Assembly: GCA_947380295.1 (NCBI GenBank)
Contig: CANCQK010000004.1
Coordinates: 1 to 64,000 of the forward strand
Source of the DNA: Bdellovibrionales bacterium
Lineage (GTDB): Bacteria > Bdellovibrionota > UBA1018
Direction: 5' to 3'
DNA length: 64,000 nucleotides
In this document: piece after piece, positions 1-64,000 of the stretch
How positions within the stretch are numbered: the first letter of the stretch is position 1
Layout of the letters: every line of letters starts with the position of its first letter
Program-made: the position numbers and the translations under genes
The notes under the pieces: generated by a model
Told to the model about the DNA's origin: nothing
Databases searched by the model: none
What the model saw: only the letters and a program-made list of their open reading frames with translations

Positions 1-144
1 CGGCGACCTGCGAGTCCTACGAGGAATTGACCAATCGTCTCTTTACTCCCTCGTTGCGGTAGCTCAAAGCAATCGATCAAAAAAAGGAGATGCCAGCAAA
101 AGCCCTAGGCCAATATTTACTGCCTATAAAGGTTCATGAAGCGC

Positions 145-459
145 TCACGAAGGAGAGCCCGGACTAGGCTGGGCCTTGAGTCTGATTACCTCGTTTTCCA
201 AAGGATTCCCCGACGCGTCCACCACTGAGACCATGATAGGCACGGATGCATTCGTTAAAACGGAGGAGTTGCCGACCAAGGTTCCCGTGACTGAACTCAC
301 TCGATTCATTAGGGGCTGATTTAAGGGGGTGCGGACGGTGACTGGTTCGCAAGACGAGAAAAGCAGAGAGAAAGCAAAATAAATGAAGGTTGTTTTTGCT
401 GTCTGAAGCTTGTTACCCCGCTTAATTTCCATAACCCTATCAAACCACATTGGAGACAT
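145..459 (-). CDS. Short lipoprotein with the start of a Big_1-like Ig domain, probably truncated
   Basis: The 104-residue product has a hydrophobic segment ending in the lipobox-like LLFSSC, so it is predicted to be a lipoprotein. After it comes a stretch with SVVDASGNPLENEVIRL, which resembles the first strands of a bacterial Ig-like (Big_1/invasin) domain, where 'D-x-x-G-N-P' is typical. The protein then stops at AQPSPGSPS. A Big_1 domain is about 90-100 residues, so only its first third is present. In the 144 bases between the stop and the window edge I saw no frame that continues the domain. It is either a decayed gene or a very short lipoprotein. Function unknown. Confidence 0.45.
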   Translation of the reverse strand: MSPMWFDRVMEIKRGNKLQTAKTTFIYFAFSLLFSSCEPVTVRTPLNQPLMNRVSSVTGTLVGNSSVLTNASVPIMVSVVDASGNPLENEVIRLKAQPSPGSPS

Positions 460-591
460 CGAAAAAATGTGTCTGATTTAACACTGGCCCTCTTTTTTAA
501 ACTAAGATTTTGAAATAATTTGAATATTTTAGCGATCTTGAGGTGGTAGATTTTTTTGAGTTTCAGATCTGAAGCGGTTTTGACACAGGAC

Positions 592-1560
592 TTAAAAGCT
601 ATAGCCTAAAGAAATTAAAAGCGTCTGGGACTTGAGTCCACCCGCAGAAGTGAGTTGTCCTGTACTTAATGTAGATGATCGGATTGTAGCTGTAATGGGG
701 TGCTGCGGTAGGATAAAATATTGAAATCCTCCGGTAATGTCCAGTTCGATTGGGTTAAAGGAGGGGGAGAGTTCTGGTACATACCGTATCGAAGCAAAGA
801 TTGAAACTGTTGGCGAAAAACTCCAGGTAATTTTAGGAAGGATTGCAGGTCGAAAAAAGGGCGCATAACCAAATCGATTTGAGTTGGTATTCATCCATGC
901 AGAATAAAGTCCTGTATACAGCGTGAGCTGTGCCGAGCCGACCTGGAGTCCGTACCCCGCCATGAGATCGCCATTGAAAAATTGGATCGATGTATTGGGG
1001 CTATTGCTGGACAGGGGCAAAAAAGCATAAGTAGACTCGAGAAGTGCCTCAAATCGAGACGAGTTGAGTCGGTAATTAACCATTAGTTCTGCAGTGAGTA
1101 AGGCCAAGTCGTATCCGCTCACCCCATATTGTTGATACTGAATTGAACTTAAGCCTAAGGAGGGAGTGATCGACCAGTTCTTTTGGGTGGTTTCACGCCA
1201 GTTTGAAGAGTTTTGGGTGCTAGACACTGTTCGCGAGGGCTGCTTCATTTTTATATCCGAGGCTGCGATCCAAAGGTAGCGAGAGCCCCTCCAATTTTTT
1301 TTTAAATCAATCGCATAAAATCCATTTCGCGGGGTACCAAGGACTGTCATGGCCGTCCCGACAGGGTAGTTGCCCAGGGCTGAGGCGCCGATTTTCGGAT
1401 CTTTAAAGACTTTCCCGCCTGATGGATTGGAGACCTTGGCCTGGACCCATTGCGTTGCGTGTGCCGAATGCGCGAGCACTAGGGTGGAGTAAATCAGGGT
1501 TACAAGTGATCCTGTTAGGACTCTGAAACAGGCAGGGATTCGGCGTCGAAATGGACTCAT
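592..1560 (-). CDS. Exported protein: N-terminal SH3-like domain plus outer-membrane beta-barrel
   Basis: The 322-residue protein starts with a basic, hydrophobic signal peptide ending near AHSAHA. Residues about 38-105 look like a bacterial SH3 domain (VFKDPKIGASALGNYPVG, then NGFYAIDL and YLWIAASDIK), a fold that often binds peptidoglycan. The rest is a run of alternating amphipathic strands ending in LLISLGYSF; a C-terminal aromatic residue is typical of outer-membrane barrels. The likely role is an outer-membrane protein that contacts the wall. It is transcribed divergently from the giant lipoprotein gene across a 246-base gap. I do not recognise a named family. Confidence 0.6.
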   Translation of the reverse strand: MSPFRRRIPACFRVLTGSLVTLIYSTLVLAHSAHATQWVQAKVSNPSGGKVFKDPKIGASALGNYPVGTAMTVLGTPRNGFYAIDLKKNWRGSRYLWIAASDIKMKQPSRTVSSTQNSSNWRETTQKNWSITPSLGLSSIQYQQYGVSGYDLALLTAELMVNYRLNSSRFEALLESTYAFLPLSSNSPNTSIQFFNGDLMAGYGLQVGSAQLTLYTGLYSAWMNTNSNRFGYAPFFRPAILPKITWSFSPTVSIFASIRYVPELSPSFNPIELDITGGFQYFILPQHPITATIRSSTLSTGQLTSAGGLKSQTLLISLGYSF

Positions 1561-1736
1561 AGTTTGATTATGAACATGATTCTAAAATATCTAAAATTTA
1601 TTTTACTCGGGAATTAAAGAATGCGACTCGGGTTTGGCAATCTGGACGAGTTTAGAGCTTGGTGCAGGGGACTCGTTTTTAGTTCGCCTGGGTCAGATGA
1701 GTTAGGTGTGTCATTTTGCACCGATCGCATTATTTT

Positions 1737-1766
1737 TTGACTAAAAAAGTCAACAAATCTTATACT
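1737..1766 (+). promoter_or_regulatory. Sigma70-type promoter of the giant lipoprotein gene
   Basis: A -35 box TTGACT (1737-1742) and a -10 box TATACT (1761-1766) are 18 bases apart. The -35 box is also the left arm of a small inverted repeat, TTGACT then five A then AGTCAA (1737-1753), which could be an operator. Transcription would start near 1773, giving a leader of about 34 bases before the GTG start at 1807. GGAG at 1796-1799 is a suitable ribosome binding site. Confidence 0.6.
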
Positions 1767-1806
1767 AGAGAAAAGGAAACTTCAATTGTTGAACGTGGAG
1801 TGATCG

Positions 1807-4800
1807 GTGACCTTATTTAAGGATTTGATGAATCGCTGTCTGGCTTGCGGACGGCCCCGAGGAGCTTACGCTGGAGTCCACGTTGGATGGATGATGGCCT
1901 TGTTGCTTGGGTTTCTGCTGAGCGGGTGTACTAATCCTGTGAACCCCCTTTTTTTTTCAAGAGTTTCACAAGCCAAGATAATCGTTGAGTCTATGGGTGC
2001 CGCGGGGGGTGACACAAAAACGCTTGACCTAGGCGGGACACCTTTTGCTGGTAGGCGAAGTTCCAAAATTACCCTCAGAAATAAGGGAAACATCCCGGCC
2101 GGCACGCTTCATTTTCGAGTGGAAAGTGAATCTTCAGTGGATGGTCTTGTATTTTCAATTCAACCTGGTTCGGACTGTAGAGAAGGAATGAATCTATCTC
2201 ATTCTAAAGATCATAATACGTGTTCATTGGAGATCGTGTTTAATGCTCCAGTGCCATTGAGCCTGGCTGAACTCGGGACCGAAGGCAAGCCGTTTCAAGG
2301 GCAACTCACGATTGATTATGATACCGGCTACATTGAGTCGGGACAAGAACAGGGTCGCAGAGTCATGCTTAATGTCGAGCTAGCGGCCCGATCTATTGCC
2401 GAGCCGAGTTTTACCTTTACGAGCGCGTACGTGAGCGATCTACCGGGTGCAGGCAGCGCATCCACTTTTATAACTGGGGATCGGGTTAATTTTGATAGCA
2501 GCGCGTTGGTGTCGTCAAGCTTTCCAATAGTCTCGAATCCAGACTACGTCGGGGGTTCAATCAGGATTCCAGTCAGATTCAATGGCAGTCTCTTGCCTCT
2601 TTCTGAATGTCAGGCATTTATTGGTTTGCATTCAAATTTCAATCCTCAAATACTTTCGGTTCAAAACTTAGAATGTGTCAAAAATGACCTGATCACACCA
2701 TTTTTGAGTGATCCCCCTGGCAGACTCCAAGGAGTTCCAAAACAGCCGGGGCAGTGGACTCCCTGCTCAGCCAGTATGACTTCGGCAAGTAGTATTCAGT
2801 TCAATGCCAGTGACGGAATGGACTTTTTGCGTTGCAATTCCGACCCGAGTGACATGACTTATATTTCAGCACACATCGATCCCAGCCAAACCTTTCATGA
2901 AGCAGGTGATGTGGAATACCTAACTGTGAAGAAACTTCGTTCAGTCATTTATCTCCAAGATAATCCGGCTGAATCGACAGTCGTCGAGGTCATGGCCCAG
3001 GCACCGAAACTCAGTCGTCCAAGCTGGAGGACAGAAGGTAACAACACCGACAGTGCAGAGCTCACTATCACCTCGCCTCTAGGGCCGATGAATCCAGTAG
3101 GGTATACTGTCGCACCAAGGTTGACCTGGCCCACTCGATTGTCAAAAATTAATCCTAGTTTGTCAGGATTAGACGTGCTCCGAGCCCGTTTAAATCAAGT
3201 CGTTCAATACCAAGTGGGGTGGATGGCACCAAGTCCGAGTCTAATTCCATTGAGTGATTTGAATTGTACCGGAGAGTCTTTTGCAACTTCGCCTGTTTCC
3301 CTTGCTTCTCATTTCATCTCAGGTAGTACCCTAGCTGCTCAGTTAGCCCCAGATCGTCAGAATTTCGAGTTGGGAAGCACTCCTCTTCAATCTTCTCTTC
3401 CCAATCACTATCATAGAGTGTGTATCCGAGCAGTCGATGCCTTTGGCAATCGTTCAGGCAATGCCCTCTATGCCAGCGCGAAATCTCAAGATATTCCTCC
3501 GATTCACTTTTCCCCCTCCCCCCTGAGTTTATCGCAGGTCAGTCGCTCTCACCAGATCACTCTGACCTGGGCCGACGATACGGCAGATCAAGGTTTGTCA
3601 AAGCTCTTTGGGAAGCTGGATCACTACGCCTATAGAGTATTGCCCCAAGACGGAAGTGCCGCCTGCAATAGTCGCACTGATTTTGCGAGTGCGAGTGCGA
3701 ACACGGTAGCTTGCTCGGACAATTCATCCCAGTGTTCTGGCTCGATAGAACTGACCAATGCTACCTATCCCGGGGCGATTTGCGTTTTGATTCAAGCCTG
3801 CAACGCTGATGGGAGATGCATTCCTACTCTTGCAGGCGCGGATGAGGTCTCCGGTGCACGAAGTTCACTTGAGGTAGTCCCTCCAGCCCCTACGGTTTTT
3901 ATTTCACCCTCGCCTTCGCCTCGGTCTTCTTTCGATTTGCAGGGTGTGGTGAGCTGGTACTGGACGGTTCAATATCAATCAAAGACTTATCCATCGCCAT
4001 CTCCGATTTCTGGTATTCCAAACTTTGACTTAAGTGGGACTGCAGGACTTACTTCATCGGCTTTAACCTATTTGAGCTTAAATCGGGTGAATGCCGGCAG
4101 CGGGACTCCCTGTGTCACTGGTTATCCGAATTGCAGACAACACTCAGGATCATTTTCGGGTTCCTATTCTCCTGCAGCAGCAGGTTCGTACACTGTCGAA
4201 TATCAAAGTTCACCTGTAACCACCCTGACTTTAACAGCACCCACTCCCTTCGCCCTCACTGCGGCGAGTATTAACGCCAATCGTGAGCTTGCATTGAGTG
4301 GGTCGCCTATGGTGGCGGATAACTTTGATCACTATGAAGTCGATTCCTGGAGGAATACAGCAGGGAACTGCGCATCAGTACCTCAGTCTTATTTCAACTG
4401 GAGTGGTCCGGGGCCATCGGCGGCAGGCCCGTCGCCTTTTCCGTCTGTAGTGCCCTCATTTACGAGTGCCACTCTGGTGGATAATTGTTCCGCCTATGGC
4501 AATTACTGTACTCGGCTTAAAGCCTGTGACGCTGGCGTGGGTGTAGGAAAGCTCTGTGCTACTCAGGGCCCGAGATCGTTTTTTTATGAGGTGACTGGAG
4601 CTCCTGTGATTCGGCCGTCGCCATCGGTGTCACCAAGCTTGGCAATTAGCCCCAGCCCATCGCCGATGGTAAGTATCCTACCAGATGGGAGCACAAGAAC
4701 TTACCGGGTATTTACCTGGAATCCAAAATTTGAGGTCGATGTGCCACTGAGCGCGACGGTGAGTGCTATTGATGTCAAACGCAAGCTAGATGCGGCTGCT

Positions 4801-7800
4801 TATGCGCGCATCCCCTCGGGAAGCGCGGTGGCGACTTACGCTGGAAATTCGCTGCCTTCGCCCAATGCCTCGTGCGGCCGTCAGATTTACGCCATTGGAT
4901 TGCAAGCGGATGGCGGAGCTCAAACTTCGGTGGGAGTGGGGATTCAGCCGAATGACTTCATGGACCATACCGTGTGTTACCAAATCACTGTGACTTATCG
5001 TGCGGAGGGTGCCGCTGCAGACAGTTCGTCGGACTCGAGTGAGTATTGCTATAAATTCGCTAATTCGCAGGATGTGCCCACGGTGAGTTGGTCGTCAGTG
5101 CCTTCGCTTTACTCGCAGTTCAACTCGGTTGGAGAAATTCAGCGGACTTGGACCCTTCAAGGGCAAATGATTTCAAAAGTGCAAACTCTCATCCCCGGCG
5201 ATTTGAAGCTCAAGCGAACGATTCAATCCGGGGACGGTACTGGTGGGGTGAGCTCTTGGTCGGGCCCGCTGCCGCCTCCCTCGGCGCTGCCAAGTTGTAC
5301 CAGCTATGCTAGCTCGAGCATGGGTCCTTGGTGCTATCAGTTGACTCTGAACCAAGACTCGGCATCGACCGCGGATGAAGTTACTCGGGGCGTGGCTAAT
5401 CAGAAACTCGATACACCGAGCACAAGTGATTTCTTCAGCGACTCAGGCTACCTGAGTATTGCGACCTCGAGAGTATTGAACTACCGCCTAGAATTACCCG
5501 GTCAGTCTGTGCCTGCTCCCTCACCTTCATGGAGTTTGACTATCCCAGGTGTGAGTGGGCGGTTTCAGTTGAATGATTTGAGTTACGTTGAGTCTGGCGA
5601 CACAATCCTTCTCACGGCTAATCCGATGGTGGCAGACTCGCTCCATCATTACGAGATTGAATCCTGGATTCCAGCAGAACCGGGTAATTGTTCAGCTTCA
5701 CCAAACTCAAATAATATTCATTCTTGGACTGGGTCCTCTACTGTCCTACCTAGTTCAGTGAATTTCTCGCAATTTAGCCCTCCTTTTGACTCTTGTACTG
5801 AAAGAACCGGGGGGTTTTGTGCGCGAATCAAAGCCTGCACCGTCAGTGACTCGGTTTGTGCTACAACCGGTGGTCGGCTGGTTAATCGTAGTGTAAATCA
5901 TGCGAGTATCGACTTGCGATTGAGTGAAAGTTTGAGTGAATCCCGGAGAGTGCAGGATTTTTTTATTTCGCAGTATGGTTCGTCTGCTTATGCTTATAAG
6001 ACGACAAAGTTCTGGAACGCAAACGTAGTAGTCGATGCAACTTCAGCATTAAGTTCAGTCATCGTCCGCAGGGCGCATCGTGTCGATCAGGCCGCGTATC
6101 CGAATGACAGCGATGTGATAGCGCAGTTGGCGAGTGGGGGTGGGTTCGTTCTGACACGATTTGGAGGAGGAGGGGGGGGGGTGGTACCTCTTCCTGCTGG
6201 CAGCCCAATCTGTGCCAATGGAGGGCCGATCAACCGCTACAGTATGAACTTAAGGGGAGTTGATCCAACCCTAGCTGAGTCGAGTGGAGATCTAGATTCG
6301 AGGACCTGGACTGAGGGTAATGATTTTTCTTACCATAAGATTTGTTATCAGGTCACCGCTTCGGCGGGAGATCTAGGTACCCCAGCCGTGGCCTATTATT
6401 GTACTCAGTTTCATTTTAGTCCCCCGAGCCTGAATTTAGTCAGGTTCAGTCCCCCTTGGAGCTCTTTTGACACTACGGGGCGCATGTTTTGGACCTGGAG
6501 CTTTAAAGCTAGACTCACTAGTCAATCGAGCAGTATGGTCTGGCAGCCGGGGCATCCTGGCTCTGTGGCCGCTAGAGTAAATGGAGTATACGTTGACCCA
6601 GGTGCAACTTACTCTGACTACTTTATGCCGTATTTATTTAATCTTTATTCAAATTATGGTTATGACCAGTTCTTTCCAGGTAACATTTATGCTGATTCTA
6701 GCGATGCTTGGGTCCGGTCGTCGACTCCTGGCGGGGTAATTCAACTTTCGCTCCAGGTAGGTGGACGCGAGTTGACCTCTGACTTGCCGAGCGGTCTGCC
6801 CAGTGTCATTCCTGTTCCTTCGCCTTCAGCGTCCTTTCATGTGACAGGGGTGAGCTATGATTCGACCTTGGATCAGCTTTCGTTCTTGGGTACTGGAATG
6901 CTTGCGGATAGTCTCACTCGATACGAAGTTGTGTTGTGGAAAAAGACTGGAGCAGGTACGACTTGCGGCTCAGCACCGGCGGCTGGTGATCTCACCTCTT
7001 CTCCTATTTCTATTCCCGCCAACTCTCAATCAGGCCTTCCTCAGGGTTTACCGTTGAATTGGTTTTTTACTGCGTGTGATGCCCCTCCGGACGGACAAGG
7101 AACTCTGCTCTGTGCAGGAATTAGGGCTTGCCAGGATTTGCCAGAGAGCCTGTGTTACGATGCGCCAATCATTCAAAGGAACTTCAGGCGCACTCAACTC
7201 GCACCCATCTATCCGCAGCAGAACGTGTCTGGCAAGAGTTATTCAGATTGGATTTTTAATTGGAAGTCCTATTTTGGTGATGGCTTAACGACCCCTATAG
7301 CGGTTAGTGCCGATTCAGGAAATCGGACTTGGGATTGGCGTGTTCCATTCAAGGTGACATTACCAGGCAATCTGCAAAGTTTAGTCTTCAAAAAGAAGGT
7401 TCTGGAAAAGTCAGTCACCGAACTAGATTGGGTGGGCTCAAGTTCCCCGCCAGATTTTACTAGCGAAGACTGGGCAAGCGCCAGCAGTTCGAATCTTACT
7501 TGGCTAGATCCTAGTGTGGTGCCAGGCTGCAGCTACAGGACCTACACCTTGAATATCGGAGATCTGGATGCTGAAACCTCAGCCGGAAATGGGCCGGATC
7601 GATGGCAAGACTCAGAAATTCTTAAATTTAGGAAAGTTTGCTACGAGGTGACGGCCACAGCTGTTACTGGTGTCCAGTTTTATGGGGGATCTGCGCAAAA
7701 AACGCTCTATCTGTGTCATTCATTCCAGGTAGGGCCGAGGTTTAGACCCGCTGCAATTCTAGGTAATAGTTCGAACACAGGTCGTAATACTGGGTTTATT

Positions 7801-8145
7801 TTCAATAGAGCCAGCTCTCCTGCAGCCTACCCCATGGCAACCTCAGGATTTAATTTTTTCAGAGTGGGATATGGTTTTAAATCTGAATCCGTGGTGAGTT
7901 GTGGACAAACGGATATAGATTGGTATGAAACAGCTGGAGCTGGCGCAAACGGCTGTCGAAATAACCGCCCCGGCCTTTGTCAACTCTCAGGGTCTGCGAG
8001 CTTGAGTGATTCGTACTTTGGAGGCTCATATACTGATGCAGAGCTCGATAGACGTTGCGCTAAGGTTGACGCATGCGAAAGAATGAAGGATGGCAGCGGG
8101 GAGATTCACTGTACCAATTTACCTGGGTTTCAACTGAGCTACTAA
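1807..8145 (+). CDS. Giant modular Cys-rich lipoprotein (2112 aa)
   Basis: The GTG start at 1807 has GGAG seven bases upstream. After about 30 residues comes a hydrophobic stretch and lipobox LLSGC, so the protein is probably lipid-anchored and surface exposed. Residues about 55-200 resemble a beta-sandwich (choice-of-anchor/ASPM-type) domain. From about residue 570 on, three module types recur: A, with 'ADxLxxYEV-x-W' and a closing 'C-A-x-I/L-K/R-A-C' (about 4250-4590, 5560-5880, 6830-7180, with a related one at 3525-3850); B, with 'F-x-W-N/K' and a closing 'K-x-CYxVTAT' (4690-5070, 5945-6420, 7200-7720); and C, with 'SSFDxxGxxxWxW' (3890-4240, 5080-5540, 6430-6820). Pro-Ser linkers (SPSPSP) separate many of them. 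The regular Cys pairs suggest disulfides outside the cytoplasm. The family is not recognised; an adhesin or other surface role is an inference. Confidence 0.75.
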   Translation: MTLFKDLMNRCLACGRPRGAYAGVHVGWMMALLLGFLLSGCTNPVNPLFFSRVSQAKIIVESMGAAGGDTKTLDLGGTPFAGRRSSKITLRNKGNIPAGTLHFRVESESSVDGLVFSIQPGSDCREGMNLSHSKDHNTCSLEIVFNAPVPLSLAELGTEGKPFQGQLTIDYDTGYIESGQEQGRRVMLNVELAARSIAEPSFTFTSAYVSDLPGAGSASTFITGDRVNFDSSALVSSSFPIVSNPDYVGGSIRIPVRFNGSLLPLSECQAFIGLHSNFNPQILSVQNLECVKNDLITPFLSDPPGRLQGVPKQPGQWTPCSASMTSASSIQFNASDGMDFLRCNSDPSDMTYISAHIDPSQTFHEAGDVEYLTVKKLRSVIYLQDNPAESTVVEVMAQAPKLSRPSWRTEGNNTDSAELTITSPLGPMNPVGYTVAPRLTWPTRLSKINPSLSGLDVLRARLNQVVQYQVGWMAPSPSLIPLSDLNCTGESFATSPVSLASHFISGSTLAAQLAPDRQNFELGSTPLQSSLPNHYHRVCIRAVDAFGNRSGNALYASAKSQDIPPIHFSPSPLSLSQVSRSHQITLTWADDTADQGLSKLFGKLDHYAYRVLPQDGSAACNSRTDFASASANTVACSDNSSQCSGSIELTNATYPGAICVLIQACNADGRCIPTLAGADEVSGARSSLEVVPPAPTVFISPSPSPRSSFDLQGVVSWYWTVQYQSKTYPSPSPISGIPNFDLSGTAGLTSSALTYLSLNRVNAGSGTPCVTGYPNCRQHSGSFSGSYSPAAAGSYTVEYQSSPVTTLTLTAPTPFALTAASINANRELALSGSPMVADNFDHYEVDSWRNTAGNCASVPQSYFNWSGPGPSAAGPSPFPSVVPSFTSATLVDNCSAYGNYCTRLKACDAGVGVGKLCATQGPRSFFYEVTGAPVIRPSPSVSPSLAISPSPSPMVSILPDGSTRTYRVFTWNPKFEVDVPLSATVSAIDVKRKLDAAAYARIPSGSAVATYAGNSLPSPNASCGRQIYAIGLQADGGAQTSVGVGIQPNDFMDHTVCYQITVTYRAEGAAADSSSDSSEYCYKFANSQDVPTVSWSSVPSLYSQFNSVGEIQRTWTLQGQMISKVQTLIPGDLKLKRTIQSGDGTGGVSSWSGPLPPPSALPSCTSYASSSMGPWCYQLTLNQDSASTADEVTRGVANQKLDTPSTSDFFSDSGYLSIATSRVLNYRLELPGQSVPAPSPSWSLTIPGVSGRFQLNDLSYVESGDTILLTANPMVADSLHHYEIESWIPAEPGNCSASPNSNNIHSWTGSSTVLPSSVNFSQFSPPFDSCTERTGGFCARIKACTVSDSVCATTGGRLVNRSVNHASIDLRLSESLSESRRVQDFFISQYGSSAYAYKTTKFWNANVVVDATSALSSVIVRRAHRVDQAAYPNDSDVIAQLASGGGFVLTRFGGGGGGVVPLPAGSPICANGGPINRYSMNLRGVDPTLAESSGDLDSRTWTEGNDFSYHKICYQVTASAGDLGTPAVAYYCTQFHFSPPSLNLVRFSPPWSSFDTTGRMFWTWSFKARLTSQSSSMVWQPGHPGSVAARVNGVYVDPGATYSDYFMPYLFNLYSNYGYDQFFPGNIYADSSDAWVRSSTPGGVIQLSLQVGGRELTSDLPSGLPSVIPVPSPSASFHVTGVSYDSTLDQLSFLGTGMLADSLTRYEVVLWKKTGAGTTCGSAPAAGDLTSSPISIPANSQSGLPQGLPLNWFFTACDAPPDGQGTLLCAGIRACQDLPESLCYDAPIIQRNFRRTQLAPIYPQQNVSGKSYSDWIFNWKSYFGDGLTTPIAVSADSGNRTWDWRVPFKVTLPGNLQSLVFKKKVLEKSVTELDWVGSSSPPDFTSEDWASASSSNLTWLDPSVVPGCSYRTYTLNIGDLDAETSAGNGPDRWQDSEILKFRKVCYEVTATAVTGVQFYGGSAQKTLYLCHSFQVGPRFRPAAILGNSSNTGRNTGFIFNRASSPAAYPMATSGFNFFRVGYGFKSESVVSCGQTDIDWYETAGAGANGCRNNRPGLCQLSGSASLSDSYFGGSYTDAELDRRCAKVDACERMKDGSGEIHCTNLPGFQLSY

Positions 8146-8282
8146 CTGATTCAGCTTGAAGAATCTGTTAAGACCCAACGATTCTGACCGGACAAGGGAT
8201 CACAGAAGGCGACTGGAAGAGGCACCTGAGTTGTGGTACTGATTGAGGACAACCCCCAGATAGATCAGGGAGATCTGAAAGT

Positions 8283-9602
8283 ATGAACCCAACCCCACTG
8301 ATTGAGCTGAGTCACGTGTCTAAAACATTCACCCTAGAGTCTGGAGCCGAAATCAAGGTTCTAGAAGGGGTTAATTTTTCAGTGCAGGAAGACGAAGTAG
8401 TCGCCCTTTTGGGGCCTTCGGGTTCAGGCAAAAGTACCTGCTTGCGGATTATGAGCGGCTTGATTCAACCCACGGCTGGAGACGTGATGGCACGTCAAAA
8501 GCCCCTTTCTGGTGTGAACCTCGAAGTCTCACTTGTTTTTCAGTCTTTCGCTCTTTTTCCGTGGGAAACAGTTTATCAGAACATTGCTTTGGCTTTAGAG
8601 CCACTTTCTTTACCTGCTCAGGAAGTTCGAGTTCGAGTTAAAAAGGTGATCGATCTCGTCGGGTTGGAAGGTTTCGAAGAGGCTTATCCGCGTGAGCTAT
8701 CCGGAGGGATGAAGCAGCGTGTTGGGATTGCACGGGCACTCGTGATGGAGCGCCCAATTCTCTTTTTAGATGAGCCCTTCAGTGCTCTTGACGTTTTGAC
8801 GGCAGATACCCTCCGAGCGGAAGTCGTCAAAATCTTCATGAACAAAAAAACTGCGACTCGGTCGATGGTTCTAGTTACTCACAATATTCAAGAAGCTGTT
8901 TTCATGGCTAAGCGAATTATGGTGATGGGGATTCATCCTGGGCATATCCGTCAACAAATTGTGAACGATCTGCCCTACCCTCGAGACGATCAGTCGCCAG
9001 CCTTTCAGCGGATGGTGTCTCGAATTCATGCTTTAATTACTGAAACATTGATGCCTGATGCCCCGAGTACTGCTGTTGGTATTTCTCAGCCGAAGCCGAC
9101 TCAAAAGGGGCCTCCAATTGAGACCTTACCCAATGTTCAAATTATCGAGATGATTGGACTTCTTGAGGCCATTGCGGATCAAGGTGGGACGGCAGATATT
9201 TTTGAATTAGCTCATGATACGGGCAAGGATTTCGGACGGACTTTATACCTGGTCAAAGGTGCCGAACTTTTGGATCTGGTCGATACGCCGAAGCAAAACG
9301 TATTTTTAACCGATCTCGGGCGGCATTTTGTTGCAGGGGATATGAATGTTCGGAAGCGCATGCTCCACGAACTTTTTGGAGCCCTCAAGATTGTCCAAAT
9401 GACCGCCAATCTTCTGCGCCGTGACGAAAGCTTGCGTTTGCCAATTCAAGAGCTGGTGGATCAAGTCGGGGAGTGGCTCCCGAATGAAAACCCCCATCAA
9501 GTGGTGGAGAGTCTTGTATCCTGGGGGCGATTTGCTGAGTACTTCGGCTACAATGACGACACCAAAGAAGTTTATTTGGACGTCGGTCAAGAAACGACCT
9601 AG
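8283..9602 (+). CDS. NitT/TauT-type ABC transporter ATPase with C-terminal AAA-associated domain
   Basis: A 439-residue ATPase. Walker A is GPSGSGKST (about 43-51), the Q-loop is in VFQSFALFPW, the signature is LSGGMKQR (about 140), Walker B is ILFLDEP and the switch His is in VTHN. This part resembles SsuB/TauB/NrtD ATPases of nitrate, sulfonate or taurine importers. Residues about 285-435 match the AAA-associated C-terminal domain (AAA_assoc_C) found on some of these ATPases. Such genes usually sit beside a fused double permease; none is present here, so the partner must be elsewhere and the substrate is unknown. greB starts 15 bases after the stop. Confidence 0.85.
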   Translation: MNPTPLIELSHVSKTFTLESGAEIKVLEGVNFSVQEDEVVALLGPSGSGKSTCLRIMSGLIQPTAGDVMARQKPLSGVNLEVSLVFQSFALFPWETVYQNIALALEPLSLPAQEVRVRVKKVIDLVGLEGFEEAYPRELSGGMKQRVGIARALVMERPILFLDEPFSALDVLTADTLRAEVVKIFMNKKTATRSMVLVTHNIQEAVFMAKRIMVMGIHPGHIRQQIVNDLPYPRDDQSPAFQRMVSRIHALITETLMPDAPSTAVGISQPKPTQKGPPIETLPNVQIIEMIGLLEAIADQGGTADIFELAHDTGKDFGRTLYLVKGAELLDLVDTPKQNVFLTDLGRHFVAGDMNVRKRMLHELFGALKIVQMTANLLRRDESLRLPIQELVDQVGEWLPNENPHQVVESLVSWGRFAEYFGYNDDTKEVYLDVGQETT

Positions 9603-9617
9603 TCTCACGGTGTTCTG

Positions 9618-10094
9618 ATGAGCAAGAACTATATCACAGCAGCAGGGGCTGAAAAACTCAAAGCCGAGCTTAAGCGACTTTTAATTCAAGATCGCCCTGA
9701 GCTAGTGAAGGTTGTGGCTTGGGCAGCCTCGAATGGGGATCGCTCTGAAAATGGGGATTACATCTATGGGAAGCGCCGTCTTCGTGAGATCGATCGGAGA
9801 ATTCGATTTCTCACTCTGCAGCTTGAGTCCGCAGAAATTGTGAACCCTTCCCTGCAAGATCACTCGAAGGTCCTTTTCGGGGCGTCGGTGATCGTGCTAG
9901 ACGAAGAAGGAAAGAAACGTCAGTTGAGGATTGTTGGCCAAGATGAAATTGATCCCCAGCGAGGGTGGATTAGTTGGAAATCACCGATGGCTCGGTCCCT
10001 TTTGTCGGCTAAAGTGGGAGATGTCGTTCAGGTTGAAACGCCTGGCGGACGTCAAGAATTTGAAATTGTGGGTATAAAGTATGAATCAGAATAA
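9618..10094 (+). CDS. greB: Transcription elongation factor GreB
   Basis: The 158-residue protein has the usual Gre length and order: an N-terminal coiled coil (about 1-75) with the GreB-type stretch VVAWAASNGDRSENGDY, followed by KRRLREIDRRIRFL, and a C-terminal FKBP-like domain (about 80-155). The acidic D and E residues at the coil tip are those that let Gre factors stimulate RNA cleavage by RNA polymerase in backtracked complexes. The WAASxGDRSEN form fits GreB rather than GreA. The gene overlaps the first possible start of hemH by 14 bases. Confidence 0.93.
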   Translation: MSKNYITAAGAEKLKAELKRLLIQDRPELVKVVAWAASNGDRSENGDYIYGKRRLREIDRRIRFLTLQLESAEIVNPSLQDHSKVLFGASVIVLDEEGKKRQLRIVGQDEIDPQRGWISWKSPMARSLLSAKVGDVVQVETPGGRQEFEIVGIKYESE

Positions 10095-11139
10095 CTCCGA
10101 AAATCAGATGCAAACGAGAACACGAAAAGGTGCAATTGTTCTGAATCTCGGCACGCCCCAAGCGCCTCAAACTCGCGAGGTTAGGGCCTATCTCCGAGAG
10201 TTCTTAATGGATCCTTTCGTGATCGATGTGCCAGGGCCGTTGAGGTGGCTGATCGTACATGGTGTTGTTTTGCCCACTCGTCCTGCTAAGTCTGCTGAGG
10301 CTTATCGAAAAATTTGGACTGATCGCGGCTCACCTTTGCTTTTTCATCTTTTAGATTTAGCTGAAAAGGTTCGAAATCACCTGGGTGAAGGCTGGGTGGT
10401 TGAACCCGCGATGCGTTATGGTCAACCGAGTATTGAGTCCGCTTTTAGGCGACTTCAGAGCGAAGGCGTGACCGATGTAACTGTGTTCCCTCTTTATCCT
10501 CAATACTCCCTGGCTGCGACAGAAACCTCAATTCAAGAGTGCCGTCGAATCGCTCAGAAGGTCAGCGGGGATTTTAAGTTAGATTTTGTCGGCGCTTTTT
10601 ACCGCCATCCCGGATTTATTAGTGCTTATGTCGAGAGCGTGAAAAACTCACTCGCAGACTACCCCTACGAGCATATTTTATTTAGTTTTCATGGATTGCC
10701 TGAGCGGCACGTAAAGAAAACCGATCTTACGGGGGAGCATTGCCTCAATCAACAAGAGTGCTGCTCGGTCATGAATGAGGCCAACCAGAATTGTTACCGC
10801 GCTCAATGCTATCAGACGGCAAATGCGATGGCTCATTCTTTAGGACTTAAACCGGATCAGTATACTGTGTGCTTTCAGTCCAGGTTAGGTAGAAATCCCT
10901 GGATTCGGCCCTACACGGATCATTTTTACGAAAGTTTGCCTGCTCGTGGCGTGAAAAAAATAGCAGTGGTTTGTCCGGCATTTGTGGCGGATTGTCTCGA
11001 AACTCTTGAGGAAATTCAGATTCGGGGCAAAGAGGAATTTATTCTTCACGGGGGTGAAGATCTTAAATTAGTCCCGTCACTGAACTCAAGTGATAGCTGG
11101 GCTCGCGTAGTGGCTGGATTTTTTTCCAGTCAGTCTTAA
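10081..11139 (+). CDS. hemH: Ferrochelatase (protoporphyrin/coproporphyrin iron-lyase)
   Basis: Inserts ferrous iron into the porphyrin ring at the end of heme synthesis. The N-terminal VLNLGTPQAP, the catalytic-His motif FSFHGLPERH and the C-terminal CPAFVADCLETLEEI are family signatures. Between them lies a Cys-rich insert, HCLNQQECC and then NCYRAQC, absent from E. coli HemH. Similar internal Cys segments have been reported to bind a [2Fe-2S] cluster in some proteobacterial ferrochelatases, so an iron-sulfur enzyme is likely. The first ATG at 10081 overlaps greB; a second ATG at 10108 (residue 10) lies just before the conserved region and may be the true start. Confidence 0.93.
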   Translation: MNQNNSENQMQTRTRKGAIVLNLGTPQAPQTREVRAYLREFLMDPFVIDVPGPLRWLIVHGVVLPTRPAKSAEAYRKIWTDRGSPLLFHLLDLAEKVRNHLGEGWVVEPAMRYGQPSIESAFRRLQSEGVTDVTVFPLYPQYSLAATETSIQECRRIAQKVSGDFKLDFVGAFYRHPGFISAYVESVKNSLADYPYEHILFSFHGLPERHVKKTDLTGEHCLNQQECCSVMNEANQNCYRAQCYQTANAMAHSLGLKPDQYTVCFQSRLGRNPWIRPYTDHFYESLPARGVKKIAVVCPAFVADCLETLEEIQIRGKEEFILHGGEDLKLVPSLNSSDSWARVVAGFFSSQS

Positions 11140-11237
11140 AGCAAGGGCTGTTAGCGGTTTGCGGGCGATTGTGCCGAGTTTGATCTTGACGGTCCTGGTA
11201 CAACTTGTTAGGAGAGGGGGGAAAGGAAATTTTTTAA

Positions 11238-11483
11238 ATGGCTGTTACTATTCGTCTATCTCGTCAGGGAGCTAAGAAAAACCCCCAGTATCTCATCGTC
11301 GCAGTGGATTCCGCTAAAAAGCGAGATGGCGCTTACCTCGAGAACTTAGGTCATTACTATCCTAAGGCAAAAACTGCTGCAGAAAAAATCAAAGTGAATT
11401 ACGAAGCGTTGAAAGCCTGGCAGGCAAAAGGCGCTCAGTTCTCACAAACGGTTGGACAACTCGTTAAAACCCTTGCAAAATAA
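11238..11483 (+). CDS. rpsP: 30S ribosomal protein S16
   Basis: 81 residues, the usual length. The start MAVTIRLSRQGAKKNPQY and the motif KKRDGAYLENLGHYYP are diagnostic. It heads the rpsP-khpA-trmD-rplS cluster common in bacteria. GGAGAGGGGGGAAAGGA lies upstream of the ATG as a purine-rich binding region. A hairpin at the stop codon separates it from khpA. Confidence 0.97.
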   Translation: MAVTIRLSRQGAKKNPQYLIVAVDSAKKRDGAYLENLGHYYPKAKTAAEKIKVNYEALKAWQAKGAQFSQTVGQLVKTLAK

Positions 11484-11516
11484 AGTAAGCGATCCTCTTT
11501 TGTAGGATCATTACTT
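11483..11516 (+). promoter_or_regulatory. Intercistronic hairpin between rpsP and khpA
   Basis: Arms AAGTAA and TTACTT with inner arms GATCCT and AGGATC enclose a seven-base loop. There is no T run after it, so it is not a typical intrinsic terminator. It is more likely an mRNA-stabilising or processing hairpin that adjusts the rpsP to khpA expression ratio. Confidence 0.5.
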
Positions 11517-11584
11517 GACTAGGGGAGTTAGTCTTCTGAGTAGTATGCAGGTGTTTGGCTCCCTGAATTGAAAGAGAGTCGAAA

Positions 11585-11863
11585 ATGGCTGAACCTACAA
11601 AACCGGGCAGTGCCAATGAGAACATCAGCGAATTAGCTCAGATGATTCGTTACCTAGCGAAAATGCTGGTTGATTTGCCTGATCAAGTTCATGTCCATGA
11701 AATTACAGGTGAGAACACCACAGTCATCGAGTTAAAGGTGGCTAAGGAAGATCTGGGCAAAATCATAGGCAAGCAAGGAAGAACAGCTCGGGCAGTTCGG
11801 ACGGTTCTGAATGGCGCATCCACAAAACTCAGAAAAAGAACAGTGCTCGAAATCATCGAGTAG
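11585..11863 (+). CDS. khpA: KH-domain RNA-binding protein KhpA
   Basis: 92 residues with a single type-II KH domain. The RNA-binding GxxG loop is IIGKQGRTARAVRTVL (about 57-72). KhpA proteins bind RNA with KhpB/Jag and affect cell division and RNA stability in several bacteria. Position between rpsP and trmD is standard. Its 3' end overlaps the only visible start of trmD by 53 bases, so the two may be translationally coupled. Confidence 0.9.
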   Translation: MAEPTKPGSANENISELAQMIRYLAKMLVDLPDQVHVHEITGENTTVIELKVAKEDLGKIIGKQGRTARAVRTVLNGASTKLRKRTVLEIIE

Positions 11864-12605
11864 TTGTAGTCCTTCGCTTAGTTTTCACTTCATCTCTCTT
11901 TTTCCAGACGTATTTAAACCAGTTCTGGAATCTAGTTTACTCGGCAAGGCCCAGAAAAAGGGCCTTGTTTCGTATGCGATCACTCAAATTCGTGATTTTG
12001 CTACAGACAAACATCGCACCGTCGACGATACGCCGTTTGGCGGAAGCGAGGGGATGCTCCTCAAGCCAGACGTACTTTTTGCGGCCTGGGAATCAGCTAA
12101 AAAGGCGTGTTTGAATGAGCAGCAGTCCCAGTCGCCGAAAACGGCAACCCTACTTCTTTCTCCTCAAGGTCAACTTCTCGATCAAAATCTAGCTCGAGAA
12201 TTAACTCAGTACGATCATCTCATTCTAGTGTGTGGACACTACGAAGGCGTGGACGAGCGGTTTATCGAGCTTTGCGTCGATCGTGAGGTTTCCATCGGAG
12301 ATTATGTCCTAACTGGAGGGGAACTTCCCGCTTTAGTGATTGCGGACGCGGTCACTCGACTCGTTCCAGGGGTCGTTGGGAATGAGCGCTCACTCTCCGA
12401 GGATAGCTTGGAGAGGGGTTTGGTAAAATACCCTCAGTACACCCGTCCTCGAGAGTTTCAGGGGCATGGGGTACCGGATGTTCTCTTGAGTGGCGATCAT
12501 CGCGCCATTGCGGCTTGGAGAGATCGCCAGATGCGAGAGCGAACCCAGCGCAAGCGTCCGGATCTTTGGCAAAAATTCATCTTGAAAAATAAGTCTTCTC
12601 AGTGA
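11811..12605 (+). CDS. trmD: tRNA (guanine-N1-)-methyltransferase TrmD
   Basis: Methylates G37 of tRNAs next to the anticodon, preventing frameshifts. Family motifs: FISLFPDVF near the start, TVDDTPFGGSEGMLLKPD, LVCGHYEGVDERF, and SIGDYVLTGGELPALVIADA, which forms part of the trefoil-knot SAM site; later YPQYTRPREF. The conserved sequence begins about 27 residues in. The only in-frame ATG is at 11811, inside khpA, and I saw no good GTG or TTG alternative, so the protein seems to carry a Ser-rich N-terminal extension. rimM, normally between khpA and trmD, is missing. Confidence 0.93.
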   Translation: MAHPQNSEKEQCSKSSSSCSPSLSFHFISLFPDVFKPVLESSLLGKAQKKGLVSYAITQIRDFATDKHRTVDDTPFGGSEGMLLKPDVLFAAWESAKKACLNEQQSQSPKTATLLLSPQGQLLDQNLARELTQYDHLILVCGHYEGVDERFIELCVDREVSIGDYVLTGGELPALVIADAVTRLVPGVVGNERSLSEDSLERGLVKYPQYTRPREFQGHGVPDVLLSGDHRAIAAWRDRQMRERTQRKRPDLWQKFILKNKSSQ

Positions 12606-12621
12606 TAAAAGCTCAGGTCTT

Positions 12622-13200
12622 GTGTCGGTACCTATTTACATAGCATTACTTCATTTCCCTATTGTGAATCGAAAGGGTGCACTTGTAACCACGGCTGTGA
12701 CCAATATGGATATTCACGATATTTCTAGGTCTGCAAGGACCTACGGAGCTCGAAAATACTTCATTGTCACACCGATTGAGGACCAGCATCAACTTGTCGG
12801 CCGAATTTTGGGTCACTGGAGAACGGACCAGTCGCGGGCATATCACCCGGATCGAGTGGAAGCAGTTTCTCTAGTGCAACTGGCGCGAGATTTTGAGGAA
12901 GTCAAGGCGGCTATTTTTGCAGAACACGGACAGAATCCAGAGGTGGTTCTGACCGATGCGCGCCCACTTCCCAACTCAGTTAGCTATGCGGATTACCGCA
13001 AGGAGCTGGCTGAGCCTGGACGACCTCCTAAGCCTGTAGTCCTGGTATTTGGGACTGGTTGGGGAGTGTCAGATACCTTCTATCCCGAGGTACATCGGAT
13101 TCTAGCGCCGGTGTACGGGCCAGAGGGAAGCCAGGGGTACAATCACCTCTCTGTTCGTTCAGCTGTCGCGATTATTCTCGATCGGTTGTTCGGAAAGTAA
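12622..13200 (+). CDS. TrmD-associated SAM-dependent RNA methyltransferase (PF09936 type)
   Basis: 192 residues starting with GTG. The sequence IYIALLHFPIVNRKGALV, then AVTNMDIHDISRSARTYG and YFIVTPIEDQ, matches the SPOUT-like Methyltrn_RNA_4 family, encoded next to or fused to trmD in some bacteria. VLVFGTGWGV and YNHLSVRSAVAIILDRL resemble the SAM-binding knot. The substrate is not established; a tRNA or rRNA base is presumed. It directly follows trmD and is followed by a terminator-like hairpin, so it probably ends that transcript. Confidence 0.85.
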   Translation: MSVPIYIALLHFPIVNRKGALVTTAVTNMDIHDISRSARTYGARKYFIVTPIEDQHQLVGRILGHWRTDQSRAYHPDRVEAVSLVQLARDFEEVKAAIFAEHGQNPEVVLTDARPLPNSVSYADYRKELAEPGRPPKPVVLVFGTGWGVSDTFYPEVHRILAPVYGPEGSQGYNHLSVRSAVAIILDRLFGK

Positions 13201-13210
13201 CCGGCCCTCG

Positions 13211-13248
13211 AAAACTGGAAGTGCTGTACAGGCTCCTTCTGGTTTTTT
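13211..13248 (+). terminator. Intrinsic terminator after the RNA methyltransferase gene
   Basis: Arms AAAACTGGAAG (13211-13221) and CTTCTGGTTTT (13236-13246) pair over 11 positions with two G-U pairs, with a 14-base loop and six T (13243-13248). It could act as a terminator for the trmD transcript or an attenuator upstream of rplS. Confidence 0.55.
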
Positions 13249-13328
13249 AAGGGTGTCACTAAGCTAGACTGAAAAAAGTCAGAGGATTTCGCTATCGAGT
13301 TGAGATCTTCAATGATTAAGGAAATAAA

Positions 13329-13793
13329 ATGGCAGCCACTAAACAGAAATATCGTAGAACTTCAAAAGGTAAACTCGTAGGACAACGCGGTCTCGCTGAG
13401 CGCATCGCTCAGCTCGAAAAGTCCATGGCCCGTACTGATTTCCCACAGTATGACTCCGGTGACACCGTTCGCGTGCACGTCAGGATCAAAGAAGGTGAAA
13501 AAGAGCGAATTCAGATTTACGAAGGCGTCGTGATTGCTCAGTCCAATCGTGGAGTCAATCGCTCATTCACCGTGAGAAAGATCTCCCACGGCGTTGGCGT
13601 GGAAAGAATTTTCTTGGAAAGCTCACCTAAGATCGCCAAGTTGGAAATTGTGCAACAAGGCCGCGTTCGTCGCGCTAAATTGTACTACCTCCGAGGCTTG
13701 GAAGGTAAAGCTGCCCGCATTGAGCGTGAAGTTGAAACCGTTGCTTCTGCTGCGGCTTCTGCTTCGGCGCGCGCTGCTAAAAGAAACGCCTAA
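13329..13793 (+). CDS. rplS: 50S ribosomal protein L19, with N- and C-terminal extensions
   Basis: The core, from about residue 38 ([20 protein letters not shown]) to about 134 ([18 protein letters not shown]), is ordinary L19, which sits at the subunit interface. The protein is 154 residues against about 115 usually: it has a basic N-terminal extension of about 20 residues ([15 protein letters not shown]) and an Ala-rich, Lys/Arg-ended tail of about 20. The start is supported by AAGGA about six bases upstream. A small hairpin (GACT/AGTC, 13267-13281) lies in its leader. Confidence 0.96.
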
Positions 13794-13809
13794 ATCAGCT
13801 GGGTGATTC

Positions 13810-14433
13810 ATGCCCAATCTTGAGTACGAATGCCAACTCGGCTTCCCAAAGATTCGAGTAGCAGGCGTTGATGAAGTAGGTCGAGGATGTATCGCCGGAC
13901 CAGTTGTGGCTGGTGCGGTGATACTTCCCGCCAAAATTGACTTTGAGGCGCATCCCTGGCTTCTTGAGGTTGACGACAGTAAAAAAATGACAGAGTTGCA
14001 GCGAAGTCGAATTGCTCCTTTGATCTACCAGTGGGCTCCTGCGGTCGGAATTGGCTTGGCCTCAGTTGAAGAGATTGATCAGTTCAATATTTTTCATGCC
14101 TCTCATCTTGCATTGATTCGAGCCGTTCAAGCACTCTCTCTTTCTCCTCAAAAAATTCTTGTGGACGGAAAGTTTCTACCAAAACAGGGCTTTTCTGCTC
14201 CGGCTACAGCTGTGATTAAGGGCGATCAGAAATGTCTTAGTATTGCGGCTGCTTCAGTCGTTGCTAAAGTTTGGCGTGACCAGCATATGGAGGAGCTCCA
14301 TTTGGAGTATCCTGCCTACGGCTTTTCTAAGCACAAGGGCTATCCAACGCCCGCCCATGCTCGAGCACTCAAGGAGGCTGGAGTTTCTGGGGTTCATCGA
14401 CGGTCGTTTAAGACTGTTTCAGCTCTTCTTTAA
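13810..14433 (+). CDS. rnhB: Ribonuclease HII
   Basis: Cleaves the RNA strand of RNA-DNA hybrids and single ribonucleotides in DNA. The 207 residues include the diagnostic VAGVDEVGRGCIAGPVVAGA with the catalytic D and E, the third acidic residue in ILVDGK, and the conserved SIAAASVVAKVWRD and YGFSKHKGYPTPAH. It starts 17 bases after rplS and is followed by yraN after 12 bases, an arrangement seen in many bacteria. Confidence 0.96.
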   Translation: MPNLEYECQLGFPKIRVAGVDEVGRGCIAGPVVAGAVILPAKIDFEAHPWLLEVDDSKKMTELQRSRIAPLIYQWAPAVGIGLASVEEIDQFNIFHASHLALIRAVQALSLSPQKILVDGKFLPKQGFSAPATAVIKGDQKCLSIAAASVVAKVWRDQHMEELHLEYPAYGFSKHKGYPTPAHARALKEAGVSGVHRRSFKTVSALL

Positions 14434-14445
14434 TTAAGGCTCCCG

Positions 14446-14823
14446 ATGTACGCGCGTCACCAGTATGGCAAAGAGAGCGAAGAACAGGCTAAAAGCTGGC
14501 TCCTGACTCAATCGGGATATCACTTTTTGCAAAGTAACTATCGCTGCCGCTGGGGAGAGATTGATTTAATTTTCGAGCACGACCTCCATCCTGATGGGAG
14601 TGTGGAATTGGTTTTTGTCGAGGTACGTGCCCGAGGTGTTCAGGGATGGGTGAGTGCTGCTGAAAGTGTTGACTGGAAGAAACAACGAAGACTCCAAAAA
14701 ACCGCCGCCTACTTTTTATCTCAATATCAGGGTCCTGCTCGTTCCATGAGATTTGATCTACTCTATCGCGATGGCGAAGCTTGGGGGCACTTGCCGAATC
14801 TGTGGCTCAATTCGTTGGAGTGA
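14446..14823 (+). CDS. yraN: YraN/UPF0102 family endonuclease-like protein
   Basis: 125 residues. GKESEEQAKSWL, then NYRCRWGEIDLI and LVFVEVRAR, match the UPF0102 family, which has a Holliday-junction-resolvase-like fold with the catalytic pattern E..D..E-x-K. Here the last position reads EVRAR instead of the usual EVK, so the Lys is replaced. The role is not settled in the family. It is the last gene of the rplS-rnhB-yraN group. Confidence 0.88.
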   Translation: MYARHQYGKESEEQAKSWLLTQSGYHFLQSNYRCRWGEIDLIFEHDLHPDGSVELVFVEVRARGVQGWVSAAESVDWKKQRRLQKTAAYFLSQYQGPARSMRFDLLYRDGEAWGHLPNLWLNSLE

Positions 14824-14847
14824 GTTTGTTCCGGTTGGGGAAAACGA

Positions 14848-15204
14848 CTAATGATCTAAGGTGCCACGGGCTCGGTCTTCGTTGTCAAAGAACTGAAATA
14901 GATCGTTTTCGTCGAACGCCTGAATAACTTTCTTAAATTCGCTTTTTACGTTGCAATAGCGGGGGTTATTGGGGAATTGCACGTTGAATTCCTTTAATGT
15001 TTGAACAAAAGAGGAAATGCCGCTTGAACCGACAAATTCAAGTTTTTCTAAATTGAAAATAATGTTTCTAGGAGTGGAATCGGTCCGAGCTTCGCGGATC
15101 AGGCGATAGAGTTCGTCCCGAAGTGGGATATGAGTGCCGAAGTCAAGTTTTCCGTCCATGGAGACTACGATAAAATTTTCAGACTTTTTGATGTGAGTTT
15201 TCAT
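14848..15204 (-). CDS. STAS-domain anti-sigma-factor-antagonist-like protein
   Basis: 118 residues forming one STAS domain. The central IIFNLEKLEFVGSSGISSFVQ contains the usual site, with the phosphorylatable Ser in 'VGSSGI'. Such proteins bind anti-sigma factors or take part in stress and signalling switches. No partner kinase or anti-sigma factor is adjacent. The gene runs opposite to its neighbours; 38 bases separate its start from rsmI. Confidence 0.85.
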   Translation of the reverse strand: MKTHIKKSENFIVVSMDGKLDFGTHIPLRDELYRLIREARTDSTPRNIIFNLEKLEFVGSSGISSFVQTLKEFNVQFPNNPRYCNVKSEFKKVIQAFDENDLFQFFDNEDRARGTLDH

Positions 15205-15242
15205 TGAAAACCCTCCCTTAGCCTTCTATTATCCATTCGAAA

Positions 15243-16166
15243 ATGAATGTGACCAATAGGAAAGATTTACCTGCCGGCCTCTGGGTGGTGGCTACCCCCA
15301 TAGGCAACTTAGATGATTTAACGCCTCGAGCTCTTAGGGCCTTGGAGAGTGCCGATCAAATTCTTTGTGAGGACACGCGGAGAACGGCTCATCTTTTTTC
15401 TGCCGTTGGTCTGCCGTTGGATCCTGGGCGACTCGCTCGATTTGATGCTCACTCTGACTTATCGACAGTTGCGAGGTGGATTCATTTTCTGAGTTCAGGT
15501 AAGTCGGTTGCCCTGGTGACTGACGCGGGTACGCCGTCGGTCAGTGATCCAGGTTCTGCTCTCGTTGCTGCGGCTCATGCCGAAGGGATTCGGGTGACTC
15601 CGGTGCCCGGTGTTTCTGCGGTTTCTACATTTCTGTCTGTGGCTGGTTGGGTTGGTACCACGTTCACTTTTGGTGGATTTTTCCCTAGAAAGAGTTCTGA
15701 GCGATCTCGCTTGTTGAGTGACGCGCACCATTCGCCACTTTCGCCGATTTGGATTTGGTTCGAGAGCCCTCATCGAATTCAAGATGCTCTGCTTGGGGTC
15801 GAGAATTTTTCACGTCAAAACCAGATTGAGCTTAAAGTGGTTGCTGTAAAAGAGTTAACTAAGCTTCATGAAAAGATTTTTTCTGGAACAGCTTTGAGTG
15901 TTTACACTGCCGTAGAAAAGGAAATCACCTCAGAGGGTGCTCTAGGGGAGTGGTGTTTTGGAGTTGAGTTTCCGAAGTCAAAGAGTGAGGCAGAGGATCA
16001 AGTGGGGACAGACTCTCATGGTTTTGCTGCGTGGGTGCTTGCATTAGGTTGTTTAATTGAGGAAGGAGTGAGTCCTTCTCGAGCTGCGAAACGGGTGAGT
16101 CAGACTTTCAACGTTCCGAAAAATCAGGCCTACGAACGAGCGATTCATCTCAGCGCTAAGAATTAA
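15243..16166 (+). CDS. rsmI: 16S rRNA (cytidine-1402-2'-O)-methyltransferase RsmI
   Basis: 307 residues of the tetrapyrrole-methylase fold. LWVVATPIGNLDDLTPRAL, ILCEDTRRTAHL and ALVTDAGTPSVSDPG are the family signatures, followed by VTPVPGVSAV and FESPHRI. It methylates the ribose of C1402 in 16S rRNA, helping decoding accuracy. Confidence 0.95.
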   Translation: MNVTNRKDLPAGLWVVATPIGNLDDLTPRALRALESADQILCEDTRRTAHLFSAVGLPLDPGRLARFDAHSDLSTVARWIHFLSSGKSVALVTDAGTPSVSDPGSALVAAAHAEGIRVTPVPGVSAVSTFLSVAGWVGTTFTFGGFFPRKSSERSRLLSDAHHSPLSPIWIWFESPHRIQDALLGVENFSRQNQIELKVVAVKELTKLHEKIFSGTALSVYTAVEKEITSEGALGEWCFGVEFPKSKSEAEDQVGTDSHGFAAWVLALGCLIEEGVSPSRAAKRVSQTFNVPKNQAYERAIHLSAKN

Positions 16167-16179
16167 TTTTTTTTTTGTG

Positions 16180-16207
16180 TTGACCCAGTACAGAACCTCC
16201 GTAGACT
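16180..16207 (+). promoter_or_regulatory. Possible promoter of the GAF/HD-GYP gene
   Basis: TTGACC (16180-16185) and TAGACT (16202-16207) are 16 bases apart, just after the rsmI stop. It would give a leader of nearly 200 bases. I saw no recognisable riboswitch in that leader. Confidence 0.35.
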
Positions 16208-16390
16208 TAAAGTTGTGGTTGTGGAAAGAATCCATGGATGGGTTCAAGAGCGTAGGATTTTTCGTGGGCCTCGGTGGAGTTAGGATGACTCTTAACTGGG
16301 GCGTTAGCAACTTGCTGATCTCGTCGTAAAAATCCTCCGATATCCACTGTCTATAGAGATTCCGATCAAGGATTGATCGGTGACCTCAAG

Positions 16391-17512
16391 ATGAGGTTGG
16401 GCAGGAGGCCCATGCCAGTCAAAAAAAAGAAGGTGACGCCTTCTCGGAGTAAAAAGTCCTCTGAAGCCCTCGCTAAGATTCGCAGCCTCGAATCAGAGAT
16501 TTCAATTGTTATTCAAGAAATGGAGCAAACCGTTAGGCATTTCGACTGCCTCAGTCAGTTTGCGTCTTTGGTAGCTTCCGATGCGAGCCGTGAGGATTTG
16601 ATCCGCGGAGCCCAGAAATTGGCATGTGAGCTTCTCCAGTGTGAGGCTGCAATTGTCGATCTTTTTGATGTTCCTGTCGCTGTGGCTCTTCAGTCAAAGG
16701 TAGAGGAACGTCGAGTGAAGTCTGTTCTTCAGATTCCCTTAAAAATCGGTCAAAATACTCTAGGATCTTTGCAGGTGATGAACAAGGTCACGCTACTCGC
16801 TGCTGTGAAGCAGGGAAGAGCGCTCCCTTCGTTTGATCTGGATGATCAGCGACTTTTGGAAGAGTTGGGTAAACAGCTCGCCGTTGGACTTGAAAATTCT
16901 CGTTTAAAGCTGAAGCTTAAGAAAAGCTTTGCAGAGACTGTGGATGTCTTGGCTGAAGCTATAGAAAAGAAAGATCGCTACACAGGCGGCCATACCAAGC
17001 GAGTTGCCTATTATGCCGTTCTTATTGCTAAGCATCTGAATCTGAATGCCGAGCAGAGTGAGATGGTCAGGTTGGCGGCAGTCCTTCACGACGTTGGGAA
17101 AATTGGAATCGAAGACCGAGTTCTCAAGAAGCGCGCCCCATTGGATGAAGCAGAGTGGGTTGAGATGAAAACTCACCCTCAATTAGGATTTGAGATCATG
17201 TCCCGAATGGAGGGGGCTCAAGAGGCAATCGACGGCGCTCACTATCATCATGAGCGTTGGGATGGAACGGGTTACCCGCGAGGTCTAAAAGGGGAGGAGA
17301 TCCCCTTGACGGCCCGAATTGTTTCACTCGCTGATGCCTATGATGCTCTTACGAGCAATCGTCCCTATCGAGACGGAGTCGAGCCTGCTCTCGCATATGA
17401 GGAAATTTTAAGAAGTCGGGGAACTCAGTTTGATCCTAGGATTGTGGATGCATTTATTGAGGCTTTTCATGTTGAAAAAATGGGTAAAGGATCAGGCGGT
17501 TCAAACCGCTAA
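16391..17512 (+). CDS. GAF and HD-GYP domain protein, probable cyclic-di-GMP phosphodiesterase
   Basis: After a Lys/Ser-rich start and a helical segment, residues about 60-180 look like a GAF sensor domain. From about 185 comes HD-GYP: GHTKRVAYYA, the metal-binding HDVGKIGI, later HHERWDGTGYPRGLKGEEIP and IVSLADAYDALTSNRPYR. All main HD and GYP residues are present, so it should hydrolyse cyclic-di-GMP. There is no signal peptide or receiver domain; it is probably cytoplasmic. The start is uncertain: TTG at 16373, ATG at 16391, or ATG at 16412, which has AGGAGG only three bases before it. Confidence 0.88.
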   Translation: MRLGRRPMPVKKKKVTPSRSKKSSEALAKIRSLESEISIVIQEMEQTVRHFDCLSQFASLVASDASREDLIRGAQKLACELLQCEAAIVDLFDVPVAVALQSKVEERRVKSVLQIPLKIGQNTLGSLQVMNKVTLLAAVKQGRALPSFDLDDQRLLEELGKQLAVGLENSRLKLKLKKSFAETVDVLAEAIEKKDRYTGGHTKRVAYYAVLIAKHLNLNAEQSEMVRLAAVLHDVGKIGIEDRVLKKRAPLDEAEWVEMKTHPQLGFEIMSRMEGAQEAIDGAHYHHERWDGTGYPRGLKGEEIPLTARIVSLADAYDALTSNRPYRDGVEPALAYEEILRSRGTQFDPRIVDAFIEAFHVEKMGKGSGGSNR

Positions 17513-17603
17513 CCCCTCGTAACCTAAACTGACTTGCATCTGTGTAAAGATTTGCGGATCAATTCTTGCGTCCTCGCAAATACCCTGTTAAGTTTTCCGG
17601 TAC

Positions 17604-18482
17604 ATGGCATGGTTCGATGATTTAAAAACACCTAGGATTAAGACTCAGGTCTCTCAACGTACCTCCAAGGTGCCCGAAGGATTATGGGTAAAGTGTCAGG
17701 AGTGCGGTGAGATCCTGCAAACTAAAGTTCTCAAGGACAATTTTCAAGTTTGTCCAGAGTGCTCGCATCACTTTCGGATGTCTGCAGCAGAGCGAATTGC
17801 GCTCCTCACGGATGAAGGCAGCTTCGACGAGTATGCCGAAGATTTGGTTTCTACCGACCCACTCGAGTTCGACGACTTGAAACCCTACAAGGCGAGACTT
17901 CGCTCAGCAGCAAGTTCTACTGGGCTGCGGGACGCTTTCGTAGCAGGTAAAGCTCGACTTGGAGAACTGCCTTACCATCTTGGAGTTTTTGAGTTTAAGT
18001 TTATGGGTGGGAGTATGGGAACGGTCGTAGGTGAGAAAGTCACCCGCGTTTTTGAGGCTGCCCTTCAAGAGAAGTTGCCGGCCGTGATCGTCTCGGCCTC
18101 GGGGGGTGCTCGAATGCAGGAGGGGATTTTGTCCCTGATGCAGATGGCGAAAACCTCTGCTCTAATTAGTCAACTCAGAGAGCAAGGCATTCCTTACATT
18201 TCAATTGTGACCGACCCAACGACCGGGGGCGTGGCTGCATCGTTTGCCATGCTGGGAGATCTCATCTTGGCCGAACCTAAGGCTTTGGTGGGATTCGCTG
18301 GACCTCGGGTGATTCAACAGACGATCCGGCAGTCATTGCCAGAGGGCTTTCAGAGAAGTGAGTTTCTGTTGCAGCACGGTTTCGTAGATCGAATCGTGAG
18401 CAGAAAAGAGCTCGCGAGCGAACTGCGCCAATGGATGTGGCGACTGGGGCGACTCACATGCCGGTTTCCTTCGGGTATTTAA
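17604..18482 (+). CDS. accD: Acetyl-CoA carboxylase carboxyltransferase subunit beta
   Basis: Transfers the carboxyl group from biotin to acetyl-CoA in fatty-acid synthesis, with AccA. The N-terminal zinc ribbon is CQECGE then CPECSHHF. The core has GGSMGTVVGEKVTR, ASGGARMQEG and DPTTGGVAASFAMLGD, and ends with AGPRVIQQTIR. 292 residues is normal. folC, which often follows accD, is not here; the next gene instead overlaps accD's 3' end. Confidence 0.96.
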   Translation: MAWFDDLKTPRIKTQVSQRTSKVPEGLWVKCQECGEILQTKVLKDNFQVCPECSHHFRMSAAERIALLTDEGSFDEYAEDLVSTDPLEFDDLKPYKARLRSAASSTGLRDAFVAGKARLGELPYHLGVFEFKFMGGSMGTVVGEKVTRVFEAALQEKLPAVIVSASGGARMQEGILSLMQMAKTSALISQLREQGIPYISIVTDPTTGGVAASFAMLGDLILAEPKALVGFAGPRVIQQTIRQSLPEGFQRSEFLLQHGFVDRIVSRKELASELRQWMWRLGRLTCRFPSGI

Positions 18483-20950
18483 AATCGATCCTCAGTGGGG
18501 TGAGGTCTTTCGGACTTTTTAACCTCGCTTTCGCCCTCGTTTTCAGCTCTGTAGTAACGTCGACAGCTTACGCATTGAAAGATGGGGCGGCGATCCACTT
18601 TTCGGGCGATAAAGAAATCTGGGACCGAAAAGCCAACCAAGTTTTACTGGATGGTCACGCCGCAGTAGTGCAGTCTGGGGAAACGCTGACAGCGGATCAT
18701 ATTGAGATTAACTTTAAAACTCGAATATTAGAGGCAAAAGGGGGCTGTATTTACAGCACCGAGAGCACCTCAATTTGGGGCGATGAGATGCGATTTAACA
18801 TCGATAATCGTCAAGGCGAGGTACTTCGAGGTCGAGTTTCCAACGGTCGATTTACCCTTCGCGGCGAAACGATACATCGACTGGACGAGGGTCGTTTTAA
18901 AACCCAATGGGGTGAGTATACTACCTGCGCCGATTGCGCGCCGTCTTGGACTATTCTTGCAGAAGACGTTGATATGCAAATCGAGGGCTACGCATTTTTT
19001 AAGAATGTAACCCCAAGAGTCAAGGATTCGCCTATATTTTGGTTTCCTTACCTTTTCATGCCGATGAAAACGAGGCGTCAGTCTGGGATTTTGTTTCCAG
19101 CTTTCTCTTTTGGCTCTTCCAACGGTACGACCATTGTGTTGCCCTATTTTTGGGCTGTTGATCGCAGTGCCGATTTGACCTTCGGTTTAGGGTATTATTC
19201 TCGGCGGGGACTTCACTTTCAAGGTGAGGCCCGATATGCCCTGGAGTATGGATCGGCCTCTGCTAATTTTCAGTTCAATCGAGATAGTGATTTCTATCAA
19301 CAGTTCCAGTTTGGCACCAATCGATGGGGATTTTCAGTCGATCAAAATCATAAATTGCCATGGGGTATACAGGAGAATCTGAGTTTAGCGGAGGTCGGAG
19401 ACAGTTATTTTCCGTATTACTTTGGAGATATTCGGGGTGGTAATGACGTGTTTCTGGGGTCAAGCCTCATGTTCTCGAAGTCGGCCCGGAGTTGGAATGC
19501 ATCGCTTAGTTTTGAACGTTATCGGAATTTATTGAGAACGGATGGGTTGCTCGACCCTACCCAGAGCTTGGCTGACTCGTCTCGACGTCTGAGTGAATTT
19601 GATCCTCGTGCTGTTCAGGCGTTTCCGCGTTTTAGTTTTAGCTTGCCAGATCGATTCCTCGGTAACTCCCACCTCTTAGGAGGCCTCTCTTTTTCTGCGG
19701 TTAACTTTACTCGGGATGCTGGTCTGTTTGACTATGATAACACCTCAGTGCCTTTTGGGACATCAGTCCCGGCTGTAGCTCCTGGTTTTCGGCCTGGAGT
19801 GGATCCAATTCGTAAGGCAGTGCGGCTGTCTATGAGTCCTAGTGTTTACGGAAATTGGAGACCTTGGGACTATTTTTCAGTGGTCCCTTCGGTTCAGTAC
19901 CGTAATTATTTCTATAGCTTTGGAGGGGGGATTAAGCCGCTTTATCGCAGCTATATGCTGGTTCAGACTGATCTCATGACTCAGATTGAACGAATCTACG
20001 AGTTTCCCGAGGATCTCACTGTGTCGAAGTCAAAACATTTGTTTCGACCTTTCCTGATTCATTCTTTTATTCCAAGCTTTACCATTGCAGGAGATGACCG
20101 AAGTGCAAGTGGTCATCCATTTATTCAGCAAATTTATAATAACAACCAAGCTGGCTATAATTTTGATGACAACGATATTACTCCGCTGAATATAACCCGA
20201 AATGCTTCGCAGTATTTTACCCCGATAGGGCATTCGTTGAGTTATGGTCTATCTAGTCAGTGGGTTCGGAGAAAAAATCCATCAGCGCCAGGAGGAAGCC
20301 CTTCCTACCAGACGGCGATTGACTTTAAAGCTTCACAGGTTGTGAATTTGCTTGAACTCACGGACCCCGTAGATCGCAACTCGCCGCGCCCTTTTGCGCG
20401 AGTCGTGTCAGAGCTTAGTCTTGAGTATGGTCAATGGTCATCTCGCACGGTTTATTCATATTTAGCAGACCAAACCATTGATGGACCGCAAGTCGTGAAT
20501 CCAAGCGTAATTAATTTGCACCAAGTTTCAACTAGTTTTGGGTATGTTTTTTCTAGGGCGACTCATCAAGGTCTTCTCGCGTTCGAGCGGAGCATTAGTG
20601 TGGGTTATAGCTATAGTGGTCAAAATCCATTTGCCAATAACTTGACGCTAGGTACGTCTTTCTCAATTAATGACTATTTTATGCCCTCTTTTGCAATAAA
20701 TTATCGATTTGCTCTCCCTAACTACGGTCGTCCTGGAGTTGCTCAGGCGGCCGGTCTATTTCTTGGAGCTAGTGCAGGCTTAATTATTCAGAGCCCGTCT
20801 CGGTGTTGGAAAGTTGCATTGAATGCTTCTTATACGCCGGGTCCTCAGGGTTTCGCCGTGAGCCCCGATTTTTCCATAAATCTCATTGGTACGGGATTTG
20901 GAAATGTGGGTAGTTACGTCGGTCAAGCAGCGCAAGCTACAGGGGGGTAA
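18458..20950 (+). CDS. lptD: LPS-assembly protein LptD (OstA-like) outer-membrane barrel
   Basis: A signal peptide ends near STAYA. Residues about 45-150 are an OstA/LptA-like jellyroll (FSGDKEIWDRKANQVLLDG, then ADHIEINFKT). The rest is a large barrel with conserved pieces such as WFPYLFMPMKTRRQSGILFP. LptD with LptE inserts LPS into the outer leaflet. Cys residues are few and not arranged as the two pairs of E. coli LptD (CADC, a single CIYS, one late PSRCW). The true start is unclear: ATG 18431 and ATG 18458 both lie inside accD; I chose the latter because it places the signal peptide closer to the N terminus. Coupling to accD is plausible. Confidence 0.85.
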   Translation: MPVSFGYLKSILSGVRSFGLFNLAFALVFSSVVTSTAYALKDGAAIHFSGDKEIWDRKANQVLLDGHAAVVQSGETLTADHIEINFKTRILEAKGGCIYSTESTSIWGDEMRFNIDNRQGEVLRGRVSNGRFTLRGETIHRLDEGRFKTQWGEYTTCADCAPSWTILAEDVDMQIEGYAFFKNVTPRVKDSPIFWFPYLFMPMKTRRQSGILFPAFSFGSSNGTTIVLPYFWAVDRSADLTFGLGYYSRRGLHFQGEARYALEYGSASANFQFNRDSDFYQQFQFGTNRWGFSVDQNHKLPWGIQENLSLAEVGDSYFPYYFGDIRGGNDVFLGSSLMFSKSARSWNASLSFERYRNLLRTDGLLDPTQSLADSSRRLSEFDPRAVQAFPRFSFSLPDRFLGNSHLLGGLSFSAVNFTRDAGLFDYDNTSVPFGTSVPAVAPGFRPGVDPIRKAVRLSMSPSVYGNWRPWDYFSVVPSVQYRNYFYSFGGGIKPLYRSYMLVQTDLMTQIERIYEFPEDLTVSKSKHLFRPFLIHSFIPSFTIAGDDRSASGHPFIQQIYNNNQAGYNFDDNDITPLNITRNASQYFTPIGHSLSYGLSSQWVRRKNPSAPGGSPSYQTAIDFKASQVVNLLELTDPVDRNSPRPFARVVSELSLEYGQWSSRTVYSYLADQTIDGPQVVNPSVINLHQVSTSFGYVFSRATHQGLLAFERSISVGYSYSGQNPFANNLTLGTSFSINDYFMPSFAINYRFALPNYGRPGVAQAAGLFLGASAGLIIQSPSRCWKVALNASYTPGPQGFAVSPDFSINLIGTGFGNVGSYVGQAAQATGG

Positions 20951-21115
20951 TCATTTCTGATTTATTATTTGGGGCAATAAATTTGCTCAGACTTTAGGAA
21001 AATTTTCCCTTTGCATTGAGTCTTTTTGTGAGTAGAACTAGGTGAGCAATCAATAAAAGTCATTTCTTAAGGAAGGAGTTTGCTTTGGACCCACTTCAAA
21101 GCTTAAACTAATTAA

Positions 21116-21952
21116 ATGATGCGAATCTTACTTTCTAATGACGATGGTGTTCATGCGTTGGGTTTGAGAGCCATTTACCAAGCGCTTAAAAAATTAGGGA
21201 AAGTATGGGTTGTTGCGCCGTTAGAGGAAAAAAGCACCACCGGGCACTCCTTAACCATCCATAAACCGCTTCGACTCATTCAGATGGAGCCTAATTTTTA
21301 CGGAGTGAGTGGGAGTCCGGCTGACTGCGTTTATTTGGGTATTCGCCAAGTCATGGGTGAAATGCCGGATATGGTAGTTTCAGGGATTAATCGTGGCGCC
21401 AACTTAGGTCAGGACGTTTATTACTCTGGGACTGTATCTGCAGCGCGCGAGGCTTGTATTTTAGGAATTCCATCTATGGCTGTTTCTCTTGCTGTCGATT
21501 TTAAGAAGGCTCAGCTTGAAAGAGAGCTTCATTATGCAAGTGCCGCAAGCATGGCAGTGAAAGTGATTCGATCACTTAAAGATAATCATATTCCTAAACA
21601 CACGTTATTGAATTTGAATGTGCCCGACCGCCCGATGAGTCAAATTAAGGGTCTTAAACTTGCTAGACAAGGATTTCGGTTTTACAGCGGAAGTATCCTG
21701 CGGCGAAAAGATCACCGCGGAAAAGATTACTTTTGGGTGGGTGGCCAATACCAAGGGTTTCAAAACGATGAGGGCACGGATTGCTCAATTGTTGACTCGG
21801 GGTATGCTTCTCTGACCCCACTCAAATTAGATTCCACGGATCGCGAATGCCTCGGTGACTGGGAGGAGATGGGTGGGATTGAATTTGGGACCAAAGCTCG
21901 AAAAAAATCTGGAAATCGCTCTAGAATGAGTAAGGAAGTTCGCCGCGAATGA
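21116..21952 (+). CDS. surE: 5'/3'-nucleotidase SurE
   Basis: MRILLSNDDGVHALGLRA is the SurE signature with the metal-binding DD pair. GSPADCVYLGI, VSGINRGANLGQDVYYSGTV and AREACILGIPSMAVS follow. SurE dephosphorylates nucleoside monophosphates and is linked to stationary-phase survival. The 278 residues include a basic tail. The stop overlaps the next start by four bases (ATGA). A second ATG follows the first directly. Confidence 0.96.
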   Translation: MMRILLSNDDGVHALGLRAIYQALKKLGKVWVVAPLEEKSTTGHSLTIHKPLRLIQMEPNFYGVSGSPADCVYLGIRQVMGEMPDMVVSGINRGANLGQDVYYSGTVSAAREACILGIPSMAVSLAVDFKKAQLERELHYASAASMAVKVIRSLKDNHIPKHTLLNLNVPDRPMSQIKGLKLARQGFRFYSGSILRRKDHRGKDYFWVGGQYQGFQNDEGTDCSIVDSGYASLTPLKLDSTDRECLGDWEEMGGIEFGTKARKKSGNRSRMSKEVRRE

Positions 21953-22761
21953 AGTTAGAGTTGCTTGGAGTGGTTTTAATTACAAGTCTTGGAGTGATGG
22001 GTATTGGCTGCACGTCGATGCCTAAACCTTGGAATTCAGCTCGAAAAGGCATTTTGGATTATCGACGCTCGGTCCATTCTGATGAACTTGAAAGTGAATC
22101 TAACTCAGAGGCGCTGACTGAAGAACGTGAATCGCCGGGCGTAAAAACTGCTGAGTCTGAAGTCTCAGTAGCTACTGATCTTCAGCACGCCAAGAGTCGT
22201 CAACTGGGTCGTGAAGCTGTAAAATACTTTCGGAGCAAGAAAAAGCGGACTCGTCTCTATGCGGCTGAGGTTAAGCACGAGTCGGATGGCGTGGACCTTC
22301 AGTGGCCACTGGATCGGGTTGAAATCTCATCCCGCTTCGGTCGTAGGGGTCGTAGTTTTCATGAGGGCATTGACCTCAGGGCCAACGTAGGTACATCAGT
22401 GCGAGCGGCTCAAGCAGGCAAGGTGATCTACGCTTCTTCAAAAGTTCGCGGCTATGGAAAAATGATCGTAATTCGGCACGCTGGCAAGGTTGCTACGATC
22501 TATGCCCATAATTCAACTCTCTTGGTCAGACGGGGAGATGTGGTGAGACAGGGGCAGGAAATTGCCCTGACTGGCAATTCAGGGCACTCTACCGGCCCTC
22601 ATTTGCATTTTGAGGTCCGTCGGGACGTTGCCGCCATGAATCCCCTTCAAGTCCTGCCTGCTTCTAGACCTTTCGATATTTCCTCTGCAGCTGATCCGGC
22701 TGCTCGGTCGCTCGGACGAGCTCCTCATGGGAAAAAATCAGCTCGTCTGTCTTCGACCTAG
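21949..22761 (+). CDS. M23-family peptidase lipoprotein (NlpD/EnvC-like)
   Basis: A signal peptide ends in the lipobox MGIGC. A charged linker leads to an M23/LytM domain (about 125-240): FHEGIDLRANVGT, YAHNSTLL and the zinc-site GPHLHFEVR. The first His of the HxxxD site is present (HEGID). Such proteins cut peptidoglycan or activate amidases during division. No LysM domain is visible, unlike classic NlpD. The surE-nlpD order resembles the surE-pcm-nlpD arrangement of proteobacteria. Confidence 0.88.
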   Translation: MKLELLGVVLITSLGVMGIGCTSMPKPWNSARKGILDYRRSVHSDELESESNSEALTEERESPGVKTAESEVSVATDLQHAKSRQLGREAVKYFRSKKKRTRLYAAEVKHESDGVDLQWPLDRVEISSRFGRRGRSFHEGIDLRANVGTSVRAAQAGKVIYASSKVRGYGKMIVIRHAGKVATIYAHNSTLLVRRGDVVRQGQEIALTGNSGHSTGPHLHFEVRRDVAAMNPLQVLPASRPFDISSAADPAARSLGRAPHGKKSARLSST

Positions 22762-22829
22762 TTAATGCCTAGGCTTCTCGTTGCTAAATCTCAACCCCTG
22801 TATTAAGACTAGGGAAGTTCGAATGTACC

Positions 22830-22904
22830 GGCCTCATAGTTTAATGGATAAAACGGTCCTTTCCTAAAGGACTGATCCAAGTTCGATTCTTGGTGAGGCC
22901 ACCA
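22830..22904 (+). tRNA. tRNA-Arg (anticodon CCT)
   Basis: The acceptor stem pairs GGCCTCA with TGAGGCC. The anticodon stem GTCCT/AGGAC encloses TTCCTAA, so the anticodon is CCT at 22863-22865, reading AGG. The T loop is TTCGATT. The CCA end is encoded (22902-22904). Confidence 0.95.
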
Positions 22905-22921
22905 TAAATCCCAGACGAAGA

Positions 22922-24238
22922 CTAGTTTTTACCTGAATCTGATCTTGCAGTGGCTGCGCTTGAAAATAAGATCAAAGCAGCACCCCACATCACTTGGTGC
23001 ATCACCTTGCCTTCCCAAAAATTGACCTGGGTGAGTCCATTGATCTGAAATACAATCCAAGCACAAAAATAAGCCCACCCTAATTCACCCCAGAAATCTC
23101 TTCGGCGAGAGAGAGTCCAGCTCATCTGAAACATTAAGAGTGACCATGCGATCCAGGTAAAAACGCCGATCAGACCCGTGCCGCTCAGAACGTCTAAAAA
23201 ATTGTTATGAGCGTGTCCTACAAACCGCCTTGAAGCATCAACGCCGTAAACCTCTTCATAATAAGCAGCGGTGAGTCCTTCCGCCTTCTTCCAGCCAATC
23301 CCCGTCCAAGGGCGAGCTTCAAAAAATGCAATATTGGCCCGCCAAAGTTCAAATCGATCAGACGTGCCCATGGTGCTACTCAATCGATTTCGAAGTTGGG
23401 GGACTTGGGGCACCACAATCAGTCCTGCTAGTGCTATTGCACCAACGAATGCAGCGGCCTTTCGGCGATTAAAATATCGAAAAACCCAAACGACGAGTCC
23501 CAGAGGGAGTGCGACCCAAACCATGCGAGACCACGTCAAAAAGAGGGCGATCACTCCCAGCGTTCCGATTAACGTTAGGATGAGGGGATTTAAGCCAATT
23601 TGAAACTCGTCTGTAACTGGCTCTCTAAATCGAGGAGATTTTCGGAACCATGATGATGCTGCCAGCGATAAAGCTAAGAAGCATGGGAAAATCAGAATAC
23701 TTGCGGTTGAAAGATGATGCCCAAAGAAGAGAGTTGCATGAAAATGACCCGAAAACTCGGGAATTCCTTGTGGGCGTGGCCAGCCAGTAAAAAACTGAGG
23801 GATGGCAATAAAAGAAATTAGCCCCGCGAAAAGCAGCCAAATGCGAACGACCCGGGCAAACTCCTTCTGAGGTAAGCGAGAAAAAAGGTGCGCCAAAAAT
23901 AGCGGCAAGGCGAAATAACCTAGTTTACTCAGGTCAGCCCCCCACTGCAAGCGGGGGCCGCGGCCAGCATAGTGGACTGGAAACGCCCAAGCTCCTATTA
24001 GACTGATGAGGCAGGTGCCTACCAGCGCCATTGAGATCAAGGCGTACCGTTTCTTGGTTGTGGTGTCGATTTCAAGTAACGGGCCTGGTAGGACCTGTCC
24101 GTTTTTCAGAGCTAAACCGTAGCACACTGCCAGGGTCCCTAGTCCTATTCCCATCATTGCCATTGAAGTGAGTGTTGACGCCCCATAAATGGACAAACCC
24201 AAAGCCAATAGTGAAATCGACGAGCTACGATGATTCAT
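22922..24238 (-). CDS. O-antigen ligase/polymerase-like membrane protein (WaaL/Wzy family)
   Basis: 438 residues with about ten or more membrane segments. The family core is seen at LFLTWSRMVWVALPL, followed by the periplasmic loop with FFEARPWTGIGWKKAEG and GHAHNNFLDVLSGTGLIG; the His in GHAHN is conserved in O-antigen ligases. It would join O-antigen to lipid A-core, or polymerise a polysaccharide. It lies alone between two tRNA genes, not in a polysaccharide cluster. Confidence 0.85.
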   Translation of the reverse strand: MNHRSSSISLLALGLSIYGASTLTSMAMMGIGLGTLAVCYGLALKNGQVLPGPLLEIDTTTKKRYALISMALVGTCLISLIGAWAFPVHYAGRGPRLQWGADLSKLGYFALPLFLAHLFSRLPQKEFARVVRIWLLFAGLISFIAIPQFFTGWPRPQGIPEFSGHFHATLFFGHHLSTASILIFPCFLALSLAASSWFRKSPRFREPVTDEFQIGLNPLILTLIGTLGVIALFLTWSRMVWVALPLGLVVWVFRYFNRRKAAAFVGAIALAGLIVVPQVPQLRNRLSSTMGTSDRFELWRANIAFFEARPWTGIGWKKAEGLTAAYYEEVYGVDASRRFVGHAHNNFLDVLSGTGLIGVFTWIAWSLLMFQMSWTLSRRRDFWGELGWAYFCAWIVFQINGLTQVNFWEGKVMHQVMWGAALILFSSAATARSDSGKN

Positions 24239-24323
24239 GAGATGAGAGTAAACTAGGTCATCTCAACAGGCAATCTCGCTTGACGTGAAGTTGAGCAAAA
24301 TGCCGCCTACAGCCATTCCCTGA

Positions 24324-24353
24324 TTGACAACTCTGTGTTCCTCTTGCTAGTTG
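24324..24353 (+). promoter_or_regulatory. Probable promoter of tRNA-Cys
   Basis: A perfect -35 box TTGACA (24324-24329) is followed after 18 bases by a weak -10, TAGTTG. Transcription would begin about 15 bases before the tRNA. Confidence 0.4.
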
Positions 24354-24374
24354 ATCGGTAAGCTGATCTATTGG

Positions 24375-24450
24375 GGTGACGTACCAGAATGGCTAATGGC
24401 ACGGTTTGCAAAACCGTTGTTTGTCGGTTCGATTCCGACCGTCACCTCCA
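24375..24450 (+). tRNA. tRNA-Cys (anticodon GCA)
   Basis: The acceptor stem pairs GGTGACG with CGTCACC. The anticodon stem ACGGT/ACCGT encloses TTGCAAA, so the anticodon is GCA at 24408-24410. The T arm GTCGG/CCGAC and an encoded CCA end are present. The accessory island begins about 130 bases downstream; tRNA genes are frequent integration points, but I saw no duplicated 3' end as an attachment site in this window. Confidence 0.95.
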
Positions 24451-24579
24451 AATCACTTAATTTTTACAGTTCCTCTTGATTCAGTGATTTACCGAATCGG
24501 TGATCTGCAATTGGGTTTAGAGTTGAGCTTTAAAATCCTAGATTCTGACCGATTTGGTTGTCCCATATCTGATTCGCCT

Positions 24580-26223
24580 TCAGGGTTTGCCACCCATCAC
24601 TAGTCGAGGAGACGCCAGGTAGGCTCTCAGTTGGTGGAGCCTTTCAATCAAGCGGTAGATCTCGTCTTCTTCAACCCATTGAGAGAGGGCTTCGGAAACC
24701 TCTTTGTCAGTCACTGTATTAATGCGTTCTCGCACGTTGGCGTTGAGGTAGCGCGGTGAAAACTCTGTGGCAGCCCTCTTTTTGAATTCTTTTACAAGTT
24801 CTGACTCCATTTGCCCAACTGAAATCGTTCTCCTTACGCTCTCATGAAGAATTTCTTCATGGGACCAGCAGCGTTCTCCTATTCCAAAGAATAATACGAG
24901 CTGGTTCCCAATCATACAACCGCCGTCACGGCCGCGAAACGCAAGACCATGATCAATGGCAACGACTTGATCGAATTCATTTCTTTTAATAGTCTCAAGA
25001 TTCAGCCAATTATTCCTGTGCCTATCAGGGTTGCCGGCTAAAAAGTCCAAAACCATTAAGCTTGTGAAAGATTCACTTCTGCGCGGATATTTTCCCTGAT
25101 GTAAATTTTTGAAGTGGTCTCCACGCAAAAAGTACTGGATGGAGCCCCACTCACCATTAAGTTCTCTAAAAGCGGTGATTGGGACGATATTGAGCTCTAA
25201 GAGCTGGTCAAGTTCATAGGCTGCCACCTCGGAGAGAGCATTTGCCACTGAGCGCCGAAAGCCCTCATCAGGAGGGAGATCTGGGTTTTCAACTAAATAG
25301 TGGGTGCCGCCGTCAGATTTGAAAATTCCAAAAATATTGAAATTTTTAAGACGAATCACGTGTGCCCGCGTAACTCCAGGTAGAACACTGCTTTGAATTT
25401 CAAAAGCGTCGCTGAATAGCCAGTTCTTAAGCTTATTCTTCATCTTTTGCAAAGCAGGACGCTTCATGGGATTTTGTTCGGCTTCGGATTGAGCGAGCCA
25501 GATGGCCTCCTGCCCTTTATTGGCCTTCCATAATTTGTATACCTGATTTGAGAAAAAATTTTTCACTCGAAGATTCTTCTGAGGTGTAGGTTTGAAAATG
25601 TAATCGCTCAGCCGTTTCAAGTATTTCGGCCAAACTTCTTCTCTTCGTAGCGAATGATCCTTTGCGGTTTTATAGTTTTCCTCTAAGTTTTCGCGCAGTT
25701 TGTGGGCAGAACTTATTTCTGGCGCTTCTTGGGCGAACGCTTGTCTCGAATGCATTTCAAATGCGTTCCGAGTGGCTTGAGGTGGGCGATTCGATTCCCG
25801 CGCACCATCTGGGGAACTTACAATTCCTAGGATTGAGGCCGGCGAAATCGGGAGGTCTTGTTTAGGCTCATTTTGTGTACTGCTTCTGTTGCTATTGATC
25901 ATGAAGAAAGATGAGTGGGTCGATTCTGCTACTGAAACAGGTTCGCTAACAGTGGATTCATCTTCAATGATCTCAATCTTAGGCCTGCGGTCATCGGAAT
26001 GTTTGGGTCTCACAGAGTTGTCTAGGGGGCCTGGGACGAAAGATTGAGATGTTTCTTCACTTGTTCTTGTAGTGGGTGTTGCGATCTCGGTCGAACGAGT
26101 CACAAGCGGCATTTTGTGATCTTCTCGTTGACCACAGCCAGAGGTCGCCAGTCCAAGTAGGATTAGACTAACGAGTATCCTGGGGTTTTCGGGTTGGGAT
26201 TTGAAAATATGCCGATAGCTCAT
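24580..26223 (-). CDS. Exported lipoprotein kinase, PI3/4K-, HipA- or FAM20-like fold (paralog 1)
   Basis: A signal peptide ends in the lipobox ATSGC, so the protein is predicted to be lipid-anchored and exported. A low-complexity region fills about 35-200. The C-terminal half looks like an atypical kinase: a Lys in GIFKSDGG (about 300), a Glu in ALSEVAAYELDQLL, the catalytic loop GNPDRHRNNW (about 397) and the metal-binding AIDHGLAF (about 423). The D-R-H-x-x-N plus D-x-G pattern is shared by PI3/4 kinases, HipA and secreted FAM20 kinases. Substrate unknown. It lies 24 bases after a paralog on the same strand, so both are probably co-transcribed. HipA toxins are cytosolic and paired with HipB, neither of which fits. 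Confidence 0.7.
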   Translation of the reverse strand: MSYRHIFKSQPENPRILVSLILLGLATSGCGQREDHKMPLVTRSTEIATPTTRTSEETSQSFVPGPLDNSVRPKHSDDRRPKIEIIEDESTVSEPVSVAESTHSSFFMINSNRSSTQNEPKQDLPISPASILGIVSSPDGARESNRPPQATRNAFEMHSRQAFAQEAPEISSAHKLRENLEENYKTAKDHSLRREEVWPKYLKRLSDYIFKPTPQKNLRVKNFFSNQVYKLWKANKGQEAIWLAQSEAEQNPMKRPALQKMKNKLKNWLFSDAFEIQSSVLPGVTRAHVIRLKNFNIFGIFKSDGGTHYLVENPDLPPDEGFRRSVANALSEVAAYELDQLLELNIVPITAFRELNGEWGSIQYFLRGDHFKNLHQGKYPRRSESFTSLMVLDFLAGNPDRHRNNWLNLETIKRNEFDQVVAIDHGLAFRGRDGGCMIGNQLVLFFGIGERCWSHEEILHESVRRTISVGQMESELVKEFKKRAATEFSPRYLNANVRERINTVTDKEVSEALSQWVEEDEIYRLIERLHQLRAYLASPRLVMGGKP

Positions 26224-26247
26224 TGGAAGACTCCTTTTTTCCTGGGC

Positions 26248-27411
26248 CTACTGATTGGCCTCGAAAGCGGCTTTAATTCTCATGAATCGCTCAATCACCA
26301 CTTCTAGGTACTGATCCTGAACATAGGGGGCAAGAATGTGTTCAAGGTCTCGATCAGTTGTGCGGAGAAATTTTTCTTTTACAGATGGCTTCACCCAGCT
26401 CAGTTGAATTGGTTCATAGCTGATCTCTAAGCTTTCCATGAGGTTCGTCCTAAGTGCCTTGTAAAGCTCAGATGTATTTGAAATATTCTTAACACGTTCC
26501 CTGTTCACTCTATGTAACGCCAGAGACTTCACAAACTCCCTGCAACCTGAGAAAAGTGCTGATCCAAAAACTGAAAACAGGGATTGTTCTACGAGGCACC
26601 CTCCCTCACCACGCCGAAACGAGAGGCCATGATCGATAGCCACCACTCGCTTCAGCTCCGGCAGATAGAGCCAATTATTTGAGTGTCGATCAGAATTACC
26701 AATAATAAAGTCTAATAAGGCTAAGTGAACATAGGAAGACCACTGCTTCTCGGGCTTCGTTGTGCTCCTGTAGTCTAAGTATGGGTCTCCTCGAGCCGTC
26801 TCAAGGTCTTTACCCGAGATCGGGTTTGCCACCATGACTTGAAGTGATCCTAAGCCAGCCTCACCCATAGGTCGAGCGATCGTGTAAGGGACTACGTCGA
26901 GTCCTAAAAATTCATCAAAAGCAAATGCTGCGGCTTCTGAATTTGCATCGGCAGCGTATACTGCGAGCTGAGAATGATCCTTGGCGACGCTTGTCCTGGA
27001 TACGAATTTAGTACCGCCGTCGACCTTAAAAATAGCTTTCACTTCCTTGGCATCTGCCCTGAAGGTGAGAACTGCTGAATCAGTGATGCCTGAGATTCCA
27101 GTTACCGCTTTCGTTTGAATCGTTGTTGCGGTTCCATTTTCCAGGAGGTCCTTGAGAGCGCTTTTAATTTGTTCTGCTTCCCCGTGCATGTCATCTTCAT
27201 TTGCAGCCCAGATGGCCTCCTGAAGCTTTCCAGAATTATAGAGGTTTTTTGCGCGACTAGATGGGCTGAGAAATCCAAAAATCTTGGGAAGTTTATTGTT
27301 CTTTTCTGGTCCTAGAGTGAGCGCCTTGCCAGCATGGGACAGAATTGAATTGGTGGAAATGTTAATTAAAAAGACCCCGGCTAAATACCAAGAAAGGCTA
27401 GGTAGTCTCAT
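26248..27411 (-). CDS. Exported kinase, PI3/4K-, HipA- or FAM20-like fold (paralog 2)
   Basis: 387 residues with a Sec signal peptide (hydrophobic segment, cleavage near LSHA). Kinase motifs align with the neighbouring paralog: Lys in AIFKVDGG (about 127), Glu in ANSEAAAFAFDEFL, GNSDRHSNNW (about 240), AIDHGLSF (about 260), then a shared FRRGEGGC. Both proteins have 'GN-x-DRH-x-NNWL' and 'GGC', so they are recent relatives. AGGAGGTAAAAA precedes the ATG. The 260 bases between this gene and the phosphatase are strongly AT-rich and probably hold its promoter; I could not pick one convincing pair of boxes. Confidence 0.7.
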   Translation of the reverse strand: MRLPSLSWYLAGVFLINISTNSILSHAGKALTLGPEKNNKLPKIFGFLSPSSRAKNLYNSGKLQEAIWAANEDDMHGEAEQIKSALKDLLENGTATTIQTKAVTGISGITDSAVLTFRADAKEVKAIFKVDGGTKFVSRTSVAKDHSQLAVYAADANSEAAAFAFDEFLGLDVVPYTIARPMGEAGLGSLQVMVANPISGKDLETARGDPYLDYRSTTKPEKQWSSYVHLALLDFIIGNSDRHSNNWLYLPELKRVVAIDHGLSFRRGEGGCLVEQSLFSVFGSALFSGCREFVKSLALHRVNRERVKNISNTSELYKALRTNLMESLEISYEPIQLSWVKPSVKEKFLRTTDRDLEHILAPYVQDQYLEVVIERFMRIKAAFEANQ

Positions 27412-27671
27412 TTTTTACCTCCTGCCCTCGAGAAAGAAGGCGGACTCTTTCTTAGCATTTATTAAACAAAAAATATATTACAATTTTTATAAATATTAAA
27501 AATGATATATTTGTTAGTGCTTTAAGTGGCAAAATAAACAAATTTGATTGTTTTTCCATCCAATAGCCCACCATAGGCATACGCCCATGTTCCATGCGGG
27601 ACTGAACTTATTTTTGGCCTGTTGCTGCAAAGCCTCACAGGTCATCCTAGGTTGGGCTTTGATGGGTTGCT

Positions 27672-29411
27672 TTAAAATGCGTGAATGCGATAAGTGCCTA
27701 CATCCGCGCTCTGACCTTTTCCTAGGTGGGTATCGAGATTACCCTCGCTGATGGGCACAATTTCACCGACGTGTCCATGTACGTACTTCGCAGTGTAATG
27801 GCCAATGGATTTAGGACGAATGACGGATCTAAAGTGATCCGGGGATCCAGGTTCTCTATTCCAAACTGCATAGTGCAGTGGAAACATTTGATCTGGGGTT
27901 TGCACGTCACCCAGCTCGCCCGGGGGACTTGCGTTATGACGATCAAAAATATCTGATTCGGATCTGAGCAGATCAAGAAAACTTGAAATGCCGCTTTCAC
28001 TGCGAAATTGTTCCTGTAATTTGCTATTCATCCTAAGAACGCAGGCTTTTAGAGTGAGGTCGTGTTGCAGAAGTTCGATTGAACAGGGTGTGTCTCCCAT
28101 GATTTCACTCAGTGCGGAAATGGCTTCTAGCCCAACATAAGCATGTGAAAAAAGAGTGATTTGGCCACGAGCCCTATCAGTGCCAATCTCAAAAAGCCGC
28201 AGAACTGGCAAAAAAACGGATTTGACAATGTTTTGAACTTCATCCTTGAGAGACGGATAGCGCGTGATTAAGTGGATCAGCCGAAAGAGAGATAGATTGG
28301 GAGCTACTCTGACGTTCAGGTCAGCAAACGGGTCCTTACTGAACGGGAGGGGTGTCGTTTTAAGGGCCTGATAAAAGTATAAGAACCCAAGATCATGGTT
28401 TGATAAGATAATCTCGATTTTGCGCCCTCCAGTGACGAGTTTTTCCAGGATTTTTAGCGTGAAATAATCATTTGCTCCTCGGTCGCAAAGAAGATCCCCT
28501 AGAAACCGCACTTTAGGGCCCACTTTCACGACTTCTACCCGCTGTAGCCAATCATTCAATGAGCTCAGATGAATTTCTTTAAGTTGAGTTTTGTTTTCTG
28601 CTGATTCCAAACGGTACAGATTTACCCAGTTGTAATAATCATCTTTGCTGACTCGCAAGACCCCTTCTCTTACGAGAAAATGGACCAATTTCAGTGCATT
28701 TCCATGTAGATCGCCGAGTGTAATCTCAGATCTAGAGTCGGAATCGCCTTCAACTACAGAAGACGGAAAGTGAAGTAGATTGACTTCGTGCTCCTCGATT
28801 AACGTATTACCGGATCTGCGATTCATGGGGGAGCCAACAGAGGTTGCAATGGAGGAGAATGCTGATGCGTTTCGATTGATTTGAACTTGTGGAGGAGATT
28901 TTTGAGGAGGAGCGGTCGGTCTTGAGCAGATGAGCTCCTTGAAGTAAATTCCACCTTCTGGCGGTCGCCGGGATTCTTCAAAAACGGGGGTGGTTTTTTC
29001 CCTTTGTAATTGAACATACTGAGGATAATCAATGAGTCCGATGGGCTTATCAGCTGTACCAATATAATAAAAATTCCAGCTCAATGGAATGAATTGAACA
29101 CCTTGATTTACTATTAAATAAGGGCCTGAGCGATTTACTGTTGAATAAAGGCCTGAGCTAGTTTGTGTTGCCCACTGAAATGAAACAAGACCTGTAAAGT
29201 TATGGTGAGTGCAAAATAGCTGCGCAATCGGTGCAAGGGAATCACTCATGGCTTGGTCTGTAACGCCCATCTTTTTTAATAAAAAGAATTCTTCAGATCT
29301 GAGTGCGAGGAGTTGGGCCTTGTTTGCGATATCAACTTCCTCTGCGTAAACACGTTGAGATGGGTGCAAGATCAAAAGAAATAGGAAAAATGATAAATTG
29401 ATATACTTCAC
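27672..29411 (-). CDS. Exported calcineurin-like (PPP-type) phosphatase
   Basis: A GTG start is followed by a signal peptide ending in RVYA. A 200-residue N-terminal region has no recognised domain. The phosphatase part has the metallophosphoesterase motifs in order: GDLHGN (about 233), GDLLCDRG (about 306), SNHD (about 338, GNHE/D in most) and SHAYVG (about 422). The GDxHG/GDxxDRG form is that of PPP Ser/Thr phosphatases. Placed beside two exported kinases on the same strand, it looks like the counter-enzyme of a phosphorylation system outside the bacterial cytoplasm. Replacement of Gly by Ser in the NHD motif is unusual but keeps the metal ligands. Confidence 0.75.
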   Translation of the reverse strand: MKYINLSFFLFLLILHPSQRVYAEEVDIANKAQLLALRSEEFFLLKKMGVTDQAMSDSLAPIAQLFCTHHNFTGLVSFQWATQTSSGLYSTVNRSGPYLIVNQGVQFIPLSWNFYYIGTADKPIGLIDYPQYVQLQREKTTPVFEESRRPPEGGIYFKELICSRPTAPPQKSPPQVQINRNASAFSSIATSVGSPMNRRSGNTLIEEHEVNLLHFPSSVVEGDSDSRSEITLGDLHGNALKLVHFLVREGVLRVSKDDYYNWVNLYRLESAENKTQLKEIHLSSLNDWLQRVEVVKVGPKVRFLGDLLCDRGANDYFTLKILEKLVTGGRKIEIILSNHDLGFLYFYQALKTTPLPFSKDPFADLNVRVAPNLSLFRLIHLITRYPSLKDEVQNIVKSVFLPVLRLFEIGTDRARGQITLFSHAYVGLEAISALSEIMGDTPCSIELLQHDLTLKACVLRMNSKLQEQFRSESGISSFLDLLRSESDIFDRHNASPPGELGDVQTPDQMFPLHYAVWNREPGSPDHFRSVIRPKSIGHYTAKYVHGHVGEIVPISEGNLDTHLGKGQSADVGTYRIHAF

Positions 29412-29590
29412 AGTTTTTTCCCTTAATTTTGGGCTTTCGTGTGGTGTGCGGCTTTACTATTTGGGTGAGCTTAATATATTAAGTAAGTTTAGAGTGATGG
29501 GTTTTCTATCACGGCTGAAATCAAGAGTCAAAAAGATAGTCTTGTACTTGCCTTGGTAATCGAGGGTCAAGTTTTTGATTCTAGAAAGTT

Positions 29591-30811
29591 TTAAAGCGAT
29601 CTCTTTTTGTCTAGAATAAGAGATCTACAAATTGGGCATCGGGCTCCCTCGCCTTGGGTTCTTATCCAGCGGCGTAAGCAGTGAGGATGGAATCGGTGAG
29701 CACAGGGCGTGCTGATTGCGTTATTGGAGTCGAGAGAATTGGGCTCTAGGCAAATGACACAGTTATCGGGTGCAGTATCTGGTGCTGCAGGTAGTTCTTC
29801 TAGTGGACTCTGAGTCCGCGCTACGACCAGCGTTCTGGATGATTGGATAGGAGCACAAGGAGCGGAAGTAGGCATTCTGGGAGCTCCTGTTTGACTGTGG
29901 CTGGTGCTGTTCTCTTGATGAGGATGAAATAGATCCGCCAAGTATAAATTTAAAAAAATCATAAACAAATAATCTGAGGTAATGACCTCGGGGACTTCGA
30001 CGAGACTGAGGTGGGAGGTGAGGTGGGTGGCAGCGGTAGATCGTTCGTGTAAATTGACTGAGCATATCGGTGTCCCAAGTAGACTTCTGGCTGTATGATA
30101 ATCAGCTGCTCTCTCCGGAGAGGGCACCGTAGTTGATAAAATTTCTGGAGAAGTAGTGGAGAGGCAGTGTGCTGTTCCAGCTGTAATGGCGAACGAGGAA
30201 AATGCTAAGGCACCTGGTGCCTGTGTGATCGCAGCAGCTGCTAGTCCTGCTGTCCAAAAAGAAATTGATACCGGCAACGGGTTGAAACATGCCAGTTTAA
30301 GTCTATTTTTGAGGTGAAGATCGGTGCGAATGTAGTGTTCTACCTGCTCAACCCAGGGGCGTAGGCGTCCAGCGCGTCCGTCAGGTAAGCTGGCCAGGAT
30401 ATCGATGACTAATTGATCTGCCTGCTGAATGTGTCGCTCCGTGATGTGGGGCAATGTCTCAGCTTTGATCCAGAGGGTTTTTGCTTGCTCGAGACGACGA
30501 TCGAGAGCTCCGATGACATAATCAGCGTCGGACTGAACGAAATCATCAGCTCCAGGCGAAAAGTGGGCCCTTGAGAGGTTTCTAAAAAAAATAGGAGAAG
30601 GACAGCTTTTCAAGTGTGAAGAAAGGTTCACACGTATAATTTCTTGAATTTGATCAAAAGCTTGGTGTGCATCGGGTGAATGGGTGGCGGCTAAAATGGG
30701 GCGAATTGGACTCAGGATTCCAATTGAGAATAGGGCTATAGTTTCTGCGATCTTGGAAAAAGTAGGAAGTTCGAATTTTCTAAATCGCCCGAGAGAGTTC
30801 ATGAATTTCAT
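29591..30811 (-). CDS. Exported RING-H2 finger protein, putative E3 ubiquitin ligase effector
   Basis: About 406 residues from the ATG at 30811; a TTG start at 30865 would add 18. The N terminus has a basic segment and hydrophobic stretch ending in RPILAA, a plausible signal peptide. A second hydrophobic region (WTAGLAAAAITQAPGALAF) may span a membrane. The C terminus has a complete RING-H2 finger: CVICLEP, then CAHRFHPHC, then CPIC. The zinc-ligand order C-x2-C-x14-C-x-H-x2-H-x2-C-x-C-x2-C is that of eukaryotic E3 ligases, which recruit E2-ubiquitin. Bacteria lack classical ubiquitin, so a host target is inferred. The gene precedes the phosphatase on the same strand. Confidence 0.75.
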   Translation of the reverse strand: MKFMNSLGRFRKFELPTFSKIAETIALFSIGILSPIRPILAATHSPDAHQAFDQIQEIIRVNLSSHLKSCPSPIFFRNLSRAHFSPGADDFVQSDADYVIGALDRRLEQAKTLWIKAETLPHITERHIQQADQLVIDILASLPDGRAGRLRPWVEQVEHYIRTDLHLKNRLKLACFNPLPVSISFWTAGLAAAAITQAPGALAFSSFAITAGTAHCLSTTSPEILSTTVPSPERAADYHTARSLLGTPICSVNLHERSTAATHLTSHLSLVEVPEVITSDYLFMIFLNLYLADLFHPHQENSTSHSQTGAPRMPTSAPCAPIQSSRTLVVARTQSPLEELPAAPDTAPDNCVICLEPNSLDSNNAISTPCAHRFHPHCLRRWIRTQGEGARCPICRSLILDKKRSL

Positions 30812-30898
30812 CTGATCACTGGTCTTTTGGAATGCTGTGTTTTTTCTGGTTTTGATGGTTGACAATGCTTCTGATTCTTCAATAGAGTGGCTGACTCT

Positions 30899-31915
30899 AT
30901 GCCGAGATCTGAGAGAAAGTCAAAATTTTTGTTAGTTAGCTCGATCCTCTGGTTGCAATTTTTTCTGCTCGAAATACCGGTGCATGCTGCTCGTGAGGAT
31001 CATCAAATAACGAGCCTGTCGGGCGAGCCAAAAGGAGCACTGGAGGCGTCTGATCACCCAAACTCTAATGCAGATGAATTGATGACTGAAGTTGATCTCA
31101 TGGAAGATTCAAGTCATCAGAGTTCACTCAGCCCGCCTCGAATTCGAGTCGAAGATTTTATGGCTGATATTCTTGCAACGGGAACGCCCTATCAAGATTG
31201 GGAGGTTTTGTTCGCCAAAGGTGGGCCTCAGCTTTTTATTCGGGAAGTCGAGAGTACACCTGTTGAAGTTCGCTTGTTGAATGAACGCCCGATGCCGATC
31301 ATTCCAGAGACACTTTGGTTTTTTGACCAATTACCTGAAGAAAGTCTGGATCGATTAACTAGTCAGGCGCTGAGTTATCGATATCAAGTGATTATGCGAA
31401 ATCAATTTGCTTTTTCATTTTATCTGGTTCGAAGACTAAGAGCATCTGATCGCGGTTCAAACTTCATTTCTATCTCAGAGGCTCAGCAATTGAAGAGTCA
31501 ATTGAAACCTCAAACACGGCGATCGTGCAATGTTTCTCGAGAAAGTATCGAATGTTGCATACACTCAGTGTGTTGCTTATCGTTCACTACTGCAGTCTCC
31601 CTAGAGTTTTCCATGATTTGCACTCTTCCCTGCTGTTGTAACCTTTGCCTGCCTCTGTGTTGTTCTGGGGTTGGGTTGCAATGTTGCACTCAGTGTATCT
31701 GGACTTCACTGCTCGATTCTGAACAGTCGGGACATCGATGCCAATTACGTCCTGGGTTAGTATCAGCAGTTCAGGGATGTGTTCAAGGGATGGCTGATGC
31801 TGGAGCGGGAATTTGTCACTGTGCTCTTGAAACTGAGACTGCCGCAGAGCTTCCACACCTCTGTTGGGAATATCCCTTCACTCCACTTAGGTTTCATTCG
31901 CCCTCTGTGCGATGA
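30899..31915 (+). CDS. Exported protein with a Cys-rich hydrophobic C-terminal third
   Basis: The ATG at 30899 (or GTG at 30887) gives a signal peptide ending in IPVHA. Residues about 35-200 are acidic, without recognised domain. The last third is packed with Cys: CCIHSVCC, CTLPCCCNLCLPLCC, LQCCTQC. Its hydrophobic Cys runs resemble membrane-associated, S-acylated tails of eukaryotic proteins, but this is a guess; disulfides or metal binding are alternatives. It is divergent from the RING gene, sharing a short intergenic region. A frameshift near the start of the Cys-rich part cannot be excluded, since composition changes abruptly there. Confidence 0.5.
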   Translation: MPRSERKSKFLLVSSILWLQFFLLEIPVHAAREDHQITSLSGEPKGALEASDHPNSNADELMTEVDLMEDSSHQSSLSPPRIRVEDFMADILATGTPYQDWEVLFAKGGPQLFIREVESTPVEVRLLNERPMPIIPETLWFFDQLPEESLDRLTSQALSYRYQVIMRNQFAFSFYLVRRLRASDRGSNFISISEAQQLKSQLKPQTRRSCNVSRESIECCIHSVCCLSFTTAVSLEFSMICTLPCCCNLCLPLCCSGVGLQCCTQCIWTSLLDSEQSGHRCQLRPGLVSAVQGCVQGMADAGAGICHCALETETAAELPHLCWEYPFTPLRFHSPSVR

Positions 31916-32052
31916 TGTCAGTCGGTAGGTATTCATCAACTTTGATCAAATTAGACTAGCGTTCAAGAAGTGTATTCTACCGTCAGTACTTAGAGGTCGT
32001 CGCGGGCGATGACACAGTTACAGCTTCAATCTTGATTGGAAAGAACCCACGC

Positions 32053-32901
32053 TTAGCCGCCCACTATACACCGGACCGATCCGCCGATGTTGCCAAGTTC
32101 CTCGTAAGAGACACTGCCACTGTTACCTCGGAAAACGGTGGCGCGATCATGGATGGGCTGAGTGGACGCCGACCAATACCATCGGCCAGTTATATTCGGA
32201 ATCAGGTCTCGACGATAACCAGCAACATCCAGGTCACCAGGCTCAAACGATTCAAGCTCGTATGCAGGGAGATCAGGATCATCAGGGTGAATATTACCGC
32301 CCTCGTAGGCACGCCAATAAGGATCAGGCTGGCTTGAACCCATCGTTCGGGAAAGTGCGATGTATTCGTCTTTCGTAGGCAATCTTGAGCCGCCACCGAG
32401 TCCAGTGCAGTAAGCTACTGCGTCTTTTTGATTCATAGTTCTCGGAGCCACACCACTCCAGATCACGCCTGCGACCTCGTACATCGGTCCGACCTTCGCA
32501 AATTCCGGAGTGACCTTTGTTCTCACTGAGGCGTCAAATCGACTTAGAGGGGTAATAGAGGTGCCCTGCAACCTGGTTTGTTCCGAGGCTAACCTCTCAC
32601 TTTCTGCGATGATTCGCGGTCTTTCGATGATCTCACGATGAAAGCGGATGTCACTTGCAGTCTGTTGATTGGTACAAGCTATTTGTTTGCTTGAAGCAGA
32701 ATCTAAATAATCGGAAATCTTGAGCATCACATCCCGCGGCATGTTGGTAAATTTTGTCGGTCGAGCCAACGGCGTAGGCTGGGGCACCATGCCTGAATAC
32801 CCGCCGTGTGCAGGTTTGTAGTCATTGCTACCAGCAAACACCGGCGCGATTTGCGCACTCAATGCCAGAGATATTAAACATTTTTTAATGATCTTTTTCA
32901 T
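32053..32901 (-). CDS. Exported F-box protein with C-terminal Lcl_C/DUF1566-like domain (Fb1)
   Basis: A signal peptide (MKKIIKK..., cleavage at PVFA) leads to an F-box-like motif at about 48-85: NMPRDVMLKISDYLDSAS and IACTNQQ, matching the 'LP-x-D-V-L/M-x-x-I-x-x-Y/F-L' pattern by which F-box proteins bind SKP1 in cullin ubiquitin ligases. Residues about 140-282 are a Lcl_C/DUF1566-type domain (MYEVAGVIWSGVAP, SRLPTKDEYIAL, YWSAST, SVRC) of C-type-lectin-like fold. The same C-terminal domain is found on the RBR protein at 38.5 kb. The fusion suggests a substrate receptor: F-box to the ligase, lectin-like domain to the target. A shared promoter and hairpin precede it. Confidence 0.72.
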   Translation of the reverse strand: MKKIIKKCLISLALSAQIAPVFAGSNDYKPAHGGYSGMVPQPTPLARPTKFTNMPRDVMLKISDYLDSASSKQIACTNQQTASDIRFHREIIERPRIIAESERLASEQTRLQGTSITPLSRFDASVRTKVTPEFAKVGPMYEVAGVIWSGVAPRTMNQKDAVAYCTGLGGGSRLPTKDEYIALSRTMGSSQPDPYWRAYEGGNIHPDDPDLPAYELESFEPGDLDVAGYRRDLIPNITGRWYWSASTQPIHDRATVFRGNSGSVSYEELGNIGGSVRCIVGG

Positions 32902-33206
32902 AGTTACAATCCCATCTTGCCTAACTAATCAAGCAAGCCCCGCGCCAAAGTGCCTCGGCGCGTGAGTGCCTTGGAATCAATGTCTTAGGCCTTGGTGAGT
33001 CGGGTGGTACATTGCTAAGGGTTTTACAGGTGACTAAAAAATAGACATATTTAAGGCTTGTGGGTTGTGGAGACAAAGCTAACACTTGAAGGCTGAAAAG
33101 CCTTGATGGGATTGAATAAAAAAGCAGCTGTCATCAGCAAACTCATGTGTTTTGATTCGGTTACCAAAAAAAAGCTCTGCAAATAAAAGTTTTAAAAATG
33201 TTTTGC
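32902..33206. other. 305-base gap holding the Fb1 promoter/leader
   Basis: No gene is seen. The left half, on the minus strand, contains the conserved promoter-leader element shared with the RBR gene. The right half is AT-rich and has GGCTTTTCAGCC-like arms near 33090-33105 (GGCTGAAAAGCC on the + strand), possibly a small terminator hairpin for the MFS gene running toward it. Confidence 0.5.
32931..33046 (-). promoter_or_regulatory. Promoter-leader element copy A, upstream of Fb1
   Basis: Read on the minus strand: GTCTATTTTTTAGTCAC (33046-33030), ten bases, CTTAGCAATGT (33019-33009), 46 bases, then hairpin CGCGCC-N10-GGCGCG (32962-32941) followed by GGGCTTGCTT. Each block and each spacing recurs upstream of the RBR gene at 38335-38450. 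Either a shared promoter with a leader hairpin, or protein-binding sites. Confidence 0.7.
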
Positions 33207-34361
33207 TTAAACAACTCGGCCTCTGAGGCTCACCACTGCTGTAATGGCCATAGCGAAAAGTACGATCACGCTAAAAGAAGCTTTGAGGCTACTGGCTCCC
33301 GCGATCCAACCGATGAGCGGCGGTCCAATTAAAAACCCCAAAAATCCAACGGCAGAGACCACAGTAATCGCAGAGCTTGCTGTGCGTTTTGAGCCACGTC
33401 CTGCTTCGCTATAGGTGAAAGGAACTACTGCAGAAGTCCCGGCACCTACCAAGAAGAACCCGAACAATGCAGGGCCTAAGGTGGGGAAAAGAATCGACAG
33501 TGAGAGTCCCAGGGCAATGAAAATTCCGCAGGCCTGGAGAACGCGGGTAAAGCCCAATCGATTCTTCAACTGGTCGGCGATAAAGCGAGTCCCAGCCATG
33601 GTGCTCATAAAGGCAGCGTAACCTGTGCCAATCCAACCGTCCTTGGCCAAAACAACTTTTTCAAAATAAACTCCGCTCCAATCAAACATGGTTCCTTCGC
33701 AGACCATCGAGCAAAAAGTAATAATTCCTAATAAGATCAGAGGGCGATCTGGCCATTGCCAGGGGATCTTTTTTTCGTTGCGATCTCTAGGTGAGTCAAT
33801 CAAGAGGGCCCGAGACTGAAGAAAAGCGGCAGCTAATATGACACTGAACGAAAAAGTAAAGTGAGTCAGAGGTGAGATTTTTTTTGCCATCATGAGTGCG
33901 CCGATTGCCGCACCCACAAATCCAGCTAGGCTCCAGAGGCCGTGGAAGCCGGCCATGATTTGCTTCTGGTAGAGTTTCTCGATTCCGACGGCTTGAGTGT
34001 TCACCGAAACATTGACTAGATTACCTGCGACTCCAAAGAGGAGCAGAAATAAACTGAGCTGCACAACATTTGTTGCAAAACCCAAAAGTAGAAGTGCGGT
34101 GGCGTAGAACATCATCGAGAACTGCAAGACTCTTCGTGTGCCAAGTTGAGTGATGAGTTGAGATGAAAAAGTGAGGCAGAGCATTGATCCAACCGGAAGA
34201 GCAAAAAGAAGTGTGCCCAGTTCAGATTCGGAAAGAGAGAGTTTTTGCTGAAGGTCAGGAATTCTCGCTCCCCAGCTTGAAAAGCAAAACCCATGGAGGA
34301 AGAAAAAACTCCCCACGGCGACTCGAGCTCGTTTGCGAGAATACCCTGATCTAAGATTCAT
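33207..34361 (-). CDS. Major facilitator superfamily transporter
   Basis: 384 residues with about twelve membrane helices. The start region GSFFFLHGFCFSSWGARIPD and ELGTLLFALPVG resembles the bacterial MFS group near YbjJ/FucP. A second conserved motif, AGFHGLWSLAGFVGAAIGA, lies in helix 5. Substrate unknown. It follows the small acidic exported protein by 17 bases and may be in one operon with it. Confidence 0.85.
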   Translation of the reverse strand: MNLRSGYSRKRARVAVGSFFFLHGFCFSSWGARIPDLQQKLSLSESELGTLLFALPVGSMLCLTFSSQLITQLGTRRVLQFSMMFYATALLLLGFATNVVQLSLFLLLFGVAGNLVNVSVNTQAVGIEKLYQKQIMAGFHGLWSLAGFVGAAIGALMMAKKISPLTHFTFSFSVILAAAFLQSRALLIDSPRDRNEKKIPWQWPDRPLILLGIITFCSMVCEGTMFDWSGVYFEKVVLAKDGWIGTGYAAFMSTMAGTRFIADQLKNRLGFTRVLQACGIFIALGLSLSILFPTLGPALFGFFLVGAGTSAVVPFTYSEAGRGSKRTASSAITVVSAVGFLGFLIGPPLIGWIAGASSLKASFSVIVLFAMAITAVVSLRGRVV

Positions 34362-34378
34362 CTGGTCAAAAGCCTATT

Positions 34379-34870
34379 TTATTCACCTAGATCGTCTTCC
34401 TCGTCGTCGTCATCTACGGAGGAGGGGGCGGTTGTGAGTTCTGCTTTTTCAGGCGTGCTTCGCATGCGGACTTTGATTTGGTACTGTCCATTGGAGCGAA
34501 CCAATTTTTGACTGAAATCTGCTTTAGTTAGAGCAGAGCGTCCGCAGTCCAATGTCAAAACTTCGTTATTTTTATTTAAATCCTTGGTTTCTTTTTTCCA
34601 CTCATTACAGGCCGTTTTCCAGTTTTGATAGGCGTCTTTTGAGTTCACACTTGGCTCGCCTTCGATTTCTTGGTCGCCTTTTAAGATCGTGAACTCGGGT
34701 CTTTTCGATTCTTGGGAGCTTCCCTTGCGGATCGTGATGGAAGTTTCCTTGTGGTCTCCGGTTGAAAGTCCCTTGACGTTCACCGTAGGCCCGTGAGCAG
34801 AGCTGAATGTTTCTGTACAAATTAAGATGAGGGTAAAAACCCAAGGGATCGCTTTGAATTGGTTCTTCAT
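34379..34870 (-). CDS. Small exported protein with acidic tail, unknown function
   Basis: The start at 34870 is supported by AAAGGAGAACTC just before the ATG. The 163-residue product has a signal peptide (KNQFKAIPWVFTLILICTE, cleavage near FSSA) and a hydrophilic body with one Cys pair (about 85 and 104), ending in DDDDEEDD. No family recognised. The acidic tail could bind metal or cations. It is followed by the MFS gene. Confidence 0.6.
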   Translation of the reverse strand: MKNQFKAIPWVFTLILICTETFSSAHGPTVNVKGLSTGDHKETSITIRKGSSQESKRPEFTILKGDQEIEGEPSVNSKDAYQNWKTACNEWKKETKDLNKNNEVLTLDCGRSALTKADFSQKLVRSNGQYQIKVRMRSTPEKAELTTAPSSVDDDDEEDDLGE

Positions 34871-34957
34871 GAGTTCTCCTTTAATCAGGGGTCGATAGCC
34901 TAATGATGGCCGATTTTGACCTGGTTTTCCAGTAAAACGGTTCAAGAAAAGGTGAAG

Positions 34958-35605
34958 CTAGTTCCACTGAACAACGACTTGAGTCACTTTAGCGTCGGCT
35001 TCAGCAGAGCGTTGGATTTTTACATAGCCATTTTGTCGGCCAAACTGGAAAATGTCACGAGTCACTCGGACGTCTTGAATGCAGTAGTCGATGATTTTCT
35101 GAACTTGTCCGGACTTCCACCACTCAACGGCGAGCAAACCGTCGGCCGACTTTCCGGCGTTCAAGGTTCCGCGTGCAACCGCCTCCAGCTTAAGAAATCG
35201 TTGACGCGTGAGGGTCTCAAGATCGTACATGATGTCAAAAACATCGAGGCGCTTAGGATCCAGTCCGTAAGGCACCATCACTGGGAGGTCGAATCCACGG
35301 ATGTTATAGCCGACCACCAGGCGCTCTTCGCAAAGGTCGATGAGGTTCTTCAACTCATTCTCTCTGTAGCTGAGGAATTTGTCAGTCTTGCTGTCGTAGG
35401 CACAGGCCACGGAAATTCCGAGTTTGTCCACATGCTCCCAGCCCCCCACTTCTTGAACCAGTTTCTGGGTTTCTACGTCGATCACCAGGAAGTGACGATG
35501 CTTTAGAAATAAGCTGGAAGGGATGACGTCCTCTGAAAAGGGGACGCAGCTGAGGTGCTTCCAAAACGAAGCATTGAGTTTGACGCGGGTAGTTGGGGCG
35601 TTCAT
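34958..35605 (-). CDS. DEDD-type 3'-5' exonuclease (RNase H-like fold)
   Basis: The exonuclease motifs are in order: VIDVETQK (Exo I, D-x-E), VVGYNIRGFDLPVM (Exo II, N-x-x-x-F-D) and YCIQDVRVTRDIF (Exo III, Y-x-x-x-D), so a DEDDy-type nuclease. It resembles the exonuclease domain found alone or beside helicases in some bacteria; the substrate is not known. I chose ATG 35605; a TTG at 35644 would add 13 residues and overlap the divergent peptidase start. Confidence 0.78.
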   Translation of the reverse strand: MNAPTTRVKLNASFWKHLSCVPFSEDVIPSSLFLKHRHFLVIDVETQKLVQEVGGWEHVDKLGISVACAYDSKTDKFLSYRENELKNLIDLCEERLVVGYNIRGFDLPVMVPYGLDPKRLDVFDIMYDLETLTRQRFLKLEAVARGTLNAGKSADGLLAVEWWKSGQVQKIIDYCIQDVRVTRDIFQFGRQNGYVKIQRSAEADAKVTQVVVQWN

Positions 35606-35673
35606 GAGTTGACCCACTGTCGCCGGAAGCTTTTTACTTGTCAAGGGAGGGAGGGGGGGGCAAACTCGGCTCC

Positions 35674-37083
35674 ATGGACAAAACCTCTTTAGATGCAGCT
35701 GTTTACCTCCAAGAAAAATTCCCAGCTTTTTTAGAGGATCTTAAATCCCTGGTGAGAATCCCCAGTGTTAGCTTTGCCGGGTTCCCTGAGGCTGAGCTCG
35801 ATCGGAGCGCTCAGGGTGTGGCAGATCTACTTCAGCGACGGGGCCTAGAGAATGTCCAAATTTTGAAAGTCCCTGGCGCCCATCCCTACGTCTATGGGGA
35901 GCGTCTCCGTGCCCCAGGAAAGCCGACCTTGCTGCTCTACGCCCATCATGACGTGCAACCCCCGGGACGAACCGAGCTCTGGCAAACCCCTCCATTCGAG
36001 CCTACCGTAAAGGAGGGACCTGCTGGAATGCGGCTCTATGGGCGCGGTACAGCCGACGATAAGGCTGGGATTGTCGTTCATACCTCGGCGATTGCCTCGT
36101 TTCTCGAAACCGTGGGCGAACTTCCTTTGAATGTTAAGATCATTGTAGAAGGGGAGGAGGAAATCGGCAGTTCGCACTTGAGTGAGTTTTTAAAAACCCA
36201 CCGCCACCTGATGGATGCGGACGTACTTGTTCTTACGGATACCGGAAATTTTGACTGCGGCATTCCCGCTTTGACCATTGCCTTGCGCGGGATGGTTGGG
36301 CTTGAGATTGAAGTTCGTGCTCTGACTAAAACGGTTCATTCCGGGATGTGGGGCGGACCGATCCCTGACCCTGCGATGGCCCTGTCCAAAATGCTTGCCA
36401 CCTTGGTGGATGATCAGGGCCAGATCGCGATTCCAGGCGTCTTGGACTTAGTGAAGCCCATCGTAGGACAAGAGGCTCGTGAGTTAGCTGAAATCCCTTA
36501 TGATGAGGCCGAGTTCAGAAAACAGGCTGGTTTGATTCCGGGGGCTCAACTCCTCAAACAGGGTCCATCTCCAGTGGTTCAAGTGTGGCGGTTGCCTAGT
36601 TTAACAGTGAACGCGATCCAGGCCTCCTCTCGACTTCAGGCTGGAAACATCATCAACGACGTGGCCTGGGCTAAAGTGACCATCCGCTTGGTGCCCGATA
36701 TGAAGCCCGAGCAAGTTCTTGAGCAACTTAAGGCCCATCTCCAATCTCAGCTCCCTTGGGGGCTTGAAGTTCAGTTTAAGACCGAGGCTTGCAATGGTCC
36801 TTGGGCAACTGAAGGAAAAGGACCTGCCTTTGAGGCAGCCGAAGCGGCCCTGAAAAAAGGCTACGGTCACGCCCCCTACAAGATCGGGACGGGAGGGAGT
36901 ATCCCGTTTGTTCAGCCCTTTGCAGACGCGCTGGGGGGAGTTCCTGCTCTCTTGATTGGGGTCGAGGATCCCTACACCAATGCTCATGGCGAGAACGAGA
37001 GCCTCCTGCTCTCTGATTTTAAAAGCGCCTGCGTGAGTCAGGTTTATCTTTTTCAGAACTTGGCGGAACTTCAGCAAAAGTAG
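35674..37083 (+). CDS. M20-family metallopeptidase (dipeptidase-like)
   Basis: The zinc-site motifs are present: LLYAHHDVQPPG (first His and catalytic Asp), YGRGTADDKAG, VEGEEEIGS and a late NAHGENES. M20 dipeptidases and carboxypeptidases have this pattern and about 450-470 residues; here 469 from ATG 35674. A TTG at 35638 is a less likely start. The likely role is cytoplasmic peptide turnover, with no signal peptide. Confidence 0.9.
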   Translation: MDKTSLDAAVYLQEKFPAFLEDLKSLVRIPSVSFAGFPEAELDRSAQGVADLLQRRGLENVQILKVPGAHPYVYGERLRAPGKPTLLLYAHHDVQPPGRTELWQTPPFEPTVKEGPAGMRLYGRGTADDKAGIVVHTSAIASFLETVGELPLNVKIIVEGEEEIGSSHLSEFLKTHRHLMDADVLVLTDTGNFDCGIPALTIALRGMVGLEIEVRALTKTVHSGMWGGPIPDPAMALSKMLATLVDDQGQIAIPGVLDLVKPIVGQEARELAEIPYDEAEFRKQAGLIPGAQLLKQGPSPVVQVWRLPSLTVNAIQASSRLQAGNIINDVAWAKVTIRLVPDMKPEQVLEQLKAHLQSQLPWGLEVQFKTEACNGPWATEGKGPAFEAAEAALKKGYGHAPYKIGTGGSIPFVQPFADALGGVPALLIGVEDPYTNAHGENESLLLSDFKSACVSQVYLFQNLAELQQK

Positions 37084-37130
37084 GCTCTATTTTTACCGTT
37101 TCGATCGTTTCGATCGGGCGGGGGCGCGAC

Positions 37131-37141
37131 GGGGACGGAGC
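37131..37141 (+). repeat. Dispersed repeat core, copy upstream of Fb2
   Basis: GGGGACGGAGC, the core of the element found five more times to 41.5 kb, lies 73 bases before the Fb2 start. Tandem TTTCGATCG units (37100-37117) sit next to it. Confidence 0.5.
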
Positions 37142-37213
37142 TCGGCTGCGGATCTCTGCTCATTTGAAATCAGACGGTTCCCAGGATTGAATTTCGGCAC
37201 TGGAGATTTGGGT

Positions 37214-38170
37214 TTGAAGAAGTTAATTAAAATCAGTTTATTTTTGATGTCATTGACAGCGCAAGTTTCACCTGCAGGGGCGGGGCAGAAGTTTTTTCGT
37301 CCAGCGAGAGATGCGTGGCAGCCTGAAGTGCCCGGTCCATTGAATGATTTACCTGATAGCGTGTTGTATGAAATAGCGAGAAACTTAGACCCAGTGTCGT
37401 GTGCCCGGTTTGCTTGTACCCACAAGGCGGGGCATGAGGCTGCAAATGAAGTTAAAAAGCAGGCGTTTAAGATCGAGTTTGCTAAAATGATCCTGCTCAC
37501 GATCCCTGAAGTGACGCAAGCCGATGTGGCGCATCTGCAGCAAGTAGGAGTGGAGACCTCCATTCGCGCGCCGCTGAGATCATTCAAGATCAGCGATACT
37601 CCGATTACGATTGGCCTTTATCACGCCGTGATGGGGCACTACCCTGATCTGAGCCTAAGTAATTGGTCACATAAACCAGGCGAGAGCGATGCGCTTCGAG
37701 CCCGATGGGAAATGAACCCTGACCTCCCTCTGACCAATACGACGGTAGCTGAAGATCAGGCTTTTATTGCTGCGCTCAATACGAGAACGGGACGACATTT
37801 CAGGCTCCCGACTGAAAGCGAAGTGGAGTACTCGATCCGCGGTCGCATTCAAGGCGCAATTACGACTACGAGATACCATTTTGGAAATGACGGTAACGAA
37901 GTTTGCAACCGGACTTGGTTCAATTTAAACTCAGGCGATCAAGCTCACGGCGTGCGAGAGCCTCTGCCGGGTCGCACCCTCGATGATTCTCGGAACTCCT
38001 TTGGTCTGATTCACTCGACAGGTAATGTTTGGAATCGAAGCTCGGAGGGTGTGGTTCGGGGCGGCTCGTTCGGCAGCAGCGCCGGCTACACGCAGTCGTT
38101 CTTTCGGGGCGGTGGTTACTCTGAGTACCGCTTCGCGAATTTTGGCTCCCGCTTAGTCGAGGACTTTTAA
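37214..38170 (+). CDS. Exported F-box protein with C-terminal FGE-sulfatase-like domain (Fb2)
   Basis: The likely start is TTG 37214, with GGAG eight bases before it, giving a signal peptide (KKLIKISLFLMSL, cleavage at PAGA) that aligns with that of Fb1. Residues about 38-75 hold the F-box: LNDLPDSVLYEIARNLDPVS and FACTHKA. Residues about 120-318 are an FGE-sulfatase (SUMF1-like) domain: FRLPTESEVEYSIRG, HFGND, NSFGLIHSTGNVW and VVRGGSF, of C-type-lectin-like fold. The C terminus (38072-38146) is a variable region (see the DGR finding). The first 25 bases after the stop match the sequence after the fragment at 41.9 kb. F-box plus lectin-like domain suggests a ligase substrate receptor. Confidence 0.72.
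   Translation: MKKLIKISLFLMSLTAQVSPAGAGQKFFRPARDAWQPEVPGPLNDLPDSVLYEIARNLDPVSCARFACTHKAGHEAANEVKKQAFKIEFAKMILLTIPEVTQADVAHLQQVGVETSIRAPLRSFKISDTPITIGLYHAVMGHYPDLSLSNWSHKPGESDALRARWEMNPDLPLTNTTVAEDQAFIAALNTRTGRHFRLPTESEVEYSIRGRIQGAITTTRYHFGNDGNEVCNRTWFNLNSGDQAHGVREPLPGRTLDDSRNSFGLIHSTGNVWNRSSEGVVRGGSFGSSAGYTQSFFRGGGYSEYRFANFGSRLVEDF
38072..38146 (+). other. Variable region 1 of the FGE domain (Fb2)
   Basis: 25 codons between the conserved VVRGGSF and GSRLVEDF. Aligned without gaps to 40574-40648 and 41811-41885, it differs at most positions, often as NNC codons with a constant third C (for example columns 1, 2, 3, 5, 6, 13, 16, 19 and 21). Confidence 0.7.
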
Positions 38171-38295
38171 CTCTCAGTCTTCAGATTTCTTGAATAAACC
38201 TGGGGACGAATAAACCTGGGGACGGAGCAAACCTGGGTGTTTACCGGTACCTGGATCAGCATTGGGATGCACTTGAGAAAGAGCTGAGTTTGTAA
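38171..38295 (+). repeat. Composite tail after Fb2: methyltransferase 3' end copy, repeats and a coding relic
   Basis: After the stop, TCAGTCTTCAGATTTCTT repeats the last 18 bases of the exported methyltransferase gene (41913 region, opposite strand). Then two copies of AATAAACCTGGGGACG (38193 and 38209) and the core CTGGGGACGGAGC. From 38232 a short frame reads GVYRYLDQHWDALEKEL and ends at TAA 38295; a second copy of this relic is at 40803-40870. Confidence 0.6.
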
Positions 38296-38334
38296 TTCTA
38301 TTCAAAATTAATTAAATCTAAAAAATTGAATGGT

Positions 38335-38450
38335 GTCTATTTTTTAGTCACTCGAAAAACTCTTAGCAATGTCCCAGCTGACACACCTGCACTTAACTCA
38401 TTGAATATACAATATTCACGCGCCGCCGCAAGTTGGCGCGGGGCTTGCTT
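38335..38450 (+). promoter_or_regulatory. Promoter-leader element copy B, upstream of the RBR gene
   Basis: GTCTATTTTTTAGTCAC (38335-38351), ten bases, CTTAGCAATGT (38362-38372), 46 bases, hairpin CGCGCC-N10-GGCGCG (38419-38440), then GGGCTTGCTT. It matches the Fb1 copy in blocks and spacing. The start codon follows after about 52 bases. Confidence 0.7.
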
Positions 38451-38502
38451 CCTTTGGATGGGGTGTGGTCGCTCCATTGGGAGCTTTGGAGGAATTTTGA
38501 GT

Positions 38503-40035
38503 ATGAGAAGTTTAATTAAGAATTTGGTTCTTGTATCAGTTTTAGTTCTAGGTTTTTACAACGAGGCTTACGCTGTGAAGTCTTGTACCACCTGTTTTGG
38601 TGATGTAACGGATGCCCAAGTGGCGAAGAAGGAAGCCCTCCAATGCCCAGCGGGCCACGCGATTGATCAAGAGTGTCTCACTCATCAAGTGAAGAGCCAC
38701 GAAGATCTCAAAGTTTTACGAACTCAGGGTTTAGGCTGTTGCGGAGTCGGCGGTGCTGGAGACGCATGCAAGCATAAGTTTCCGCTCGATGAAGTGAGGG
38801 CGCTCTTGGCGCCTGCAGAGCAGGTAGCACTGCAAGCCCGATTCGATCGAGCTACGAGCCCGGTGGAAGAGAGTAAGACTAAAGAAGAAGTGAATCGTCT
38901 CAAGCTCGGATTCACAGAGTCTTTTGTGATTCAGTGCCCTACAGATGGCTGCGGCGCAGCTTGCGATCGAATCGAAGGATGTAATGCAGCTCAATGTCAG
39001 AGCGGAGAATGTGGAAACCGATTTTGTTACCTTTGCCTTGAATCTCAAGAGGATAATACAACCGGTCACGCTCACGCGAGAGCTCACAGTAATAATTACT
39101 GGGAACAACGTCCTGGCTATTTGGAACGCTACCACTGGTTGCTGGCTAGAAAAAGTCTAACCGCTTTATTGAAAAGTAAAGTTGAAGAGTCGACTCGCAA
39201 TCAAGCCCTCGAAGAGAGTCAGGCTCTCCTCAAAGAAAAGAAAATGTGGCCCATGCCTGCCGGATTGGCAGCTGGTATGTGGCTTGAGCAAGTGAGATCC
39301 AATGCTGAACTCACTCCGGCTGCAAAGATTGAGCTTTTACAAAACGAAGCGATCTATCGCCGGCAGATGAAAGACAAAAAGAACGGAGATCTCGTTGAAG
39401 CAGAAATCCGCCGACTCGGTGGCCTGGTCCTAGCGTCCCTCGACGTGAAAGACGCTGCAGGCATCGGCGGTCCAGCTGCTGGCGCCGGAGTCGCTGCACC
39501 CAGAATCGCTCAAGTCGCTGCGGTAGCCCAAGTAGCCCCCGCCCACCCAGTGGCCCAGGTAGCTGTTCCAGCTCACCAGCCTTTTGCAGCACCTCACCCA
39601 GTCGCAGCGCACGGCATCGCGCCAGTCTTGGAAGATTACCCGCAATTCAATCAGCTCAGCCGGCAGTTCCGAGCACTTGGAAATATGTACGAAGTCGCAG
39701 GCTTGATCTGGAGTGGTGTTGCTCCACAAAACATGAATCAACGAGATGCAGTTGCTTACTGTGCGGGCTTGGGTGGCGGCGCTAGATTGCCTACGAAAGA
39801 CGAATACATCGCTCTGGGCCAAGCCATGGGTGGAAGATACCCTGAATGGGAGGGTTTTGGCTACCACGTTCCGGGTTATGCTAGAAACCTAATTCCAGAT
39901 ATGCATAACAGACTTTTTTGGTCGGCTTCATTGACGCGTCAAGAACATGGTGACGCCTTCTTCTTCAATGGCTATTACGGTAACGTCGATCAATACTCCC
40001 GTGACTACGACAGATCGGTCCGGTGCGTTCGTTAG
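38503..40035 (+). CDS. Exported RBR-like (RING1 plus RING2) protein with Lcl_C/DUF1566-like domain
   Basis: ATG 38503 has GGAGG about ten bases upstream; an upstream frame reaches 38326 but covers the promoter. The signal peptide ends at NEAYA. Residues about 26-100 are RING1-like: CTTC, LQCPAGHAIDQEC, and GDACKHKFPLDEVRALL, the form of RBR RING1 ends. Residues about 144-178 are RING2-like: CPTDGCGAACDRIEGC, AQC, GEC, FCYLC, which aligns with Parkin RING2, where the Cys equivalent to that in 'EGCN' carries ubiquitin. A helical region and an Ala/Pro/His linker (about 310-370) follow. Residues about 394-510 are the Lcl_C-like domain shared with Fb1 (MYEVAGLIWSGVAP, ARLPTKDEYIAL, FWSAS, SVRC). 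Bacterial exported RBR proteins are very rare to my knowledge. Ligase activity is inferred. Confidence 0.75.
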   Translation: MRSLIKNLVLVSVLVLGFYNEAYAVKSCTTCFGDVTDAQVAKKEALQCPAGHAIDQECLTHQVKSHEDLKVLRTQGLGCCGVGGAGDACKHKFPLDEVRALLAPAEQVALQARFDRATSPVEESKTKEEVNRLKLGFTESFVIQCPTDGCGAACDRIEGCNAAQCQSGECGNRFCYLCLESQEDNTTGHAHARAHSNNYWEQRPGYLERYHWLLARKSLTALLKSKVEESTRNQALEESQALLKEKKMWPMPAGLAAGMWLEQVRSNAELTPAAKIELLQNEAIYRRQMKDKKNGDLVEAEIRRLGGLVLASLDVKDAAGIGGPAAGAGVAAPRIAQVAAVAQVAPAHPVAQVAVPAHQPFAAPHPVAAHGIAPVLEDYPQFNQLSRQFRALGNMYEVAGLIWSGVAPQNMNQRDAVAYCAGLGGGARLPTKDEYIALGQAMGGRYPEWEGFGYHVPGYARNLIPDMHNRLFWSASLTRQEHGDAFFFNGYYGNVDQYSRDYDRSVRCVR

Positions 40036-40056
40036 GCCGCTTGGAGAGAACACTAG

Positions 40057-40093
40057 GCGGGACTATTTGAGTCGAATGGCTCAGTAGTCCCGC
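40057..40093 (+). terminator. Terminator-like hairpin after the RBR gene
   Basis: Arms GCGGGACTA (40057-40065) and TAGTCCCGC (40085-40093) pair over nine bases around a 19-base loop with internal GAGTC/GCTC. Only three T follow, so termination may be weak. Confidence 0.5.
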
Positions 40094-40417
40094 TTTAAAG
40101 TGAATGGACACCAGGGGTCAGCTAATTGCGGTGGAATATCTTGAGGCAGGTTTTTAGTCATTTTCTGGTTTGGCAGAAAAGGTGCCATGGGGAACTTGGG
40201 GACGGAGCAGATCCAGAGCACTGAAGGCTACTTCGGCATAACTTAAAAGCCCGGTCATTTTCGAAGGTCGACGTGCTAAAATCAAAAAATGAACTTAAGT
40301 CACTAAAACCATTGGCATTTAACCTAGGTTGTTTGAGAGAGCGAACAAACCTGGGGACGGAGCGCATTTTTTTTCTTTGAGGTCGAGCCTAGTGGACTTG
40401 ATAAATTTATCAAGTTA
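40094..40417 (+). other. Gap with two copies of the dispersed repeat
   Basis: No gene is seen. CTTGGGGACGGAGC lies at 40195-40208, and a 30-base segment with core CTGGGGACGGAGC (40351-40363) at 40343-40372, identical to 41503-41532. Just after the second copy begins the truncated FGE fragment region. Confidence 0.5.
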
Positions 40418-40672
40418 TTGGATACTTTTGGGGGTGAAGCTACGGCCAGAATATCCACTGAAAATAACTATCAATGGGCGCAGTTTGAGTCGTGTAGGGG
40501 CCAGCATGAGCTCCGTCCCTCTTGGAGCGCCTGGATCCGAAGTGCCGAGGGTGTGATTCGGGGCAGTTCCTTCAACTACTACTTTGACGACGCAGTTTCG
40601 TTGAATTACAACAGCGGTTGCGGCGAGCACCGTGCCGCGAATATTGGCACCCACCTAGTCGAGGACCTGTAA
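40418..40672 (+). pseudogene. 5'-truncated FGE-domain fragment 2
   Basis: The frame's second half (from about 40526) encodes WIRSAEGVIRGSSF, a variable stretch and GTHLVEDL, homologous to the end of Fb2. The first half is unrelated, so only the C-terminal piece was copied. It has no signal peptide, F-box or convincing ribosome binding site. Its variable region (40574-40648) has the same length as in Fb2 but a different sequence. It may be a dead remnant or a donor of variable cassettes. Confidence 0.6.
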
Positions 40673-40700
40673 CTCTCGGCCCTCTTACCCTGGAAAGACC

Positions 40701-40713
40701 TTTGGGACGGAGT
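40701..40713 (+). repeat. Degenerate copy of the dispersed repeat
   Basis: TTTGGGACGGAGT resembles the core CTGGGGACGGAGC and follows FGE fragment 2, as other copies border the FGE units. Confidence 0.35.
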
Positions 40714-40802
40714 CAGAGTACTTTTTTTAAAGTCGTAAAGTAAGGAAAAGAGGGGAGCAGCATCAGCCCCTAGAGCCTCGGCCCTGGTCGCGCTTCATGC
40801 GA

Positions 40803-40870
40803 TTGGTGTTTACCGCTACCAGGATACGCATTGGGATGCGATCGAGAAGGAACTACGGATAAAGGACTAG
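40803..40870 (+). pseudogene. Second copy of the 'VYRYxDxHWDAxEKEL' relic
   Basis: The frame reads GVYRYQDTHWDAIEKEL and ends at TAG 40868-40870. It matches the relic at 38232-38295. No start or full-length gene is seen in either place. I do not recognise the parent family. Confidence 0.4.
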
Positions 40871-41214
40871 GAAGCCTTTAATTTCTCAGCAATCAGCTTA
40901 TTCAGACTCTTATTCTTAAAGCTTGCTTCAATTGCTAACTTTCTGTGGAGTGCTGGCTCGACTCTAAGCGGGATATTTCCCGAAAAAGACTTCTCTGCCA
41001 GGGGTTGAGGGACTTCTTGATCACGCTTTTTAAGACTTTCGATATATGCCCCAATCGCATCCTCGGCCATCTCCAGAGCCTCTTTTTGAGTCTCCCCGTG
41101 GGTGATGCATCCTTCAAGCTCTGGCACAATCGCAATATAGGCAGAGTCTTCAGGACTCCAGTGGATCATGATTTGATATTTGTATTTAGGCTTAGTTTTA
41201 GATTTCTTTTCCAT
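40867..41214 (-). CDS. hicB: HicB-type antitoxin
   Basis: From the ATG at 41214 (GGAGG just upstream) the protein has 115 residues. The N-terminal part is HicB-like: IHWSPEDSAYIAIVPELEGC, then THGETQKEALEMAEDAIGAYI. The C-terminal PLRVEPALHRKLAIEAS and SLNKLIAEKL is a ribbon-helix-helix DNA-binding domain, which would repress the operon. It follows hicA by 8 bases. Confidence 0.9.
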   Translation of the reverse strand: MEKKSKTKPKYKYQIMIHWSPEDSAYIAIVPELEGCITHGETQKEALEMAEDAIGAYIESLKKRDQEVPQPLAEKSFSGNIPLRVEPALHRKLAIEASFKNKSLNKLIAEKLKAS

Positions 41215-41222
41215 ATTACCTC

Positions 41223-41438
41223 CTACAATAGAACCTTCTGGGCCTGCTTGATCTGATATAATTTCAGGTCCTTCCCATGAGTTGCGAGTACAAAGCGGGC
41301 ACCATCTTTGAACCAAACTTCGTGACTTCCTGTTGTGTGGTCAAGTGACCAATTTAATTTTTTGAGTAGTGACTTTAGCTCCATTGCATCGATATAGCCT
41401 GATTTCAACTTTGCGATGAGTTTTTCAGTCTTGCTCAT
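41223..41438 (-). CDS. hicA: HicA-type mRNA interferase toxin
   Basis: ATG 41438 gives 71 residues, typical for HicA. The double-stranded RNA-binding-like fold is seen at MELKSLLKKLNWSL, and the catalytic His in HTTGSHEVWF. HicA cleaves mRNA and is neutralised by HicB, encoded next. The longer frame upstream of 41438 runs through the operator and the FGE fragment on the other strand and is not real. Confidence 0.9.
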   Translation of the reverse strand: MSKTEKLIAKLKSGYIDAMELKSLLKKLNWSLDHTTGSHEVWFKDGARFVLATHGKDLKLYQIKQAQKVLL

Positions 41439-41444
41439 ATTTAG

Positions 41445-41468
41445 AATGATATCATAAGTGATATCATT
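41445..41468 (-). promoter_or_regulatory. hicAB operator: perfect inverted repeat
   Basis: Arms AATGATATCA and TGATATCATT are perfect 10-base inverted repeats around TAAG, six bases before the hicA start. The position fits autorepression by HicB's ribbon-helix-helix domain. Confidence 0.75.
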
Positions 41469-41502
41469 GTCAATGGGGTGTTTTTTTATCCAAAGAATGG
41501 GG

Positions 41503-41532
41503 GAACAAACCTGGGGACGGAGCGCATTTTTT
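41503..41532 (+). repeat. Dispersed repeat, copy before FGE fragment 3
   Basis: A 30-base stretch with core CTGGGGACGGAGC (41511-41523), identical to 40343-40372. FGE homology begins three to six bases after it. Confidence 0.65.
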
Positions 41533-41534
41533 CT

Positions 41535-41909
41535 CCTTTCAGGCTCCCCACCGAAAGCGAAGTGGAGTACTCGATTCGCGGTCGCACTCAAGGGGCAATC
41601 ACGACTACGAGATACCATTTTGGGAATGATCATATGGAAGTCCGCAACCGTGCTTGGCTCCATGCAAACTCAGGTTTTCAAGCTAACGGCGTGCGAGAGC
41701 CTTTGCCAGGTCGTATCCTCGATGATTCTCGGAACTCCTTTGGTCTGATTCATGCGATAGGTCATGTTTGGATCCGAAGTGCGGAAGGTGTGGTTAGGGG
41801 CGGTTCCTTCCGCACCATCATTGACAGCGCGTTGTCGTCCTTTTGTTACGGCGGTAGCGGCGGGTACCGCTACGCCGATATCGGCTCCCGCCTAGTCGAG
41901 GACTTGTAA
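41535..41909 (+). pseudogene. 5'-truncated FGE-domain fragment 3
   Basis: The frame is open from FRLPTESEVEYSIRG through NSFGLIHAIGHVW and VVRGGSF to GSRLVEDL. It is very similar to Fb2 from 37799 to 38071 and after 38146, but differs sharply in the 25 codons 41811-41885. It lacks signal peptide and F-box. The 5' break lies at the dispersed repeat; the 3' side runs directly into the methyltransferase gene end. The reading frame being intact suggests it is recent or kept. Confidence 0.65.
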
Positions 41910-41912
41910 CTC

Positions 41913-43166
41913 TCAGTCTTCAGATTTCTTTGCTCGAATCGCAACTTTATAGAAGTTGTGCTCAAAATCACTCTGTGATTCGGGTTCAGGGGAGGATCGC
42001 TTGCCCAGGTTATTTGTGTAGAAAGTGTCTACCGAAACGAAGCCATTTTTTTCAAAGACTGTTCTAAGCGTTTTATTGTCAAAGATGTGAATGGCTCGTT
42101 TACTCGTTGATTTGAAAACGAGTGTGCAGGAGTCACCACACTGATGAGTCGTTTTTTCGGTCATGGACTCAAAGAGGGATGTGGGTTGTGTGCCAATCCA
42201 TCCGAGTTGACTCTCACCAGGAGCGATTTTTAGGCCCAAGACATTGGGGTTTGAAGAGTGAAAACCGCCTAAAATTTGATTTTCTGAGTAGGTTTGATTG
42301 AGCACGTTGGTTGTGCTTGCGGAGTACTCCATGAGCCCTGAGCTTTCGATGTTCAGGATAATCGATCCAGGAAATTCGAGCCCGCGAGATCGATTTTGAA
42401 AGAAAACCTGGGCAACTTGATTCGTTTTTTGCCAGCCTGAGTGGGCTATGCTGAAGATTCCAGGTGAATCTGCAGTTGCAAAGATTTCGCCGCCTGGGTT
42501 GATCATTGAATGGAGAGTGGCAAGGGTGAGATTGATTTGTTCGGGAGTGAGAAAGTGGAGGAAGTCTCCCATGAAGATGACGTCAAAGGGTTCCGGTTTT
42601 AAGGTTGGATCTTGAGCGATCCGCTGAATCCATTTGGTGACGTCCGAATTTTTAATCCGTGCAAACTGAGCTAGTTTTTCTCCAGATTTTAAAAACTTTT
42701 TAGACAATAAAAGTTTTTGTTGGAGGGCTTTGGCCGCTGCTCCTTGTCCTTCGATCGCAGTATAGTCTGCACCCGCGACGATGAGTTTCCATCCCATGTG
42801 TCCGAGGCCTGCTCCCAGATCGAGGACTCGAGGTCTGGTTTTAGCTTGTTCTGATCGTCTCTTGACTTCTTTGAGGCACTCGAGTCGCAGATCGTCTACG
42901 AACCCCCAGCCCCACCCAAAGTCTCGTTCAGAGATTTGGCCTCGAAATCCTATTTGAGGGGATTCATCAGTGGGAATGATCTCTGATGCCGGCTCGGCCA
43001 GGATGATATCCATGAGCTGGATACTCTGGGGTAAGGTGAGCCATTCAGGGAACCATTCGGATTCGCGCCCATTCGGCATTGAGTACGAAAGAGGAGTGTT
43101 GGCCAATAAAAGCAATAAGATCGCTGAGATGCCGAGTTGATGTTTGAAGGTGAAAGATTTTTTCAT
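41913..43166 (-). CDS. Exported SAM-dependent methyltransferase
   Basis: 417 residues with a clear Sec signal peptide (MKKSFTFKHQLG then a Leu-rich core, cleavage near LSYS). A class-I methyltransferase fold follows: motif I is VLDLGAGLGHMGWKL (about 116-130), acidic motif II in YTAIEGQG, then FDVIFMGDFLHFL and a motif-like NPGGEIFATADS. SAM is cytoplasmic, so an exported enzyme suggests action in another cell. The substrate is unknown. The C-terminal 100 residues have no recognised domain. Confidence 0.7.
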   Translation of the reverse strand: MKKSFTFKHQLGISAILLLLLANTPLSYSMPNGRESEWFPEWLTLPQSIQLMDIILAEPASEIIPTDESPQIGFRGQISERDFGWGWGFVDDLRLECLKEVKRRSEQAKTRPRVLDLGAGLGHMGWKLIVAGADYTAIEGQGAAAKALQQKLLLSKKFLKSGEKLAQFARIKNSDVTKWIQRIAQDPTLKPEPFDVIFMGDFLHFLTPEQINLTLATLHSMINPGGEIFATADSPGIFSIAHSGWQKTNQVAQVFFQNRSRGLEFPGSIILNIESSGLMEYSASTTNVLNQTYSENQILGGFHSSNPNVLGLKIAPGESQLGWIGTQPTSLFESMTEKTTHQCGDSCTLVFKSTSKRAIHIFDNKTLRTVFEKNGFVSVDTFYTNNLGKRSSPEPESQSDFEHNFYKVAIRAKKSED

Positions 43167-43234
43167 AATCTGCGTTCTAAATAACCAAAGGAATTGCGCT
43201 GAATTATTATCAAAGTTTTATTGATTTATTTCTA

Positions 43235-44437
43235 TTAATTTGTGACGTTCTCTACTTGGTCTGAGATTTGAAGGCGCTCTTCTCCCGTTAGTCTGTAGAC
43301 GCTACTCTCATAGTGGGTGAGATGAGTCGTTGCGGTGTCAAAGGCTTCTTGTGCTTTTTTGAGACCCTTGCCGATGTCTTCAAATTTTTTCTCGAAATGT
43401 TCGAAATGACGTCGGGCCTTTTTAACGTCTTCTACTGTCTTTTCCACCCCTTTGGCCATCTCGTAATAGTCTTGAGCGATGGCTATCGAGCGAAGGGAAA
43501 CGGCCAGGGTGTTTGGAGATACTGGAAATACCTTCAGTTTGGCCAGAGACTCAAAAAGGTCGCCGTTTCGGATCACCTCAAAGTAGAGCGTCTCACTTGG
43601 CAAAAACAGGAGAGCCATGTCTGATGTTCCGTGATCGGGTCGGATATATTTTTGAGCGATCGATTTTGCTTGGGTTTTGATCACATCTGAAAGTGTCTTT
43701 CGAGCCGCTTCGAGTGCGGACGGGTCTTGAGACTCAAAAAGTGGAAGCACTTGCTCACGAGGAAATTTGCTGTCAATCGGGAGTAGTTGTCTGGGGAGTT
43801 TTACGATCGCGTCGACGCGCTCCGCCGAGTGAGGGACGATTGTATACTGGAGCTCGAAGGTCCCTAGGGGTAAAAAATCTGACAAAATTCTTTCTAAAGT
43901 TGCCTCTCCAAAACCTCCCCGAAGATGAGGGAGTTTGAGTAGATTATTCAAATCAGAAATGGATTGTCCAACTGTGTTGAGAGATGAGAGTTTTAGTTCT
44001 GCAGCCTGAAGGTGCTGTTGAACTTTTTCAAAGTGTTTGAAACCTTCTTTTAGGTTTTCGTTGAGTTTGGACTCAACATTTTTTCCAATCGTCTCAAGGC
44101 GATTGCCGACTTGAAGTTCGAGTGACTTGAACTTACCTTCTAATGCTTGAGTGGATTTTTCTAGGCCAGTTTGAAGCTCAAAGCGGTTCTGGGCCAGAGT
44201 TCGATCTAGTCTTTCTTGGGTATCGAGAAAAGACTTAGATAGCCGGTCGGCCACTGCCTCTCGAACTTCTCCGTTCATGCGGATCATCTTTTCTGACATT
44301 TCATTGAACAGAGGAGTAAGAAAAGGGGTTAGATCGACGGGCTTTTTTTTCTCTTGATTTCGACGCATTAGGACGAAAATGATTCCTGCTAGAGAAATGA
44401 TTAGTGCGAAACTCATCCAACTTTCAACTTCGTTCAT
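43235..44437 (-). CDS. rmuC: DNA recombination protein RmuC
   Basis: ATG 44437 has GAGG six bases upstream. A single N-terminal membrane segment (SFALIISLAGIIFVLM) precedes a long coiled coil (about 60-150) and the RmuC domain: LRGGFGEATLERILSDFLP, then LPIDSKFPREQVLPLFES, TSDMALLFLPSETLYFEVI and VSPNTLAVSLRSIA. RmuC limits inversions at short repeats and is related to restriction-type nucleases. Confidence 0.92.
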   Translation of the reverse strand: MNEVESWMSFALIISLAGIIFVLMRRNQEKKKPVDLTPFLTPLFNEMSEKMIRMNGEVREAVADRLSKSFLDTQERLDRTLAQNRFELQTGLEKSTQALEGKFKSLELQVGNRLETIGKNVESKLNENLKEGFKHFEKVQQHLQAAELKLSSLNTVGQSISDLNNLLKLPHLRGGFGEATLERILSDFLPLGTFELQYTIVPHSAERVDAIVKLPRQLLPIDSKFPREQVLPLFESQDPSALEAARKTLSDVIKTQAKSIAQKYIRPDHGTSDMALLFLPSETLYFEVIRNGDLFESLAKLKVFPVSPNTLAVSLRSIAIAQDYYEMAKGVEKTVEDVKKARRHFEHFEKKFEDIGKGLKKAQEAFDTATTHLTHYESSVYRLTGEERLQISDQVENVTN

Positions 44438-44528
44438 ACTTTTCCTCGATCTCAGTTCTACCGGAATGTTCAATCTTTAAAAAAGTGATTGCCCGTCCCA
44501 AAAGGCGATTGTATGGTTAAACCCATCT

Positions 44529-45155
44529 ATGCAAAAGCCTTATAAGAGCATTCAGGTCTTCAAGAACCCCTTTTTGGAAAAACTGACTCACGTTCATCCA
44601 ATTACACCGCTTCTTTTTTGGTCCCCGGTGATCGCGTGGCTGCTCTGGCACTCCGCTAAGGTTTGGCACGTCACGTCCTCTGAGATGGTGACTTTATCAG
44701 TCAGCGCTCTAGTTGCATGGACTTTAACTGAGTACGTCCTACACCGCTTTCTCTTTCATTACGAGGGCGAAAGTGTTTGGTCGCAAAAGTTACATTTTCT
44801 GATTCATGGTCTTCACCATTCTGATCCGAACGACCCAACCCGCTTAGTCATGCCCCCGATGGGAGGTATTGCTTTTGCTGCGATCTTATTTCCGGTGTTT
44901 AGAGCTCTCTTAGGTCCTGAAAGGGTAGAGGCATTTTTTGCATTCTTCTTAGTGGGTTACCTCGTTTATGATTACACCCATTTCGCAGTTCATCATTTTA
45001 GACCTACGACTCGGTATGGAAAAATGCTCAAAAACCATCATATGCAGCATCATTTCGTTGATCCCAATTCGAGATGGGGTGTGAGTTCCCCATTTTGGGA
45101 TTTTGCTTTCGGTACTTTAGAAGGTCGCGTAAAAGACGAGAAATCAACTGTTTAA
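44529..45155 (+). CDS. Sterol desaturase/fatty-acid hydroxylase family membrane protein
   Basis: 208 residues with four or so membrane segments and the di-iron His clusters: HRFLFH, HGLHHSDPND, HFAVHH and HHMQHHF. This pattern is that of fatty-acid 2-hydroxylases. It probably hydroxylates acyl chains of lipids such as sphingolipids or LPS. It is followed after 33 bases by the AI-2E family gene. Confidence 0.88.
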   Translation: MQKPYKSIQVFKNPFLEKLTHVHPITPLLFWSPVIAWLLWHSAKVWHVTSSEMVTLSVSALVAWTLTEYVLHRFLFHYEGESVWSQKLHFLIHGLHHSDPNDPTRLVMPPMGGIAFAAILFPVFRALLGPERVEAFFAFFLVGYLVYDYTHFAVHHFRPTTRYGKMLKNHHMQHHFVDPNSRWGVSSPFWDFAFGTLEGRVKDEKSTV

Positions 45156-45188
45156 GTGGCTTCATCCGCTACGAATTAGAAAGGATAC

Positions 45189-46217
45189 ATGACGAATCGA
45201 AGGATTTTCACGACCCTGGTGACCCTTGCGTTCCTGTATATCGCCTCTCCGCTGCTTTTCCCTGTCGTGATGGGGGGAGTGATGGCAGTTTTGATTTACC
45301 CACTTTTGCTCAAGCTTGAAAGAAAGCGTCTGTCGACGCCCTTTGCGTCAGTTCTTTTGACTTTTGCTGTGACTGTGATTTTCATTCTACCGACGTCCTT
45401 TTTGCTTTTTTTTACGATTAAGGCAGCTTTCCAGCAGCTTCAGATGTTTAAAGCTTCTCATGTTCCCGGTGAGGGTCTTGCCTTTTTTGATTCGATCTTA
45501 AATTCCAGTCGCGTCCAAGGATTCATGAAGTCTGTGACCGAGTACCTGCCTCTGACTGTTGACGAGCTCAATTCAACTTTTCGTGACATCGCAGGGGGCA
45601 TTGGATCCAAACTTACCGAGTTTTTAGGGGGAGTGATCTCGTATCTTCCGGGGTTGACCTTGGCTCTGATTATCATGATTTTGAGCATCTATTTTTGGCT
45701 AGTGGATGGACGCCGATTACTTTACTTCGTGCGCAGGAATTCCATCTTCTCACCCAATCAAACTGAGAAACTCCTGCGGACTTTGGAGTCCATCTGTCGC
45801 TCTGTCATCTTGGCAGCGCTTTTAGCAGGCCTCGCTCAGGCGCTCGTTGAGTTAGGGGCTTGTTTTCTTACGGGCACCCCAAATGCCGTTTTGATTGGCC
45901 TTTGCGTTTTTATCGCTTCATTTATCCCAATTGTTGGGGCTTCACCGATTACCCTGGGCGTTGCTATCGAGCAGCTTTTTGAGCCGGGACGACAGTCGCA
46001 AGGTATAGCACTTTTAATTGTGGCCTTCGTAATTGGGGGAATCGATAATGCGGTTCGTCCGTTGTTTTTACGTGGTTCCACGAATCTTCATCCTCTTTTG
46101 GCTTTTGTAGCCGCACTGGGTGGCCTTCAAGTGCTTGGTTTTTTAGGGGTTTTTCTGGGGCCCATTATCGCAGCTCTTTTTGTTGCAACAATTCAAGTGG
46201 TCAGTGAAGTTGATTAG
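45189..46217 (+). CDS. AI-2E family (PerM-like) membrane transporter
   Basis: 342 residues with seven to eight membrane segments. The C-terminal half carries the family signature: GVAIEQLFEPG, GGIDNAVRPLFLRGSTNLHP and LGVFLGPIIAALF. Members are proposed to export small molecules or sodium; the substrate here is unknown. GAAAGGA lies before the ATG. Confidence 0.88.
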   Translation: MTNRRIFTTLVTLAFLYIASPLLFPVVMGGVMAVLIYPLLLKLERKRLSTPFASVLLTFAVTVIFILPTSFLLFFTIKAAFQQLQMFKASHVPGEGLAFFDSILNSSRVQGFMKSVTEYLPLTVDELNSTFRDIAGGIGSKLTEFLGGVISYLPGLTLALIIMILSIYFWLVDGRRLLYFVRRNSIFSPNQTEKLLRTLESICRSVILAALLAGLAQALVELGACFLTGTPNAVLIGLCVFIASFIPIVGASPITLGVAIEQLFEPGRQSQGIALLIVAFVIGGIDNAVRPLFLRGSTNLHPLLAFVAALGGLQVLGFLGVFLGPIIAALFVATIQVVSEVD

Positions 46218-46275
46218 TTAGATTGTTTTTTATTTTCTTGGTATTTAAATAATAAAATGATAATCCAAACGGCCT

Positions 46276-46431
46276 ATGAAACTTAGTTTTGGGCACAAGC
46301 TCATCTTGGGGTTGCTTTCCTGGGCTCTCTTACAGACTTTCGCCCATGCAGTGACGATGGGTCTTAGCGAAAATGTGGAGCGGTCGGCTCCATCGGATCG
46401 TATGGGGCGACTGCCTTCTCGGGCTCTCTAG
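46276..46431 (+). CDS. Small exported peptide (51 aa)
   Basis: An ATG-to-TAG frame with a signal peptide MKLSFGHKLILGLLSWAL and cleavage near FAHA. The mature part would be about 27 residues (VTMGLSENVERSAPSD). No family recognised; it may be a real small gene or a remnant. Confidence 0.4.
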   Translation: MKLSFGHKLILGLLSWALLQTFAHAVTMGLSENVERSAPSDRMGRLPSRAL

Positions 46432-46499
46432 TCGCGGTTCTTCACTCATTTGGAGAGGGAACTTGACAGAACGCTGGTTCGTCTGATTGAATCGCGGCC

Positions 46500-48170
46500 A
46501 TGGCAAAACAACCTGGCAGCAACAAAATCACGACGAGTAGTACGGCTGAGTATTTCTCTAAAAACCTCCAGCAGGTGGGTTTTTCTTCTCAGACCAAAGC
46601 CATTTTGACCACTCTCAAGGAAGCCGTGGACAACGCCCTTGATGCATGTGAAGAGCATGGCATTCTTCCCGAAATATCAATTCTCGTCGAAAAAGTAGGT
46701 CAGGGCTCTCTTAAAAATTCTGATCAGATCCGAATTCGGGTCGAAGACAATGGTCCAGGGATCGACCCAGAAGACGTCCCCAAGGTTTTTGGTGAGTATT
46801 TAGCCTCTTCCAAGTTCGGTCGCGGTCGTTGTTCTCGGGGACAGCAAGGAATCGGAATTTCTGCTGCAACGACCTGGGCTCAGCTCACGAGTGCAATTGG
46901 AGCTCGTGTCACGACCAAGACTAAATCCATGAGAAAGGCGCTGTCTTGTCTCGTTGAGGTCGATATTAAGCACAATCGAGGTGTTCTTAAAGATCGTGCG
47001 ATGTTTGACTGGGATCGCGCCCATGGTACGGCAGTCGAGTTCGTTGTGGATGGTCGAGTTCAGCTGAACGGAGAAGCTGGGTTATTGAATTACCTCAGTG
47101 GTACGACCTTAGTTAATCCTCACCTGACTTTGACCTATAAGCTGCCCGATTTTGAGCCACATCGAGTCGACCGTGTGAGTACCTCAATCCCAGAAATTCC
47201 CGAGGCCACAGAGCCTCATCCCCACACGATGAAGCTTGGAGAGTTCATTGCCCACTCCCATCTTTTCGGCCGAGTCAAAGTGAATGCCTGGCTTAAAAAG
47301 GGATTCTCCCGAGTCAATGAAGGAACACTCAAAGACCTTAGTCAGGGCGGATTTCCAGCGAGTCTGCTTGAAAAATCTGTTGATTCTTTGGGTGATACGC
47401 AGTTCAAAAATCTTTTCGTTGCGCTTCAAAATCTTAAGCTGATGGCCCCTTCGACTAAATCGGTTATTTCGATCGGAGAGGAGGGCTTTGCTAAGAGTAT
47501 CAAGCGCCTCGGCGCAATTGACTTTTTTGCGGTGGTTTCGAGGAAACCAACGATTTGTGATTTTAAGCCAGTTCAAATCGAAGTGGCTGTTGCGCGCCTT
47601 GAAGATCGCTCGGTTGAAGCAGAGTCTGCTGCGCAGGTGCTGCGTTTCGCAAATCGCGTTCCTCTTCAGTTTGATAAGTCCTCCTGTGCGATTGTTCACG
47701 CGATTGAGTCCGTGAACTGGCGCTCCTATGGGATTGTCCAACCGAAGAATGCTTTACCCCAGGGGCCATATATTGTTGCAGTCAGTGTGGTTTCTCCGTT
47801 TATTAAATTCAAAAATGCTTCCAAGGAGACGATTGACGCCTCGGATGAGCTAGTCGAAGAGATTCGTCGTGCTCTGATTCAAGCGGGCCAAAAGCTCTCT
47901 AAACATATCCGTCGAGAAGTCAAAGCGAATGAGTTGGAGGAGAAAATTCGTCACATCGAGCAATTCTGCCCCATCCTGGTGGATGGGCTTTGTAGGATTA
48001 CAGAGGCAAGCGCTGCTCGAAGAAAAAAAGCAGAGGATGGCCTAGTGAAGATCTTGGGTCGTGACGCACATGTCACCAAGACAGAGCTCGATGAAGCCCA
48101 TGCAGTCTTAGAAGCACAAAAAAGTTCGATTTTGGCAGATGAAATTATTGCCGAAGAAGTGAGAGACTAA
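46500..48170 (+). CDS. top6B: DNA topoisomerase VI subunit B
   Basis: A GHKL ATPase with KEAVDNALDAC (N-box, about 41-51), VEDNGPGIDPEDV (G1) and GRGRCSRGQQGIGIS (G2), followed by the H2TH and transducer regions (PAFTKSVIS-like APSTKSVISIG with the switch Lys). The start STAEYFSKNLQQVGF is typical of Top6B. With subunit A it forms a type IIB enzyme that relaxes and decatenates DNA. It is mainly archaeal and plant and sporadic in bacteria. The stop and the next start overlap by one base. Confidence 0.93.
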   Translation: MAKQPGSNKITTSSTAEYFSKNLQQVGFSSQTKAILTTLKEAVDNALDACEEHGILPEISILVEKVGQGSLKNSDQIRIRVEDNGPGIDPEDVPKVFGEYLASSKFGRGRCSRGQQGIGISAATTWAQLTSAIGARVTTKTKSMRKALSCLVEVDIKHNRGVLKDRAMFDWDRAHGTAVEFVVDGRVQLNGEAGLLNYLSGTTLVNPHLTLTYKLPDFEPHRVDRVSTSIPEIPEATEPHPHTMKLGEFIAHSHLFGRVKVNAWLKKGFSRVNEGTLKDLSQGGFPASLLEKSVDSLGDTQFKNLFVALQNLKLMAPSTKSVISIGEEGFAKSIKRLGAIDFFAVVSRKPTICDFKPVQIEVAVARLEDRSVEAESAAQVLRFANRVPLQFDKSSCAIVHAIESVNWRSYGIVQPKNALPQGPYIVAVSVVSPFIKFKNASKETIDASDELVEEIRRALIQAGQKLSKHIRREVKANELEEKIRHIEQFCPILVDGLCRITEASAARRKKAEDGLVKILGRDAHVTKTELDEAHAVLEAQKSSILADEIIAEEVRD

Positions 48171-49315
48171 TGCCTAGCACAGATCAAAATATACCAAAAC
48201 TTAGCAAAGAACTCTGTAGTCGCCTGCTGTCAGACCTTGAGCGGGCGAAACGGCCAGTTTTGTATGCAACTAAATGCTCACTTGATAATTCAATTTACAA
48301 CCACCGGAATGGTTACCTCACGCCTGGCCCAAAGAAGGTTGCGACCGAGCTCAATGTGAGTTCAGTTAAGAAAATGGCTCGTGCCATCTTCATGTTAGAG
48401 GTTTTGCTTCGTAACATCGATACTGGCGCTGTGAATACAAAGCGTGAACTTTACTACATCAGTAAGGGTGAAATTAAACACAATCCTAGCTTGAGGGCTT
48501 TGGATTTTGCGGATCAAAATGAATCCGATGATATTATCGACTTTATCTGTGAGATGCTTGAGTGTTACCGCGAAGAGCTGAATTGTTATGCAAATGATCG
48601 AGGCGGACAGACTTATTCTCAGCAGCTGGTCGTCACTGAAACGCTTCCGGACGGGGACAAGGCAGTGGTGGATCTCTCTAAGTTGGGAACAACCCCGTTT
48701 CAGCCTAAAAATAGACCTCAGAACTTGAAGCTTTCTGCTCGGAAGAAAATTGATTTCTGCTTGATTGTTGAATCCGAAGGTACTGCAAACACCCTCGTTG
48801 CTAACGGTTTTACTAAGCGTCACGCAAGCATCCTTCTGGGTGCTCAGGGTGTTCCGTCCAATGCAGTGCGGGGCTGGTGTAAGCTCATTCAGGATCAACT
48901 CAGCGTTCCCTTGTACTTCTTCGGAGATCTTGACGCGTACACCATGCAGAACATCTTTAGAACCTTGAAGGCAGGGTCCGCTGCCAGCTTGATCCGTAAT
49001 TCGGATTATAGCGCTCCTGATGTGAGATTTTTAGGTGTTTTGCCTGAGGACATTAAAAAGTACGACCTGAATGACTATCCCGTCAAAGAAAACGATGCTC
49101 AAGAAGTTCGTGCGCTGAAAAAAGCTCACGACGCCTTGAAAAATGACCCCTTTTTCCAAGATAAGAAGAACAAAGGGTTGGCTCAAATTTTGCGGTGGCT
49201 TCTTGAAAATAAGCGTCGTTGTGAGCAACAAGCGTTTTTTACGGTCGATCCCCGCGACCCCACTATGCCTGAAAAAATCATCGTGGATAAAATCAAGCGC
49301 GGTAACTTTGTTTAG
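48170..49315 (+). CDS. top6A: DNA topoisomerase VI subunit A (Spo11-like)
   Basis: 381 residues. The winged-helix domain holds the DNA-cleaving Tyr in TKRELYYIS (about 95). The Toprim domain has IVESEGTANTL (about 200, Glu) and FGDLDAYTMQNIF (about 253, D-x-D). It forms the A2B2 enzyme with the upstream subunit; the two are translated as a pair. All catalytic residues are present, so it should be active. Confidence 0.93.
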   Translation: MPSTDQNIPKLSKELCSRLLSDLERAKRPVLYATKCSLDNSIYNHRNGYLTPGPKKVATELNVSSVKKMARAIFMLEVLLRNIDTGAVNTKRELYYISKGEIKHNPSLRALDFADQNESDDIIDFICEMLECYREELNCYANDRGGQTYSQQLVVTETLPDGDKAVVDLSKLGTTPFQPKNRPQNLKLSARKKIDFCLIVESEGTANTLVANGFTKRHASILLGAQGVPSNAVRGWCKLIQDQLSVPLYFFGDLDAYTMQNIFRTLKAGSAASLIRNSDYSAPDVRFLGVLPEDIKKYDLNDYPVKENDAQEVRALKKAHDALKNDPFFQDKKNKGLAQILRWLLENKRRCEQQAFFTVDPRDPTMPEKIIVDKIKRGNFV

Positions 49316-49333
49316 TTCATAGTCCTCCGGAAA

Positions 49334-50500
49334 ATGTTCTGGCGCGTTAAGGATTTGGATCCCGTGCCAAAAAATGTGTTCTTGAACGCTATACTCTGGA
49401 CCTGGCCTCCTATGAAGCTTTCTTTGTTGGTTCCACTGGCTATGCTTGCGTGCTTTTATTTATTATGTTCTGTCTGGGGTGGGGATCCGGATCCCGTGAT
49501 CGAAGCAGCCATTCAAAAGCAGCTCAGACTTGAAGCCTCAATACCGGATCTAAAACTTCAATTTCAAAAGGAATCCATTGTTGTAGGTCTGAATCATTAT
49601 TCATTCCAAGGAATAGTATTTGGAGGGCAGCAAAGTATCCATATCATTGAGTTGGATCCTTTTCTAAATACGGATTTGTCCCTAGTTCCATCGAAAGCTT
49701 CTGCGGCAGTTGCTTTAGAACTCGACAGAAATCATCAGGGTGAAGAAGAGTCGATCTTAGACATCGCAAGCAAGCAAATTGATGCTCGGGTCATCGTTAA
49801 TGGTACTTTTCATCATTACAGCACTACAATGTATTCTAGCGATAGCTTCCCAACTCCATTTAAAAAGGGAGATCCGGCTATTTATACAAAATATCGCTCC
49901 TTCGAGTTTTCAAAACCGTTCTTGTCTCCTTTTGTTCATCAATTCGGATATATTTTACAGTTAAAAAGTGGCTATCCCTTTTTAATAGCTAGAAATCACG
50001 ATAACTCCTCGTTAACGGAGTTTCAGCACTTCCTCTTTCAGCATAAATATGTGGTGGGCTGCTCGCCAATGCTCATTGAAAATGAAGTCCCGGTAAAGAT
50101 CCAGGATACAGGAGCAAAGCCAATTCTATATGGAATTATTAATCCTCCGATGGCATTAGGGCATCTGTTTAATCCTAACCCGCGCACGATGTTTGGAATC
50201 ACAAAGAAAGGATCTATAGTGATCGTGACTGTAGATGGACATAAGAGGGTTAATGGACTTCAAAGTTCTGCGTGGATTGGTATGGATTTTGCCGAACAAG
50301 TCAGTTTTTTAATGGCGTTGCCAAACGATCTCAAAATTAAAGACGCCTGCAATTTAGATGGGGGAGGCTCGACCACCTTATTTGTCAGAAGGAATGAGGA
50401 CAAAGGAGAGGTTCTCAATGAACCAAGTGACCCCGGTCGAAAAATTGGGAATACTTTCATTGTGTTTGACCACTCCCTCCGTTCCAAGGAGGAGAGGTGA
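49334..50500 (+). CDS. Phosphodiester glycosidase (NAGPA)-like exported protein
   Basis: The N-terminal hydrophobic segment (SLLVPLAMLACFYLLC) is a signal anchor. The NAGPA-type domain shows ARVIVNGTFHHY near the middle and NLDGGGSTTLFV near the end, the family hallmark. Bacterial members hydrolyse phosphodiester-linked sugars, for example in wall polymers. ATG 49334 or 49412 may start it. It is the only gene between topoisomerase VI and the histone operon. Confidence 0.82.
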   Translation: MFWRVKDLDPVPKNVFLNAILWTWPPMKLSLLVPLAMLACFYLLCSVWGGDPDPVIEAAIQKQLRLEASIPDLKLQFQKESIVVGLNHYSFQGIVFGGQQSIHIIELDPFLNTDLSLVPSKASAAVALELDRNHQGEEESILDIASKQIDARVIVNGTFHHYSTTMYSSDSFPTPFKKGDPAIYTKYRSFEFSKPFLSPFVHQFGYILQLKSGYPFLIARNHDNSSLTEFQHFLFQHKYVVGCSPMLIENEVPVKIQDTGAKPILYGIINPPMALGHLFNPNPRTMFGITKKGSIVIVTVDGHKRVNGLQSSAWIGMDFAEQVSFLMALPNDLKIKDACNLDGGGSTTLFVRRNEDKGEVLNEPSDPGRKIGNTFIVFDHSLRSKEER

Positions 50501-50519
50501 TCGTGAATGCTTTCCACTT

Positions 50520-50535
50520 TCCTGGCTAGCCAGGA
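50520..50535. repeat. 16-base perfect palindrome
   Basis: TCCTGGCTAGCCAGGA reads the same on both strands. It lies just after the NAGPA-like gene and before a larger inverted repeat. Confidence 0.55.
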
Positions 50536-50603
50536 GTTTAGTAGTGAGTGCTCGAGAAGGTGATGGATCGTCACCCAGTCATTCCGAGTCTTCACTACTA
50601 AAC
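50536..50603. terminator. 68-base nested inverted repeat between convergent genes
   Basis: Outer arms GTTTAGTAGTGA and TCACTACTAAAC are perfect over 12 bases; CTCG/CGAG and GGTGA/TCACC lie nested inside. It may be a bidirectional terminator, though no T run follows, or a small structured RNA. Confidence 0.45.
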
Positions 50604-50626
50604 GGACCTAGCTAAAGTCGGTAAAA

Positions 50627-50833
50627 CTAAGCGAAATCGCGATCCATGACGGTTTTTCGTCCTTCGCGCTTTGCATTCTCAATGGCTTGATCACAAAGCT
50701 GACGAACGCGATCTGAGATCACGTCGATCACGGCACTTGAAGTATTCATGCCAGCGTGGGCGCGGATGTAGTTTTTAAGTTTGGACGCGACGACCAAGAC
50801 TTCTTTAGTTTCTTCGGTGGTTGTGTTTTCCAT
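50627..50833 (-). CDS. Bacterial histone-fold protein (Bd0055-like)
   Basis: 68 residues with a single histone fold: helix 1 in VVASKLKNYIRAHAG, loop MNTSSAV, long helix 2 VISDRVRQLCDQAIENAKRE, then GRKTVMDRDFA, the L2 loop with the R-K-T and D pattern of archaeal histones. It is very close to the form of B. bacteriovorus Bd0055. It ends at RDFA, leaving helix 3 very short. It would compact DNA. It is the last gene of a HAD-FKBP-histone operon, 13 bases after the FKBP gene. Confidence 0.85.
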   Translation of the reverse strand: MENTTTEETKEVLVVASKLKNYIRAHAGMNTSSAVIDVISDRVRQLCDQAIENAKREGRKTVMDRDFA

Positions 50834-50846
50834 GAGTGCTCCTATT

Positions 50847-51353
50847 TTAGTTCACGCCCAGAAGTTCAACTTCAAAAATCAAAGTGGAATTAGGCGGAAT
50901 TGGACCCACAGGGCGGTCGCCGTAGGCGAGTTGTGCGGGAATGGTGAGCTTGCGTTTGCCGCCCACTTTCATGGGTTGAATGCCGAGAGCTTGATCTCCG
51001 CCAATACCGCGATCCCATCCTTGAATCACTTGGCCCGCTCCTAATTTAAATTTAAACGGCTCATTTCGTTGAACAGAAGAGTCAAAAACAGTCCCATTCG
51101 TGAGGGTGCCTGTGTAGTGAACAGTCACTTCCTTGCCATTTTCAGCGACAGCGCCATTGCCGGCCTGCTGATCCTCGGCTTTGAGTTGAGCTGCACCATC
51201 TGTGGTGGTAGTTTGCGCTGGATTGGCTGGATTTTGAGCTGAAGTTCCTGCTGCAGTTGTATTTGATCCTTCAGAGGGCTTTTTCATAGTGCTGACGTAG
51301 TAGGCTCCGCCGAGGACTACGACAATTGCTACTAAACCTAATATTGCTTTATT
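50847..51353 (-). CDS. FKBP-type peptidyl-prolyl isomerase, membrane anchored
   Basis: ATG 51353 has AAAGGAGACCACT just upstream. One membrane helix ([18 protein letters not shown]) and a Ser/Thr/Ala linker precede an FKBP domain: [44 protein letters not shown] and [16 protein letters not shown]. All typical. It folds proteins in the periplasm. Confidence 0.92.
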
Positions 51354-51391
51354 CATAGTGGTCTCCTTTTGAAAAGATCTTACTGCGCAAA

Positions 51392-52066
51392 TCAACCGAA
51401 AGGCAATTGTTCAATCCAATTTTCCGTGACCTCCGTGAGATCGTGGATTTCAAAGTGGGCACCCTCAATTTTCTGTTTGAAGTGATTAGTTGAGGTAATT
51501 GCTACAACCCATAACCCGGCACTCAGTGCTGAGTTGATACCTGCAACTGAATCCTCGAAAACCAAGCAATTCTTGGGCTCGGCTTTAAAAAAGTTTAACG
51601 CTTTTTGATACCCATCTGGATGCGGCTTACTTCGCGAGTAATCTTCGGCGCCCAAAATGACCCGAAATTGACTCTCGACTCCTAGTTTTTTTAGTATCCA
51701 CAGAATCTCTTTGCGTCCTGATCCAGAAACGAGTCCGAGTGGAAATCGTTGAGCAAGGCTTTGAATTGCTGCGATACTTCCGGGAACGACTTTTAAGTCG
51801 TCATGGAGTGCTTCTCGATATCGATTTAAGCAGGCCTCGCCTGCAGCCTCAAAAGAGACTGGGATTGGGTATTTTTTAAAAAGAAACTGAAACGCAGATT
51901 CCCAGGTCCGACCCGTGATGTAATTGGCGTCGTTCGGATCAACTTGGATGTTCCACTCAGCGAAGACTCTTTGGACTGCCAAGGCGGCTGTGAGTTCGGT
52001 ATCTACGATGGTTCCGTCCATGTCAAAAAGGATATATTCGATTGGGCTTTTTTTAATTTTTTTCAT
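51392..52066 (-). CDS. HAD-family hydrolase (beta-phosphoglucomutase/phosphatase-like)
   Basis: 224 residues. Motif [12 protein letters not shown] (catalytic D and D), motif II VSGSGR, motif III Lys in SKPHPDGY, motif [15 protein letters not shown] helical cap domain (about 20-85) points to subfamily I. It likely dephosphorylates a small sugar or nucleotide phosphate. It is first in the HAD-FKBP-histone operon. Confidence 0.88.
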
Positions 52067-52127
52067 ACAGTTACCCGCTTTCTAGTGGCAGTCCAGCAAA
52101 TAAGTTGTTATCATCTCGCACATTCTT

Positions 52128-53972
52128 ATGAAAGCCCTACCTTTTATTGTTGGCGCACTTTGCGTTTTTGTGATCGCTTACCGTTTCTATAGTGCATTTT
52201 TGGCTGCAAAAGTCTTGGCGCTGAGTGATGAAAGATTAACTCCCGCTCATCGTCTCAATGATGGACAGAATTTCGTTCCCACAAATCGGTGGGTACTTTT
52301 TGGACATCACTTTGCCGCCATCACGGGTGCCGGTCCATTGATAGGTCCTGTATTGGCTGCCCAGTTTGGATTCTTACCAGGTTTTCTTTGGCTTGTGATC
52401 GGGGTCGTGATCGGGGGTTCCGTTCATGATTTTGTGATTTTGACAGCTAGCGTGAGGCATGACGGAAAAAGTATTGCTCAGATTGCTCAAAAGGTCATGG
52501 GGCCTTGGGCCGGTCGAATTACAGGCGTAGCGATCCTCTTTATCGTAACTATAGCTCTTGCAGGTCTAGGCCTGGCTGTAGTGAATGCCCTTGAGAATAG
52601 CCCGTGGGGCACTTTTACTCTGGCGAGTACGATTCCTATCGCATTGCTCATGGGAACCTATACCGGAGTGATTCGCCCGAATGGGGTTTTAGAGTCCACG
52701 ATTTTTGGAATTGTTTGTCTGCTCGCAGCCGTGATCTTTGGTCAGTCGATCTCTGAAACTGGATTTGGCAGCTACTTCAATCTTTCTCGACAGTCGCTCA
52801 TGATTGCAATTGCAGTTTATGGTTTCGTCGCGAGCGTTCTGCCTGTGTGGCTACTGCTCTGTCCACGTGATTATCTTTCCAGTTTTATGAAACTGGGGAC
52901 CATTGGTGGACTCACTTTGGCAGTGATTATTGTCAATCCAGAACTCCATATGCCTATGGTGACTCGGTTCGTTGATGGCGGTGGACCAATCGTGCCTGGG
53001 AAGGTGTTTCCGTTTGTTTTTATTACAATCGCCTGCGGTGCAATTTCTGGATTCCATTCCTTGATTGCGTCTGGAACTACCCCGAAGATGGTTCATCGTG
53101 AGAGAGACTGTCGAATGATCGGGTACGGGGCCATGCTTTGCGAGGGCTGGGTGGGGCTGATTTCCTTGATTGCTGCTTCGGCTCTATTTCCAGAAGACTA
53201 TTTTGCGATCAATGTGAGCCCTGAAAAGCTGGTTGAGCTCGGGATGTCTGCTGTGAATTTGCCAGAGCTCTCGGCTCAAGTGGGAGAATCGGTGGCCGGT
53301 CGTTCGGGGGGAGCCGTTTCCTTGGCTGTTGGAATGGCGCAAGTTTTCTCAGAGCTTCCTGGGCTGAAGCACTTGATGGCTTATTGGTATCACTTCGCAA
53401 TTCTGTTTGAAGCCTTATTTATTCTTACGACAATTGACTCAGGCACTCGGGTTGCTCGATTCTTGGTTCAGGAGTTTTTTGGCAAAGTGAGGCCAGAGTG
53501 GGGTCGTCCTGACTGGCTCCCTGGGAATTTGTTATCGACCACACTTGTTGTTTTTTCTTGGACCGCGTTTATCTGGACAGGAAATATCTCAACGCTTTGG
53601 CCGCTATTCGGTGTGGCCAATCAGCTTTTAGCCTCTATTGCCCTGGTTGTGGGCACAGTTTGGCTGATTCAGACTGGAAAAGTTCGCTACCTCTGGGTGA
53701 CTTTGGTTCCCTTGTCTTTTGTCGCTGTTACGACCCTAACGGCAGCGGTGCAAACTGTTTTCCAGAATTTCCTGCCCATGGCTGAGCAGGGGCATGCGGC
53801 CTTAGCTTACCTCAATTCGGGTATTATTTTTCTGATGATGGGTGGGCTGCTTGGGATGCTCGGATTGGCTTTGGCACATGCGGTGCAGTTTCTTCGTAAA
53901 AACGGAGAGGACGCTTCATATGCTAAAAGATATCGTGAATCGAAAACTGGTCACAGCCGAACCATCAACTAA
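52128..53972 (+). CDS. cstA: Carbon starvation protein CstA family transporter
   Basis: 614 residues with many membrane helices; E. coli CstA is about 700. Family motifs: FGHHFAAITGAGPLIGPVLA, SVHDFVIL, ISGFHSLIASGTTPKM and TTIDSGTRVARF. CstA proteins import peptides or pyruvate during carbon limitation. The CBS gene starts inside its 3' end. Confidence 0.88.
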   Translation: MKALPFIVGALCVFVIAYRFYSAFLAAKVLALSDERLTPAHRLNDGQNFVPTNRWVLFGHHFAAITGAGPLIGPVLAAQFGFLPGFLWLVIGVVIGGSVHDFVILTASVRHDGKSIAQIAQKVMGPWAGRITGVAILFIVTIALAGLGLAVVNALENSPWGTFTLASTIPIALLMGTYTGVIRPNGVLESTIFGIVCLLAAVIFGQSISETGFGSYFNLSRQSLMIAIAVYGFVASVLPVWLLLCPRDYLSSFMKLGTIGGLTLAVIIVNPELHMPMVTRFVDGGGPIVPGKVFPFVFITIACGAISGFHSLIASGTTPKMVHRERDCRMIGYGAMLCEGWVGLISLIAASALFPEDYFAINVSPEKLVELGMSAVNLPELSAQVGESVAGRSGGAVSLAVGMAQVFSELPGLKHLMAYWYHFAILFEALFILTTIDSGTRVARFLVQEFFGKVRPEWGRPDWLPGNLLSTTLVVFSWTAFIWTGNISTLWPLFGVANQLLASIALVVGTVWLIQTGKVRYLWVTLVPLSFVAVTTLTAAVQTVFQNFLPMAEQGHAALAYLNSGIIFLMMGGLLGMLGLALAHAVQFLRKNGEDASYAKRYRESKTGHSRTIN

Positions 53973-54360
53973 AATTTTCGACATTGCTAAACTCATGGCT
54001 CATCATGATGTGGGCTCAGTCTTGGTGGTCGACGATAAGAAAATTAAGGGAATTATCACTGACCGAGATATTGTGATGCGGTGTCTTGCTAAGTCAGTTT
54101 CCCTAGATGACTGCAGTGTCGAATCTGTCATGACACCTGCTCCGACTACAGTGAGGGAGACTGATGGGATTTTCGACTGCATCGAAACGATGAAGAGCGC
54201 TAAAGTTCGTCGGATTCCTGTGGTAGATCGATCGGGGGAAGTGATTGGAATTGTTTCATTTGGAGATATCCTGGCTGTGTTGAGCAAGGAGTTGGGTGAA
54301 TTAACTAAGGGAACGGTTCCACAGGTGAGCAGCCCTGAATTTGAGCGTGAGGCTGCATAA
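53920..54360 (+). CDS. CBS-domain protein
   Basis: ATG 53920 lies inside cstA with GGAGAGG about nine bases before, giving 146 residues. Two CBS motifs follow one another (IFDIAKLMAHHDVGSVLVVD ending in ITDRDIVMR; then CIETMKSAKVRRIPVVD). They bind AMP, ATP or SAM and often sense energy state. The 53-base overlap with cstA suggests a linked sensor. Confidence 0.85.
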   Translation: MLKDIVNRKLVTAEPSTKIFDIAKLMAHHDVGSVLVVDDKKIKGIITDRDIVMRCLAKSVSLDDCSVESVMTPAPTTVRETDGIFDCIETMKSAKVRRIPVVDRSGEVIGIVSFGDILAVLSKELGELTKGTVPQVSSPEFEREAA

Positions 54361-54365
54361 ACGAT

Positions 54366-55079
54366 TCAATCCTCGCCGTCTTTGAGTTTGTCTTTGATTT
54401 GCAGGAGGATGTCTTTCAGAAGTGCCATTAGATTTTTTCTGTCGGTCTCGGCTAAGTCAATGAGTTGAATTCCAAGGTGCCTGACTGGTGCTCCTGTTCC
54501 AAGGTTGAAGTCATCTAAAATTCGGCGGATTGAGCCCTTGATGCTGATTTTTGTGGGGAAGTAAGATCCAGGGTCGATCATGAAGGGTTGTCCCTCTTCG
54601 ATGACCATCTTGAAGGCGAGAGGATTTTGTGTGAAAATCATGATTCCTTCAGGGCTGATGTTTTCAACCTCAAAGGTAACCCTCTCTCCTTGGATGGGTA
54701 CGTGGACTTTGAGTGGGTAGGTTTGGATCAGGTGGATTGCGGGAATTCTTGGGAATTTTCGCGTATAAGCAATTGGAGGTTCTCCATGTTGCTTGGCAAA
54801 TTCTGTAAACTCTTTCAACGGCTGCTCTTCAAAATGAAATAGGAGTCCCAGAGTACTCGCTGCTCGAGTAAATTCTCTGATGATTTGTGCAGGAACAATA
54901 AAGTTCAAGGGTACCGGCTGGTTGATCTTAACATTTACGAAAACTGACCGTCCGTAGTGTTTTACTGGATCTAGTTCTTTCCAGGAGAGACCGTAGACCC
55001 CCGATGAAGAAATTTTCTGATTTTCAAATTGAAATGTCGATGAATCTAATTGGAATGATAAATCGCCGCGAACGAACAT
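54366..55079 (-). CDS. PilZ-domain protein, probable cyclic-di-GMP receptor
   Basis: 237 residues. The first 100 form a separate beta domain. The PilZ part has the RxxxR site in TRKFPRIP and the D/N-x-S-x-x-G site in VENISPEGIMIF, both required for cyclic-di-GMP binding. It could pair with the HD-GYP enzyme at 16.4 kb. It ends just after the CBS gene on the other strand. Confidence 0.8.
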   Translation of the reverse strand: MFVRGDLSFQLDSSTFQFENQKISSSGVYGLSWKELDPVKHYGRSVFVNVKINQPVPLNFIVPAQIIREFTRAASTLGLLFHFEEQPLKEFTEFAKQHGEPPIAYTRKFPRIPAIHLIQTYPLKVHVPIQGERVTFEVENISPEGIMIFTQNPLAFKMVIEEGQPFMIDPGSYFPTKISIKGSIRRILDDFNLGTGAPVRHLGIQLIDLAETDRKNLMALLKDILLQIKDKLKDGED

Positions 55080-55167
55080 AGTCTTAGTGTAGCACGTTTT
55101 TTTTGGGCGTAAAGGTTGAGCTTCGGTGTTGAGTTGACCCAGTCTCTCGTGACGGAGTGATCTGAGT

Positions 55168-56103
55168 TTAAAGCTTTTTCAGTACCTTGATCTTTGAGTC
55201 GTCGAGGACAAAAACACAGCCGGGTCGGGTAGGGTTGTACCCATAAAGGGTTCCTTTTTGCTTTTTCAGTGCTAGTGGGATGGGTGTCCCTGCGCGGGGT
55301 GTGAGGATGATGGTCGTGTCAGGCTGGGTTTGAAGTGAGCCTTGGAGTGAGGTGGCTTCCGGCGTAGATTCCAGGATCTTTGTCCAAGAGTGACGGATGA
55401 GTTCGTCAAGAAGTTGATCTACGTCTGGCTTTACTGGACGGTGGGAGGGGTCACCCCAATGGTCACCATCTCGTTGGGCATAAAAGAGGGTTTGCTTGCC
55501 TGATCTTACGATCACCTCATTGATGTCATCCGGTGACTCGGTGACCCAGGTAGGACTGCGCAAATCTTGCCATTTTTGAATTTGGTGGAGGACGGGGAAT
55601 ACGGCGCCAGTTGCTAGCCAGGAGGTTTTTCCGTCGAGTGAAACGTTCATATGGACTTGGTCTTTGGATGGGTTCCCGATGGAGAGTTCCTGGGTGCCCT
55701 TGGCGGAACGCCACCGGAGAGCAAACCGAGGCGGTTCTAAGCCCAAGGAGTTGAAGGGCACGTTCGGGCCCGGTTCTTGGAGCTTAAGGGTGCTGATGCT
55801 GTCCAGGAGGTGGAGAATTAGTCCTTGATTTGCGTGGTGATCTGAGAGGCTTGAGGAGGTGGACACCGAATCCAGTGACCACTCTCCTGATTTTTGACTC
55901 AGCGAGGCAATCCAAGGGGAGTTTGATTCTAGGTCACTTCCCATGAGGGTGAGGGCCTCGATTGCGTTGACTTGAATTTTGAAGGGTCGAGGATCGACTG
56001 GGAGCGTAGTCCGTGAGGAGAAGCATCCTGATAAATTGATGACTGCTAAACTGAATAGAAAAAAGAGCCCCAAATTTACGCCCGATTTTACCGAAGTCAT
56101 CAC
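55168..56103 (-). CDS. DUF4340-like lipoprotein
   Basis: The lipobox LSGC follows a signal peptide. The body has alternating strand segments such as WSLDSV and WATGAVFPVLHQIQKW, a DUF4340 pattern seen in proteins near gliding or ABC components. Function unknown. Confidence 0.5.
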   Translation of the reverse strand: MMTSVKSGVNLGLFFLFSLAVINLSGCFSSRTTLPVDPRPFKIQVNAIEALTLMGSDLESNSPWIASLSQKSGEWSLDSVSTSSSLSDHHANQGLILHLLDSISTLKLQEPGPNVPFNSLGLEPPRFALRWRSAKGTQELSIGNPSKDQVHMNVSLDGKTSWLATGAVFPVLHQIQKWQDLRSPTWVTESPDDINEVIVRSGKQTLFYAQRDGDHWGDPSHRPVKPDVDQLLDELIRHSWTKILESTPEATSLQGSLQTQPDTTIILTPRAGTPIPLALKKQKGTLYGYNPTRPGCVFVLDDSKIKVLKKL

Positions 56104-56160
56104 ACGAAGATTCCTTCCTGATTGACATCCTAGGAGGGGCTCGCTACCCTGGCAAGAGCT

Positions 56161-56847
56161 ATGTTGAATCTGCCCAATAATAGTCTCTGGAGCTTAATTA
56201 CTGCGGGTGGGTTCGTCATGTACCCACTCATTCTTTGCTCTCTTTTGGTTTGGGGAGTGATTTTCGAGCGACTCTGGAGTTTTTATCGCCTCAGTCGTGG
56301 GTTGAGGTCCTTTCATCTTGAAGCGATGAATACCCTCTTGCGCAGCGATCTTGATGCGCTCAAAGGGGTCTGCCATCAAAACTCTCAGTTGCCCACAGCT
56401 GTTTTGCTCATGACTGCGCTGGAACGCCTCGGTGCGAAAGATCGGCGGTTACGTGCTTCGTGGCGGGATGCATTAGAGCGCAGACGGCAGGTTCTAAATC
56501 AAGACCTCCGTCAAAATCTTTGGATTTTAGGAACCATCGGGAGCGCCGCCCCTTTTATCGGGCTGCTCGGCACGGTTGTTGGGATTCTGCGTTCGTTTCA
56601 GGAAATGGCGCGCACCGGGTCGGGAGGATTTGCGGTTGTTGCTGCCGGGATTTCCGAGTCGCTGGTGGCTACTGCGGCAGGCATTGTTGTGGCAGTGGTT
56701 GCAGTCATGTCATTCAATGCGTTTCAAACCCGTTGGAGCCGGCTGGTGCTGACCGTACGTCTTCAGACTGAGGAGTTGGCCGAGCTTCTGGGGCTTTTGG
56801 CAGAGCAAGCTGGGTCTGCTCAAGCTGGGTCTGTAGATGACACTTAG
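56161..56847 (+). CDS. tolQ: MotA/TolQ/ExbB proton channel protein
   Basis: 228 residues with three membrane helices. Conserved pieces are GTIGSAAPFIGLLGTVVGILRSF and GISESLVATAAGIVVAVVAVMSFN. It forms the channel with the next gene product. The stop overlaps the next start by 11 bases. Confidence 0.9.
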   Translation: MLNLPNNSLWSLITAGGFVMYPLILCSLLVWGVIFERLWSFYRLSRGLRSFHLEAMNTLLRSDLDALKGVCHQNSQLPTAVLLMTALERLGAKDRRLRASWRDALERRRQVLNQDLRQNLWILGTIGSAAPFIGLLGTVVGILRSFQEMARTGSGGFAVVAAGISESLVATAAGIVVAVVAVMSFNAFQTRWSRLVLTVRLQTEELAELLGLLAEQAGSAQAGSVDDT

Positions 56848-57283
56848 AACTCAATCTTCAAAAGATGAGCTGGATCACGATGCTCCCATTGTAGCTGAGA
56901 TTAATATTACGCCTCTGACCGATATCTTTCTCGTGCTTTTGATTATTTTCATGGTTACGAGCACAGCCATGTCTCAGTCCGGGGTGGGTGTTGATTTGCC
57001 TCGGGCAAGTCAGGAGACCTCCCAGTCTCAGCCTGATGGGGTGATCGTTACCCTCCTGCCTGGCTCTAAGATTCTGGTGAATCAAAAAGAAGTGGGTAAC
57101 GGCGACTGGGGGCTTTTAGAAAAACTCATTCGTGAGGCTTTCGCTCACTCCAAGTCCAAGCTGGTGATTCTCGAAGGTGATCGTCAGGCATTCTTAGGTT
57201 CAGCGATCGAGGTGATGGACCACGCAAGAAAGGCCGGCGCCGAACGGTTTGCCATCGCAACTTCTCCTGAAAAAAAGAGCTAA
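56837..57283 (+). CDS. tolR: ExbD/TolR biopolymer transport protein
   Basis: 148 residues. NITPLTDIFLVLLIIFMVTS holds the conserved Asp of the proton path in a single membrane helix. The periplasmic part is typical. It partners with TolQ to energise outer-membrane constriction or uptake. TolA/TonB is not adjacent. Confidence 0.9.
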   Translation: MTLRTQSSKDELDHDAPIVAEINITPLTDIFLVLLIIFMVTSTAMSQSGVGVDLPRASQETSQSQPDGVIVTLLPGSKILVNQKEVGNGDWGLLEKLIREAFAHSKSKLVILEGDRQAFLGSAIEVMDHARKAGAERFAIATSPEKKS

Positions 57284-57357
57284 CCACCTGATAGAAATGA
57301 CACTTGAGAGAGATCGAGAAGTAGACACTTTTCACCTTCCATGAGAGAACTATCTCC

Positions 57358-57981
57358 ATGATGACTTCTACTGCCGATCAAAACCAAAACCCACCGAGTT
57401 GGTATCGAGGCTGGGTTCAAGGAAAAACGCGAATCGTTCTAGCCTGGGTTTTTGCATTTGCCTTGGGCTTCACTGCTCGGGAATACCCGACATGGCCGGG
57501 TGTTTTGCTTTGTTTTTTAGGTGCGGCTCTGCGTTTTTGGGCAAGTGGGTTTCTCAGAAAAGATTCCCGCCCAGCAGTGGGTGGCCCTTATGCTTGGGTT
57601 CGTAACCCGCTTTACCTGGGGACCTACTTCATGGCTCTTGGCGTGGCCTGGTCAATTGAAAACTGGGTACTCCTTGGAGTGATGAGCGTGGTTTTCGTCG
57701 CCATTTATCATTTCATCATTCTGGATGAAGAAATCAAACTTAAGAGAATTTTTGGAGAGCCGTACGACGTCTATTGCGCTCACGTTTCCCGGTTTTTTCC
57801 AAAAATCTTGCCCCCGATGACCCCTGACGCAGGTGTACGCCGACAGATTAATCCCGATGCCCAGCATCAGCATTTTTCTTTCGAGCTAGCCATGAAAAAT
57901 AAGGCTCACGAAGCATTTCTCTCATTTTTTGGGTTGATTGCCTTCGTTGCAGTAATGGCCTACTTTTGGAAACAGTACTGA
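57358..57981 (+). CDS. Isoprenylcysteine carboxyl methyltransferase (ICMT)-like membrane protein
   Basis: 207 residues with about five membrane segments. GGPYAWVRNPLYLGTYFM and FGEPYDVYCAHVSRFFP are the ICMT/PEMT signatures at the SAM site. It methylates an unknown lipid or thiol substrate. A divergent-looking 74-base gap with no clear signal precedes it. Confidence 0.8.
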   Translation: MMTSTADQNQNPPSWYRGWVQGKTRIVLAWVFAFALGFTAREYPTWPGVLLCFLGAALRFWASGFLRKDSRPAVGGPYAWVRNPLYLGTYFMALGVAWSIENWVLLGVMSVVFVAIYHFIILDEEIKLKRIFGEPYDVYCAHVSRFFPKILPPMTPDAGVRRQINPDAQHQHFSFELAMKNKAHEAFLSFFGLIAFVAVMAYFWKQY

Positions 57982-58084
57982 GTTTTTCAGTTTTTTATCA
58001 GGTCTAATGAGGAGTTGCGCTGCTAAGGCTTGAGCAACCTGCCTCTTTGGGCTATGGTTCGAACACTTAAATGGAGGAACGACC

Positions 58085-59122
58085 TTGAAAGAAATCATAA
58101 GTGAGGGCACTCGTCTGCGCCCTAAGTCCGCAGGAGCCAAGTTCAGGCTCGATCCTGAACTGCTCATTAAGATTCACAACAATATGGTGAAAACCAGAGT
58201 TCTAGAAGAGCGAGAAATTCGGATGTACAAGCAGTCCGACGGCTACTTCTGGATTGGCGGTCCCGGTGAGGAAGCCTTCAGTATCCCTCTGGGTATGCTG
58301 GTGAAAAAGGGTCACGGTCTGGATTACGACTTTCTACACCTCCATTACCGCTCAGCCGGAATCATGACGTGCCTCGGTATGGAACCCATCGATGCTCTCA
58401 GACAGATGAAAAACACTGCACTGGATCCATTCTCAGGCGGCAGGAATTTCTCGAACCATTTCTCCAAGCGCGCTTGGAACGTGGTTCCTGTCTCCTCGAC
58501 CATTGAGACTCAGTACTTGACTGCAATCGGGACTGGTCTTGCTCACAAACGCCATGGCGGAACTGGAATTACCATCGTAAATGGTGGCGACGCCGGTACA
58601 GCTGAAGGCGATTTTGCATCCTGCTTGGTTTGGGCTTCCCGCCCAGGCAATGAACTGCCGATGCTGATTATTGTAACCAATAATCAGTGGGGAATTTCTA
58701 CTGCCGCAGCGACTCAGCATGGCGACAAGTGCATTGCGGATCGTGGTAAGGCATTCGGAATCAAAACTGGTGTCATCAACGGCAATGACGTTGAAGAATC
58801 TTTCCTAGCACTTCAAGATGCGATGAACTACATCCGTAAGGAGCGTAAGCCGTTTCTTATGGAAGCTCGAGTGTCCCGACTCTATGGTCACAGCTCTGCG
58901 ACGGGCTGTAACTACATCGCTGAAGAAGAAGATTGCTTGACCACTTTCGAGGCAAAGCTCGAAGCTGCGCAAATCATGACCCGCAAAGAAATGGATCAGG
59001 TTCGCGAAACTTACAATGCAGAAATGCTTGAGCTTTCACAAAGGGTAAAGCAGGAGCCTCTTCCAGATGCTTCAACAATTTATGATCATGTTTATTTAGG
59101 ACAGAAGGGACGGTACTGGTAA
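58085..59122 (+). CDS. 2-oxoacid dehydrogenase E1 component, alpha subunit
   Basis: The TTG start at 58085 has GGAGGAACGACC upstream. The TPP-binding region is NGGDAGTAEGDF followed by VTNNQWGIST. GEEAFSIPLG and HYRSAGIMTC are as in branched-chain or pyruvate E1 alpha. It decarboxylates pyruvate or a branched 2-oxoacid. One-base overlap with the beta gene. Confidence 0.9.
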   Translation: MKEIISEGTRLRPKSAGAKFRLDPELLIKIHNNMVKTRVLEEREIRMYKQSDGYFWIGGPGEEAFSIPLGMLVKKGHGLDYDFLHLHYRSAGIMTCLGMEPIDALRQMKNTALDPFSGGRNFSNHFSKRAWNVVPVSSTIETQYLTAIGTGLAHKRHGGTGITIVNGGDAGTAEGDFASCLVWASRPGNELPMLIIVTNNQWGISTAAATQHGDKCIADRGKAFGIKTGVINGNDVEESFLALQDAMNYIRKERKPFLMEARVSRLYGHSSATGCNYIAEEEDCLTTFEAKLEAAQIMTRKEMDQVRETYNAEMLELSQRVKQEPLPDASTIYDHVYLGQKGRYW

Positions 59123-60192
59123 TGGCCACTCTCGTACAAGCCATTCGAATGGCTCTCCATTATGGTGAAACTCACCTAGGCGTGAAAGACATCTTTGGTG
59201 AAGACGTAGGGGCACCTCTGGGCGGCGTTTTCACTGCAACCCAAGGTCTTAAAAACAGCTGGAACTCTCCTCTGGATGAGCGTGGCATCATTGGCGCCGC
59301 AATCGGTCTAGGACTTGCCGGTGATCGCTGTGTCGCTGAAATTCAGTTTTGCGATTATATCTACAACACCATCGACATGCTTAAGCTCGGTGGGATGCAA
59401 AGCTGGGCTTCGAACGGGGATTGGCATCTACCCATGACCGTCATGACCCCTGTGGGCAGCGGAATTCGGGGTTCGATTTATCACTCCCACTCATTTGATG
59501 CGACCATGACCCATATTCCGGGCTGGAAAGTCGTGATGCCTTCCAATCCATTGGATGCATACGGCCTCATGATTGCGTGCATGAAAGATCCAAATCCTAC
59601 GATGTACCTCAAGCCTAAGGCATTGATGCGGATTCGTGGTACTGAGCAAATTCCTGGTGAACCTCCACTGACTGCCGAGGGAGAGAGACAGCTCAAGGAA
59701 ATGATCGATGCCCCCCTAGGTGATCGATCTCAATGGAAGGCTCGTTGGCCCGAAGGGCTGACTGATTATACCGTTGAACTCGGCGTGGGAAAAACGGTTC
59801 GCGAAGGCGATCAGGTCACTGTTGTGAGCTACGGGCGCACTTTGCCAATTTGTGCTCAGGCAGCTGATGCACTGAGACAAGAGGGAATCTCGGTCGAAGT
59901 CATTGATCTTAGAACTCTTTGGCCCTATGACTGGAATTTGGTCTCCGAGTCCATCCGGAAAACCGGACGTGTTCTCTATGTCAATGAAGACACAGAGGTG
60001 ACCAATTTCGGTGAGCACTTGATTCGTCGGACCATCGAAGATCACTTTTATCATCTCGAAGCGCGTCCTCGCCTCCTTGCTGGAGCTTTTATTCCGGGTG
60101 TAGGCCTGGCCGATCCGCTCGAAATGGCAAGTACTCCTCAATTAGGTTCGATTACAGAAGCCATTCGAGAGGTAGCTGCTGAGCGCGCCTAA
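59122..60192 (+). CDS. 2-oxoacid dehydrogenase E1 component, beta subunit
   Basis: 356 residues. FGEDVGAPLGGVFTATQGL, ERGIIGAAIGLGLAGDRC and YGRTLPICAQAADALRQEG are typical of the PDH/BCKDH E1 beta. Forms a heterotetramer with the alpha subunit. No E2 or E3 genes are adjacent; a terminator follows. Confidence 0.92.
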   Translation: MATLVQAIRMALHYGETHLGVKDIFGEDVGAPLGGVFTATQGLKNSWNSPLDERGIIGAAIGLGLAGDRCVAEIQFCDYIYNTIDMLKLGGMQSWASNGDWHLPMTVMTPVGSGIRGSIYHSHSFDATMTHIPGWKVVMPSNPLDAYGLMIACMKDPNPTMYLKPKALMRIRGTEQIPGEPPLTAEGERQLKEMIDAPLGDRSQWKARWPEGLTDYTVELGVGKTVREGDQVTVVSYGRTLPICAQAADALRQEGISVEVIDLRTLWPYDWNLVSESIRKTGRVLYVNEDTEVTNFGEHLIRRTIEDHFYHLEARPRLLAGAFIPGVGLADPLEMASTPQLGSITEAIREVAAERA

Positions 60193-60223
60193 CTTATTGA
60201 AATAAATAGGTTTCATTAAATAT

Positions 60224-60270
60224 AACCGCCATCGTGTTGCTCAATTCAGAGTGCAGGGTGGCGGTTTTTT
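60224..60270 (+). terminator. Intrinsic terminator after the E1 operon
   Basis: Arms AACCGCCA (60224-60231) and TGGCGGTT (60259-60266) with six T (60265-60270). The 27-base loop is long. Confidence 0.6.
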
Positions 60271-60315
60271 GTTAAATGTTGCCAAAACCTGCTGCAGATC
60301 GCTAAACTAGATTCT

Positions 60316-62829
60316 ATGTGGAATAGATATCGTTTTGGCCGTTGGCAGGGCTTTTTGTTGGCGCAGTTCAGCATTTTAAACCTGATCCTCGGACCGAATC
60401 TGATCCCTTCCGTTCATGCTGCAGGTGAGATCGTGACGGCCCCGCAAGATGTATTGAATTATTTAAATAGCGGATCAGGGGGCTCGAGCTTTGCTTCTAA
60501 CTATGTGACTATGGTGGGGAGCTGTTTTAATCCGACCAACGTTGCACTGGGTGCAATGGGTTCCGCGATGGGAGGCACGGCTCTCGGCGTAGGTGGAAAT
60601 AATTCCATGAGTGGGATGGCTTCAGGCCTCGGCTGTGGTGCCATGGGTGCAATTAGTATCACATCGGCTTGTCCTGGTTCGGATGAAGTTCCGACCCTCG
60701 GTACTATGGATTGCTCTACCGCATCACCCGCAATGGTTCAACAAACTGAGCAGTTGTTAAAAATGACCTACTGCACTCTCCAGTGTAAAAAGGCGAAAGC
60801 TGATGTGATCCAAGCTGAGCTGAGCTGCCTCCAATCCCTGGGGCAAAAAGTGAATGCTCAGGCCGCGACATTGGGTGGGCTTTTTCAGCAAGCCTCTCAA
60901 ATTGCTCAACAGCGAGCCCAAGGCTACCAGCTGGCATTTGACGATGACCAGGCAAAGTTACTCCAAGTTGGGAACCTGCTTAATGGAGACGAAGGGGGGG
61001 CAGGAGGTCTGCTCCAAATGCAAAAGGAAACTCAGGATGAGCTCGCTAGAATGCCACAAGAGTTACTCCAGATGCAAAATGCCTACAAGGACTCTCAGCA
61101 GCAGCAAAAAACACTCAATAGTTTTATTCAAAGTCGAACTTCCGGGTTGATGATGGATTGCTTTGCAAAGCGGCCCGTAGCTAACTTTCGATGCATTCCC
61201 AATGGACCGACTGTCAGCGCCTCTGAGTATGTGGCCTGTCGATATAAGCAAAGCCAGTCGGTGGGGCGCAATGGGTTAATCGAGCAAAACAATCTCATCA
61301 CGGGCAAGGCGGAGGCGGGAGCTAATGCGCTGAGTTCATTGCTGGAACAGATGTCCACCGACGGGAATGGGAACGGGACGAAGGATGTTCCCACTGATCC
61401 CGATCAGATGCTGAGTCAGGGGAATACAAGTGGTCAAGCGATGATTGCCTCCCCGGCTGACGTCGATCGCTTATATGGAGGTCAGCTCGCTCAGTTTAGG
61501 ATTGGAAATACCAGTGCTCGTGATTTCGTGATGCAGACGATGCAGAGCTGCTACTCGCGAGCAACCAATCAGGTGAATGCAGAAAAATCCAATGCAGGTT
61601 CAGCGATCGGTGTGTCGCTCAATAAGATCCAGACCAATGTAAACGATGTGAACAGGCAGATTACCGAGAGCTACCAAAAACTCAGTCAGAGATATACTGG
61701 GATTCAGGGGGCTTTGAGGGGGGAAAATATGCAGCTCAATGCGCCTGCCTGTGTTTCTGGCCCGACCCAGAGCCGAATTAATTGCCTTCAAAATGCCAGG
61801 AATGCGATTCAGGGACTTTTAACGGGCTCGGCTGCTGATTCAAGAAATGTGATCACACTGAGTGGGAATAACGCTGCTAAAGCAATTCCAATCCCCTGCT
61901 CGGGTTTAAGTGGTTGTATTTCGGCGCTCCAGAAAAATAAGAGGAGCTTGGTCTCTCATCAGCAGCAGGTCTTTGCCGAGAGGCAATCCTATATTCTTAC
62001 TCAAAATCAAGGAATGGAGACCTTTGCTAAAATGCTGGGTGCGCAGTTGAGTGGTGCCAGTATGATGATCAACAAACAGTTGAGTGATCTGAATTTGGCG
62101 CTCGCTTCCATTGGTGGAAGTCCTATGACGCCCCAACCACTCCGCGGGGAACAACTGCAGCCGGATCAGTTTGGGTTGCATAGACCTCCTCAAAATCCGC
62201 TCAATTTTATCGCACAGTTTGTGAGTCCTCCACTTCCCGATTTGTCGAATCAGAGTTTCATGGGGGGGGTCGGATCTTCGGTGCAAAATGTGAACTCAAG
62301 AATGGCTCAAGCCAGTTCCCAGTTGATGCAAATTCAGACGTTATGGCCGAAGTGCGAAGCGGAGAGGAAGAGGACGATCTTGGAATCACTGAATCAGATC
62401 AATCCCCAGGGATGCCATGATACAGACCTTTGTCTAGATGAAAAAGTGAAATACGAAGGTGCGATCAATGAGATTAATTTGGCGTTGGGGCAGAATTATA
62501 TGCTTCAAGGGTCTTTGAGTCAGCTTCGATCGGGGATTGCAAGCGCATGTGAGAATCGGGTTGGGAACTCTCAAATTCAAGGGGCTTTGGAGGAACTATG
62601 GGGCGATAGGCCGATCGATAGATCCTCTGCTGAGTGGAAGAAACATGAGAAAGATCATTACAAACAGGCCATGAACAATGCGAGTCGCTACAACAACTCT
62701 GGATCTAAGCAGAATTGTGAAGCCTATATGGGCGCACTCATGGGAGCCAAAGGGAGCCTAGGTCTGCCGAGTTCCTCAAATTCATCAGGTCAAAATACAT
62801 CGACAGGTGCACGATCGAGATCAAAGTAA
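60316..62829 (+). CDS. Large exported protein, unknown family
   Basis: 837 residues. A signal peptide ends at SVHA. Gln-rich helical segments (LGGLFQQASQIAQQRAQ) suggest coiled coils. A dozen or more Cys, some paired (YCTLQCKK, CSGLSGC, CHDTDLC), suggest disulfides. The tail is low-complexity Ser/Gly/Asn. No domain recognised. Confidence 0.65.
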   Translation: MWNRYRFGRWQGFLLAQFSILNLILGPNLIPSVHAAGEIVTAPQDVLNYLNSGSGGSSFASNYVTMVGSCFNPTNVALGAMGSAMGGTALGVGGNNSMSGMASGLGCGAMGAISITSACPGSDEVPTLGTMDCSTASPAMVQQTEQLLKMTYCTLQCKKAKADVIQAELSCLQSLGQKVNAQAATLGGLFQQASQIAQQRAQGYQLAFDDDQAKLLQVGNLLNGDEGGAGGLLQMQKETQDELARMPQELLQMQNAYKDSQQQQKTLNSFIQSRTSGLMMDCFAKRPVANFRCIPNGPTVSASEYVACRYKQSQSVGRNGLIEQNNLITGKAEAGANALSSLLEQMSTDGNGNGTKDVPTDPDQMLSQGNTSGQAMIASPADVDRLYGGQLAQFRIGNTSARDFVMQTMQSCYSRATNQVNAEKSNAGSAIGVSLNKIQTNVNDVNRQITESYQKLSQRYTGIQGALRGENMQLNAPACVSGPTQSRINCLQNARNAIQGLLTGSAADSRNVITLSGNNAAKAIPIPCSGLSGCISALQKNKRSLVSHQQQVFAERQSYILTQNQGMETFAKMLGAQLSGASMMINKQLSDLNLALASIGGSPMTPQPLRGEQLQPDQFGLHRPPQNPLNFIAQFVSPPLPDLSNQSFMGGVGSSVQNVNSRMAQASSQLMQIQTLWPKCEAERKRTILESLNQINPQGCHDTDLCLDEKVKYEGAINEINLALGQNYMLQGSLSQLRSGIASACENRVGNSQIQGALEELWGDRPIDRSSAEWKKHEKDHYKQAMNNASRYNNSGSKQNCEAYMGALMGAKGSLGLPSSSNSSGQNTSTGARSRSK

Positions 62830-62871
62830 AGCGGGATTGATCGCGACTGATTTTTCGGTTAGCCTCGACAG

Positions 62872-63690
62872 ATGAAAAATTTGCCCTTCACTAAGATGCA
62901 CGGCTTAGGAAATGACTTCATTGTCATTGACGATCTGAATGGTCCTGTTCAAGTCATCTCAACCGAGCTTGCAAAAGCGCTTTGCGATCGGCGTTTTGGA
63001 GTCGGGGCTGATCAAATTCTTTGGCTTAAAAGCCCTCATGAGACCACATTAGATGCCAGGATGGAGATCCTCAATGCGGATGGTTCTACTGCCGAGATGT
63101 GCGGAAACGGCATTCGAGCCGTGGCGCTCTATCTGCGCGATCATGCTGAGTCTGCGGGTGTGGCAAAAAAATCAGAATATTCGATTGAGACCCTTGCCGG
63201 GGTGATTCGTGTGATTTTGCGAGGCGATGAGGTTGAGGTGGATATGGGTCGGCCGGTCTTGGGTCAAGGTGTCGGTCAGGGCGGAGAGGTGATTTCTGTA
63301 GGAGGACAAGACTTCAAATTTTTTGAAGTGAGTATGGGAAATCCTCATGCGGTGATTTTTTCTGATCATGTCGATTCGGTGCCTTTGGAGCAAGTCGGAC
63401 CCCAAATTGAAACTCATTCGAGATTTCCTAAAAAAACCAACGTCGAGTTTGTTCAAGTGATCGACCCTCATACGATTCGCATTCGAGTCTGGGAGAGGGG
63501 AGCAGGGGTAACTCTGGCTTGTGGTACGGGCGCATGTGCCTCGGCGGTTGCAAGCTTAACGACCGGTCAAGTAAAAAGTCCAGTGAAAGTGCAGCTTCCC
63601 GGCGGGAACCTGGAAATATCCTGGAACGGTGCTACCGTGAAAATGACCGGTCCTGCGACTGAGGTTTTTTCAGGGCTGTATCGCTATTAG
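62872..63690 (+). CDS. dapF: Diaminopimelate epimerase
   Basis: 272 residues. Both catalytic Cys are present: EMCGNGIRAV (about 77) and LACGTGACASA (about 217). TKMHGLGNDFIVID starts the fold. It converts LL- to meso-diaminopimelate for lysine and peptidoglycan. Confidence 0.97.
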   Translation: MKNLPFTKMHGLGNDFIVIDDLNGPVQVISTELAKALCDRRFGVGADQILWLKSPHETTLDARMEILNADGSTAEMCGNGIRAVALYLRDHAESAGVAKKSEYSIETLAGVIRVILRGDEVEVDMGRPVLGQGVGQGGEVISVGGQDFKFFEVSMGNPHAVIFSDHVDSVPLEQVGPQIETHSRFPKKTNVEFVQVIDPHTIRIRVWERGAGVTLACGTGACASAVASLTTGQVKSPVKVQLPGGNLEISWNGATVKMTGPATEVFSGLYRY

Positions 63691-63911
63691 TGATCGATGT
63701 TCGAGAGTGGATTGATGTAGAGACGGAAACTTTTATCCTTATGTCTCCGAATGGCAAAAATCCCATTCTCTTTTTCATGGGCTAGTTTTTCGTAAAAAAC
63801 TGGATCGATTTCAGCAACTTCTTGAACACTTTTCCCCACGTATTTTCCAAAATCAATAATGACCAGGTTCTCTTCAATAATTCCAGTTACCGGACTTCCA
63901 CTTGCACTCAT
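63687..63911 (-). CDS. Small DUF3820-like protein
   Basis: From the ATG at 63911 the protein has 74 residues. IIDFGKYVGKSVQEVAEIDPVFYEKL resembles the 'FGK-x-x-G-K' module of DUF3820 and the exonuclease-X C terminus. Function unknown. Its stop overlaps dapF's stop by four bases, end to end. Confidence 0.6.
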   Translation of the reverse strand: MSASGSPVTGIIEENLVIIDFGKYVGKSVQEVAEIDPVFYEKLAHEKENGIFAIRRHKDKSFRLYINPLSNIDH

Positions 63912-64000
63912 GATGTACCCCCTGATTGAATTGTACAAACAGTGCAATGGACTTGCAAGGACCGTCCAAGTTAAAAGTTAACGCACTGTGTTATCGTGAC

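Follow-up and report, generated by a model that had tools for sequence, protein, structure and literature searches.

Lectin-tipped proteins with ubiquitin-ligase-like heads in a Bdellovibrionota bacterium carry the probable footprint of a diversity-generating retroelement

The window analysed here, a stretch of 64,000 nucleotides from a Bdellovibrionales bacterium (GCA_947380295.1, contig CANCQK010000004.1, positions 1 to 64,000), contains three FGE-type copies, one of them a whole gene and two of them 5'-truncated fragments. The whole gene (37211..38170, + strand, with a TTG start assumed; FGE match 1.7e-11) encodes a signal peptide recognised by eye, an F-box-like segment (37340..37447, +) scoring under the curated cut-off, and an FGE/C-type-lectin domain with a variable region of 23 codons (38072..38140, +). 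Copy 2 (40526..40672, +; variable region 40574-40642) becomes homologous to the other window copies only at about 40532, and copy 3 occupies 41532..41909 (+; variable region 41811-41879).

The first-pass annotation had proposed that these 3' ends bear the mark of a diversity-generating retroelement (DGR). The gapless alignment of 25 codons across the three copies on which it relied was reproduced, and columns 1, 2, 3, 5, 6, 13, 16, 19 and 21 behave exactly as claimed, with a constant C at the third base and variable first and second bases; this nine-column pattern exceeds chance. That change is kept off third positions is true of the nine named columns and not of the rest, where third bases change in 6-8 of the 25 codons per window pair, and the flanks, said to be nearly identical, are only alike (83% over the 300 bases leading into copies 1 and 3).

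Genome-wide (2.84 Mb in 31 contigs, 93.7% complete), there are ten FGE-type copies on contigs C1, C3, C4 and C7, eight of which are open from the start-side head to the end, whereas the two fragments both lie in the window. Searched for with up to 3 mismatches, the conserved 3' anchor turns up at these ten loci and nowhere else in the assembly, and a further decayed FGE piece, beyond the ten copies, is found on C7. The mean pairwise difference in the variable region is 0.43, 0.51 and 0.30 at codon positions 1, 2 and 3 (nine equal-length copies, without L010, which has an extra codon); it is 0.10, 0.08 and 0.23 over the preceding 18 codons (eight copies, also without L011) and 0.20, 0.08 and 0.24 in the last ten codons including the stop (again without L010). 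The copies have a C-type lectin fold with a C-terminal variable region. In the fold search with the domain model, two proteins share first place, PorK and the Treponema denticola protein TvpA (PDB 2y3c), which is an established DGR variable protein; PvdO and human FGE come close behind.

Two of the copies, L003 (C1:317k) and L004 (C3:176k), differ at 19 of 69 bases in the variable region (7, 12 and 0 by codon position), compared with 2/90 upstream, 0/30 in the last coding bases and 1/60 downstream (Fisher 3e-9). In six codons the first and the second base have both changed and the third has not. In the rest of their similar block, 36 of 755 bases differ (10, 4 and 17 by codon position in the coding part), and it appears that the variable region was rewritten after the duplication that left these few differences, such that the activity would be recent.

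As an independent test of the A sites we used two FGE-type DGR templates, L059 and L060, which lie close to reverse transcriptases (RTs) in two further Bdellovibrionota genomes. One outside template has A at 17 of the 19 sites that distinguish L003 from L004 (P=2e-7), the other at 15 of them (9e-7). Of the 31 sites with at least three bases, 18 coincide with an A of L059, versus 10 of the 41 other sites (P 0.004); for L060 the counts are 16 of 31 versus 7 of 41 (P 0.002); for each template, 0 of 23 whole-codon rotations fit as well. Enrichment at the L059 A sites was present in 54 of 55 copy pairs, including two same-genus copies, and of the 19 differences in the cross-species pair L006/L043, 15 fall on A (P 5e-5). 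When 13 loci were scanned for a template/variable pair, one was found at nine of 12 distinct places (L053 and L035 overlap); L043, L044 and L058 gave no pair in the scan, L043 yielding a palindrome only, and the quality of the pairs was uneven, with mismatches at A in 23/36 cases for L059 and 19/20 for L060. The proposed footprint is real, and A-specific with respect to the templates of other genomes, although the AAC template of this genome itself was not found. The lack of an A-specific pattern among related copies, which had been named as evidence against a DGR, was not encountered, since the variation tracks A sites of the outside templates.

A second lectin-tipped family is represented in the window by an Lcl-type gene (38503..40035, +) with a signal peptide (by eye), a RING/IBR-like head and an Lcl-type C-type lectin, and by another Lcl-type gene (32053..32901, -) with a weakly F-box-like head and a variable region at about 32178-32056. 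The variable region of the former (39931..40014, +) is homologous to a template on contig C26, where the only RVT_1 match of the assembly is found (50.3 bits versus a cut-off of 29.6); this RT has DGR-type motifs as judged by eye and gave no match to DGR-specific RT models. The Avd-like gene beside it remains under the cut-offs of both models, bAvd (3.8e-9, 37.4 bits, cut-off 40) and NCBIfam Avd (2.5e-10, 40.6 bits, cut-off 80). The genome search recommended in the first-pass annotation located a DGR RT, an Avd-like gene scoring under curated cut-offs, and a template, all on C26. This template and its variable partner differ at 14 of the 37 A sites and at 3 of the 74 remaining sites (P 9e-6), and the target gene is frame-shifted between head and lectin. 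The Lcl-type end for which the template codes has homologues at the ends of the genes at 38503-40035, 32053-32901 and C4:129778. Against the template, the 38503 gene is changed at 17/37 A sites and 15/74 others, and C4:129778 at 18/37 and 8/74 (the 32053 gene was left out of these counts for its indels), which suggests that ordinary drift is mixed in.

The 38503 gene is followed by a DGR cassette relic (40036..40188, -), situated between FGE copies 1 and 2 and consisting of a template-type 3' flank and then of what is left of an RT C-terminus (40188-40066), which has lost 32 residues and contains a stop. The sequence right after the stop of the 38503 gene corresponds to the post-template sequence of C26, not to its post-variable-region sequence. 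This locus may formerly have been a full cassette that lost Avd and template through recombination between variable region and template, its RT presumably decaying after that loss.

We consider it very probable that the FGE pattern is of DGR origin because the hypervariable sites coincide with A sites of outside FGE-type templates, because L003 and L004 are otherwise similar and show a burst of differences confined to the variable region, because known DGR variable proteins are among the matches of the domain model, and because the C26 DGR has a template matching the second lectin-tipped family of the window, with a cassette relic adjoining. The FGE 3' ends would have been written by a DGR, as the base and codon pattern indicates.

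The assembly did not yield the expected template with AAC at the named columns, the resident C26 template being that of the Lcl-type family; anchor, inferred DNA and inferred protein probes all failed to reveal an FGE template in this 93.7%-complete assembly. C26 was rejected as writer of the FGE copies, as its template has an Lcl-type end and only a 14-base chance match to the inferred FGE template (E 3.8), and C7:53681-53732 was rejected as an FGE template because it lacks Asn at columns 11, 13, 16, 19, 21 and 23 and reads like a variable region that has decayed. A tblastn search of 11 stretches, including the surroundings of the FGE copies, gave RT pieces at two places, C26 and the window relic, and Avd on C26 alone; viral contigs, searched with the patterns chosen, contained nothing related to the FGE alignment or to the RT. 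The first-pass annotation would have yielded to a complete genome holding no RT or template: an RT is present, and what is missing is the FGE template only, from an incomplete assembly. As no matching template was found at 93.7% completeness, we file the FGE copies as DGR-like or former targets rather than assigning them to a complete FGE DGR. The FGE template, perhaps with an RT of its own, may lie in the unassembled part or may have been lost recently.

FGE copies are also present in two genomes of the same genus, G001 (77% complete) and G002 (93% complete), which are Oligoflexia bacterium VK_bin-2343 and Bacteriovoracaceae bacterium RE-26jul17-183 of the phylum Bdellovibrionota; RVT_1 was not matched in either, and a scan of the contigs of other genomes gave two loci, both within the genus. 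The whole FGE gene of the window (L007) and L044 of G001 have 14 of 23 variable-region residues in common as counted by eye, and their variable regions show 7, 6 and 11 differences by codon position, with 9 of 25 at A and no A enrichment. This looks like ordinary drift, so that the L007 tip was apparently not rewritten since its split from L044. The window copies are likely not under rewriting now, since the variant of the whole gene is largely common with L044 and the other two copies lack their 5' ends. The head of L044 resembles that of L003, which indicates that heads and tips also recombine. On whether a DGR is currently active on FGE tips, we find the scales evenly balanced. The tips could have been DGR-written formerly and be ordinary genes now, with only the Lcl-type C26 DGR remaining: the assembly holds no FGE template, neither same-genus genome gave an RVT_1 match, L007 and L044 have drifted, some FGE copies have decayed and a cassette relic lies in the window. 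However, the rewriting of L003/L004 seems recent, having followed a duplication with 36/755 differences, and the assembly is only 93.7% complete; we give such an extinction a little less than an even chance.

In both families the heads are of eukaryote-like types, F-box-like or RING/IBR-like, and stand behind apparent signal peptides, as seen by eye. The F-box score is under the cut-off in every gene of this genome and over it in two relatives (P0009 and P0010). The F-box-like profile matches F-box proteins at E 0.005-0.28, the F-box model at E<=1 also finds matches in 12 of 14 control genomes, and L003 gave no F-box match in the domain search. In the 38503 gene, an Rcat (RING2)-like segment (38935..39036, +) matches ARIH1. 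As in the RBR ligase ARIH1/HHARI (PDB 1wd2, 2m9y), a Cys occupies the catalytic position of this Rcat-like zinc-binding segment; unlike ARIH1, the window protein is bacterial, is fused to a variable lectin and has Ala-Ala in place of the His-Met after the Cys. Searched against PDB sequences, the RING/IBR family matches ARIH1 only, up to E=1 (E 1.1e-4 for the Rcat-like segment); the first RING was recognised in one of 22 members at E<=0.05, and a fold search with the whole protein model returned lectins only, covering the tip and not the head. The Legionella Lcl C-terminal domain (8q4e) and the Bdellovibrio Bd2740 tip (8oks) match the lectin tip only and not the RING/IBR-like head. Ankyrin modules accompany the heads in relatives. 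In alignment A2 one protein occurs twice (L006 is P0002 plus an upstream extension), and hits were left out of alignments A2 and A3 (P0011, P0024, P0025; P0041, P0048, P0049, P0050).

The phylum of this genome includes predators of bacteria, and the proteins might be adhesins or prey-recognition tips of such a predator, with heads that merely anchor or stabilise and have nothing to do with ubiquitin. The fibre tip Bd2740 of Bdellovibrio, whose C-type lectin fold is described in passages of PMC10769870, is a fold match here too, and the F-box scores are weak; yet ARIH1 is the only PDB sequence matched by the RING/IBR family up to E=1, and RING-H2 proteins and ankyrin modules are found in company, so we regard this reading as unlikely. 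Diversifying selection with gene conversion among paralogues, by which selected point mutations would be shuffled between copies with no DGR, could draw on numerous paralogues, on recombining heads and tips and on the preference of selection, too, for changes at positions 1 and 2, but is very improbable given that A positions of outside templates predict the variable sites and that in six codons of L003/L004 the first two bases were both replaced, the third staying as it was.

The explanation that we prefer, and judge probable as a whole, is that of DGR-written lectin tips on secreted, ubiquitin-ligase-like proteins, with the FGE template out of view. The lectin tip would be the ligand-choosing end of these predicted secreted proteins, and the F-box-like or RING/IBR-like heads would engage the ubiquitin machinery of a eukaryotic host, such that rewriting of the tip would alter what is bound and possibly what is ubiquitinated. 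A putative role of the lectin-tipped proteins as ubiquitin-ligase-like effectors seems to us somewhat favoured. Only tentatively do we suggest that retroelement mutagenesis evolves the target-choosing tips of a modular arsenal of such secreted effectors against eukaryotic hosts, a reading that takes in F-box, RING/IBR and (in relatives) ankyrin heads, and in some proteins paired PCNA-binding-like motifs. In such a system specificity would be programmable, with heads and tips exchanged as modules.

Known DGR targets include adhesins, phage fibres and putative defence sensors. Unlike TvpA, the FGE proteins described here possess an F-box-like head and in some cases PIP-like motifs, and have no template in the assembly. 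According to parts of PMC10907252, Thiohalocapsa PB-PSB1 has several DGR loci with incomplete or remote targets, some best explained in trans, and resembles the present genome in these loci and targets and in the FGE type of the targets; the targets treated there are putative antigen sensors, for instance fusions to STAND NTPases, whereas here the heads are F-box-like or RING/IBR-like. PMC7159879 brings DGRs, FGE-type domains and ubiquitin-like conjugation together as components of conflict systems in bacteria; in the portions of PMC7159879 and PMC8195603 considered, DGR and ligase or RING terms fall mostly within the reference lists. In the open-licence PubMed Central literature we found no DGR target with an F-box or RING/IBR head, nor any paper in which DGR and 'F-box' occur together.

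Legionella AnkB is a bacterial F-box effector which, to our knowledge, has no DGR-variable tip. It is matched weakly by the F-box-like profile obtained here (PDB 5k35, E 0.027). If our explanation is true, a DGR that retunes proteins with ligase-like heads would enable the bacterium to explore further host proteins as binding partners and to re-aim its secreted ligase-like proteins at new targets; these genes would provide natural libraries in which lectin-tipped binders are already coupled to ligase-like heads, and redirecting a ligase by DGR tips would become directly testable. PIP-like motifs are found in some FGE copies elsewhere in the genome, some of them paired and PCNA-binding-like. 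The window also encodes a protein with a C-terminal RING-H2 finger (29591..30865, -; 1.5e-11), which possibly belongs to the same effector set.

A 36-base repeat with the core AAACCTGGGGACGGAGC occurs around the FGE copies of the window, at positions 38208-38243, 40343-40378, 40693-40728 and 41503-41538, such that it stands immediately ahead of both 5'-truncated fragments (copies 2 and 3) and is also found after copies 1 and 2. The repeat may mark the break points. Between copies 2 and 3 lies a pair of small genes on the reverse strand (40867-41663), which by eye resemble HicB/HicA. Further on, two forward-strand genes (46500-49315) have the look of topoisomerase VI subunits B and A, again by eye; this enzyme is unusual in bacteria.

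Three FGE genes of the same genome on contig C3, L004, L006 and L010, each encode two PIP-box-like motifs (Qxx[IM]TDYF) placed directly C-terminal of an apparent signal peptide. When the protein encoded by L006 (P0002) was shuffled 20000 times, no shuffled version contained two such motifs. A single motif is present in P0009 and likewise in P0013. The binding partner of PIP boxes is eukaryotic PCNA. Elsewhere in this genome, L019 (C14:67283) encodes a protein kinase domain (Pkinase, 3.3e-24) with an Lcl-type lectin end fused behind it. Two more proteins with apparent signal peptides are encoded at L092 (C1:197892) and L101 (C1:166174), one of them F-box-like (8.5e-4, under the cut-off) and the other with a RING-H2 finger above the cut-off; inspection of both by eye revealed no recognisable lectin tip.

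Diversity-generating retroelements (DGRs) are common in the phylum Bdellovibrionota, as homologues of the reverse transcriptase were detected at E<=1e-20 in 17 of the 143 genomes, this one included. DGR loci were located in genomes G003, G054, G119, G076, G082 and G137 (L054, L070, L055, L056, L057, L071, L059 and L060). One DGR target, at L091:6796-8088, has by eye a type IV pilin-like start.
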